A stretch of 38,585 nucleotides of DNA from Burkholderiaceae bacterium. GTDB lineage: Bacteria > Pseudomonadota > Gammaproteobacteria > Burkholderiales > Burkholderiaceae_B. Both the position numbers and the translations under genes were made by a program. Every line of letters starts with the position of its first letter. Position 1 is the stretch's first letter. Below are positions 1 to 38,585 of this stretch, piece by piece. Location of the stretch: positions 1 to 38,585 of the forward strand of contig JANQYI010000028.1 of NCBI GenBank assembly GCA_030728985.1, in the 5' to 3' direction. The notes below the pieces were generated by a model. That model did not search any database and had not been told where the DNA came from. It worked only from the letters and a program-made list of their open reading frames with translations.

Positions 1-59
1 GAAGTGTCGAACGTAACTAAACTTCATAATGAATTAACCCCAAATTAAGGAGTTTACTT

Positions 60-1118
60 ATGCGATTTAAAATCTGGTTTGTCATCCTGTCTTTCCTCGG
101 AACTTCCGTGGCGCAGGCTTGTACATCGATCGTATTAAGTAGCACTGATCAAGGACGCGTTTACGCGCGAACAATGGAGTTTGGGATTCCCTTAAAGTCA
201 GCTGTCCTCATCACCCCAAAGGGTTACGCCTTTAAAGGGGTAGGTATCGATGGCGTGCCGGGTTCTGGCAAGAACTGGACGTCCAAATATGCCGTGATCG
301 GCGCCAATGCTTTTGGCCTACCTGTTTATGTAGATGGCCTCAATGAAATGGGTCTGGCCGGTGGACTGCTCAACGCTCCTAATACTGCTCAATATCAAAA
401 TCCTACCCAAGATCAATCCGCCAATAGCATCGCATCTCAACAGTTACTTATTTATGCGTTGACGAATTTCGCAACCGTCGCCGAAGTCAAAAATGCGCTC
501 CCGAAAATGTTTGTCAATAGCTCACCGCTCAAAGAGTGGGGTGGCGTTGCTAAATCACGTATGACCTTGCACGACACCTCGGGTGCGAGCCTAGTGGTTG
601 AATATCTAGATGGCAAACTCGTGATGACTGATAACGTGATTGGCACGATGACCAATGATCCTGCCTTCTCATGGCACTTACAAAATATTGGCAATTACGC
701 AAACCTTAGCGGCACAGATAAAAAACCGATGGTATTTAATGGTCAGAAATTCATGGCTGCAAGTTCAGGAAACGGTTTGCATGGTATACCCGGGAGTTTT
801 TTGAGTCCCGATCGTTTTATCCGTGCCTCCCTGCTAGTCATGAGTACTCCGCCTGCAAATACTGTCACGCAAGAGCGCAGGGCTTGGCATATTATGAATA
901 ACTTTGATATCCCTTATGGTGCAATTCATCTGGACAGTTCCAGTGGCTATGGTGGTGGAGCGAACGCTTACGAATACACCGAATGGACCGTGGTTGCGAA
1001 TCTCAAAACCAAGACCTACAACATTCGCTCTTTTGAAAATCCAGGTGTACTAAGCGTTGGTTTTACAGAAGCCGACATAAACAGCAAAAATCTGAGATCG
1101 ATACCACTTCTTAAATAA
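60..1118 (+). CDS. Secreted linear amide C-N hydrolase (choloylglycine hydrolase / penicillin V acylase family)
   Basis: This is an Ntn-fold hydrolase that would cleave linear amide bonds, as in bile-salt hydrolases, penicillin V acylases and N-acyl-homoserine lactone acylases of the family. A signal peptide spans residues 1-20 and ends in AQA. Cys21 follows directly, so removing the leader would expose it as the N-terminal nucleophile, as is typical of the family. An Arg shortly after the Cys (motif YARTMEFG), the DGLNEMGLAGG segment and the later TNDPAFSW stretch match family landmarks. The length of 352 aa is normal. A good ribosome site (AAGGAG) lies 8 bases before the ATG. The protein is probably periplasmic. 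The substrate cannot be told from sequence, and quorum-signal or antibiotic amides are only possibilities. The gene stands alone, 84 bp ahead of the OsmC-YcaO gene. Confidence 0.85.
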   Translation: MRFKIWFVILSFLGTSVAQACTSIVLSSTDQGRVYARTMEFGIPLKSAVLITPKGYAFKGVGIDGVPGSGKNWTSKYAVIGANAFGLPVYVDGLNEMGLAGGLLNAPNTAQYQNPTQDQSANSIASQQLLIYALTNFATVAEVKNALPKMFVNSSPLKEWGGVAKSRMTLHDTSGASLVVEYLDGKLVMTDNVIGTMTNDPAFSWHLQNIGNYANLSGTDKKPMVFNGQKFMAASSGNGLHGIPGSFLSPDRFIRASLLVMSTPPANTVTQERRAWHIMNNFDIPYGAIHLDSSSGYGGGANAYEYTEWTVVANLKTKTYNIRSFENPGVLSVGFTEADINSKNLRSIPLLK

Positions 1119-1202
1119 GCGATTCAGACATCAAACTAGAAATCCATTAGACTGCTTCCGGATTGTGCAGTTTGTTCATGCATTACTTTCGGAATATTTT
1201 TA

Positions 1203-3401
1203 ATGGAAATTAAGGTCAACTTTCTCGATAAGCTGCGTCTTGAAGCCAAGTTTGACGACTTCACGGTCATTGCCGACCAACCCATTCGCTACAAGGGCGA
1301 TGGGTCAGCTCCCGGGCCGTTTGATTATTTTCTCGCCTCCTCCGCTTTATGCGCTGCTTATTTTGTGAAGTTGTACTGCGACACGCGCAACATTTCCACA
1401 GAAAATATTCGACTCTCACAAAATAATATTGTTGATCCTGAAAATCGTTATCAACAGATTTTCAAAATTCAGGTGGAATTACCTGAAGATATCTCTGCCC
1501 ATGACCGTCAAGGCATTATTCGTTCAATTGAACGTTGCACGGTAAAAAAAGTCGTTCAAGCTAGCCCAGAGTTTGTGATCGAAATGGTCAAGAACCTCGA
1601 TGCTGATGCACAGGCTCTACTCACACTCAAATCAAATGACACTGCGAGCACTTACATCGCAGGAAAAGATTTACCTCTCGAGCAAACCATCGCCAACATG
1701 TCTAGCTTGCTTGCAAACCTAGGGATCAAAATTGAGATCGCCTCTTGGCGCAATCTGATTCCCAACGTGTGGTCCCTGCATATCCGCGATGCGCACTCCC
1801 CAATGTGCTTTACCAATGGCAAAGGTGCCACCAAAGAAAGTGCGTTGGCCTCGGCTCTTGGCGAATACATCGAGCGACTGAGTAACAACCATTTCTATGC
1901 CGGCGCCTTTTGGGGTGAAGACCTTGCCAATGCCTCGTTTGTTCACTACCCGAACGAGCGTTGGTTCAAACCTGGACAGGGTGACGCGCTGCCCGCTGAA
2001 ATTCTGGATGCTTACTGTTTGGAAATTTTCAATCCTGAGGGTGAATTACGTGGCTCGCATTTGATTGACACCAACTCCGGTAATGTACAGCGCGGGATCT
2101 GTTCGCTCCCCTATGTGCGCCAGTCGGATGGGCAGACTGTTTATTTTCCATCTAACTTGATTGAAAATCTCTATGTTAGTAATGGTATGAGTGCAGGTAA
2201 TACTTTGGCCGAGGCTCAAGTCCAATGTCTCTCTGAGATTTTTGAGCGCGCGATCAAGCGTGAAATTTTAGAAAGCGAGATTGCCTTGCCTGATGTGCCT
2301 CAAGAGGTACTCGCAAAATATCCAGGTATCCTGACCGGTATTCGAGCCCTCGAGGAACAAGGCTATCCGGTATTGATCAAGGACGCCTCTCTAGGCGGAA
2401 TCTATCCTGTGATGTGCGTGACCTTGATGAACCCCCGAACAGGAGGAGTTTTTGCGTCATTTGGTGCGCATCCAAGCTTTGAGGTCGCTCTTGAGCGCAG
2501 CTTGACTGAGTTACTCCAAGGTCGAAGCTTCGAGGGCTTGAACGATTTACCTCCACCTACCTTTACAAGTGATGTAGTCACAGAGCCCCACAATTTTGTT
2601 GAGCACTTTATCGATTCCAGTGGCATCGTGTCCTGGCGCTTTTTTAGTGCGAAGTCTGATTACGAATTTATCGAATGGGATTTCTCTGGGCAAGGAGAAC
2701 ACTCCAATGCCGAGGAAGCAAAGAGTTTGTTCGATATCCTCAAGGCAATGGGTAAAGAAGTCTATATGGCATCCTATAATCAAATGGGTGCCTTTTCCTG
2801 TCGGATTTTGGTGCCGGGTTATTCAGAAGTGTATCCAATCGAAGATCTTGTTTGGGATAACACCAACAAAGCTTTATTGTTTCGTGCGGATATTTTAAAT
2901 CTACACAACCTCAGCGATCAACATCTCAGCGCATTACTTGAACGTCTTGAAAATAACGACCTTGATGAGTACAGCGACATCGCAACGCTGATCGGTATTG
3001 AGTTTGATGAAAATACGGTGTGGGGCCAACTGACGGTTTTAGAACTTAAATTACTCATCCAACTCGCATTAAAGCGCTTTGATCAAGCGCAGGAATTCGT
3101 GGGCGCCTTTCTGCAATACAACGACAATACTGTCGAACGCAGATTGTTTTATCAGGCGATTAATGCCGTTCTGGAAATCGAACTGGATGATGAATTAGCA
3201 CTTGAGGACTACATCGCGAATTTGCGTCGCATGTTTGGGGATGAACGGATGAATGCCGTACTGGGCTCCATCGACGGCAGTGTGCGGTTCTATGGGCTCA
3301 CGCCGACCAGCATGAAACTAGAAGGGCTCGACAGGCATCATCGTTTATTGGATAGTTATAGAAAATTGCACGGGGCGCGCCATAAAGCGATGGCCCCTTA
3401 A
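1203..3401 (+). CDS. OsmC domain-YcaO domain fusion protein
   Basis: Residues 1-140 look like an OsmC/Ohr-type domain, and residues about 151-732 align from memory almost end to end with E. coli YcaO (586 aa). Shared landmarks include FTNGKGATKESALASALGEY, LYVSNGMSAGNT and GAHPSFEVALERSLTELLQG. YcaO proteins are ATP-dependent enzymes that activate amide carbonyls. E. coli YcaO has been linked genetically to RimO-dependent methylthiolation of ribosomal protein S12. OsmC domains use paired cysteines to reduce peroxides; Cys50, Cys59 and Cys112 are candidates here. The fusion suggests a thiol or peroxide function tied to the YcaO reaction, which is inference. No RiPP precursor or dehydrogenase lies nearby, so an azoline-forming role is unlikely. 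The 732-aa length is explained by the added domain. A rimO neighbour is not seen. Confidence 0.9.
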   Translation: MEIKVNFLDKLRLEAKFDDFTVIADQPIRYKGDGSAPGPFDYFLASSALCAAYFVKLYCDTRNISTENIRLSQNNIVDPENRYQQIFKIQVELPEDISAHDRQGIIRSIERCTVKKVVQASPEFVIEMVKNLDADAQALLTLKSNDTASTYIAGKDLPLEQTIANMSSLLANLGIKIEIASWRNLIPNVWSLHIRDAHSPMCFTNGKGATKESALASALGEYIERLSNNHFYAGAFWGEDLANASFVHYPNERWFKPGQGDALPAEILDAYCLEIFNPEGELRGSHLIDTNSGNVQRGICSLPYVRQSDGQTVYFPSNLIENLYVSNGMSAGNTLAEAQVQCLSEIFERAIKREILESEIALPDVPQEVLAKYPGILTGIRALEEQGYPVLIKDASLGGIYPVMCVTLMNPRTGGVFASFGAHPSFEVALERSLTELLQGRSFEGLNDLPPPTFTSDVVTEPHNFVEHFIDSSGIVSWRFFSAKSDYEFIEWDFSGQGEHSNAEEAKSLFDILKAMGKEVYMASYNQMGAFSCRILVPGYSEVYPIEDLVWDNTNKALLFRADILNLHNLSDQHLSALLERLENNDLDEYSDIATLIGIEFDENTVWGQLTVLELKLLIQLALKRFDQAQEFVGAFLQYNDNTVERRLFYQAINAVLEIELDDELALEDYIANLRRMFGDERMNAVLGSIDGSVRFYGLTPTSMKLEGLDRHHRLLDSYRKLHGARHKAMAP

Positions 3402-3470
3402 ATAAGAAAAATATTAAGCGTTTACGCAAACACATGCACGCGTCACGTTCAAAACAGGTAAATGGTATTG

Positions 3471-3486
3471 TATGAATCGATTCATA
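3471..3486. promoter_or_regulatory. Perfect 16-bp palindrome before ubiX (possible operator)
   Basis: TATGAATCGATTCATA is a perfect 16-bp palindrome whose right end lies 14 bp before the ubiX ATG. In that position a bound repressor would block initiation. A palindrome of this length can occur by chance about once in a window this size, so only the placement makes it notable. Confidence 0.3.
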
Positions 3487-3500
3487 AAATGTGATTTCTT

Positions 3501-4082
3501 ATGACTGAGCCAGTAGCAAAAAAAATGATCGTTGCCATCACAGGTGCCTCTGGCACGATATATGGCATCCGATTACTTGAAGCACTTTCTCATATTGGCG
3601 TAGAAACCCATCTCATTATGAGTGACTCGGCAAAGATCACCATGGCTATGGAGACTACGTTTACGCCCAGTTACGTAGAGTCCTTTGCCACTGAGATTCA
3701 CTCCATCAAAAATGTGGGTGCCTCAATTGCCTCGGGATCCTATCGCACCCTTGGGATGGTCGTGGCCCCCTGCTCTGTCCATACCATGTCAGATATCGCC
3801 TGGGGATCCACATCAAATTTAATCACCAGAGCTGCGGATGTCGTTCTCAAAGAGCGCCGCAGACTGATTTTGCTATTCAGAGAAACACCGCTTCATGCTG
3901 GTCATATCAAAACGATGGCGCAAGTCACTGAGAATGGAGCGATTGTGATGCCGCCCGTGCCAGCGCTGTATGCAAATCCAAAAAGTATCGACGATCTCAT
4001 TGACCACACTGTGGGACGGGTGCTTGATCTGTTTGACTTAGAGAATGATTTAGTCAAACGGTGGGGTGGCCTAGGGAAATAG
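3501..4082 (+). CDS. ubiX: UbiX-family flavin prenyltransferase
   Basis: The enzyme joins a dimethylallyl group to FMN to make prenyl-FMN, the cofactor of UbiD-type decarboxylases, for example in ubiquinone synthesis. The N-terminal flavoprotein fold shows the ITGASGTIYGIRLLEAL loop at about residues 13-29. The APCSVHTMSDIAWG segment, the ADVVLKERRRLILLFRETP segment and the C-terminal MPPVPALYANP stretch are all typical of UbiX/Pad1. The length of 193 aa is normal. No ubiD-like decarboxylase is in the window, so the partner must be elsewhere. The next gene (DUF4936) starts one base after the stop, so the two are probably one transcript. A 16-bp palindrome sits just upstream of the start. Confidence 0.92.
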   Translation: MTEPVAKKMIVAITGASGTIYGIRLLEALSHIGVETHLIMSDSAKITMAMETTFTPSYVESFATEIHSIKNVGASIASGSYRTLGMVVAPCSVHTMSDIAWGSTSNLITRAADVVLKERRRLILLFRETPLHAGHIKTMAQVTENGAIVMPPVPALYANPKSIDDLIDHTVGRVLDLFDLENDLVKRWGGLGK

Positions 4083-4083
4083 C

Positions 4084-4362
4084 ATGCAGTTATTCGTGTA
4101 CTACAAATTCATCCCTAAAGACTTTCCACATCTACATGCTGCAATCATCCAGATGCAGCTCAATATCTCCAATCATTTCCCTGGATTGATCTATCGACTA
4201 TCAAAGCGACCGACCTTGGATGATCAGGGTCGCGAGACGTGGATGGAGCAATATGATTTTGTTCATGAAATCTTTGATCTCCTTATGCTCAAACTCAGTG
4301 AGGAAGTAGCCAAGCTTGGTTCTATCCCCCACAGAGCAAACGAAGTTTTTATTGATCATTAA
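4084..4362 (+). CDS. DUF4936 family protein
   Basis: This is a small 92-aa protein of unknown function that resembles the DUF4936 family seen in betaproteobacteria. It has an N-terminal beta strand (QLFVYYKF), a helical centre and the segment LIYRLSKRPTLDDQGRETW, then WMEQYDFV. The pattern fits a small dimeric alpha-beta barrel-like fold, which is inference. There are no signal peptide or membrane segments. It starts one base after the ubiX stop, so it is very likely translated from the same message. The right end overlaps an inverted repeat shared with the convergent cupin gene. Confidence 0.75.
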   Translation: MQLFVYYKFIPKDFPHLHAAIIQMQLNISNHFPGLIYRLSKRPTLDDQGRETWMEQYDFVHEIFDLLMLKLSEEVAKLGSIPHRANEVFIDH

Positions 4363-4382
4363 ATGCGAGCATGATCAATAAA
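4348..4382. repeat. 12-bp inverted repeat between convergent genes
   Basis: The arms at 4348-4359 and 4371-4382 are perfectly complementary over 12 bp around an 11-nt loop, and they span the DUF4936 stop codon. The repeat lies between the ends of a plus-strand and a minus-strand gene, so a weak two-way terminator or 3'-end stabiliser is plausible. Neither strand shows a clean T-run after the stem. Confidence 0.4.
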
Positions 4383-4393
4383 TATTGATATGG

Positions 4394-4885
4394 TCAGCTT
4401 CGTGTGAGTGCATGGATTGCCTGAATCTCACTTTCTGAATGCCCATATTGCTCGAGAAGCACTTTCGCTTTAGCAATTTCAAATTCGCTAAATAAAAAGC
4501 CGGGTGCCACCGCACAACTCACTAAACAAAAGCTGTTCTCATCAAGCGGTCTTGAGGCAAACCAGGTGTTTGCGGGAATAGTCGCCTGAAGATTCATGGA
4601 CTCCATACCAATCTGAATCGTTTTTAAGCTTTTATGCTCATCGAAATAATAAACGAGTAGATCGCAACCTAGATGATAGAACCAACTCTCGTCAGACTGA
4701 ATGCGATGCCATGCTGAAAAGTCACGGCCCGACAAAAGATAGTAAATGGTGGTGTAAGCGCTTTTATCCTCCAGAGTGTGAAAATCCTTGATCATTTTTA
4801 TTGATCGATGCATTTCCCTATAAAAACCACCCTCTGGATGGGGTTGTAATTCAAGAGTCTCGATCAGTTTGTTTATTTCATTCAT
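4394..4885 (-). CDS. Cupin superfamily protein (DUF985/Cupin_5)
   Basis: A 163-aa single-domain cupin of the DUF985 (Cupin_5) type. The start was set at the ATG at 4885, where the protein begins MNEINKLIETLELQPHPEGG. The frame stays open further upstream to 5002, but that stretch overlaps the divergent PAP gene and has no family character. Landmarks are HPEGGFYREMHRS near the N-terminus, TTIYYLLSGRDFSAWHR, DESWFYHLGCDLLVYYF and the C-terminal SCAVAPGFLFSEFEIA. Cupins of this family are usually small metal- or sugar-binding proteins, but no reaction is established here. The gene is divergent from PAP with 56 bp between starts and converges on ubiX-DUF4936. Confidence 0.85.
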   Translation of the reverse strand: MNEINKLIETLELQPHPEGGFYREMHRSIKMIKDFHTLEDKSAYTTIYYLLSGRDFSAWHRIQSDESWFYHLGCDLLVYYFDEHKSLKTIQIGMESMNLQATIPANTWFASRPLDENSFCLVSCAVAPGFLFSEFEIAKAKVLLEQYGHSESEIQAIHALTRS

Positions 4886-4941
4886 GATTTCTATATAGAT
4901 CGCATAAGATAGCTTATTGTCATGCACAACAAGGAAGCCTG

Positions 4942-6420
4942 ATGAGCAGCATGTTCGACGAAGCCGAGCAGGATCCGAAGCTAACGGTTGAAGAGTTTGC
5001 ACATCTCGAAGAGCCTCTACGGATTAGACTGCTTAATGAGCAGTATAGACATCTCAACCTAAAAGATCGCGCTCTTGTGATTGTAGTCGCAGGTATAGAC
5101 GGTGCTGGCAAAGGCGCGACGATTAATCTGCTCAACGAGTGGCTAGATCCCCGCCACGTCAGAACACTCGCCTTTGGCGAACCCTCTAGAGAAGAAAAGA
5201 CCTACCCTCCACAAAGAAGATTTTGGTTGAGTCTCCCTCCAAAAGGCTCTGTGGGGATTATGTTTGGCGCAGGTTACATGCCCCTCATCAGGGAAATCAC
5301 AAAAAAGAAGACGAATGCGGACAAGATCGAGTCCATGATCAGCGAGATCCGAAAGTTCGAGGATACCCTCATTGCAAACGATGTGCAGATCATCAAGTTA
5401 TGGTTTCACCTGTCCAGGTACGCTCAACGCACACGGACCGAACAGCTGTCAGCAAATGCCTCCACTGCTTGGCAAGTGGGTAAAAATGACCATAAGGTTT
5501 ACAAGCATTTCGAGCGCCTGCGACAAGCGGGCCAGCGTGTTATTGAATCGACCGATGCCGCGCACTCGCCGTGGGTCATTGTTCCAAGCGCCGATGACAA
5601 CCTACGGATCATCAGAACCGCACAAGCAGTGTTGAATGCCTTCACTCAACGCAGCATCAACGTCCCGTTCTCACATGATCCGGCCGCAACACCAAAGCTC
5701 GCACGCGTGCGTCATCGCTTAGAAAAACTAGACTACTCGGTCAGTCTAAGCAAAGAAGTATATGAACAAGAATTACTACAGTGGCAAAATCGTCTTGCGA
5801 ATGCAGTACGTGATAAAAGTTTTAATAAAAAATCGCTTGTATTGGTGTTTGAAGGGCAAGATGCAGCAGGTAAAGGGGGCGCGATTCGACGTGTGACCCA
5901 TGCCCTTGATGCCCGACAGTATCGAACCGCGTCTATTTCCGCGCCTCGCCCTTTTGAATTGGATCGCCCCTACCTTTGGCGTTTTTGGCGAAATGTGCCT
6001 AGACGCGGAAGAATTGCGATTTTTGATCGTTCTTGGTATGGACGTGTTTTAGTCGAGAGAGTCGAAGGTTATGCAAAACGGACGGCCTGGCGGCGTGCCT
6101 ATCAAGAAATCAACGAATTCGAAAAAAAACTCATGCACCATGGCGCGATCGTCTTGAAATTCTGGTTGGCGGTGACGTCTGAGGAACAGCTTCAGCGGTT
6201 TAAAGCTCGCGAGCACTCGCCGTTTAAAAAATTCAAAATCACACCCGAGGACTGGCGCAATCGGCGTCAATGGCCAGCATACGTCCAAGCTGCTGAAGAG
6301 ATGTTTGCTAAAACAGACACAGCCGAAGCACCTTGGCATGTTTTATCTGCCAATGACAAACGTCATGCCCGCTTAGAGGTAATCAAGCGGATCACGCAAG
6401 CACTTGAAAACGTCGGCTGA
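4942..6420 (+). CDS. pap: Polyphosphate:AMP phosphotransferase (two-domain PPK2, class II)
   Basis: The enzyme uses polyphosphate to convert AMP to ADP, linking stored polyphosphate to the nucleotide pool. The 492-aa protein has two tandem PPK2 domains, as in known PAP enzymes. Domain 1 has a Walker A-like loop GIDGAGKGAT at residues 51-60. Domain 2 has GQDAAGKGG starting at 305 and a full Walker B/lid segment AIFDRSWYGRVLVERVEG. The matching segment in domain 1 (GIMFGAGYM) lacks the Asp, so catalysis probably rests on the C-terminal domain, as expected for this class. The ATG is preceded by AAGGAAG. The gene is divergent from the cupin gene and 60 bp ahead of the pirin gene. The alternative of a one-domain PPK2 is excluded by length. 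Confidence 0.92.
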   Translation: MSSMFDEAEQDPKLTVEEFAHLEEPLRIRLLNEQYRHLNLKDRALVIVVAGIDGAGKGATINLLNEWLDPRHVRTLAFGEPSREEKTYPPQRRFWLSLPPKGSVGIMFGAGYMPLIREITKKKTNADKIESMISEIRKFEDTLIANDVQIIKLWFHLSRYAQRTRTEQLSANASTAWQVGKNDHKVYKHFERLRQAGQRVIESTDAAHSPWVIVPSADDNLRIIRTAQAVLNAFTQRSINVPFSHDPAATPKLARVRHRLEKLDYSVSLSKEVYEQELLQWQNRLANAVRDKSFNKKSLVLVFEGQDAAGKGGAIRRVTHALDARQYRTASISAPRPFELDRPYLWRFWRNVPRRGRIAIFDRSWYGRVLVERVEGYAKRTAWRRAYQEINEFEKKLMHHGAIVLKFWLAVTSEEQLQRFKAREHSPFKKFKITPEDWRNRRQWPAYVQAAEEMFAKTDTAEAPWHVLSANDKRHARLEVIKRITQALENVG

Positions 6421-6480
6421 ACCATATGGCAACATTAAGCCACCCCTGATGCTCAAGAAAATTTTTATAGGTGTTCTTTC

Positions 6481-7359
6481 ATGAAAAAACTTTCATTCAT
6501 CAAACGTAGTAATGGTGGCCACTGGGTTGGGGATGGTTTTCCTGTACAAAGTATTTTTTCTTATAGCGATATCGCCGACAAAATATCTCCATTTTTACTG
6601 ATGGATCATGCCGGTCCGACGACCTTTCCCCCAACGCAAAAAAAACTCGGTGTCGGCCAGCATCCTCATCGTGGATTTGAAACCGTCACCATTGTGTATC
6701 AAGGTGGCGTGTCACATCGCGACTCCTCGGGCGGCGGAGGTACGATCGGTCCAGGTGATGTTCAATGGATGACGGCTGCCTCAGGTCTCATCCACGAAGA
6801 GTTTCACAGCGAGACTTTTGCTCGCCAAGGTGGACCTTTTGAAATGATTCAACTTTGGGTAAACCTCCCCGCTAAAGAAAAGATGTCAACACCTGGCTAT
6901 CAAGGGATCACGGTAGACCAAATACCTCATATCGTTCTCGCTAATAATGCGGGGATCGCACGCGTTATTGCCGGATCTATTGGAGATGCAACAGGTCCTG
7001 CGGATACGTTCACGCCTATGAACGTTTGGGATCTCCGCTTAAAGGCGGGATGCACACTCTCTCTTGAACTACCGTCAGGACATACGACGGCACTTTATGT
7101 CTTGAGTGGCGCGCTTAACGTCGACAATCAAACAATTGAGGCGACTGAAATGGCCGTGATGGAGCGCGACGGAACCGAACTCAAAGCAGAAATCACTCAA
7201 GACGCCGTTGTATTGCTTCTCTCTGGGGAGCCGTTTAACGAGCCGATTGTCGGCCATGGTCCTTTTGTCATGAATACCCGAGCGGAGATTATGCAAGCGA
7301 TGCAGGACTATAACAATGGTAAGTTCGGCCAGATCGTCTCAGAGTCATCACGTCCATAG
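6481..7359 (+). CDS. Pirin family protein
   Basis: A two-domain bicupin of 292 aa. The iron ligands of pirin are visible: His61 and His63 in QHPHRGFETV, and His105 and Glu107 in GLIHEEFHS. Family motifs GVSHRDSSGGGGTIGPGDVQ and EMIQLWVNLP are intact. Bacterial pirins include quercetin dioxygenases (YhhW) and redox-responsive protein partners, so the exact role is open. The second cupin half (about residues 170-285) is more degenerate, as usual. The ATG at 6481 lies 60 bp after PAP. The downstream small secreted-protein gene follows at 43 bp and may share the transcript. Confidence 0.9.
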   Translation: MKKLSFIKRSNGGHWVGDGFPVQSIFSYSDIADKISPFLLMDHAGPTTFPPTQKKLGVGQHPHRGFETVTIVYQGGVSHRDSSGGGGTIGPGDVQWMTAASGLIHEEFHSETFARQGGPFEMIQLWVNLPAKEKMSTPGYQGITVDQIPHIVLANNAGIARVIAGSIGDATGPADTFTPMNVWDLRLKAGCTLSLELPSGHTTALYVLSGALNVDNQTIEATEMAVMERDGTELKAEITQDAVVLLLSGEPFNEPIVGHGPFVMNTRAEIMQAMQDYNNGKFGQIVSESSRP

Positions 7360-7402
7360 CATCCCTCATCAGAGCCGTTGTGATAAGGAAAAAGGTAAAA
7401 GC

Positions 7403-7789
7403 GTGCTGAAAAAAATATATGTAGGTTTATTTTTCGTGCTGGCGATTAGCGCAACACTCACCCCGGCAGTCGCGAACCAAATCGTGTGCGACTTCGATGT
7501 TAACGATCATCGACAGACGCTTGTACTTGATCCCAGCAATGATGTATTTGCTTCGACTAAAATCGACTTGCCAGGTGGGTTTCGCTTCGCTGGTCAGTAT
7601 TTATCAGATCTCCATCTATTTAAAGCATACGTTTATCACACCCCCAAAGAACGCTTTATATTGCTAGCGCTTCAAGCATTTTCCATTTCCCAAACATCCT
7701 GTCCTCAAGATTTCGGTCAGCATCGAATTTATGACAGCGAAGATGAGCGTGAACTTTATTTTCATTGCAGAAAAAAATGCACACAATGA
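7403..7789 (+). CDS. Small secreted cysteine-containing protein, unknown function
   Basis: I do not recognise this family. The chosen start is the GTG at 7403, because the protein then opens with a clean signal peptide (VLKKIYVGLFFVLAISATL, cut near AVA-NQ) and an AAGGAA-type ribosome site lies upstream. A longer frame from 7316 would overlap the pirin gene and bury the signal. The mature protein is about 100 aa with four cysteines, which could form two disulfides in the periplasm. It has no membrane helix beyond the leader. Its TGA overlaps an ATG of the next gene in an ATGA arrangement, so it is probably coupled to the CapA-like protein and may act with it. Confidence 0.65.
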   Translation: MLKKIYVGLFFVLAISATLTPAVANQIVCDFDVNDHRQTLVLDPSNDVFASTKIDLPGGFRFAGQYLSDLHLFKAYVYHTPKERFILLALQAFSISQTSCPQDFGQHRIYDSEDERELYFHCRKKCTQ

Positions 7790-8724
7790 CTCAACTGTTT
7801 AAATGGGTGTATCGCATACTGTTGATACTGATAGTATGTGTAAATAGCGCATCTGCAGAAAACAAAACTATTAAAATTGTTTTTGTTGGTGACATCATGC
7901 TGGATGATCTACCTGGCAAATATATAAAAGATGGAAACGACCCCTTCGCTTCTTTCTCAGCACTTTTTCAGTCTGCAGACCTAACGATTGGCAATCTTGA
8001 ATGCGTTGTGGGAACGTCTGGCATCGCAGAAGACAAACCATTTGTATTACGCGCGCATCCACGCGTATTGCCTGTACTCAAAAAACATTTCAGCGCTCTG
8101 TCCCTTGCGAACAACCATAGTGGTGATTTCGGACCCGCGGCATTTTCATCTATGCTTGATTTGCTTAATGAGTCCGGGATCAAGTATTTTGGAGGAGGCA
8201 GAAATCTTCAGGAAGTCTACGCGCCAATTATTTTCGACATCAAAGGCAAGCGTATCGCCTTGCTAGCCTACAACTTGTTTTTTCCGCGCAGCTTTGAAGC
8301 GCTCGATGATCGGCCCGGAAATGCCTGGGGTGAAAATGATTATGTGCGTGAAGGAATCAGACGTGCACGCAGTGTTCATCAAGCGGATATTGTCATCACC
8401 TACCCTCACTGGGGATGGGAAAATGAAAAGATCGCCTCAGCCAATCAAGTTGCCTTAGCGCATCTGATGATAGACAGTGGCGCAGATGCCGTCATTGGTG
8501 GACATCCGCACGTCACACAAAATATTGAAATTTACAAAGGTAAGACGATTTTTTATAGTCTCGGTAATTTTGTTTTTGATAGTTTTGATACAGAAGAAAC
8601 CAATACGGGCTGGGCTGTAGAAATGACGATCCAAGCTGACTCGACCATTTCATGGAATATCTATGAAGCCAAGCTCGATGGCAACGGAATTCCACGCAAC
8701 AATGGACAAATCAAATTTCCTTAG
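7777..8724 (+). CDS. CapA family protein (PGA_cap, metallophosphatase-like)
   Basis: This is a member of the CapA/PgsA family named for poly-gamma-glutamate capsule synthesis. The domain has a metallophosphoesterase-like fold with GDIMLDD near residue 40, GNLECVV, ANNHSGDFG, YPHWGWEN and GGHPHVTQ, followed by FYSLGNFVFDS. The length of about 315 aa fits the single-domain form. The N-terminus carries a signal or anchor helix (ILLILIVCVNSASA), so the protein acts outside the cytoplasm. The ATG at 7777 was chosen. The ATG at 7786 overlaps the upstream stop and is equally possible, and a TTG at 7765 is less likely. No capB/capC genes are present, so capsule synthesis is doubtful. A cell-envelope hydrolase role is more likely. 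The 3' end overlaps the convergent ligase gene by 14 bp. Confidence 0.88.
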   Translation: MHTMTQLFKWVYRILLILIVCVNSASAENKTIKIVFVGDIMLDDLPGKYIKDGNDPFASFSALFQSADLTIGNLECVVGTSGIAEDKPFVLRAHPRVLPVLKKHFSALSLANNHSGDFGPAAFSSMLDLLNESGIKYFGGGRNLQEVYAPIIFDIKGKRIALLAYNLFFPRSFEALDDRPGNAWGENDYVREGIRRARSVHQADIVITYPHWGWENEKIASANQVALAHLMIDSGADAVIGGHPHVTQNIEIYKGKTIFYSLGNFVFDSFDTEETNTGWAVEMTIQADSTISWNIYEAKLDGNGIPRNNGQIKFP

Positions 8725-10819
8725 GTGCCAGTATCACCACGGCATCGGCGGCAATAGCGGACTGCCCCGCTTCCATGACTAACAGTGGATTCATTTCCGC
8801 CTCGAGCAACCGATCACCCAACGATGCTAACAACGTCGAAAATCCAATGATCGCGTCAATAGCAGCATTGACATCAAGCTTGGGCTTGCTCCGATAACCA
8901 TCGAGCAAAGGCCAAGATTTCAGCTGCTGAAGTAAATCGAGCGCTTGTTCACGGGATATCACCTTACCGGGAGGCATGAGGGATAAAACACTATCGTTCA
9001 TGAGCTCTGCAGTCACCCCGCCCATTCCGACCATCAGCGCCGTGCCTAATGGATCACGATGCATACCCACAATCAACTCTACCGGGGCGCGCAGCATCGG
9101 TTGGATGATGAATGAATCGGCATGAATGCCTGTGTGTGTACGTACATCTGTCACCATCTGATCAAAAGCTTTTGGTAACGATTCAGCCGTTAATCCTAAA
9201 CGTACACCACCTACCTCCGATTTATGAACAATCTCGGACGATAAGACTTTCAACACGACAGGGCCTGTCAGTTTTTGTGCAGCGCGCACAGCTTCTTGTG
9301 CGCTGTGCACAACTTCTGTTTGAGCGCAGTCGATACCATACTGACCAAAAAGAGTACTCGCTTCAAATTCATTCAATGCGCCTTCACGCTCAACAAATGC
9401 TGTGCAATCTGGCGCCTTGAGTAATGGTGTAAACGTGGGTAATGCCTTGGAGATCCTTCCCATTGCGTTGAAGGCGATGGCGCATGCGTCTGGATTTAAA
9501 AAGGCAGGTATCCCACGACCTTCAAGGACTTGAACAACATTTGGCGCGTGCGGACTGACATACGCCAAAATAGGTTTATCCGAGTCACCTAGACAATCCC
9601 GTATTGCATCCGCCACTAAATCTGGCATCGCCAGACTTGATGAACCGACGACAACCACCAAGGCCTCATAAAGAGGACTCGCAAGCACAGCACGGATAAT
9701 CCCGCGTAGCAGTACTGGATCTAGACCAGCGAGCGTAACATCGATCGGATTTCGATCTAGAGCCGCCTCATCGCCTTTTTGTAAATCGCGTAATGTCTGC
9801 GCTGTCACTGGATCGGGTGGAGGTGTCTCGAAACCCGCCACCCCCAAACTGTCGGCAATCAACGTGCCCGCACCGCCCGTCGACGTCAGCACAGCGATAC
9901 GCTGACCTTTTAAGACCCGGTGCGTCGTTAACGCCGAACAGATGTCTAACAGATCATTGAATTGCTCAGCGCGTATGACACCAATCTGTTTAAAGAAGGC
10001 GTCATACATCCTATCGGACCCAGCCATTGCACCGGTATGAGAAACCGCCGCACGTGCGCCTGCTTCTGATCTGCCAACCTTGTACGCGATGACGGGTTTA
10101 CCTGCCGCTCGCGCGACTTCGACAGCGCGTCGGAAACGTTCCGGATGGCGAATCGTTTCCACATAAAGCGTAATGACGTATGTTGCAGGGTCTTTTGCGA
10201 GATACTCGACGAAATCAGATAACTCGAGATCGACTTCATTACTGGTTGAAATCAGCTTTGAGAAGCCAATGCCGCGCGCGACACCACGCGATAAGATTGA
10301 ACCCAGAATACCCCCGCTTTGTGAAACAAGGCCTACCGAACCCGCTTCGAGTCCATTCATTTCAAGCGCAGCGCTTGCTGACAAAATAATCCGATCTGTC
10401 AGATTGACGAGTCCGATCGTATTCGGCCCCAAGATCCTCATTCCGCCAGTCGCCTGCATCAGCGCAGCCTGACGAGAAGCACCCTCCTCACCCGTTTCCC
10501 CGAAACCACTGGCCAATACAATCGCAGCAGCCGTCCCTCGCTCAGCAAGCTCACGCACCGCTTCGTGCGCTCTGGCCGCACCAAGCAGCACGATCGCGAC
10601 ATCGGGCGCCTCAGGCAGCTCTGCAATACTCGCATAACAAGGGAGCTCTCCAATCTTGTCCGCTTTCGGATTGACGGGATAAACCTGACCCGCATAACCG
10701 TGTTTCATCAGATAGGTAATCGGACGACCCGTTGTTTTCCGCGGGTCAGCAGAGGCACCAATCACCGCGACACTGCGTGGCTGCATCAAGCGAGCAATCG
10801 CATCCATGTCTTGACTCAT
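8711..10819 (-). CDS. ADP-forming acyl-CoA (acetate--CoA ligase family) synthetase
   Basis: A 702-aa single-chain NDP-forming acyl-CoA synthetase. It interconverts an acid, CoA and ATP with acyl-CoA, ADP and phosphate through a phospho-histidine. The N-terminal CoA-binding Rossmann domain has VIGASADPRKTTGRPITYL at about 19-37. The succinyl-CoA-ligase-like domain carries SQSGGILGS and the phospho-acceptor His261 in AVSHTGAMAG. A second flavodoxin-like domain follows, then a C-terminal ATP-grasp domain with VVLKVLSSEIVHKSEVGGV at about 520. The ATG overlaps the TGA of the crotonase gene by 4 bp, so the two are translationally coupled. Context with a Bug receptor suggests that it activates an imported organic acid. 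The acid itself is not predictable. Confidence 0.9.
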   Translation of the reverse strand: MSQDMDAIARLMQPRSVAVIGASADPRKTTGRPITYLMKHGYAGQVYPVNPKADKIGELPCYASIAELPEAPDVAIVLLGAARAHEAVRELAERGTAAAIVLASGFGETGEEGASRQAALMQATGGMRILGPNTIGLVNLTDRIILSASAALEMNGLEAGSVGLVSQSGGILGSILSRGVARGIGFSKLISTSNEVDLELSDFVEYLAKDPATYVITLYVETIRHPERFRRAVEVARAAGKPVIAYKVGRSEAGARAAVSHTGAMAGSDRMYDAFFKQIGVIRAEQFNDLLDICSALTTHRVLKGQRIAVLTSTGGAGTLIADSLGVAGFETPPPDPVTAQTLRDLQKGDEAALDRNPIDVTLAGLDPVLLRGIIRAVLASPLYEALVVVVGSSSLAMPDLVADAIRDCLGDSDKPILAYVSPHAPNVVQVLEGRGIPAFLNPDACAIAFNAMGRISKALPTFTPLLKAPDCTAFVEREGALNEFEASTLFGQYGIDCAQTEVVHSAQEAVRAAQKLTGPVVLKVLSSEIVHKSEVGGVRLGLTAESLPKAFDQMVTDVRTHTGIHADSFIIQPMLRAPVELIVGMHRDPLGTALMVGMGGVTAELMNDSVLSLMPPGKVISREQALDLLQQLKSWPLLDGYRSKPKLDVNAAIDAIIGFSTLLASLGDRLLEAEMNPLLVMEAGQSAIAADAVVILAPKEI

Positions 10820-11610
10820 ACTTTTTTGGCAGCCGCTGTACGCTCTAGAAATGCCATCACGGCCTCGCGGTGCTCGCTACTTGTATAGCAAATGCCCTGT
10901 GCCTGACTGCCCTGCGCAAAGACCTGCGTCGCACTCAATTCGAAGGTTTGATTCAAAATAGTTTTGCCCAATGCGAGTGCTATAGCGGATCCTTGACTGA
11001 GGGCTTTGGCCCAAGCTTGCGCATCCGCAACGAGTCCCTCCTCCGTACTCATTTGATCCGCGAGACCTAGGGTGAGGGCCTCTTGTGCCTCTACTTTCCT
11101 ACCACTAAAAATCAACGCCTTCGCCTTTGGCAAACCCACCCGTCGAGGCAGGAAATACATGCCACCGCCGTCTGGAATCAAACCGCGATTGATATATGAC
11201 CAGCTAAAACTCGCGCTCGGGCTCACCATCACAAAATCACACGCCAAAGCTGTGTCAGCGCCCAACCCCGAAGCTGAACCGTTCACTGCTGCGATCGTAG
11301 GTTTGGGCATCGTAAAGAGAAGGGACTGCGTATGATGAACGCGTTGCTGACGCGCCCAGCCATTAAAAGCAACTTCTCCAGGAGGCGCCTTCATCCGCTT
11401 TTCCATGCCGGCGACATCGCCGCCGGCACAAAACCCCTTGCCGCGACCCGTCAGAACCATGGCGCGAATACCGCGATCCGTTGCGATACCCTCCAAGACC
11501 TCGATGAATTCGCTACGCATCGTATCGCTCATCGCGTTGCGTTTTTCTGGTCGATTCAGGTATACGGTTGCTATACCGTCTGTCACGCTCACTTCGATCA
11601 ATTCACTCAT
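10816..11610 (-). CDS. Enoyl-CoA hydratase/isomerase family protein (PaaG-like acid residues)
   Basis: A 264-aa crotonase-fold enzyme. Oxyanion-hole segments are GKGFCAGGDVAGM near residue 58 and GSASGLGADTALACDF near 111. At the two positions where true hydratases carry Glu, this protein has Asp119 and Asp147 (motif GLIPDGGG). That pattern resembles PaaG-type isomerases more than a classical hydratase, so double-bond isomerisation or another acyl-CoA reaction is as likely as hydration. It sits between a Bug receptor (44 bp upstream) and an ADP-forming ligase (4-bp overlap), which supports a three-gene catabolic operon. The C-terminal end (AFLERTAAAKKV) is typical. Confidence 0.88.
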   Translation of the reverse strand: MSELIEVSVTDGIATVYLNRPEKRNAMSDTMRSEFIEVLEGIATDRGIRAMVLTGRGKGFCAGGDVAGMEKRMKAPPGEVAFNGWARQQRVHHTQSLLFTMPKPTIAAVNGSASGLGADTALACDFVMVSPSASFSWSYINRGLIPDGGGMYFLPRRVGLPKAKALIFSGRKVEAQEALTLGLADQMSTEEGLVADAQAWAKALSQGSAIALALGKTILNQTFELSATQVFAQGSQAQGICYTSSEHREAVMAFLERTAAAKKV

Positions 11611-11654
11611 GATGCTCTCTTAACGATGATGGGTACGTCGGCAGGAAAATAAAA

Positions 11655-12644
11655 TTAATTCGGTTGGATTTTTGCGGCTTTCACAACGGCAGCCCAACGC
11701 TTTTGCTCCGCGTTGACATAATCTGCCAGTTCTTTTGGTGTGCCCGCTGAAATCACCAGACCCTCACCCTCAACGCGTTTACGAAATACTTCAGATTTCG
11801 CGGCTTTAGCAGTTGCGGCATTCAGTTTGTTAATAATCGCGGTGGGTGTGCCGGTCGGTACAAAAAATCCATACCAACTTTCAGCGGCATAGCCAGGCAC
11901 GCCTGCTTCGGCGATGGTGGGGACATCAGGACGAACCGGCGAACGATCGGAGGTCGTCACACCCAACGCGCGGACTTTACCATTTTCAATTAATGGTGCC
12001 GCAGCGGTCGCAGTCGCAAACATCATGTTGACCTGACCACCTAACAGATCATTCAGTGCAGGACCTGCGCCTTTGTATGGAATATGCGTCATACTGACGC
12101 CCGCCAAGTTATTGAATAGCTCACCCGCTAAATGCGCGGAGGTCCCCACGCCTTGCGAGGCAAAGGTCAGCTTGCCGGGATCGGCCTTCGCGGCCGCGAT
12201 GAGCTCTTTAACATTTTTATACGGGCTACTCGCAGGCACCACCAAGATATTGGGTGAGCGGCCAATCAATACAACAGGGTCAAACGCCTTGACTGTATCA
12301 AAGGGGAGTTTGCTACGCAGACTTGGATTTACCGCATGGGCAAACGTCGCGATCAAGATCGTGTTTCCATCAGGCGCGCTCTTGGCTACGGAATCCGTAC
12401 CAATCACCGTTCCAGCGCCAGGTTTATTTTCAACAATCACATTTTGTCCGAGTTCCTGCGACATTGCCGCGCCTAACGTGCGGGCAACTGTATCGGTGCC
12501 ACCGCCTGGAGAAAAAGGCACGATGATCCGAATCGGTCGATCCGTCGACTTGCTCTGCGCGAGGACGAGTGATGAAGCGCCAAAAACTGGAACAAGCATG
12601 ACTAGGGCGACGAGCTTGCTAAAACGAGCTTTCAATATGTTCAT
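11655..12644 (-). CDS. Bug/TctC-type tripartite tricarboxylate transporter substrate-binding protein
   Basis: A periplasmic receptor of 329 aa that captures a carboxylated or related small molecule. The signal peptide spans about residues 1-30 (ending SLVLAQ). The mature start IRIIVPFSPGGGTDTVAR is the family hallmark, and ENKPGAGTVIGTDSVAKS and HIPYKGAGPALNDLLGGQ are also typical. No membrane partners (TctA/TctB) are in the window, which is common because Bug genes are often orphan. It is the first gene of a minus-strand set with a crotonase and an acyl-CoA ligase, so the ligand is probably the acid they process. It is divergent from an IclR regulator, which likely controls it. Confidence 0.93.
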   Translation of the reverse strand: MNILKARFSKLVALVMLVPVFGASSLVLAQSKSTDRPIRIIVPFSPGGGTDTVARTLGAAMSQELGQNVIVENKPGAGTVIGTDSVAKSAPDGNTILIATFAHAVNPSLRSKLPFDTVKAFDPVVLIGRSPNILVVPASSPYKNVKELIAAAKADPGKLTFASQGVGTSAHLAGELFNNLAGVSMTHIPYKGAGPALNDLLGGQVNMMFATATAAAPLIENGKVRALGVTTSDRSPVRPDVPTIAEAGVPGYAAESWYGFFVPTGTPTAIINKLNAATAKAAKSEVFRKRVEGEGLVISAGTPKELADYVNAEQKRWAAVVKAAKIQPN

Positions 12645-12678
12645 CTGGATGATCTCCGTTTTGTTTGAGCGAATTGTT

Positions 12679-12707
12679 TTTATAATTTTTTTACTTTTTT
12701 TAGTCTA
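12679..12707 (-). promoter_or_regulatory. Candidate promoter for the Bug-crotonase-ligase operon
   Basis: Read on the minus strand, TAGACT (12707-12702) and TATAAA (12684-12679) are separated by 17 bp, in a very A/T-rich divergent gap, 34 bp ahead of the Bug start. The -10 element is good and the -35 element moderate. An IclR operator is expected here, but no clear palindrome was seen. Confidence 0.4.
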
Positions 12708-12769
12708 TTCCGGTCCTAGCTATGTTGCCCATGGCACAATTCCACCTAGTAGAATTTAAAAGAAAGCGT

Positions 12770-13543
12770 ATGCCAATCTCGCCTAGCCAATCCGACCCTA
12801 ATCGCTCTTTGCTGCGCGGCCTAGAAATTCTTCGCGCCTTCCGCCCTGGCAGCGATATCTTGGGGAATGCTGAAATTGCGGAACGCACGGGTTTACCCAA
12901 GTCAACGGTCAGCAGACTAACGGGGACGCTTCTTAAGGCTGGCTTCCTTTTTTACTCTCCCGACCAACAAGGCTACCACCTGGGTGTTGCCGTACTGAGT
13001 CTGTCTCACTCGATGCGTGGTGGCTCAAAACTGCTTCAAATCGCCCGTGCACCGATGCTATCCGAAGCAAAACGGCTACGCGTAAATGTGGGACTTGCAT
13101 TAGCAGACCGCGATGAAATGGTTTACCTTGAAACCTTGCGCTTCTCTGGAAACACCTCATTGCGACAGGTCGTATCTGGTCAACGCGTTCCAATGGCATT
13201 GACGTCTCTCGGTCGAGCTTATCTGAGCACACTTCCCCTCAAAGAAAGACGTGAGCGTCTCTCCCAATTAAAACTTAAACACCCTCGAGACTGGTCGATA
13301 CTCAGTCGTGAAATCACTCTGTCCATCCAATCAGTTCAACGCGACGGATGGTGTGTCGCAAGCTGGCAACCACACGTGGTCGCACTCGCGACACCAGTGG
13401 TGCTCGACGCGCAGTCCAATTACGTTTTGAATATGAGCATTCATGCTGACGAAACGCCAGCGGTCGTGACGCAACGCCTAGCCCCCGAACTCATGCGTCT
13501 GCGCAAACAACTGATTGATTCGTACAGCCGCACTTTAGGATAG
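12770..13543 (+). CDS. IclR family transcriptional regulator
   Basis: An N-terminal winged helix-turn-helix (residues about 12-75 of the chosen form) includes SLLRGLEILRAF and ERTGLPKSTVSRLTGTL. A C-terminal IclR effector domain follows, with LRQVVSGQRVPMALTSLGRAYL. The start was set at the ATG at 12770, which gives a 257-aa protein with a usual lead before the HTH and an A/G-rich ribosome site. An ATG at 12722 in frame would add 16 residues and sits closer to the promoter zone. Divergent orientation to the Bug-crotonase-ligase genes makes it their likely local regulator, with an acid or CoA intermediate as effector. modA begins 41 bp downstream on the same strand. Confidence 0.9.
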   Translation: MPISPSQSDPNRSLLRGLEILRAFRPGSDILGNAEIAERTGLPKSTVSRLTGTLLKAGFLFYSPDQQGYHLGVAVLSLSHSMRGGSKLLQIARAPMLSEAKRLRVNVGLALADRDEMVYLETLRFSGNTSLRQVVSGQRVPMALTSLGRAYLSTLPLKERRERLSQLKLKHPRDWSILSREITLSIQSVQRDGWCVASWQPHVVALATPVVLDAQSNYVLNMSIHADETPAVVTQRLAPELMRLRKQLIDSYSRTLG

Positions 13544-13584
13544 ACAGGCTATGATGCTGATCACCACCATACTCGCTTCACACG

Positions 13585-14403
13585 ATGATGACGCACCAGC
13601 CCTTTAAGTTCTCAAACGACACCTTGCTTGCTGCTATTGTCGCCTTACTTTTGTTTGTTGGATCCGCGTCTTGGTCGGCTCCTGCCAAAAGTTCACCAAG
13701 TATCGTAACGGTCGCTGCAGCCTCCGATCTCAAATTTGCGATCGAAGAAGTCGCGTCGGAGTTCGAAAAGCAAACCGGTCACAAACTACGACTGATTTTT
13801 GGCTCTTCAGGGAACTTTTATTCTCAGTTGCTGCAGGGCGCGCCTTTTCATTTATTTATGTCTGCTGACGAAGTCTTTGTCTTCAAACTCGCAGCGGCTA
13901 ACAAAACAGTCGACCAAGGCAAATTGTATGCATTTGGTCGGATCGGCCTCATGGTGCCGAAAGGATCGTCTATCAAAACAGACGCTCAGCTTGAAGGGAT
14001 TGCGGCAGCATTAAAGAGCGGGAAAATTAAACGTTTTTCCATCGCCAATCCCGCGCATGCGCCTTACGGGATGCGCGCCAAAGAAGCCCTGCAACATGTG
14101 GGGCTCTGGTCTAAAATAGAACCTCTGCTTGTGTTGGGTGAAAACGTGTCACAGGCCGCGCAGTTCGCAACCTCAGGCTCGACTCAGGGAGGCATCATCG
14201 CCTACTCTCTAGCTTTAGCACCGCAAGTTGCGCGACTTGGGGATTTTGCTTTGATTCCTGAAAATTGGCATACGCCTCTTGCCCAACGCATGGTGCTGAT
14301 GAGAGATGCCCCCGCAGGCGCCCAAGCATTTTATGATTATCTGTCCACACCTGCCGCCCAACGCATCATGATCAAATACGGCTTTACCATGCCGAGGCCA
14401 TAG
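13585..14403 (+). CDS. modA: Molybdate ABC transporter substrate-binding protein
   Basis: The periplasmic molybdate/tungstate receptor of the ModABC importer. A signal peptide covers about residues 1-32 (TLLAAIVALLLFVGSASWSA). The mature domain opens with VTVAAASDLKFAIEEVASEF, and the oxyanion-binding features ASDL and FGSSGNF are present. GAPFHLFMSADE and NPAHAPYGMRAKEAL are also typical of ModA. The length of 272 aa is normal. Two ATGs are adjacent (13585 and 13588) and the ribosome site is poor. The gene lies 41 bp after iclR, so read-through is possible. No ModE-type operator was recognised ahead of it. It overlaps nothing and is followed by modB after 4 bp. Confidence 0.92.
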   Translation: MMTHQPFKFSNDTLLAAIVALLLFVGSASWSAPAKSSPSIVTVAAASDLKFAIEEVASEFEKQTGHKLRLIFGSSGNFYSQLLQGAPFHLFMSADEVFVFKLAAANKTVDQGKLYAFGRIGLMVPKGSSIKTDAQLEGIAAALKSGKIKRFSIANPAHAPYGMRAKEALQHVGLWSKIEPLLVLGENVSQAAQFATSGSTQGGIIAYSLALAPQVARLGDFALIPENWHTPLAQRMVLMRDAPAGAQAFYDYLSTPAAQRIMIKYGFTMPRP

Positions 14404-14407
14404 CTCA

Positions 14408-15073
14408 ATGGACTGGCAAGCGCTCACACTTTCACTCAAGCTCGCGACCGTGACACTCGCGATGCTGCTGCCACTTGGACTGCTTTTAGGACGATGGCTT
14501 GCGTACACCCGCTTCAAGGGGAAATCTCTTGTCGAGGCAGCGGTCGTGTTGCCGCTCGTACTCCCCCCCACCGTTCTGGGCTATTACCTTTTAGTATCGC
14601 TTGGCGCTGCATCGCCACTGGGTAGCACCATGCAAAACCTGTTCGGCATTCAGCTCACCTTTAGCTTTACCGGTCTCGTTATTGCTTCCATCATTTTTAA
14701 TATCCCCTTCATGGTGCAACCGATTCAACGCGCTTTTGAGGCGATCCCTACCAACCTCTCTGAAGCCGCGATGGTCAGTGGGCTCAATAAATGGCAAACT
14801 TTCATCAAGATTGAGCTGCCTTTAGCTTGGCCCGGCTTGTTATCAGCGATAGTGCTGACATTCGTACATACGCTTGGAGAGTTTGGGGTGGTCTTGATGA
14901 TGGGTGGCAGCATACCGGGCGAAACTCAAACCATCGCGATTTCTATTTACGACCGCGTACAGGCTTTTGATTTACAAGCAGCAGACCGCATGGCCTTGTT
15001 GCTTCTCATACTCTCCATGCTAGCTGTCGCGGCTTCTTACTTTGCCGCTGCAAAAATGACGAGACGACGATGA
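14408..15073 (+). CDS. modB: Molybdate ABC transporter permease
   Basis: The inner-membrane channel of the ModABC system, 221 aa with about five or six transmembrane helices. The signature of the binding-protein-dependent permease family is present (EAAMVSGLNKWQTFIKIELP, which contacts the ATPase). VLPLVLPPTVLGYYLL and TLGEFGVVLMMGGSIPGETQT are hallmark ModB segments. It starts 4 bp after the modA stop, and its TGA overlaps the modC ATG by 4 bp, so the three genes form one operon. Its function depends on ModA and ModC and needs no further subunits. Confidence 0.94.
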   Translation: MDWQALTLSLKLATVTLAMLLPLGLLLGRWLAYTRFKGKSLVEAAVVLPLVLPPTVLGYYLLVSLGAASPLGSTMQNLFGIQLTFSFTGLVIASIIFNIPFMVQPIQRAFEAIPTNLSEAAMVSGLNKWQTFIKIELPLAWPGLLSAIVLTFVHTLGEFGVVLMMGGSIPGETQTIAISIYDRVQAFDLQAADRMALLLLILSMLAVAASYFAAAKMTRRR

Positions 15074-16218
15074 GCGGAATCGAGTCAACCACTTCCTTGC
15101 GCGTTCGTATCGATCAACAAGTCCCCATCGCCCTGCATGGGCAGCTCCACTGCGAAGCGGGTCAAATGCTGGCTTTGATTGGGCCTTCTGGCGCGGGAAA
15201 AACCTCCTTGCTACGTTCGATCGCCGGACTTTTACCCATGCGTGCAGGATGTGTTCGCGTCGCGGATGAAGTGTGGTTTGATCATGAAAAATCTATCAAC
15301 GTTAAAACGTTGCAACGACATGTCGGTTTCGTTTTTCAACATTACGCGTTGATGCCTCACTTGACAGCCATCGACGATGTGGCTTTGTCACTCAATGACC
15401 TTCCTCGAGTTGAACGTTTAGCGCGCGCACAAAGCTGGCTTGAAAAAGTCCACATCACAGGCGAACTGCAACAACGTAAACCGGCCCAACTTTCTGGCGG
15501 TCAACAACAACGCGTCGCGCTCGCACGCGCGCTGGCGCGTTCCCCAAAGGTACTGTTACTTGACGAGCCTTTCTCGGCGGTTGATCAACTGAGTCGACAA
15601 GGCCTTTATGAGCTTTTGGCTGATCTTAGAGCCGAGCTCAATATCCCGATTGTGTTAGTCACGCACGATCTCTTTGAGGCGCGTTTACTTGCGGATCAAA
15701 TCGCGGTGATGGACGCTGGGAGTATCGTTCAGCAAGGCACGCCGCTCGAGGTTTACAAGTCTCCAAGAAACGCGCGAGTAGCCGATCTCGTCGGTATCCG
15801 CAATCGCTTTCATGGACGATGGCTTGGTCCGGATTCCTCCTCTCGCCTTTCGGGTGTCGGTTTGCTCCAGTGGCTTGGCGAAGCCAATGGAGTAGATGGA
15901 CCTATTCTCAAAGTCCACGACAAAGGGAGACTTCAAAAAGGTCAAAATGTGACATGGGTTATTCAAACGGATGGCTTGACCTTACTCAACAGCAGGGATC
16001 AAAAATCATCGTCAGACCAGCAACATTGTGTTCAGATCATGGTTGCAGAAATCAAGCATTTGGGCGAATCATCGATTGTCACGCTCAATACCGACTTAGC
16101 ACCCAATGTAAATTTTAGAATGACTTTAACGGGCCCTCAACGCTCGAATATCTTCCAAAAAGATAAAATGAATCTGCTTCTCGACACAAGCTGGATTCAC
16201 ATCATGCCCCTTGTTTAA
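15070..16218 (+). CDS. modC: Molybdate ABC transporter ATP-binding protein
   Basis: The ATPase that drives molybdate import. Walker A is GPSGAGKTS at residues 38-46. The Q-loop is FQHYALMPH, the signature LSGGQQQR, Walker B LLLDEPFSAVD and the switch His lies in VTHDLFEA. A C-terminal extension (about 285-382) is a Mop/TOBE-like regulatory domain, with MVAEIKHLGESSIVTLN as its best-preserved part. The length of 382 aa fits ModC with a full TOBE region. It overlaps modB by 4 bp and converges on the CoA-transferase gene with 12 bp between stops. A molybdoenzyme that would use the metal is not in the window. Confidence 0.93.
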   Translation: MSGIESTTSLRVRIDQQVPIALHGQLHCEAGQMLALIGPSGAGKTSLLRSIAGLLPMRAGCVRVADEVWFDHEKSINVKTLQRHVGFVFQHYALMPHLTAIDDVALSLNDLPRVERLARAQSWLEKVHITGELQQRKPAQLSGGQQQRVALARALARSPKVLLLDEPFSAVDQLSRQGLYELLADLRAELNIPIVLVTHDLFEARLLADQIAVMDAGSIVQQGTPLEVYKSPRNARVADLVGIRNRFHGRWLGPDSSSRLSGVGLLQWLGEANGVDGPILKVHDKGRLQKGQNVTWVIQTDGLTLLNSRDQKSSSDQQHCVQIMVAEIKHLGESSIVTLNTDLAPNVNFRMTLTGPQRSNIFQKDKMNLLLDTSWIHIMPLV

Positions 16219-16230
16219 AAGAACAGTGTT

Positions 16231-17619
16231 CTATCGCATCACTTTTAAATGGTCAGCAACGATGAAATCAATGTCTCCGAGAGCTTTGACCTCTTCTGGC
16301 GTAAATCCAGGTGCCACAGCCTCTAAAACAAAACATCCATCAACCCAGTGTAAAACGGCGAGATCAGTGACCAGCCAATCTACACAATGTTTTCCTGTCA
16401 AAGGATACTTGCACCGACGAGGAAGCTTTGTTCGACCCTTACTGTCCGTATGCTCCATCACGATAATCAGCTCAACATCTCCGGAGATGAGATCCATCGC
16501 TCCACCGATTCCCCCACGCTTGGCATCAGTGACACTCCAGTTGGAAACGCTTGCTTCGGCATCGACTTCATACGCACCAAGGATCACTGTATCGATGTGA
16601 CCACCCCGGGCCATTTCAAACGAGGTCACACTTTCAAAATAGGATGTTCCAGGAATCGCCTCGACAAACTGACTGCCCGCATTGAAAACATCAGGATTTA
16701 CAGCGTCGCCTGTCACGATTCCGCCATAACCCAACACTCCATTTTCTGCATGCAACCATACCCCGCGTCCCTCTAAGAAGTTAGAGACTAGTGTTGGAAT
16801 ACCAACCCCCAAGTTGACATAAGAGTTATTCCGCAAGATGAGAGCAGCATTTTCGGCGATACCACTTCGCGTCAGTGCAGCTTTACCGTTATAGATTCGT
16901 GCACTATCTGCAGATCTTTTACCCGCACGCGACAGAGAATTGATATTGATAGGATCGGTAATTTTGATAATGCGATCAATAAAAATACCAGGTAAGCTGA
17001 TGAGTTCAGGAGGCAATTCGCCAACCTCAACAATTTCCTCCACTTCAACAATTGCGACTCTTGCAGCTTTCGCAAAACTTGCATTGAAGTTCGCGCTTCC
17101 GCCACGAAATTGAACATTCCCCGCTCGATCCGCCCGATAAGCACTCAAAAAAGCAAAGTCAACCGTAATTGCGTGCTCCAACAAATAAGGTTTACCGTTG
17201 AAATATCGCACATCTTTGCCATGAGCTAAATCGGTTCCAATACCCGTCGGGGTGTAAAAAGCGGGAATTCCTGAACCTCCTGCGCGGCAACGCTCAACGA
17301 GTGTTCCCTGGGGAACTAATTCAACCTCGAGCGTGCCTGCAGCGATTCTTTTTTCTGCTTCTGTTTCCATACCAGCACGTATCGAAAAGGATGTAATGAC
17401 CTTTTTAACTTGATCATTTTCAACGAGTAATTGACCCTTTTCGCGAGGCGCACCAAGCGAATTGCACACTAAAGTTAAATCGCGAACACCTTTATCTCTA
17501 AGTGCATAGATCAATGTATTGGGAAAACGATGTGCTAATCCAAAACCAGAAATAGCAACACTGGCGCCGTCAGCAATATCATTGATGGACTGCTCAGCAC
17601 TTGAGACGAATTTATTCAT
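16231..17619 (-). CDS. Class I CoA-transferase, alpha and beta subunits fused
   Basis: A 462-aa family I CoA-transferase that would move CoA between an acyl-CoA and a free acid, as in 3-oxoacid CoA-transferases. The N-terminal alpha half (about 1-235) contains ISGFGLAHRFPNTLI and CRAGGSGIPAFYTPTG. The C-terminal beta half (about 250-462) contains NLGVGIPTLVSNFL and the catalytic Glu292 in HAENGVLGYGG. In many bacteria these halves are two genes, and here they are one chain, as in animal SCOT. It is the last gene of the minus-strand operon, 44 bp after the Bug gene. The acid substrate is unknown and is probably the ligand of that receptor. Confidence 0.9.
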   Translation of the reverse strand: MNKFVSSAEQSINDIADGASVAISGFGLAHRFPNTLIYALRDKGVRDLTLVCNSLGAPREKGQLLVENDQVKKVITSFSIRAGMETEAEKRIAAGTLEVELVPQGTLVERCRAGGSGIPAFYTPTGIGTDLAHGKDVRYFNGKPYLLEHAITVDFAFLSAYRADRAGNVQFRGGSANFNASFAKAARVAIVEVEEIVEVGELPPELISLPGIFIDRIIKITDPININSLSRAGKRSADSARIYNGKAALTRSGIAENAALILRNNSYVNLGVGIPTLVSNFLEGRGVWLHAENGVLGYGGIVTGDAVNPDVFNAGSQFVEAIPGTSYFESVTSFEMARGGHIDTVILGAYEVDAEASVSNWSVTDAKRGGIGGAMDLISGDVELIIVMEHTDSKGRTKLPRRCKYPLTGKHCVDWLVTDLAVLHWVDGCFVLEAVAPGFTPEEVKALGDIDFIVADHLKVMR

Positions 17620-17663
17620 GTTTTTTGAAATGTATAAGTCACTTATGAACGATAAAAAATGGG

Positions 17664-18620
17664 TTATTCAATTCGTAAATTCAAGATCTTATTAAGATCG
17701 CTCAAGTCTGTTTTTTCTTGAATCATGGCAGCACGAAATTGCTTTGAATCTAAAAGCTTCAACTCAGAGCCACCTTTTTCAATTCTTGCGCGCACTTCTG
17801 GTTGAGAAAAGTATTTCACTGCGGCAGTTTGAAGTGTTTTCACAACACTGTCAGGTGTACCTGCTGGGGCTAATAAGCCGTACCATGAACTTGTATTGTT
17901 TTTAAAGCCTTGCTCTAGCAAAGTCGGGACATCAGGAAGGGCTTTGGAGCGCGTAGGCGCTGTCACTCCAATCGCACGTAGCCGGCCTGATTGAATATGC
18001 GGCAGCATTGCAGACAAATTTAAAAAAGATACATCAACATGGCCGCCTAACATATCCGTCATAACTGGTGCAGCACCCTTGTAGGGCACATGAGTGAGTT
18101 TAGTTTTTGTTTCGATTTGGAAAATCTCACCTGCAATATGTGTAGAACTCCCCGTGCCAGTCGATGCAAATGTTAACGGTTTCGTTTTTGCAAGTGCGAT
18201 AAATTCTTGGACATTCTTTGCCTTGATGTGAGGAGCAACAACCATCACATTGGGCACATCAATAATTAATAATATTGGGGTGAATTCCTTGACTCCATCG
18301 TAAGGAGGCTTGGCACTAAATACTGGTACAGCGGTGTGTGGCGCGCCAGCACCCACCAAAAGTGTGTAACCATCTGGTGCAGCCTTTGCGGCAAATGCCG
18401 TCCCAATGGATCCGCTCGCACCAGGCTTAGCCTCAACCACAAAAGACTGACCAAGATTCTGCGTTAAGCCATTCGCTAAATCACGCGCTATTTGATCAGC
18501 AGGTCCCCCTACTGGATACGTAATAATGATTTTGACAGGCTTATTTGGATACGATTGAGCAATCGCACTCGAAGACAAACATGCGAAGGAAAGACAAAGT
18601 AAGCTAAAGAAATTTTTCAT
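17664..18620 (-). CDS. Bug/TctC-type tripartite tricarboxylate transporter substrate-binding protein
   Basis: A second periplasmic receptor, 318 aa, with a signal peptide ending SSAIAQ at about residue 22. The hallmark VKIIITYPVGGPADQIAR follows, with EAKPGASGSIGTAFAAKA and HVPYKGAAPVMTDMLGGH. It is clearly a paralogue of the Bug protein encoded at 11655-12644 but diverged through most of its length, so a different ligand is likely. It lies between the MBL hydrolase gene (38 bp) and the CoA-transferase gene (44 bp) in one minus-strand operon. TctA/TctB membrane subunits are absent here. Its ligand is probably the substrate of the operon's CoA enzymes. Confidence 0.93.
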   Translation of the reverse strand: MKNFFSLLCLSFACLSSSAIAQSYPNKPVKIIITYPVGGPADQIARDLANGLTQNLGQSFVVEAKPGASGSIGTAFAAKAAPDGYTLLVGAGAPHTAVPVFSAKPPYDGVKEFTPILLIIDVPNVMVVAPHIKAKNVQEFIALAKTKPLTFASTGTGSSTHIAGEIFQIETKTKLTHVPYKGAAPVMTDMLGGHVDVSFLNLSAMLPHIQSGRLRAIGVTAPTRSKALPDVPTLLEQGFKNNTSSWYGLLAPAGTPDSVVKTLQTAAVKYFSQPEVRARIEKGGSELKLLDSKQFRAAMIQEKTDLSDLNKILNLRIE

Positions 18621-18658
18621 TTTTTAATCATCCATTAAAGTTAACTTTACAAGAGATA

Positions 18659-19558
18659 TTATTCACCACGTGCCTCTGGCTCGACAGGCTCAAAACGGTA
18701 ACCCTTCACACTATCCCCGCGTACATAACCACAATGCGGCCAACCAAAATGCACAGGCATGATCAGTGCATTGCGTTCAGCTGCTCTTTTTAAAAATAAA
18801 GCTCGCGAGGCACGTGCTTGCTCTGCGTGCGCATCGATCCATGTATTGATATGCGGCATGGCAATTTGTAATGGGCTATGCATCACATCGCCCGCAAAGA
18901 TCGCCTCTTTACCTTCAGATCTCAAGCGGAAATGCAATGAACCAGGAGTGTGCCCAGGCATCGCTTCAGCTTCGAGACAACCAGCTACAACTTCCCCATC
19001 ACCAATCAAATCAATGAGGCCCGCTTCGTATAAGGGGAGCACACTGTCTTCGAAGGATCCGCTAATCACACCTTTTTCACCTTTCAAATAAGCCGCATGG
19101 GCATTTTCGAAATCGACCTTGGGCATCAAATGACGGGCATTGGGAAACATCGGTACCCAACGTCCATCTTCCATCCGCGTACCCCAACCCACATGGTCGG
19201 GATGAAAGTGTGTGACGATCACATGTGTCACAGATTTTGGATCAGCTCCTGCGGCAGCCAACCATAAAGGGGTCAGGGTATTAAGATTGTTCATGCGCTC
19301 AGAGGCGCGTTTTTTATGATTACCTACACCTAAATCGATCACAATCACCTTGTCATCGATATGCATCACCCACAACTGCATCGCGACAATAAAGCGCTCA
19401 AGACGGATGTTGTAATGGTGCGGCGCGAGCCACGAAAGGTGTGGTTTGATCTCCTTGACATCAAGCTCAGGGAAAACAAAATCTGCGGCATGGGTAGGAC
19501 CGCTGTACTCAAGAACGTTATATATCTTTGCACGGCCAACATTGCGCGAGTAAATCAT
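18659..19558 (-). CDS. MBL-fold metallo-hydrolase
   Basis: A 299-aa metallo-beta-lactamase-fold hydrolase with a complete binuclear zinc site. His117, His119, Asp121 and His122 are in THFHPDHVGW. A further His lies in MPGHTPGSLHFRL, the bridging Asp in FAGDVMHSPLQ and the last His in MPVHFGWPHC. There is no signal peptide, so it is cytoplasmic. Relatives include lactonases and thioesterase-like enzymes. In this operon a lactone- or thioester-cleaving step in an organic-acid pathway is plausible but unproven. Upstream lies the EthD-like gene (43 bp) and downstream the Bug gene. The ribosome site reads CGGAGAT on the minus strand. Confidence 0.88.
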   Translation of the reverse strand: MIYSRNVGRAKIYNVLEYSGPTHAADFVFPELDVKEIKPHLSWLAPHHYNIRLERFIVAMQLWVMHIDDKVIVIDLGVGNHKKRASERMNNLNTLTPLWLAAAGADPKSVTHVIVTHFHPDHVGWGTRMEDGRWVPMFPNARHLMPKVDFENAHAAYLKGEKGVISGSFEDSVLPLYEAGLIDLIGDGEVVAGCLEAEAMPGHTPGSLHFRLRSEGKEAIFAGDVMHSPLQIAMPHINTWIDAHAEQARASRALFLKRAAERNALIMPVHFGWPHCGYVRGDSVKGYRFEPVEPEARGE

Positions 19559-19601
19559 CTTTTTTATCTCCGTTAATTTTTATAATTTTTTTTATCAGTT
19601 G

Positions 19602-20327
19602 TTATTCGACTTGTCGATAGGTCAACCGCCATCTTGTATCGCGCTTCTCCCAAGAAGGTGGACCTGATGAAAATGAGTTACCCGCTGGATCGGCTGTTAA
19701 TCTTGCTTGCATGAATGCCTGAGCGTGCGCCTCATCTGCAATTCCATACATCGCAACGTAATTTGGCACGCCTGGCGCAGGATGCATAAACTCGCGCATA
19801 CAGGCATACCGTGCACCACTCACAAAGCCATATCCAGCTAACACCTCCGGCACATGGATCTGGTTGTAAAACTCATTGAACTGGGCGACTTCAGATGTGC
19901 CTGAACCCGCTGCTTCACTCATCCCGACAAGATACATGTATGGCGATGCAGATACTTGCAATGCCCTTGGGTTATTTAACAAATGTTTCCACAGGAGACG
20001 CCATTTTGTTTGGCGTTTTTGCCAGGCGCTTGGTCCATCGCTATAGACAGGTCGTCCGCTTGCCGGACCATCATTGCGAGAAATATAAAGCAATGCGGCT
20101 TCTTCGCTTGCAATGTCATAGGCCGCTAAAAATCGGGGGCCTCGAGGTCCGCGAGGATCGTCTTGCGCAAGCTCATAACGTCGACCGCGCAAAAATCCAG
20201 GATTACTTGCCAAGACCTCAGGACGATGCGTGTCGCTGTAAAAACGATTGAACTCTGCCACATCTGCAGCACTTGTATCAGCGGGAATATCCATCCCCAC
20301 CCAATAGGTAAATAATGCATCACTCAT
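19602..20327 (-). CDS. Tandem-duplicated EthD-like (dimeric alpha-beta barrel) protein
   Basis: I recognise the fold type but not a named family. The start is the ATG at 20327 (MSDALFTYWVGMDIP), preceded by AGGATT; an in-frame extension to 20378 overlaps the DUF35 gene. The 241-aa protein is an internal duplication. The first half has EFNRFYSDTHRPEVLASNPG and later PSAWQKRQTKWRL. The second half repeats this as QFNEFYNQIHVPEVLAGYG and PSWEKRDTRWRL. Each half resembles an EthD-like ferredoxin-fold domain, and the fused pair would fold as one pseudo-dimer. Such domains often bind or alter small aromatic or oxygenated molecules without cofactors. Its place after the thiolase-like and DUF35 genes suggests a step in the same pathway. 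Confidence 0.75.
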   Translation of the reverse strand: MSDALFTYWVGMDIPADTSAADVAEFNRFYSDTHRPEVLASNPGFLRGRRYELAQDDPRGPRGPRFLAAYDIASEEAALLYISRNDGPASGRPVYSDGPSAWQKRQTKWRLLWKHLLNNPRALQVSASPYMYLVGMSEAAGSGTSEVAQFNEFYNQIHVPEVLAGYGFVSGARYACMREFMHPAPGVPNYVAMYGIADEAHAQAFMQARLTADPAGNSFSSGPPSWEKRDTRWRLTYRQVE

Positions 20328-20343
20328 TGCATAATCCTTTTTT

Positions 20344-20745
20344 TTAGACTGGCTTAAACACGGGTATACCAGCACCATTCTCGCTGTACTTGAACGTCAC
20401 CTGCACTTTCTGACCACAGCGGATCGTATCCAAATCACACTCCACGATATTGGTGAGCATCGTGGGGCCCTCTTGCAAAGTGACATACGCGATCACATAA
20501 GGCACAGGCCCTGATACGCGTGTCACGCTATAACTGTAGATCGTACCGGCACCGGTTGCTTCTTTCCATTCCGTTTTGTCACTAAAACAAAAGGGGCAGA
20601 GCGCGCGTGGATAGTGGTGATACTGGCCACAGTCACTGCAAAATTTGACCAGTAGTTTTCCCTTTGTCGCAGCTTCAAAAAATGGCTCATCGCCATAGTT
20701 GAACTTGGGATCGGATATTTTTCTATCTTGATAGGGGGTCGCCAT
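20344..20745 (-). CDS. Zn-ribbon and OB-fold protein (DUF35), thiolase partner
   Basis: A 133-aa DUF35 protein. The start was placed at the ATG at 20745 (MATPYQDRKISDP), with a GGAAAGAGAA ribosome site. An open frame to 20973 exists but runs into the thiolase gene. The rubredoxin-like zinc ribbon has CSDCG and CPFC (about residues 33-54), followed by an OB-fold with GTIYSYSVTRV and PYVIAYVTLQEGP. Such proteins form obligate complexes with thiolase-like partners, for example in Ltp2-type aldolases and some archaeal thiolases. It begins 4 bp after the stop of the thiolase-like gene, so co-translation and complex formation are likely. Confidence 0.9.
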   Translation of the reverse strand: MATPYQDRKISDPKFNYGDEPFFEAATKGKLLVKFCSDCGQYHHYPRALCPFCFSDKTEWKEATGAGTIYSYSVTRVSGPVPYVIAYVTLQEGPTMLTNIVECDLDTIRCGQKVQVTFKYSENGAGIPVFKPV

Positions 20746-20749
20746 CGAA

Positions 20750-21907
20750 TTATTCTCTTTCCATGATGAGGGTGGCACTGCCGTGGCGCGTACTGAGCGA
20801 TCCACCGGTTCCGTGTGCAAGCGCAAGATCGCAGTTTTTGACCTGAACGAGTGGATGTGCTTCGCCTCGTAATTGACGGACAGCCTCGATAATTTTGGTG
20901 ATACCACCGCGATTAACAGGGTGGTTATTACACAAGCCACCGCCGTCTGTATTGAACGGCAATTTACCCACACCGGAAATGAGATTACCGTCCATCACAA
21001 ACTTGCCGCCTTCCCCTTTTTTACAAAAGCCAAGGTCCTCAAGCGTCATAATGACCGTGATCGTAAAGCTATCGTAGATCGAGGCGTACTTGATATCCTG
21101 AGGTGTCACATCCGCTTCCGCAAAAGCGATTGGACCGGAGCGCACGGCTCCCGTATAAGTAATGTCAACTTTTCCACCCATCTGACCTTTCGGTGATTCT
21201 CCTGCGCCGATGAGCTTGACCATCGGACGCTTGAGCCGTTTGGCAACCTCTGGGCTCACCACAATGACGGCGCCGCCACCATCGGTCACCACGCAACAAT
21301 CCAGTCGATGAAGCGGGTCTGAGATCATGGGCGACTTCAGCACATCCTCAACAGTCACAACTTTTTTAAGATATGCGTTTGGATTGTGCTGTGCATGATG
21401 TGAGGCGGCAACTTTGACCCAAGCGAGTTGTTCACTGGTCGTGCCAAACTCATACATATGGCGCATGGCGGAGAGCGCATATAAGTTAACGGTGACGGGC
21501 CCATAAGGCATTTCAAAAGGCGTATCTGGAATGTTCGAATCTAACTCGCGCACGATCGTGCCTGGTCGACCAAATCCGGCGCAGGTGATCAGCGCCACAC
21601 TACACTTGCCCGCAGCAATGGCCTCGGCGGCATGCGCAACCAGATACAGATAAGACGATCCACCAGTATTTGTAGAGTCTGAATGCCGGACTGTTAAACC
21701 CATGTAGTCGATCATATTGATGCCACCAAGTCCGCCTGGGGCATCGGTCGAACAAAAATAGCCATCAACGTCGTGGATCGTGAGTCCTGCATCCTCGAGA
21801 GCCCCTTTTGCACATTCCGCATGCAACTGGGCGAGTGATTTATTTTCAATTTTTCGTGCGGGGTGCTCGTAAATGCCCCCAATATAGGCTTTGCCGCGAA
21901 TGCTCAT
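20750..21907 (-). CDS. Thiolase-like protein (lipid-transfer/Ltp2-type), thiolase cysteines not evident
   Basis: A 385-aa thiolase-superfamily protein of the non-canonical SCP-x/Ltp type. The N-terminal half has KGALEDAGLTIHDVDGYF. At the usual nucleophile position the motif reads STNTGGSSYLY, with no Cys. At the second catalytic position the C-terminal half shows AHGTGGSLSTRHGSA rather than a Cys-Gly motif. The Asn-His-Pro loop (NNHPVNRGG) and a Tyr in SIYDSFT are kept. Ltp2 enzymes, which also pair with DUF35, cleave carbon bonds by a retro-aldol route that does not need these cysteines. An aldolase-like reaction is therefore at least as likely as thiolysis (inference). It is the first gene of the operon, behind a good promoter. 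Confidence 0.82.
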   Translation of the reverse strand: MSIRGKAYIGGIYEHPARKIENKSLAQLHAECAKGALEDAGLTIHDVDGYFCSTDAPGGLGGINMIDYMGLTVRHSDSTNTGGSSYLYLVAHAAEAIAAGKCSVALITCAGFGRPGTIVRELDSNIPDTPFEMPYGPVTVNLYALSAMRHMYEFGTTSEQLAWVKVAASHHAQHNPNAYLKKVVTVEDVLKSPMISDPLHRLDCCVVTDGGGAVIVVSPEVAKRLKRPMVKLIGAGESPKGQMGGKVDITYTGAVRSGPIAFAEADVTPQDIKYASIYDSFTITVIMTLEDLGFCKKGEGGKFVMDGNLISGVGKLPFNTDGGGLCNNHPVNRGGITKIIEAVRQLRGEAHPLVQVKNCDLALAHGTGGSLSTRHGSATLIMERE

Positions 21908-21983
21908 GCGCTGTTGTCTCTGTCAATGAATGTCTGACGCATCGAACGATTCGACTGTCGCATCCTATTTATTATGCTTAATT

Positions 21984-22012
21984 TTTATACCATGCAGATC
22001 TAGGTATGTAAA
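21984..22012 (-). promoter_or_regulatory. Promoter of the thiolase-like operon
   Basis: On the minus strand TTTACA (22012-22007) and TATAAA (21989-21984) are exactly 17 bp apart, 76 bp before the start codon at 21907. Both hexamers are close to sigma-70 consensus. The 171-bp gap between ridA and this operon otherwise shows only a weak TGACCT/AGGTCA repeat near the ridA stop. Confidence 0.55.
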
Positions 22013-22078
22013 TCAAATTTCCCAAATCCGTTGAGCAAGGCGCGCAACACCTGCTAGATGACCTGAAGAGATAAAAGG

Positions 22079-22453
22079 TCAAACCTTTTTCTCGACAACA
22101 AGTTGGATTTCAACCATAAAGCCGTAGTGGAGCTCGGGTACGGGCACCACTGCGCGCGCGGGTTTATGTTCACCAAAGATGTCAGCATAAATGGCATTGA
22201 ATTCAGGCCAATTTGAGACACCAACAATATACGCGGTGCACTGCACAACATCGTTCAGCGTATTGTTTGTGGCTTTGAGAATATTGGCGCAGTGCTTGAA
22301 AGAGGCACGGACTTGACGCTCAAAATTATCGGCTTCGCCTTCGGCGGGTTTTCCAGGTAGAACGCCTGAGACAAAGATCAAACCCTTAGACTCGACAGCA
22401 TGGCTGTAGTGACCGGCTGGGACGGGCGTATGCGGGGACTGGATAAGTTTCAT
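22079..22453 (-). CDS. RidA family protein (YjgF/YER057c/UK114)
   Basis: A 124-aa protein of the Rid family, whose founding members hydrolyse reactive enamine/imine intermediates. Landmarks are PVPAGHYSHAV near the N-terminus, GLIFVSGVLPG, NTLNDVVQCTAYI and the catalytic-site Arg100 in KPARAVVPV, with Glu115 in FMVEIQLVV. The Arg is kept, so deaminase activity is possible. Spacing to the thiolase-like gene is 171 bp with a separate promoter between them, so it may be independently transcribed although on the same strand. It is divergent from the phzF-like gene. Rid proteins beside catabolic operons often act on pathway intermediates, so a specific role is possible. Confidence 0.9.
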   Translation of the reverse strand: MKLIQSPHTPVPAGHYSHAVESKGLIFVSGVLPGKPAEGEADNFERQVRASFKHCANILKATNNTLNDVVQCTAYIVGVSNWPEFNAIYADIFGEHKPARAVVPVPELHYGFMVEIQLVVEKKV

Positions 22454-22557
22454 TGCGTCTTTGCTAATTCAGTGTGAGGAATGGATTGAGTCGATGGAAT
22501 GTATATTGTTATATTGCATTGATGCATATCTTATCTTACTAGGACCTTCAAGAATTC

Positions 22558-23400
22558 ATGAATAGCCGCCGCTTCATTCAATGCGATGTCTTTAGCCCCA
22601 TTCCATATCAAGGTAATGGGTTGGCTGTTGTCGTCGATGCCGAGGGCTTGACCGACGAGCAGATGCAGCGTTTTGCCGCTTGGACAAACCTCGCTGAAAC
22701 GACCTTTCTGTTGCCACCAACAGATCCAACCGCCGACTATCGCGTACGAATATTCACACCTAGCCGCGAGATGCTTTTCGCGGGTCACCCGACACTCGGG
22801 TCTTGCGCCTCATGGCTGCATTGCGGTGGCATCCCAAAAATAAAAGATCTCGTCAAACAAGAATGTGGCGTGGGTATTGTCGAAGTCGATGTGTCTCAAC
22901 AACCGACACTTTCTTTTGCGGCACCCCCTACGACCATCAAAGACATGGATTCTGCGCATCGCGACGACATTATCCGCGCGCTGAACATCCCCACTGACGC
23001 GATTGTGCACACCGCCGAACTATGCAACGGTCCCACGTGGCAGTTGTTTGAACTCAAACACGCCGAGCAAGTTCTTGCCTTGGATTCTTCATGCGTGAGA
23101 TGGCCAACATTTAAGGCGATCGGGCTCATCGCTCCGCATCCGCCTGACAGCGAATGCGACTATGAGGTGCGGATGCTCGCGCCCTCGAGTGGGATGAGCG
23201 AAGATCCCATTACAGGCTCACTGAACGCAGCCATCGCAAAATGGCTGATGCACAACAACCGTCTTCAAAAGCCTTATCTTGTCGCGCAAGGCACTCAAAT
23301 TGGTCGTTCAGGCCGTGTTTCGGTCACGCCAGGGAGTCGTGAAACCGTTTGGATCGGTGGCGAAGTACATATTTTGATCGAAGGAAGCGTGCAGATCTAA
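22558..23400 (+). CDS. PhzF family isomerase/epimerase
   Basis: A 280-aa member of the PhzF/diaminopimelate-epimerase-fold family. The active-site Glu47 lies in WTNLAETTFLLPP. Other landmarks are the N-terminal DVFSPIPYQGNGLAVV, the middle motif REMLFAGHPTLGSC and the C-terminal DPITGSLNAAIAKW. There are no other phenazine genes, so phenazine synthesis is not suggested, and most family members act as isomerases of unknown substrate. The gene is alone on the plus strand, between ridA (divergent, 104 bp) and pyrB (convergent, 15 bp). The ribosome site AGGACC lies about 12 bp before the ATG and is moderate. Confidence 0.92.
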   Translation: MNSRRFIQCDVFSPIPYQGNGLAVVVDAEGLTDEQMQRFAAWTNLAETTFLLPPTDPTADYRVRIFTPSREMLFAGHPTLGSCASWLHCGGIPKIKDLVKQECGVGIVEVDVSQQPTLSFAAPPTTIKDMDSAHRDDIIRALNIPTDAIVHTAELCNGPTWQLFELKHAEQVLALDSSCVRWPTFKAIGLIAPHPPDSECDYEVRMLAPSSGMSEDPITGSLNAAIAKWLMHNNRLQKPYLVAQGTQIGRSGRVSVTPGSRETVWIGGEVHILIEGSVQI

Positions 23401-23415
23401 AAATATCGCTTCACC

Positions 23416-24675
23416 TTATTCGAAATCAGGCAGGGCATCGTCAGGTCCGATATGCGCCGGCGTCGTCCAGGTGACATCACGCATCGAGCGCTGCACCAAG
23501 CGATCAACACCCAGCAACTTCGCAAAGATTGCCATCCGAATCGGAATGCCATTATCGGTTTGACGGAAAATCGCCAAACGAGGATCCGCGTTTAAATCGA
23601 CACTCAGATCATAGGAGCCAGGACGACTATCGCGTGGCAGCGGATGCATGATAACCACATCTTTTTTGCAGGCCTCGTTGACGAGCTTTTGATTGATTTC
23701 AAACTCTGCGCCATAACCATCGATCGCTTCTTCGCCGAAACGTTCTTTTTGAATGCGCGTGGCATACAAAATATCTGCTTTCCCCAAACCGTTTACCGGC
23801 GAGTCACTGAACTCAATCACATGCCCATTGCGACTGACCGCCTCGACAATCTCCGCGGGCATCTCCAAGGATTGCGGAGCGATCAAGGTGAATGTTAAGC
23901 CACGATACAGTGACAGCAACTTGATCAACGAGTGAACCGTGCGCCCATACTTCAAATCGCCGACCATCGCAATGTGTGCGCCATCGATGAGTTTTCCGAG
24001 ACGTGAAAACTCGCGCTGAATCGTGTAGAGATCTAAAAGCGCCTGACTCGGGTGCTCGCCGGGGCCATCGCCCCCATTAACCACAGGAATATTAGTGGCC
24101 TGCGCAAACTCCGCCACTGCACCCTTTTCTGGGTGACGGATCACCATCGCGTCGACATAACCACTCACGACACGACTGGTGTCATAAATCGACTCACCCT
24201 TGGCCATCGAGGAAAAAGTAAAGCCCGTTGTGTCACATACCGAGCCACCCAGCCGACAAAACGCGGCACCAAAACTAATTCGCGTACGCGTACTGGCTTC
24301 AAAAAATAAGTTGGCTAATACGGCGCCCTCGAGCACGCGGGTGACTTTTTGACGTCGAGCGATAGGCTGCATCACATCGGCGAGCCAAAACATCTCCTCA
24401 ACCGACTCTCGGGATAATTGATCGACCGATAACAAATGATTGGCTGAAAGGCTCGAAGACGAGCCCATGTGCGGGCTATTAGGCAAATTGGCGAGAATTT
24501 CCGTCACATAACGACGCGCAACCTCTGGCATCGCGCGATACTCGCTCGACTCATCGGGGAGCAGCCAACTGTCAAGCGTCCTGCGACGACAGCCAATCCG
24601 CTCCGCAAACGCGTCACGGGTCATGTTTAAACGGCGCATTGCATCCCGCAGCAGTGCCTGTGTCGCGATCGCCAT
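23416..24675 (-). CDS. pyrB: Aspartate carbamoyltransferase with N-terminal HTH-like extension
   Basis: The enzyme makes N-carbamoyl-aspartate from carbamoyl phosphate and aspartate in pyrimidine synthesis. Catalytic residues are intact: STRTR at 128-132, Lys159 in SSMAKGES, HPSQALLDLY, an Arg in TRIQKERFG and MHPLPRDSRPG. At 419 aa it exceeds the usual catalytic chain (about 310 aa). The extra N-terminal segment of about 75 residues resembles a Cro/C1-type helix-turn-helix (RLNMTRDAFAERIGCRRRTLDSW). This long form is known to me from betaproteobacteria, but the role of the extension is unclear. No pyrI regulatory subunit or pyrC is nearby. The start is supported by a strong AGGTGA site 6 bp ahead. 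GNAT lies upstream on the same strand. Confidence 0.88.
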   Translation of the reverse strand: MAIATQALLRDAMRRLNMTRDAFAERIGCRRRTLDSWLLPDESSEYRAMPEVARRYVTEILANLPNSPHMGSSSSLSANHLLSVDQLSRESVEEMFWLADVMQPIARRQKVTRVLEGAVLANLFFEASTRTRISFGAAFCRLGGSVCDTTGFTFSSMAKGESIYDTSRVVSGYVDAMVIRHPEKGAVAEFAQATNIPVVNGGDGPGEHPSQALLDLYTIQREFSRLGKLIDGAHIAMVGDLKYGRTVHSLIKLLSLYRGLTFTLIAPQSLEMPAEIVEAVSRNGHVIEFSDSPVNGLGKADILYATRIQKERFGEEAIDGYGAEFEINQKLVNEACKKDVVIMHPLPRDSRPGSYDLSVDLNADPRLAIFRQTDNGIPIRMAIFAKLLGVDRLVQRSMRDVTWTTPAHIGPDDALPDFE

Positions 24676-24711
24676 AGCTCACCTATACACAAAAGTTATA
24701 TAAACCAGACA

Positions 24712-24717
24712 ATTATA
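24712..24717 (-). promoter_or_regulatory. Candidate -10 element of pyrB
   Basis: On the minus strand TATAAT lies 37 bp before the pyrB start codon, preceded by TGCA, which is nearly an extended -10. No good -35 hexamer lies at 16-18 bp, so the assignment rests on the -10 alone. No pyrimidine-type attenuator hairpin was seen in the short leader. Confidence 0.4.
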
Positions 24718-24750
24718 TGCACTTTGCGTAGTAAAGCGAAACTTTTTAAC

Positions 24751-25041
24751 TCATTTCTGCTTGCCGTCGCTCAGCGCCTCAGCCAAGCCAATGCCTTTGA
24801 AAAACTGTGCCCCCAAAGGGGAAATCGGGTCATGCACCTTGCCAATGGGACCTTTAAGCCTCTTGACCTCATTGATCAGCAAGGTACCAAAGCCTTGACG
24901 TCGATATAAAGGGTTCACATAAATGTACTCAATGTCCCCCGACTCGTTATAGCGGCTGTAGCCGATCGTTGTATTTTGATTTTTGATCAAAACAACGCCT
25001 TCGGAGAGGTCGATCTGATAATCGTCTAGACCACTTGGCAT
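24751..25041 (-). CDS. Small GNAT family N-acetyltransferase
   Basis: A 96-aa protein with the core of a GNAT acetyltransferase. The acetyl-CoA loop YRRQGFGTLLINEV (about residues 46-59) follows the strand IEYIYVNP, which is the classical motif A. GAQFFKGIGLAEALSDGK near the end fits the C-terminal part of the fold. It is short for a GNAT (usually 140 aa or more) and lacks much of the N-terminal part, so it may be a minimal form or a remnant. It ends 75 bp before the pyrB start on the same strand and is divergent from the sensor kinase pair. The acceptor is unknown. Confidence 0.7.
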   Translation of the reverse strand: MPSGLDDYQIDLSEGVVLIKNQNTTIGYSRYNESGDIEYIYVNPLYRRQGFGTLLINEVKRLKGPIGKVHDPISPLGAQFFKGIGLAEALSDGKQK

Positions 25042-25208
25042 TGGGAAACCTTTATCTATTTAAGAGAGCATTGCTTAGGATTTAACACCAGTTCGACGTC
25101 CGACTCGATGGTCAACACTGTAAACTTTGTACCAAGGATTTGTTAAACCATCAGACTGGATCCTCTACATAAGCCGTATCGACCTTCAAATAAAAAATAC
25201 CACTGACA

Positions 25209-26591
25209 ATGCAATTAAGCTTGATCCCGGCGATTTTCATGTTCTACGGAATACTGTCAATCGCTTATTCCGTGACCTTGCTGTTTTATTTCTCCAAACA
25301 GAAAAATCGCGCGATCGAGAACTGCGCGCTTGGCGCTTTTCTTCTGGGTTCAGCGGCGATACTGACGGTCTTTCGAGTCGAAATCCACACCCTCATTTCC
25401 TACGTCGGCGCCAATGCGCTCGCCTTTCTCGCGTATCGATACTTCAACTACTCCCTCATCAATCTCCTCGACGAACAGCCCGACCTCAAACCGTCCTTTC
25501 TTCACAATCTGTCCGTCTTCACGGCTTACAGCGCAGCACTTTACACGATTGGAATTTTATTCAACCCTGGATACCAAACCATCTTTGTATGCCTCGCGGT
25601 TGTGTACATCACGACTCAGGCCGGATTTCTATCACTCAAGGTTTATCAGAAAAACCAGATCGACTTGATCAAAGTGTACGGCATCCTCTTTTTCTTTACG
25701 GCCGTGATGTGGAGTGCGCGCATTGTGCTCGTGATGCTCGATATCGCCACAGTCGCGTTTGACACCAACCTCATCAATACGATTATCTTTATCTCGATCT
25801 TTTTATTGGCGATTTTCCGCTACATGATTTTTCCCATTTTTCTTCTCAAGATCGCGGAGAACGAAAAAGAAAAACTACTCATCGATAGTTTGGTTTGGGC
25901 GAATAAAACGGCTGCGACCGGGGCTCTTTCGGCTTCACTCGCGCACGAACTCAATCAACCCCTGGGCGCGGTGCAAATCAACAGCGAGTTCATGAAACTT
26001 CAGCTCTCCAACAGCCGCCTCGACGAAGGTCTTCTTAAAGATCTCGCGGAAAAAATTGTGTCGGATAATTTACGGGCAGGTAGCATTATCCAATCCCTGC
26101 GTTCCATATTCAACGAAGAAAATCCTACGGCAAATTTGATTGATCTTGGCGATATCGTACAGTCCGTCCTCAAGATCACAACACCTGAACTATCCAGACG
26201 ACATATCAACATCAAATTACGTTTAGGCTCGCAGGCCATTGCGCGTGTCAATGCGCCAGAAATTCAACAAGTGATCTTGAATGTTTTAAACAATGCCATC
26301 CAAGCATTTTCGACGCTGAATCAAGACGACAAAGAAATCGTGATTGAAACGAGTCGTCAGCCGAACGGTGTGCATCTCAACATCCAGGACAATGGGCCGG
26401 GGATTCCCGTCGATCTTCAACCCAATATTTTTGAACTAACGACAAGCGGCAAGCGCAGCGGCATGGGTCTCGGTCTTTGGCTTTGCAAACAAATCGTATC
26501 AAGAAATGGCGGAACGATTTCTCATCATGATGTGGCAACCGGCGGTACGCAATTTCTGATCTTTTTACCCGGGGGAGACCTCCCTAAGTGA
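25209..26591 (+). CDS. Membrane sensor histidine kinase (seven predicted TM helices)
   Basis: A 460-aa sensor kinase. The N-terminal 215 residues contain about seven hydrophobic helices (first at 5-27, last at about 190-212) with no recognisable periplasmic domain, suggesting an integral-membrane sensor. The dimerisation/phospho-acceptor segment LAHELNQPLGAVQ places the phospho-His at 246. The ATPase part has the N-box VILNVLNNAIQAF, G1 DNGPGIP and G2 SGMGLGLWLC, all intact, so the kinase should be active. The ribosome site is weak. The TGA overlaps the GTG of the next kinase in a GTGA arrangement, so the two are translationally coupled. No response regulator is adjacent. The input signal is unknown. 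Confidence 0.9.
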   Translation: MQLSLIPAIFMFYGILSIAYSVTLLFYFSKQKNRAIENCALGAFLLGSAAILTVFRVEIHTLISYVGANALAFLAYRYFNYSLINLLDEQPDLKPSFLHNLSVFTAYSAALYTIGILFNPGYQTIFVCLAVVYITTQAGFLSLKVYQKNQIDLIKVYGILFFFTAVMWSARIVLVMLDIATVAFDTNLINTIIFISIFLLAIFRYMIFPIFLLKIAENEKEKLLIDSLVWANKTAATGALSASLAHELNQPLGAVQINSEFMKLQLSNSRLDEGLLKDLAEKIVSDNLRAGSIIQSLRSIFNEENPTANLIDLGDIVQSVLKITTPELSRRHINIKLRLGSQAIARVNAPEIQQVILNVLNNAIQAFSTLNQDDKEIVIETSRQPNGVHLNIQDNGPGIPVDLQPNIFELTTSGKRSGMGLGLWLCKQIVSRNGGTISHHDVATGGTQFLIFLPGGDLPK

Positions 26592-28726
26592 ATTGGTATA
26601 AATGTTTACTCATCCTTTGCAGTCTGATGCTGTGGAGCCCTGTCATCGATGCGACAGAACAAGTTCCCCGCGATGGCGTTGCACAAAATATCGCAAGCAG
26701 GTTGACACTGACAACGACAGAGCGGGCATGGCTCGAGCAAGCCCCTGTCGTCAGATTTCGGGTCGCGGAAAATCCCCCAGAGCAATTCTTTAAAAATGGC
26801 GTCGCTGTCGGCTTATCTGTGGATTATGCCAAGATCATTTGCGCCAACCTTAAACTGCAATGTGTTTTCACCCCTTACCTTGGTGGTCCGTTCGCCGAGG
26901 CCTTAAAAAAAATCGGTAAAGCCGATGGCCCTGATATTGTGCTTACAGGCCGCCGCACGAGAGAACGTGAAGCCTTTGCACTTTTTACAGAACCGTATTT
27001 ATTTACGCCTTCGGTTATTTTGACCAGACAGACGGTACCTAATATTTTTTCGCTCGCGGAGTTATCCGGTAAAAAAGTATTAGTAGAACGCGGCTATGTC
27101 ATTGCCAAGCTTATCAAAGACAACGTACCGAGCGTGGAACTCATCACCGTCAATACGACCTCTCAAGCTCTGGAGTCACTTGCAGGTGGAATTGGCGATG
27201 CTTATATCGGCAATCTGACCTCTTCTACTTTTTTGGCTGCAAAACTTAATCTCGCTAACTTAAAAGTCGCGGCTCCCACGAACTTTCCCATTCAAGGGGA
27301 AAGTATGATGGTGCGAACTGACTGGCCGGAGCTAGTCACCATGATTGATAAGGTTTTTGATGCCATCACACCGGGCGAAAAACAACAGCTCCAAAACTAC
27401 TGGTATTCGCTTGATTACGGCGATCGACACTGGCGCTTTATTGGAATCACCCTATCCATCGCCGCAGCACTATTAGCGCTTGCGCTCCTGACTTTTTTTT
27501 ACAGGAATCGCCAACTTCGCACTCAAGCGCAAAAGACTTCGAATCAAATGAGACGACTCGAGGATACCTTGCCTGGCGCCCTCTATGAGTACGCCATTGA
27601 TGCAGATGGCATCGGTCAATTCATTTACTTTAGCGAGAATATTTATTTCATCACGGGATACCGCGCTCTAGACTTGATGGGTCGCGATCAACTTCTCACC
27701 AAGGGCATTCATCTTGAAGATTTGCCCAAATTTTTAATTTCTATCAAATCGGCGCGCAGGACTGGCAAGCCTTTTTTTGTTGAACTGCGTTTTCAGGTAG
27801 CTGACGGCAGCTGGAAGTGGTTGCAAATGAATGCCGCCGCTCAAGGCAAAGATTTCATGACCACGAGATGGAGTGGTCTTATTTTAGATATCACGGACCG
27901 CAAACACATTGAAAACATAGCCGATCGTTCTGCCATAATTGAGCAAGAGTATGCCGCCGTCAAGCATTTGCTAAAGGAAAAAGATTACCTTGTCGCTTCC
28001 ATGCTTCACGACAATCATCATGCTGTCGCGAACGCCCTTTCTTCATCGATTGCACACGCGCTGAATCAACCGCTCGGAGCCTCGAGTTTAAACATTCAAT
28101 TTTTAAAGCGACAACTCGAACGCGACGAACTCAGCACGAGTGTGGGTCGCGAAATTTTAAATAATCTCGATGAGGATAATCAACGCGCCGCTAGTTTTAT
28201 TCAAACGCTTCGCTCTATTTTTTTAGACTCAAATGTCACCTCAACCACTTTGGATCTCAACGAGCAAATTCAAGAGGTTTTAAGCATCGTAAGGCCTGTG
28301 ATTTTAAATGCCAACATCACTCTTGATTTACAATTTTCTCCTGGTCTGTATGTTGCTATCCAAAAAAATGATCTTCAAAAAGTATTGTTGAATCTAATCA
28401 ATAATGCTTTAGAAGCATTTATTACCGAATCCTCTACCGCTCATGTCTATCGCTCAAACACCATTACGATCTGCACTACACGTAGCTTTGACAGTGTGTT
28501 GCTAAGCATTTCCGATAACGGCCGTGGAATTCCTTCTGAAAAAATACCCAGTCTTTTTGATCTACTCGCGAACGATCAAGAAAAAGCCACAGGTTTAAGC
28601 CTGTGGCTTTGTCAGCACATCATTCATCGCTACGACGGCAGGATTTGGTACGAACAACCCAACACGGTCGGCTGTCGATTTATTGTTGAACTTCCTTTTT
28701 ATGCGGAATCAACAAACTTGCAATAA
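26588..28726 (+). CDS. Sensor histidine kinase with SBP3 and PAS domains; altered H-box and G2 box
   Basis: A 712-aa sensor kinase, with the start at GTG 26588 inside the stop of the first kinase. Order: signal peptide (1-22), periplasmic solute-binding type 3 domain (about 45-270, with PPEQFFKNGVAVGLSVDYAK and LTGRRTREREAFALF), one TM helix (about 280-304), PAS domain (about 320-435) and kinase core (480-705). The phospho-acceptor segment reads IAHALNQPLG: His490 is present, but the following Glu, normally needed for phosphotransfer, is Ala491. The N-box (LLNLINNALEAF) and G1 (DNGRGIP) look normal. G2 reads ATGLSLWLC, lacking one glycine. The kinase core clearly parallels the upstream gene. 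It may be a weak kinase, phosphatase or partner subunit. Its 3' end overlaps terC by 47 bp. Confidence 0.9.
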   Translation: MNWYKCLLILCSLMLWSPVIDATEQVPRDGVAQNIASRLTLTTTERAWLEQAPVVRFRVAENPPEQFFKNGVAVGLSVDYAKIICANLKLQCVFTPYLGGPFAEALKKIGKADGPDIVLTGRRTREREAFALFTEPYLFTPSVILTRQTVPNIFSLAELSGKKVLVERGYVIAKLIKDNVPSVELITVNTTSQALESLAGGIGDAYIGNLTSSTFLAAKLNLANLKVAAPTNFPIQGESMMVRTDWPELVTMIDKVFDAITPGEKQQLQNYWYSLDYGDRHWRFIGITLSIAAALLALALLTFFYRNRQLRTQAQKTSNQMRRLEDTLPGALYEYAIDADGIGQFIYFSENIYFITGYRALDLMGRDQLLTKGIHLEDLPKFLISIKSARRTGKPFFVELRFQVADGSWKWLQMNAAAQGKDFMTTRWSGLILDITDRKHIENIADRSAIIEQEYAAVKHLLKEKDYLVASMLHDNHHAVANALSSSIAHALNQPLGASSLNIQFLKRQLERDELSTSVGREILNNLDEDNQRAASFIQTLRSIFLDSNVTSTTLDLNEQIQEVLSIVRPVILNANITLDLQFSPGLYVAIQKNDLQKVLLNLINNALEAFITESSTAHVYRSNTITICTTRSFDSVLLSISDNGRGIPSEKIPSLFDLLANDQEKATGLSLWLCQHIIHRYDGRIWYEQPNTVGCRFIVELPFYAESTNLQ
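28581..28610 (-). terminator. Rho-independent terminator of terC, inside the second kinase gene
   Basis: A perfect 11-bp stem (28583-28593 with 28600-28610) closes a 6-nt loop. Read on the minus strand the stem ends in a run of five T (complement of the A run at 28581-28585), the classical terminator form. It lies 70 bp past the terC stop. It is wholly within the coding sequence of the convergent kinase, over the codons of its G2 box. Confidence 0.75.
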
Positions 28727-29639
28727 TCGCAGTCAACAATATCGCCCCCACGACCATGAGCGAGATCGTGACAGGGATTTTGATCCAGTCAACAATTAAC
28801 ATTTTAGTACCTACGAATACCAGTATAAAACCGAGGCCGTAAGTCAATAAATGAAACCGGTCTTTTAAGTCCGCGAGCAAAAAGTACATCGCGCGAAGTC
28901 CCAAGATCGCAAAAATATTTGAGGTCATCACGATAAAGGGATCTTCAGTAATCGCGAAAATCGCCGGAATACTATCGACCGCAAAAATCACGTCTGTGAT
29001 GCCGATCATGATGACCACGACAAACAACGGTGTAAAAAAACGGACGCCGTTTTTGTAGACCCAAAACTGCTCGCCTTCGAAGTTCGGCAATATATTCATA
29101 TGCCTCCGCATCCATTTAAGGATGGGGTTTTTCTCTAGGTCCGCCTCGGCCTCCGCAAACACCAACATTTTGATACCGGTCGCCAAGAGGAATACGCCGA
29201 AGACATACAAAATCCAATGAAATTCTTTGATCAACCACGCGCCAATCAAAATCATCACTGCGCGCAGCACAATGGCACCGATCACACCTAGGATCAGCAC
29301 ACGCTTTTGCAGATGCGGGGGAACACCAAAAAAAGTGAACAACATTAGGAATACAAAAATGTTGTCAACCGCCAACGACTTTTCAATGAGATAGCCCGTT
29401 AGGAATTCTGACCCTTTTTGATTGGCCAATTCTCTGCCGGACTGTCCGTCTATGTACCACCACAATAATGCATTAAATACCAAGGCCAGAAACACCCAGA
29501 GTGCGGACCAACGTAACGCTTGCCCTATCGACACCTTATCGTCGCCCTTTCGTTGCAATACCAACAGGTCTACGGCGCATGCCACCACGACAAAAATCGC
29601 GAAACCCGTCCACATCCACCAACTTCCAATCGTTTCCAT
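28680..29639 (-). CDS. TerC/Alx family integral membrane protein
   Basis: A 319-aa TerC-family membrane protein with about nine hydrophobic helices. Conserved acidic positions lie in membrane segments: SLAVDNIFVF and DVIFAVDSIPAIFAIT, which are the family's paired Asp motifs, probably for divalent metal. Family members such as E. coli Alx are linked to manganese export and alkaline or tellurite response. The length and the ending HKKEVQQ fit Alx-like proteins. No yybP-ykoY riboswitch lies upstream, unlike the terC at 38081. It is divergent from the NhaR-like gene (141 bp) and converges on the kinase gene with a 47-bp overlap. A terminator lies 70 bp past its stop. Confidence 0.9.
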   Translation of the reverse strand: METIGSWWMWTGFAIFVVVACAVDLLVLQRKGDDKVSIGQALRWSALWVFLALVFNALLWWYIDGQSGRELANQKGSEFLTGYLIEKSLAVDNIFVFLMLFTFFGVPPHLQKRVLILGVIGAIVLRAVMILIGAWLIKEFHWILYVFGVFLLATGIKMLVFAEAEADLEKNPILKWMRRHMNILPNFEGEQFWVYKNGVRFFTPLFVVVIMIGITDVIFAVDSIPAIFAITEDPFIVMTSNIFAILGLRAMYFLLADLKDRFHLLTYGLGFILVFVGTKMLIVDWIKIPVTISLMVVGAILLTAIIASLLIPHKKEVQQ

Positions 29640-29780
29640 CTAAGCTCTCCGAGACCCTGTTGACGCAACGTCATACGACGCCGTCATTCCAATCGAGTAC
29701 AGACGCAAGACTAATGACGATTGTTGTTAATTTAAATGGGATATAAACTGATCGTTAATTCGGGTAAATCGAACTAAATT

Positions 29781-30665
29781 ATGCTTAATTATCATCACCT
29801 TCGCTATTTCTGGGCGGTTGCCACAGAAGGAAACCTCGCCAACGCTGCGGAAAAACTCGGCGTCAGCGTTCAGACCGTCAGTGGGCAAATTTCAAAACTT
29901 GAAAGTGACTTGGGCCGCACTTTGTTTCAACTTGAAGGTCGACGACTCGTGCTGACCGAAGCCGGACGCGTCGCGCGCCGCTATGCAGATGAGATTTTTC
30001 GTCTAGGTGAACAAATGCTTGGCAGCCTCTCTGACGAGTCGCTTGAGCGCACGCTTCGCCTCACGATCGGCGTCTCGGATGTTTTACCTAAAACCGTTTC
30101 TTATCGCCTATTAGCCCCCATTCTGCGCGGCGATCTTCAAGTCAAAATTGAATGTATCGAGGGTCGCTTCGAAGAGTTATTACCCTCACTCCTCATGCAT
30201 CGTTTAGATCTCGTGCTTTCAGATCGGCCCTATGCGCTGGGTGGACCACAACAAATCCGTTCGCATTTGCTTGGAAAAATTCCAGTCTCCATTTTCGGGA
30301 CCACTCACCTCACCTCAACGCTAAAAGGATCCTTTCCAAGATGTCTCAAAGGACAACCCATGCTCTTACCCACCCATGGCAGCGTGCTACGCGCGCAAGT
30401 CGACGATTGGTTGAACCAGCAGCGGATTCAGGTTAACGTTATTGGAGAGTTTGATGATGGTGCGCTCATGAAAACCTTTGGTATGCATGGTGAGGGTTTT
30501 TTTCCAACGCCCTGTGTTGACCCCACAGATATCACGACACAATTTCATGTCGATCATGTTGGACGGGTCGAGGACGTCTATGAAAGTTATTACGCCTTGA
30601 TCGATCGTCCGAAACTTAACAACCCAGCCGTTCAAGCCCTGCTCGCGACCCTAAAAAACACATGA
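29781..30665 (+). CDS. LysR-type regulator resembling NhaR
   Basis: A 294-aa LysR-type regulator. The N-terminal HTH has YHHLRYFWAVATEGNLANAA and LGVSVQTVSGQISKLESDLG. The C-terminal part reads like NhaR (LTEAGRVARRYADEIFRLGEQML and LPTHGSVLRAQVDDW), a sodium/alkaline pH regulator of the nhaA antiporter in E. coli. No nhaA is in view. Divergent to terC and overlapping the next gene by 4 bp (ATGA), it probably controls one or both. TerC/Alx proteins respond to high pH in E. coli, which fits loosely (inference). The true effector is unknown. Confidence 0.88.
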   Translation: MLNYHHLRYFWAVATEGNLANAAEKLGVSVQTVSGQISKLESDLGRTLFQLEGRRLVLTEAGRVARRYADEIFRLGEQMLGSLSDESLERTLRLTIGVSDVLPKTVSYRLLAPILRGDLQVKIECIEGRFEELLPSLLMHRLDLVLSDRPYALGGPQQIRSHLLGKIPVSIFGTTHLTSTLKGSFPRCLKGQPMLLPTHGSVLRAQVDDWLNQQRIQVNVIGEFDDGALMKTFGMHGEGFFPTPCVDPTDITTQFHVDHVGRVEDVYESYYALIDRPKLNNPAVQALLATLKNT

Positions 30666-31561
30666 ATAGAGGGAAAACTCAAAAAAATGCGCGACATCAG
30701 ATCGCCGGCACCCTAGCGGTCTTGGCAATGTTGTTTGTCTCTTTTTCTAGTCACGCCCTCGACCTCAACCCGTTTGATGTGGTGGCACCGACTCCCGATC
30801 GAAACTTTTTTTCTGCGTCCTTTATTCACTCAGAAGCAAGAGGCACCTACGCGAATGGCAACAAGTCCGCCGCAACTCCAACATTGTCAAACAATCAACT
30901 TCAGCTCCGGCTCGGTCGCTCCTACCGGGTTGGAGGCTATACCGGTCTGTCTTTCATACAACTCCCTGTCGGCGAACTTCGCCCAGGTGGCGCAGCATCT
31001 AGCCAACCCACTTCCTCTGGCCTAGGCGACCTAACGCTCGCTACCGCGCTTTGGCCTTATGCAAACCGCGAAACGCGCACCTACCTCGGCGTTGCCGCCT
31101 ATCTGACCTTGCCCACCGGTAACTACTCTAATCAACAACTTTTTAACCTGGGTGCGAAACGTGTCGCCGGCGATCTTCAAGTCGCCTACCAAACCGCACT
31201 GTTCAAAAACGTTGATGGGATGATCGGTGTTGATGCGATGTGGTTTGGGCCGAATAATCAATTCGGTGCAAGGAACGCGCAACTCAGGCAAAAGCCACTC
31301 TATACCGCTCAGATTGGTCCTATTTACCGTATCAACCAAACCTTTTCTTTAGCGGCCACCTACCTTTACGTCTGGGGTGCGGAAACCAGCATCAACGGGC
31401 GCAATAACAATAACGCGCTGCAAAATCATCGCTATTTACTCAGCGCGGTCGCGACCACGCGTCAAGGTCGCTTCATGCTGCAGTATGGCACCAACCTAGA
31501 CACTCAATTCGGTTTCGAAGAAACTCAACGCGTCATTTTGCGCTATGCCGTCGCCTTTTAA
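30662..31561 (+). CDS. Outer-membrane transporter of the phenol-degradation MetA-pathway family
   Basis: A 299-aa secreted beta-barrel-like protein. A signal peptide (about 1-32) ends SSHA. The mature chain alternates strands such as NQLQLRLGRSYRVGGYTGL, GDLTLATALWPY, TYLGVAAYLTLPTGNY and QVAYQTALF, ending RVILRYAVAF with a terminal Phe, typical of outer-membrane barrels. LTLPTGNY is a landmark of the MetA-pathway-of-phenol-degradation family, thought to import hydrophobic or aromatic compounds. Its ATG overlaps the stop of the NhaR-like regulator, so the two are coupled. No aromatic catabolic genes are adjacent. It is convergent with the next LysR, with 1 bp between the stops. Confidence 0.85.
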   Translation: MNRGKTQKNARHQIAGTLAVLAMLFVSFSSHALDLNPFDVVAPTPDRNFFSASFIHSEARGTYANGNKSAATPTLSNNQLQLRLGRSYRVGGYTGLSFIQLPVGELRPGGAASSQPTSSGLGDLTLATALWPYANRETRTYLGVAAYLTLPTGNYSNQQLFNLGAKRVAGDLQVAYQTALFKNVDGMIGVDAMWFGPNNQFGARNAQLRQKPLYTAQIGPIYRINQTFSLAATYLYVWGAETSINGRNNNNALQNHRYLLSAVATTRQGRFMLQYGTNLDTQFGFEETQRVILRYAVAF

Positions 31562-31562
31562 A

Positions 31563-32507
31563 TTAGTCAGCGGACCCCACAAACGTCGCATCGATCCATA
31601 CCTTATCCAGGCAAAGCTCGCGCATCACTCGCTTAGCGACGACGCTCACAGCCTGAGCTGCCGTTGACAGCGGAATATGTCGGGCTTGACACAGCGCAAC
31701 CGTTCGCGTGATGGCGGGTGCTCGAATCGGCAAGCTACGCAACAAGCCACTTTCAATTTCAGCTTTCAGCGGCATCACGGGCAAGATTGTCTGCCCCATC
31801 CCCGCCAATAACGAATTGCGCAAAATACTGATCGAACTGATATCTGCAGCGACATTAGGTGGAGGTAGACCTGCTTGAGAGGCCGCGGCCTCGATAATCG
31901 GACGCACACCATGGGGCTGTGCCGGCAAAATCAGCGGGCGACTCAACGCCTCGCGAAAACTGACGGAGGTTTTGCTCTGCACCGTTGAAGCTTGCGGTTG
32001 AAAAATCAAGGACATCCGTTCAGAGACTAGCGCCTCAAACAAAAAATCATCAAGCTGACCATCATCAAACAGAATCGATAAGTGTAGCGATCCCGCCTGT
32101 AACTGTTGCGCAAGATTACCCGTCAACTCTTCAGTCAACTCCAGATTCACCAGAGGCAACTCCTGACGAACGGCAGCGATCAAGGGGAGCGCCAGGGCGT
32201 GAGAGATGCTGTGTGGCAAGCCAAAAATCACACGCCCCGATGGCGCCTTGAGCAAACTTGACACACTCGCCTGCGCATCGGCGACTTGCCGCAAAATCGA
32301 CAGGGCGTGCGCCCGGAAGAGCACACCCGCCTCGGTCAGGGTGACGCCCCGACGCGAGCGTAAAAAGAGCGCAGCCCCTAACTCTTCCTCCAGTAGAGCG
32401 AGCTGATGACTGAGCGCTGATTGGGCGATATGGACCTTACTGGCGGCCTTAGAAAAAGTGCCATGCTCAGCAATCGCGACAAAATAACGTAGCTGCCTAA
32501 GCTCCAT
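31563..32507 (-). CDS. LysR family transcriptional regulator
   Basis: A 314-aa LysR-type regulator. The HTH region is at 1-60 (MELRQLRYFVAIAEHGTFSK, AQSALSHQLALLEEELG). The effector domain has VIFGLPHSISHALALPLI and SERMSLIFQPQ. It is unlike the NhaR-type protein at 29781, and its sequence looks closest to nitrogen-assimilation or amino-acid-type LysRs (low confidence). It is divergent from a MATE exporter with 271 bp between. That gap has an inverted repeat right at this gene's start, so autoregulation and control of the exporter are plausible. Confidence 0.9.
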   Translation of the reverse strand: MELRQLRYFVAIAEHGTFSKAASKVHIAQSALSHQLALLEEELGAALFLRSRRGVTLTEAGVLFRAHALSILRQVADAQASVSSLLKAPSGRVIFGLPHSISHALALPLIAAVRQELPLVNLELTEELTGNLAQQLQAGSLHLSILFDDGQLDDFLFEALVSERMSLIFQPQASTVQSKTSVSFREALSRPLILPAQPHGVRPIIEAAASQAGLPPPNVAADISSISILRNSLLAGMGQTILPVMPLKAEIESGLLRSLPIRAPAITRTVALCQARHIPLSTAAQAVSVVAKRVMRELCLDKVWIDATFVGSAD

Positions 32508-32520
32508 GACTCATTCCATC

Positions 32521-32549
32521 TGATTTAAAGATACATATAGATTAAATCA
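32521..32549. promoter_or_regulatory. Inverted repeat next to lysR (possible LysR operator)
   Basis: TGATTTAA (32521-32528) and TTAAATCA (32542-32549) are perfect 8-bp arms 13 bp apart, 13 bp upstream of the lysR start. The size and dyad form fit a LysR-type recognition site. The region is A/T-rich, which raises the chance of coincidence. Confidence 0.45.
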
Positions 32550-32688
32550 ATATTATGCAGATAGTAAAAAAAAAGGTGTAATAGCCCTACAGGTCGTTGA
32601 CGTGCAACTGCTGATTACCTTCAACAGACACTCTATATTGTGATGTGCGCGCGCCAAGGCCGATTCTTCTTACCGGAAGATGGATACA

Positions 32689-32725
32689 AAGGTGATCAAT
32701 CGATCGGTTGATCACCTTATTTTTT
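32689..32725 (+). terminator. Rho-independent terminator in the lysR-MATE gap
   Basis: A perfect 11-bp stem (32689-32699 with 32708-32718) closes an 8-nt loop and is followed by A and six T. It faces the plus strand, but no annotated plus-strand gene ends before it. The nearest upstream gene reads away. It therefore ends either a small RNA or a leader of the MATE gene, 53 bp ahead of that start. Confidence 0.65.
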
Positions 32726-32778
32726 AACTGATCACGCCAAATAGACACCCTCTAGGGTGGTTTTTGATATTCTTCGTC

Positions 32779-34149
32779 ATGCCCAAAACACCCCCTGCTG
32801 CCAAGCCTGCCAACGCAAGACTAGAGGCCATGCTAAAAGGTCCGATTTTCTGGACGCTACTAAGCTTGGCCTGGCCCAATCTCGTCATGATGCTTGCCCA
32901 GTCAAGCACGGGCTTCATCGAAGCATGGTTTTTGGCCAAACTCGGTATTGATGCCCTCGCGGGCGCGGCGCTGGTGCTGCCTATCCTGATGCTGATGCAA
33001 AGTATGTCCCAAGGCGCGATGGGCGGCGGCATTTCTTCGGCCGTCGCGCGCGCGCTCGGGGCAGGTAACGCCGCACAAGCCAACAGCCTCGTACTCCATG
33101 CCGTTGTTCTGAACACTTTACTGGGTATCATTTGCTCGGCGTTACTGATTTTTTTCAGCACACCGCTTTTCGAACTGATGGGTGCCAAAGACGGCGCGCT
33201 CGATGCCGCCCTCGCCTATGCGCAGATTGCGTTTCCAGGATTGATCCTCATGTGGATCATGAATGCGCTGGCCAGTGTGATCCGCGGGTCGGGCAATATG
33301 TTCACCCCGGGCATCGTCATTTCTGGCGGCGCCGTCCTGCTTGTGCCTCTTTCACCATTGCTGATTTTCGGCTGGGGACCCTTCCCCGCGCTGGGCATCG
33401 CCGGCGCAGGCTGGGCACTGGTGGCCTACTATGGCAGCGGCACCTTGGTACTGCTATGGTACGTCGTCTCTGGTCGCAATCTCGCCCGGCTGCAAGCCGG
33501 CGTACTGAGTTGGCCTCCGATGCGCAATATTCTGGCGGTCGGTGGTTTCGCGACGCTCAATCCACTTCTCACTAATGGCCTCATCGCCTCCACCACCGCG
33601 TTGGTGGGTGCCTACCTCGGGACAGCGGCGTTAGCTGGCTATGGCACGGCGGCCAGACTCGAATACCTGATTTTCCCCGTTGCCTTTGGGATCGGTGCGC
33701 CGCTAGTTGCAATGGTGGCCTCCAACCTAGGCGCCAATCAACCCGAACGCGCCTTAAAGATCGCGCTGACAGGCGGTGCCATGGCCTTTGTCGTGGCCGA
33801 AGTGATTGGACTGGCCGCCGCGATTTGGCCATACAGTTGGATGAGGTTGTTTGGCGATGATCCGGATATGATCGAAGCTGGCGTCGCTTACCTCAGGGTC
33901 GTTGGACCCTTCTTTGGCTTTTTTGGTTTGGGCTTCACGCTTTATTTTGCAGCGCAAGGCGCAAGAACACTCTTTTGGCCGCTCGCCTCAGGCGTCCTGC
34001 GTCTTGCCATAGCCGTGCTGGGAGGCTGGGCAATTTTGCACTTTACTGGTTCGCTGATGTGGTTCTTTGCTGCCTCCGCGCTCGCAATGACCCTGTACGG
34101 CAGCGTTATTTTGCTGACTACAACGCCTCGCGTATGGTTTAAGCGCTAG
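32779..34149 (+). CDS. MATE family efflux transporter
   Basis: A 456-aa multidrug and toxin extrusion-type exporter with about twelve transmembrane helices. The N-terminal LSLAWPNLVMMLAQSSTGF and GAALVLPILMLMQSMSQGAMG are typical of MatE domain 1, and AVGGFATLNPLLTNG starts domain 2. Such proteins expel organic cations or drugs using sodium or protons. The start was set at ATG 32779; an ATG at 32830 with AGAGG ahead is an alternative, and a TTG five codons upstream is less likely. A terminator hairpin lies in the leader. A divergent LysR gene may control it. It converges on the fused glycosyltransferase gene with 2 bp between stops. Confidence 0.9.
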   Translation: MPKTPPAAKPANARLEAMLKGPIFWTLLSLAWPNLVMMLAQSSTGFIEAWFLAKLGIDALAGAALVLPILMLMQSMSQGAMGGGISSAVARALGAGNAAQANSLVLHAVVLNTLLGIICSALLIFFSTPLFELMGAKDGALDAALAYAQIAFPGLILMWIMNALASVIRGSGNMFTPGIVISGGAVLLVPLSPLLIFGWGPFPALGIAGAGWALVAYYGSGTLVLLWYVVSGRNLARLQAGVLSWPPMRNILAVGGFATLNPLLTNGLIASTTALVGAYLGTAALAGYGTAARLEYLIFPVAFGIGAPLVAMVASNLGANQPERALKIALTGGAMAFVVAEVIGLAAAIWPYSWMRLFGDDPDMIEAGVAYLRVVGPFFGFFGLGFTLYFAAQGARTLFWPLASGVLRLAIAVLGGWAILHFTGSLMWFFAASALAMTLYGSVILLTTTPRVWFKR

Positions 34150-34151
34150 CG

Positions 34152-35669
34152 CTAAGCGACCTTGATCTCGGCGAACGAGGAAACACGCTGAATGTGCGGG
34201 TAAAGCCCATAGTCTTCGCTTTTGGGATCGATCACAAACGCCCGATTGGCTAACGCCAACATTTTGATATCGTCCTGCCCATCCCCAACCGCCCAGATCT
34301 CCGTAAAGAGAGGGACGTTACTCTTGGCTCTGAATTGATCTAAAACGTGCGACTTGCACACTGTCAGCGCTTTGCGATCATGCTCCGGTCGGAACGCATC
34401 ATTAAATTGCAGTTTGCCCGAACAAATATCATTTTGAAACTGTAAAACGTGCGCGAGTGCGAAATCTGCGAATATTCTTTTTCTAATAATTTCGGTACCC
34501 GCAAAATAATGATTGGAAAGAACCCCCACCATGAATCGCTCGCGCCGCATCTGATTTACAAACTCAATCACGCCAGGCTTTAAAACCAAACCCATCGCCA
34601 CTTTTTCAAATTGACTGCGATGAATGAATTTAAATAACTCGGTGATCTGCTCACAACGCTCCATATCGCTCAAGCTCTTGTCCTGCTGTAATTCCGACAG
34701 CTCTGCCTCTGTTCCCGTCGCCGCAGCAAGCGCGTCGATATAGCGGCCCTCAGTGATTGTTTCATCCATGTCCAGCAGCAAAAGCTTCGATCGACCTTTC
34801 TGTCGGGTCAACACATATTCAAATGAAGCAACCGCTTGTCGCTGGTTCTCATACATTTCATTGATCTGCTCGACATGCAAGCGACCGGCTTCGCGAGAGT
34901 ATTGATGAATGACGCGCGACACCTCGAAGGCCATCGACGTCAAATCTGTGAGAGGCTGACTTTCGTGCTCGAGCGAGCCAATGTCAACCTCGGCTAACCG
35001 CGCGCCTTTGCGAGAGGCACCAATCAACAATCCAATATCGACGCCATAGCCCGCTTCGAAAGATAAGTTTTTAAATAAACTGACACGGCCAGAAATAATG
35101 CCGCCCAGCGGTTGAGAAAAATGCGCAAGCTCGGGAAAGAAAACCTTGAGCATCGGCTTGGCCGTCAGCTCGGTCACGCGTCCACCGCCGCGTCCAAATT
35201 TCGCTTTGACAAAATCGGCCTGATTTTTGCGCAGAGGCTCAACCATATCTGAAACGATATTGGCCTGCAGTCCAGATAAGTCGCCATCCAAAAATACCAC
35301 GAACTCATAGCGCGCGACAGCGACGCCATCGCGCATGGAGATGCCTTTGCCGAGCATTGAACTCGTGATGACAATGGCACCCGCGGCGCGCGCGATCTCC
35401 GCCGTTGCATCGATCGAACTATCGTCAACCACGATGACCTCTCCCGTCGCGGGATCGCTCAAGGCGTACTGGATCACAGAGGCAATAGCCTTTTCTTCAT
35501 TCAGCGCAGGAATGATGACCGAAGCCAATGCATCTTCTGCGGGTAGTGTGAGCGCTGCGTTTTCGGGGGCGGGTAAAGTGCCCAGCAGTCGATCGAGTTG
35601 TGAACGTTGCCAGAACTGCAGCAAATAATGATTGATTGTGCGCCACAATCGCGCAAAACGTGTCCCCAT
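34152..35669 (-). CDS. Glycosyltransferase (GpgS-like) fused to HAD phosphatase
   Basis: A 505-aa two-domain protein. Residues about 45-285 are a GT-A glycosyltransferase with SVIIPALNEEKAIASV, VVDDSSIDATAEIA and the metal-binding DGD at 128-130. GYGVDIGLLIGASRKGARLA and EHESQPLTDLTSMAFEV recall glucosyl-3-phosphoglycerate synthases. Residues about 293-505 are a SerB-like HAD phosphatase: DMDETIT with Asp300/Asp302, LSNHYFAG and GDGQDDIKML. A likely role is to make a sugar-3-phosphoglycerate and remove its phosphate, giving a compatible solute such as glucosylglycerate (inference, high interest). The substrate of each half is untested. A solute symporter gene lies just upstream on the same strand. 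Confidence 0.82.
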   Translation of the reverse strand: MGTRFARLWRTINHYLLQFWQRSQLDRLLGTLPAPENAALTLPAEDALASVIIPALNEEKAIASVIQYALSDPATGEVIVVDDSSIDATAEIARAAGAIVITSSMLGKGISMRDGVAVARYEFVVFLDGDLSGLQANIVSDMVEPLRKNQADFVKAKFGRGGGRVTELTAKPMLKVFFPELAHFSQPLGGIISGRVSLFKNLSFEAGYGVDIGLLIGASRKGARLAEVDIGSLEHESQPLTDLTSMAFEVSRVIHQYSREAGRLHVEQINEMYENQRQAVASFEYVLTRQKGRSKLLLLDMDETITEGRYIDALAAATGTEAELSELQQDKSLSDMERCEQITELFKFIHRSQFEKVAMGLVLKPGVIEFVNQMRRERFMVGVLSNHYFAGTEIIRKRIFADFALAHVLQFQNDICSGKLQFNDAFRPEHDRKALTVCKSHVLDQFRAKSNVPLFTEIWAVGDGQDDIKMLALANRAFVIDPKSEDYGLYPHIQRVSSFAEIKVA

Positions 35670-35733
35670 GGATGACTCCCACGTGGTTACTTTCGGACCT
35701 TATTGTAGCGACATCGGAGAAAACGTGTCTTTA

Positions 35734-37149
35734 TTATGCCTGCAAGTGTCTTTTGTTGGGTGTGATGTAAGAACCCAAAATCATACCGATCAAACTCGCA
35801 AACAAACCAAAGAGCTGCGGTGGCACAGGCTCATCGACACCCGTGATCTCTAAAATAATCCATGTCGACAAACCAAATAATATCGCAAATCCCGCGCCAA
35901 GATTGCTAGCGCGCTTCCAAAACAGCCCGGCAGCCAAAGGGACAAAAGCTCCAGCGAGGGTGATGCGGTAAGCGTTCTCGACCATCGTATGAATCGTGGC
36001 TTCTGTCGCGATCGCGTAATACGTGACCATTGCGCTAAAGATCAGTACAGTCAATTTCGTTGATACCAGCAACTGACGATCCGTCATGCGCGGAGCGAAA
36101 CCCTTCAAAATATTTTCTGTAAACGTAATGGAAGGCGCGAGCAACGTTCCGGAGGCCGTACTCATAATCACTGAAATCAACGCACCAAAGAAAATCACCT
36201 GCATGTAAAACGGCATGTGATTCATAATGAGCGTAGGTAAAATCATCTGCGAATCCGTATCGATGAACTTGGCCACCATTTGCGGATCGATGATGTTAGC
36301 TGTGTAGGCAAGCAACAAGGGCACAGCTGCAAAAAAGAAATACGACACACCACCCAACGTCGTTGCCCAGACAGCGATCGTTTCATTACGCGACGAGTTG
36401 ACGCGCTGGAACACATCCTGTTGCGGAATCGAGCCCAGACCCATCGTGACAAGCGCGGCGATCCAGCCGATCATGTCCAACATATCAAAGGACGGCAAGA
36501 AATCAAACTTGCCCTCGGCGGAGGCTTTAGCCAATACATAGCTCACGCCACCTGCTTGATCGGCCGCGAAATGCGTAACCAGAAGCAGGCCAATAATGAT
36601 CACGATCATTTGTACGAACGTTGTCAACGCGACCGACCATAGGCCACCAAAAACGGTGTAAAGCACCACAACACCTGAACCGATCAACATTCCTTGCGTA
36701 ACAGAAATGGCGTCCACTGACAAGACGTTAAATACCAAGCCTAACGCTGTGATTTGCGCGGCCACCCATCCCAAATAGGACACCACGATACAGATCGATA
36801 GCAGTAACTCGGTTTGACGGTTGTAGCGAATGCGAAAGTAGTCACCTAACGTGAGGAGATTCATGCGGTAAAGGGGGCGCGCAAAAATCAGTCCAAACAA
36901 AACTAGACACAATGAGGCGCCGAGTGGATCTGAAATGAGACCTCTAAAGCCTTCTTTCAAAAACGTCGCCGAGATCCCCAACACGGTTTCCGCGCCAAAC
37001 CATGTCGCGAACACCATGGCGAGCACTACCGCCATCGGCAAGTTCCGACCCGCAGTCACGTAGTCTCTCGCGTTATGGACCTTGGACGCTCCGTAGAGGC
37101 CAATGGCCACAGAAATGGCGAGATAAGCAATAACAAGCCAAAGCAACAT
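35734..37149 (-). CDS. Sodium:solute symporter family transporter
   Basis: A 471-aa member of the SSS family with about thirteen hydrophobic helices. Landmarks are AGRNLPMAVVLAMVFATWFG near the N-terminus, the middle signature GLWSVALTTFVQMIVI and MGLGSIPQQDVFQR. The start was set at the ATG at 37149 (MLLWLVIAYLAISVAIGLYG), because family members begin directly with the first helix. A start at 37197 would add 16 residues. The substrate could be an amino acid, betaine, proline or a carboxylate and is not readable here. It is divergent from cytochrome b561 and lies 64 bp ahead of the fused glycosyltransferase gene; the two may be in one operon. Confidence 0.9.
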   Translation of the reverse strand: MLLWLVIAYLAISVAIGLYGASKVHNARDYVTAGRNLPMAVVLAMVFATWFGAETVLGISATFLKEGFRGLISDPLGASLCLVLFGLIFARPLYRMNLLTLGDYFRIRYNRQTELLLSICIVVSYLGWVAAQITALGLVFNVLSVDAISVTQGMLIGSGVVVLYTVFGGLWSVALTTFVQMIVIIIGLLLVTHFAADQAGGVSYVLAKASAEGKFDFLPSFDMLDMIGWIAALVTMGLGSIPQQDVFQRVNSSRNETIAVWATTLGGVSYFFFAAVPLLLAYTANIIDPQMVAKFIDTDSQMILPTLIMNHMPFYMQVIFFGALISVIMSTASGTLLAPSITFTENILKGFAPRMTDRQLLVSTKLTVLIFSAMVTYYAIATEATIHTMVENAYRITLAGAFVPLAAGLFWKRASNLGAGFAILFGLSTWIILEITGVDEPVPPQLFGLFASLIGMILGSYITPNKRHLQA

Positions 37150-37274
37150 ATCCAGAGTCCCTATTAGGCACGTGGTCTTGAGGAAAAATTCTCGCATTAA
37201 TTATAGACAAGCGGTGCATAATTTCATCAAATTCTTGACAAACTTCATGATTCACTCATGCACCGGAGATCGCT

Positions 37275-37820
37275 ATGCCCCGCACATACTCCTTTATTGC
37301 GAGAGCGCTGCATTGGATGACAGCGATCTTCATCGTGGCCTTAATCGCACTCGGCGTCTGGATGACCGAGCGGGCCGCCGCCAACCTCTGGGACGCCTTG
37401 ACGAACACTCTGTACGGTTGGCACAAACTGATTGGCTTTCTGGTGTTGCTTCTGACGGCGATCAGGATCATCGTCAAACTTCGCTCCAGCCGCCCCCCCT
37501 ATCCTGCCAGCGTAGCGCCTGCCGCGCTCAAACTCGCTGCGGTTGTGCATGGCGCCCTCTATCTTCTTTTGCTCGTCGTCCCCTTATTGGGCTGGGCGGC
37601 CGTGACAGCCTTCCCCGCACTCATCACGCTTGGCGGATTTCACCTTCCGGCCATGCCTGGCATCCCTCAGGATCAGGCCTTAGCCAAACAACTCTTTGAA
37701 ATTCACGGCAATCTCGCCCTCGTGTTGGCAGTCCTTGCGCTCGCCCACATCACGGCAGGACTGCATCATTTATTAAGCAAAAAGGACGGTGTCTTTCAGC
37801 GCATGTGGTTTAAGTTATAA
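37275..37820 (+). CDS. Cytochrome b561
   Basis: A 181-aa four-helix membrane cytochrome b of the bacterial b561 (CybB-like) type, which moves electrons from the quinone pool. Heme-ligand candidates are His13 (ALHWMTA), His50 (YGWHKLIG), His144 (FEIHGNLA) and His158 (ALAHITAGLHH). The spacing (His144-His158 is 14 residues) matches the family. His92 and His123 may add to periplasmic chemistry. There are four hydrophobic segments of about 20 residues. The ATG at 37275 is used. Upstream is the divergent symporter gene; downstream is a 260-bp gap with the riboswitch of terC. A short AGGG/CCCT hairpin near the stop is a weak end signal. Confidence 0.92.
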   Translation: MPRTYSFIARALHWMTAIFIVALIALGVWMTERAAANLWDALTNTLYGWHKLIGFLVLLLTAIRIIVKLRSSRPPYPASVAPAALKLAAVVHGALYLLLLVVPLLGWAAVTAFPALITLGGFHLPAMPGIPQDQALAKQLFEIHGNLALVLAVLALAHITAGLHHLLSKKDGVFQRMWFKL

Positions 37821-37895
37821 GGGCAAACCCTAGTCACGCAACACTTCGCGTATCCCTCAGAGCGCCACGGAGCAAACTTTGGTACATTGAGCGCT

Positions 37896-38048
37896 CGATG
37901 GGGAGTAGCTCTGGTCCAGCAAAAAAGGTATTCAACCACCTCTTTAACAGACCTTCGACAAGTCGTCATACACGAAGCTAAGGTTTACATTTGGCTTCCG
38001 GCTTGTCGGGCAGAGAGAGATATCGTGACTCGCTGAGCAAGACCGTCG
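37896..38048 (+). ncRNA. yybP-ykoY manganese riboswitch
   Basis: The 153-nt leader carries the conserved pieces in order: GGGGAGTAGC at 37900-37909, GTCATACA-like TCGTCATACACG near 37964, GGCTTCCGGCTTGTCGGG near 37993, and CTGAGCAAGACCG at 38033-38045, close to the family consensus. The first and last segments pair (CGATG 37896-37900 with CGTCG 38044-38048) as the basal P1 stem. The class senses Mn2+ and commonly sits ahead of terC/alx-type exporters, as here. The start codon is 33 bp downstream of the end. On/off logic is not determined. The rest of the gap, 37821-37895, shows nothing clear. Confidence 0.85.
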
Positions 38049-38080
38049 CTCCGTTATCACACCAAAGGCCTCTATAAACT

Positions 38081-38585
38081 ATGGAACTCTTCTCCGCTCC
38101 CTGGTGGTCCGCTCTTGCGGCCATCATCATCATTGACCTCGTCCTCGCGGGTGACAACGCCATCGTGATCGCGCTTGCCGCCCGCAAGCTGCCTCCAAAA
38201 CTTCAAAGAAAAGCCATTATCTGGGGCACAGTAGGTGCGATTGTCGTGCGCTCGGCCATGACACTGGTTGTGGTCTGGCTCCTCAAAATCCCTGGCCTGA
38301 TGCTGATTGGCGGCTTGGCGCTGGTCTGGATCGCGTATAAGTTGCTCGTCGATACTGGTGGCGAAGACGATCACGACAACGTGCAGGTCAGCGGCTTCTG
38401 GGGTGCAATGAAAACCATCATCATCGCTGACGCCGTCATGGGCATCGACAACGTCTTGGGCGTCGCGGGTGCCGCCCAAGGCTCCTTTGACTTAGTGGTG
38501 ATTGGCTTGTTGATCAGTATCCCAATCGTGGTGCTTGGCAGCACGTTGATCCTGAAATTGGTCGAACGTTTCCCGATCATTATCA
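38081..38585 (+). CDS. TerC family protein, Mn-riboswitch-linked (partial, runs off the window)
   Basis: The open frame runs from ATG 38081 past the right edge: 168 codons are present and the C-terminal end is missing. It codes for a TerC-family membrane protein of the short YkoY/YjbE type. Metal-site motifs DLVLAGDNAIVIALAARKL (about residues 19-37) and ADAVMGIDNVLGVAGA are intact, and helices are evident throughout. Family members are proposed Mn2+ exporters. The yybP-ykoY riboswitch in the leader supports manganese detoxification. It differs in length and pattern from the TerC at 28680-29639. A moderate AAAGG ribosome site lies about 12 bp before the start. Confidence 0.9.
   Translation, partial: MELFSAPWWSALAAIIIIDLVLAGDNAIVIALAARKLPPKLQRKAIIWGTVGAIVVRSAMTLVVVWLLKIPGLMLIGGLALVWIAYKLLVDTGGEDDHDNVQVSGFWGAMKTIIIADAVMGIDNVLGVAGAAQGSFDLVVIGLLISIPIVVLGSTLILKLVERFPIII

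Follow-up and report, generated by a model that had tools for sequence, protein, structure and literature searches.

The window analysed here, a stretch of 38,585 nucleotides, is part of an 84,947-base contig from a single 2.35-Mb draft genome of a Burkholderiaceae bacterium that is 86.7% complete. Open reading frames and domain searches give the gene order K1 (+), K2 (+), terC (-) and a LysR-type gene (+) at the site described below. K1 (25209-26591, plus strand) is the upstream histidine kinase, as judged by reading frame, domain search, alignment and tree, and carries an intact GMGLGLWLC motif. K2 (26588-28726, plus strand) encodes a histidine-kinase-like protein of 712 amino acids with SBP_bac_3, PAS_3 and HATPase_c domains; its frame is intact, and both its H box and its G2 box are altered. 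The TerC-family membrane protein gene terC (28680-29639, minus strand) encodes 319 amino acids, and the LysR-type regulator gene, found by domain search, lies at 29781-30665 (plus strand). Upstream of K1, the window contains an aspartate/ornithine carbamoyltransferase-like gene (23416-24675, minus strand). K1 and K2 overlap by 4 nt (26588-26591, GTGA), with the GTG start of K2 over the TGA stop of K1, and the two may be translationally coupled despite belonging to different kinase clades. Their separate places in the tree contradict a sequence-only reading that had taken K2 for a local duplicate of K1. At the other end of K2, the last 47 nt of terC lie inside the kinase gene, tail to tail (28680-28726, both strands). 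This convergent overlap leaves zero intergenic room, and therefore any terC terminator must sit within K2.

Folding and scanning both place a hairpin there, at 28583-28610 on the terC (minus) strand, which reads AAAGCCACAGG / TTTAAG / CCTGTGGCTTT when written as the plus strand. The left arm AAAGCCACAGG (28583-28593, +) codes for K-A-T-G of K2, where the consensus of the relatives is x-G-M-G, and the right arm CCTGTGGCTTT (28600-28610, +) codes for L-W-L-C. All 11 of the 11 pairs are Watson-Crick, six of them G-C, and the loop has 6 nt, so that the perfect 11-bp stem and 6-nt loop described from the sequence alone are borne out; the hairpin is also where it had been placed, with limits of 28583-28610 and not 28581-28610. 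It begins 69 nt beyond the terC stop on the minus strand, which agrees with the earlier figure of about 70 bp. The T-rich tail (28577-28585, -), TTTTTCTTG, has 7 T in 9 positions when the count begins with the first T in the closing arm. Seen as a terminator, the structure comprises an 8-bp core followed by the TTTTTCTTG tail, three T of which double as outer stem pairs. A run of five T on the minus strand had been reported correctly, with the qualification that three of the five are also outer stem pairs.

On the minus strand, the segment 28570-28625 folds at -25.6 kcal/mol against -9.9 +/- 2.4 kcal/mol for shuffled sequences (z -6.7), and none of 200 shuffles was equally stable; the stem-loop by itself reaches -17.6 kcal/mol. 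Among the 13,555 T-run starts of the window, the tail score of 5.16 ranks in the top 0.4%. Thus the site shows the sequence features of an intrinsic terminator, namely a stable GC-rich stem with a short loop, a U-rich tract and a gene on the same strand just upstream. No other hairpin on the terC strand comes close to it within 400 nt of that gene's stop, which upholds the earlier description of a terminator-shaped terC hairpin lying over the G2 box of the facing kinase. In those 400 nt, no other stem of at least 7 pairs with a tail of at least 4 T was found; the scan for stems of at least 7 pairs returned a single further case, whose tail has 3 T. A looser scan of the minus strand near the terC stop returned a 5-bp stem (28671-28659) as the sole other site.

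To gauge the rarity of such a structure within coding sequence, 353,959 bases of this genome were scanned (the window plus 20 stretches), of which 324,843 lie within predicted frames. The class took in perfect stems no shorter than 8 bp that had at least 4 GC pairs, a loop of 3-9 nt and at least 6 T of 9. The K2 hairpin is the only member lying wholly within a predicted frame, and four lie outside frames; the frames follow a simple longest-ORF rule, which makes "inside a frame" approximate. Perfect stems of at least 10 bp with any tail number five distinct cases in the 353,959 bases, the K2 stem being the sole in-frame one. Outside predicted frames, a perfect 11-bp stem at 32689-32718 with a strong plus-strand T tail looks like an ordinary terminator. 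In 100 shuffles of the window, the pattern did not occur with up to 3 mismatches, and a comparison with Rfam at gathering scores matched nothing in the window.

When the whole order was searched for AGCCACAGN{4,10}CTGTGGCT, 27 of 399 genomes gave matches. Of the 27 matched loci read, one is the K2 site and none of the other 26 gave a G2-like reading, on the basis of the two longest frames of at least 150 codons per locus and with one match (G436:C81) left out. A separate arrangement was noticed in nine genomes of one genus, g76 (L113-L121), where at about locus position 1501 a perfect AGCCACAGC-N6-GCTGTGGCT stem with a variable loop is followed by (G/A)TTTTTT. This stem is in frame with an ORF reading HPATAxxLWLFF in all nine loci, the pattern being present in 9 of the 12 g76 genomes of the order-wide search. 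In L115, it begins 43 nt after a frame that we take to be FimV-like. A role as terminator or attenuator is possible for the g76 stem, which would then lie at the beginning of the following gene or immediately ahead of it.

Within K2, the hairpin region codes for K666-A-T-G-L-S-L-W-L-C675 of the 712 residues, and its translation agrees with the ATGLSLWLC that had been read across the G2 box. The G2 box is accordingly ATGLSLW instead of GxGxG, and the 26 aligned relatives read GxGxGLW or close to it. This alignment holds 24 loci, K1 and the G015 kinase; among the 30 loci collected, L002 is the window itself and L023, L024, L025, L029 and L031 stand outside the alignment, of which L023, L024 and L031 were read in addition and have intact G2 boxes, and L025 and L029 do not reach the kinase part. 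The first glycine (Gly1) is kept in 25 of the 26 aligned homologues and in 28 of the 29 related kinases read, and the third (Gly3) in 29 of 29, so the G2 box of K2 is indeed altered, as had been proposed. No perfect stem above 6 bp was found at G2 in the 26 homologues scanned. K1, likewise said to be intact and free of a hairpin, has GMGLGLWLC and a longest perfect stem of 4 bp around the motif. L030 has lost its first G2 glycine and has no stem above 6 bp there.

Which of the replaced residues the stem demands can be read from the codons. When all synonymous codons were enumerated in the K2 context, GMGLGLW allowed a perfect stem of at most 5 bp and the own peptides of four relatives at most 6-8 bp; both ATGLGLW and ATGLSLW allowed a 12-bp stem. 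The replacements that the K2 stem needs are Gly-to-Ala and Met-to-Thr. The serine codon AGC (28598-28600, +), at the third G2 glycine of the relatives, has its A and G in the loop and only its C in the stem, and GGC would supply the same C. Because the serine codon is mostly in the loop and glycine fits the stem equally well, Gly-to-Ser is not the price of the stem, and the earlier suggestion that tied this change to the hairpin falls, since serine and glycine both permit a best stem of 12 bp. An 11-bp stem in another register is open to three hypothetical mixtures in which the serine is retained; hence the calculation speaks to the K2 stem and not to every hairpin. As a source of the serine, inversion of the loop was considered and rejected, since the reversed loop, worked out by hand, yields no glycine codon there and a single base change is simpler.

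The kinase itself departs from its relatives beyond the G2 box. The acidic residue of the H box and the glycines of the G2 box matter for histidine-kinase catalysis. In K2, the phospho-acceptor His is kept and is followed by an Ala codon (28058-28060, +), giving AHALNQP where most relatives have AHELNQP; Glu is found there in 26 of 26 aligned homologues, and K2 thus lacks the acidic residue after the H-box His that is expected of an active histidine kinase. The ATP-lid Lys, present in 24 of 26, is Gln. K2 breaks 5 of 31 near-invariant columns (the H-box Glu, the ATP-lid Lys, both outer G2 glycines and one Leu-to-Met), four of the five lying in the H box or the ATP lid. As a count this is ordinary, given that eight other rows (L008, L020, L021, L022, L026, L027, L028 and L030) break 5-9 columns, some of them drastically; what sets K2 apart is that it lacks the H-box Glu and Gly3, both kept by all other aligned rows. 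The HisKA domain was undetected in K2 at E <= 0.001, whereas each of the 6 other kinases scanned gave a match, two of these falling short of the curated cut-off; K1 shows HATPase_c together with a HisKA match just under that cut-off. Conversely, K2 retains the G1 box DNGRG, a HATPase_c (PF02518) match of 67.6 bits against a cut-off of 26.4, and an open frame of 712 codons.

The K2 branch measures 1.68, compared with 0.10-0.57 for the four rows of its group (L004, L005, L006 and L011), although its grouping has support of 89/87, below the tool's star, and other long branches exist, which makes its place in the tree uncertain. Three of the four group genomes (G025, G031 and G020) have no near-full-length terC, and in the fourth, G015, terC is about 58 kb away. 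Orthologs of K2 were found neither in 150 relatives and 268 family genomes, which are overlapping sets, nor in a contig scan, from which the genome of the window and any very close to it may be missing and which returned two distant kinases only (25-26%). The nearest sequence is L004, with 47% identity over the kinase part only, and the best score belongs to L003, at 35%. With its H-box Glu lost and its branch long, K2 is probably relaxed or non-catalytic anyway. As far as its sequence allows, the likeliest reading is a kinase-like protein that is still made and has weak or no autophosphorylation. These losses also bear on the idea that a kinase glycine was the price of the terminator. The serine drops out of it and the Gly-to-Ala and Met-to-Thr replacements stay, and the causal link is weakened by two further losses in K2, that of the H-box Glu, which lies well away from the stem, and that of the ATP-lid Lys. 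Loss of kinase constraint may have come before the stem.

How terC ends elsewhere was followed in 32 genus genomes. Apart from the window, nine relatives in this set could be aligned along most of the protein, at 49-94% identity. In four of them (G015, G012, G029 and G022), the gene facing terC is a kinase of the K1 clade. In G012 and G022, 53 and 79 nt separate kinase and terC and hold a strong hairpin with 6 T of 9; in G012, the last 6 nt of the kinase gene take part in the outer pairs of this hairpin. The kinase genes of G015 and G029 run 11 and 8 nt into terC. Their G2 boxes are intact, and a search within 400 nt of the terC stop returned no hairpin with a T tail; the arrangement therefore does not force one. 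Altogether, six of the nine relatives (G012, G022, G005, G019, G023 and G004) have a hairpin that begins 16-53 nt beyond the stop of terC, with a tail of 6 T of 9 in G012 and G022 only; the other four have different surroundings and weaker tails (4-5 T of 9). All six are hairpins other than that of K2, at different positions. In G002, no T-tailed hairpin follows terC, and with G015 and G029 this indicates that terC apparently can manage without one. Judging from these sequences, terC often appears to end near a hairpin when it has room, and overlap does not oblige it to build one in the partner gene. Two further observations concern G015. An alpha/beta hydrolase gene precedes its terC-facing kinase (L062:3331-5459), in a neighbourhood unlike that of the window. 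Another related kinase gene of this genome, L006, shares 12 nt with a convergent frame of 311 aa (L071:1744-4086), and has an intact G2 box and no stem above 5 bp there, which is another overlap without an in-motif hairpin.

Taken together, the hairpin is quite probably the intrinsic (Rho-independent) terminator of terC, set within an already weakly constrained K2. RNA polymerase leaving terC would enter the overlapping, opposed K2 gene, and the hairpin would be transcribed from the antisense strand of the K2 G2 codons. The polymerase would then stop at the U-rich stretch, before much antisense RNA to K2 is made. The G2 box would be expendable because catalytic constraint was presumably weak by then, with the H-box Glu and the ATP-lid Lys lost and the branch long, an order of events that we infer.

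The explanation that competes best is a mutational by-product with no selected function, in which a template switch or a chance inverted repeat arose in a decaying kinase and its place behind terC is luck. The fast evolution of K2 (1.68 against 0.10-0.57) and the loss of its other motif residues would suit such an origin, and the terC genes of G015 and G029 manage without a terminator. Moreover, according to the available part of a report on template switching, this process puts multi-base changes into coding genes with no need of an adaptive explanation (PMC8604942). Nevertheless, an inverted-repeat event accounts for only three T of the tail, the tail lies on the terC side, and no other in-frame hairpin with such a tail occurs in 354 kb. 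A random palindrome would also rarely fall less than 100 nt from the stop of a facing gene with the right tail, which leaves the by-product explanation unlikely.

Much further down stands an operator, that is, an 11-6-11 inverted repeat read by a dimeric DNA-binding protein. Its dyad symmetry is perfect and the LysR-type gene (29781-30665) is nearby; against it, the site lies deep within a gene, the T tail is left unexplained, only one copy exists in the 86.7% complete genome with up to 3 mismatches allowed, and the 8-bp core pattern was absent from the 31 other genus genomes searched, all of which makes it very improbable. The single copy also leaves the site unsupported as a dispersed repeat. 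Scarcely more credible is an action on the K2 mRNA itself, as a weak terminator or as an RNA structure lowering K2 expression, since the stem does gain a 12th pair on the plus strand (-19.0 kcal/mol) but has a tail there of 4 T of 9 scoring 3.86, against 5.16 on the minus strand, and would act 116 nt before the end of K2, inside translated mRNA.

Whichever function it serves, the stem may keep a trace of its making. Against each of six related kinases, the right arm agrees at 8-10 of its 11 bases and the left arm at 4-6 of 11. It is likely from this comparison that the left arm is derived and that the right arm is the conserved one and the template. Most likely, the left arm was rewritten to match the Leu-Trp-Leu-Cys codons, by one template switch or by stepwise substitutions. 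A single template-switch event has been proposed as a source of perfect RNA stems (available part of PMC8794818), and template switching has been reported to cause multi-residue changes in coding genes, as well as to have turned a 4-bp repeat into an 11-bp arm in yeast UTP5 (available part of PMC8604942). The asymmetry between the arms is what a template switch would be expected to leave; the same outcome is predicted if substitutions accumulated stepwise while termination was selected for. An alternative alignment, in which one codon was lost and one gained, is possible. We propose tentatively, and with some doubt, that a single template switch put a copy of Leu-Trp-Leu-Cys over the Gly-Met codons, creating the terC terminator and removing Gly1 together.

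Gene overlap makes signals and protein motifs share bases, and the K2 site shows this trade at its sharpest. Of the 29 related kinases read, nearly all keep the motif that the putative terminator spans, and the site sets apart the replacements which the stem needs (Ala, Thr) from one that it does not (Ser). It is also a test case, in a bacterium, for the sudden appearance of a perfect terminator stem. As in template-switch (quasipalindrome) mutations described in the parts available of PMC8794818 and PMC8604942, one arm has the look of a reverse-complement copy of the other and neighbouring residues are changed; unlike in those cases, the product in K2 would be a bacterial transcription terminator, and there is no near ancestor to compare. 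For the kinase, the best solved-structure sequence matches to K2 439-712 are FixL-type histidine kinases (PDB 4gcz, 8a7f), in an alignment that runs through the H box and the G2 box; the FixL chain has AHELNQP and TGMGVGL where K2 has AHALNQP and KATGLSL. The ChrS frameshift variant and DivL are kinase-like proteins described, in the part available of PMC9491836, as lacking catalytic function and still affecting signalling. K2 differs from these pseudokinases in keeping a full-length CA domain, and its loss of activity is putative. In Escherichia coli, according to the available part of PMC2174442, 58 convergent overlaps include 19 with a putative terminator in one gene and two with putative terminators in both genes. 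The terC/K2 pair resembles them in that a terminator, predicted in both systems, is forced into the coding sequence of the partner, and differs in that the K2 hairpin covers a catalytic motif and accompanies changed residues of that motif. A terminator inside the partner gene of a convergent overlap is hence a known layout, and one lying across the catalytic motif of a worn kinase is an unusual form of it.
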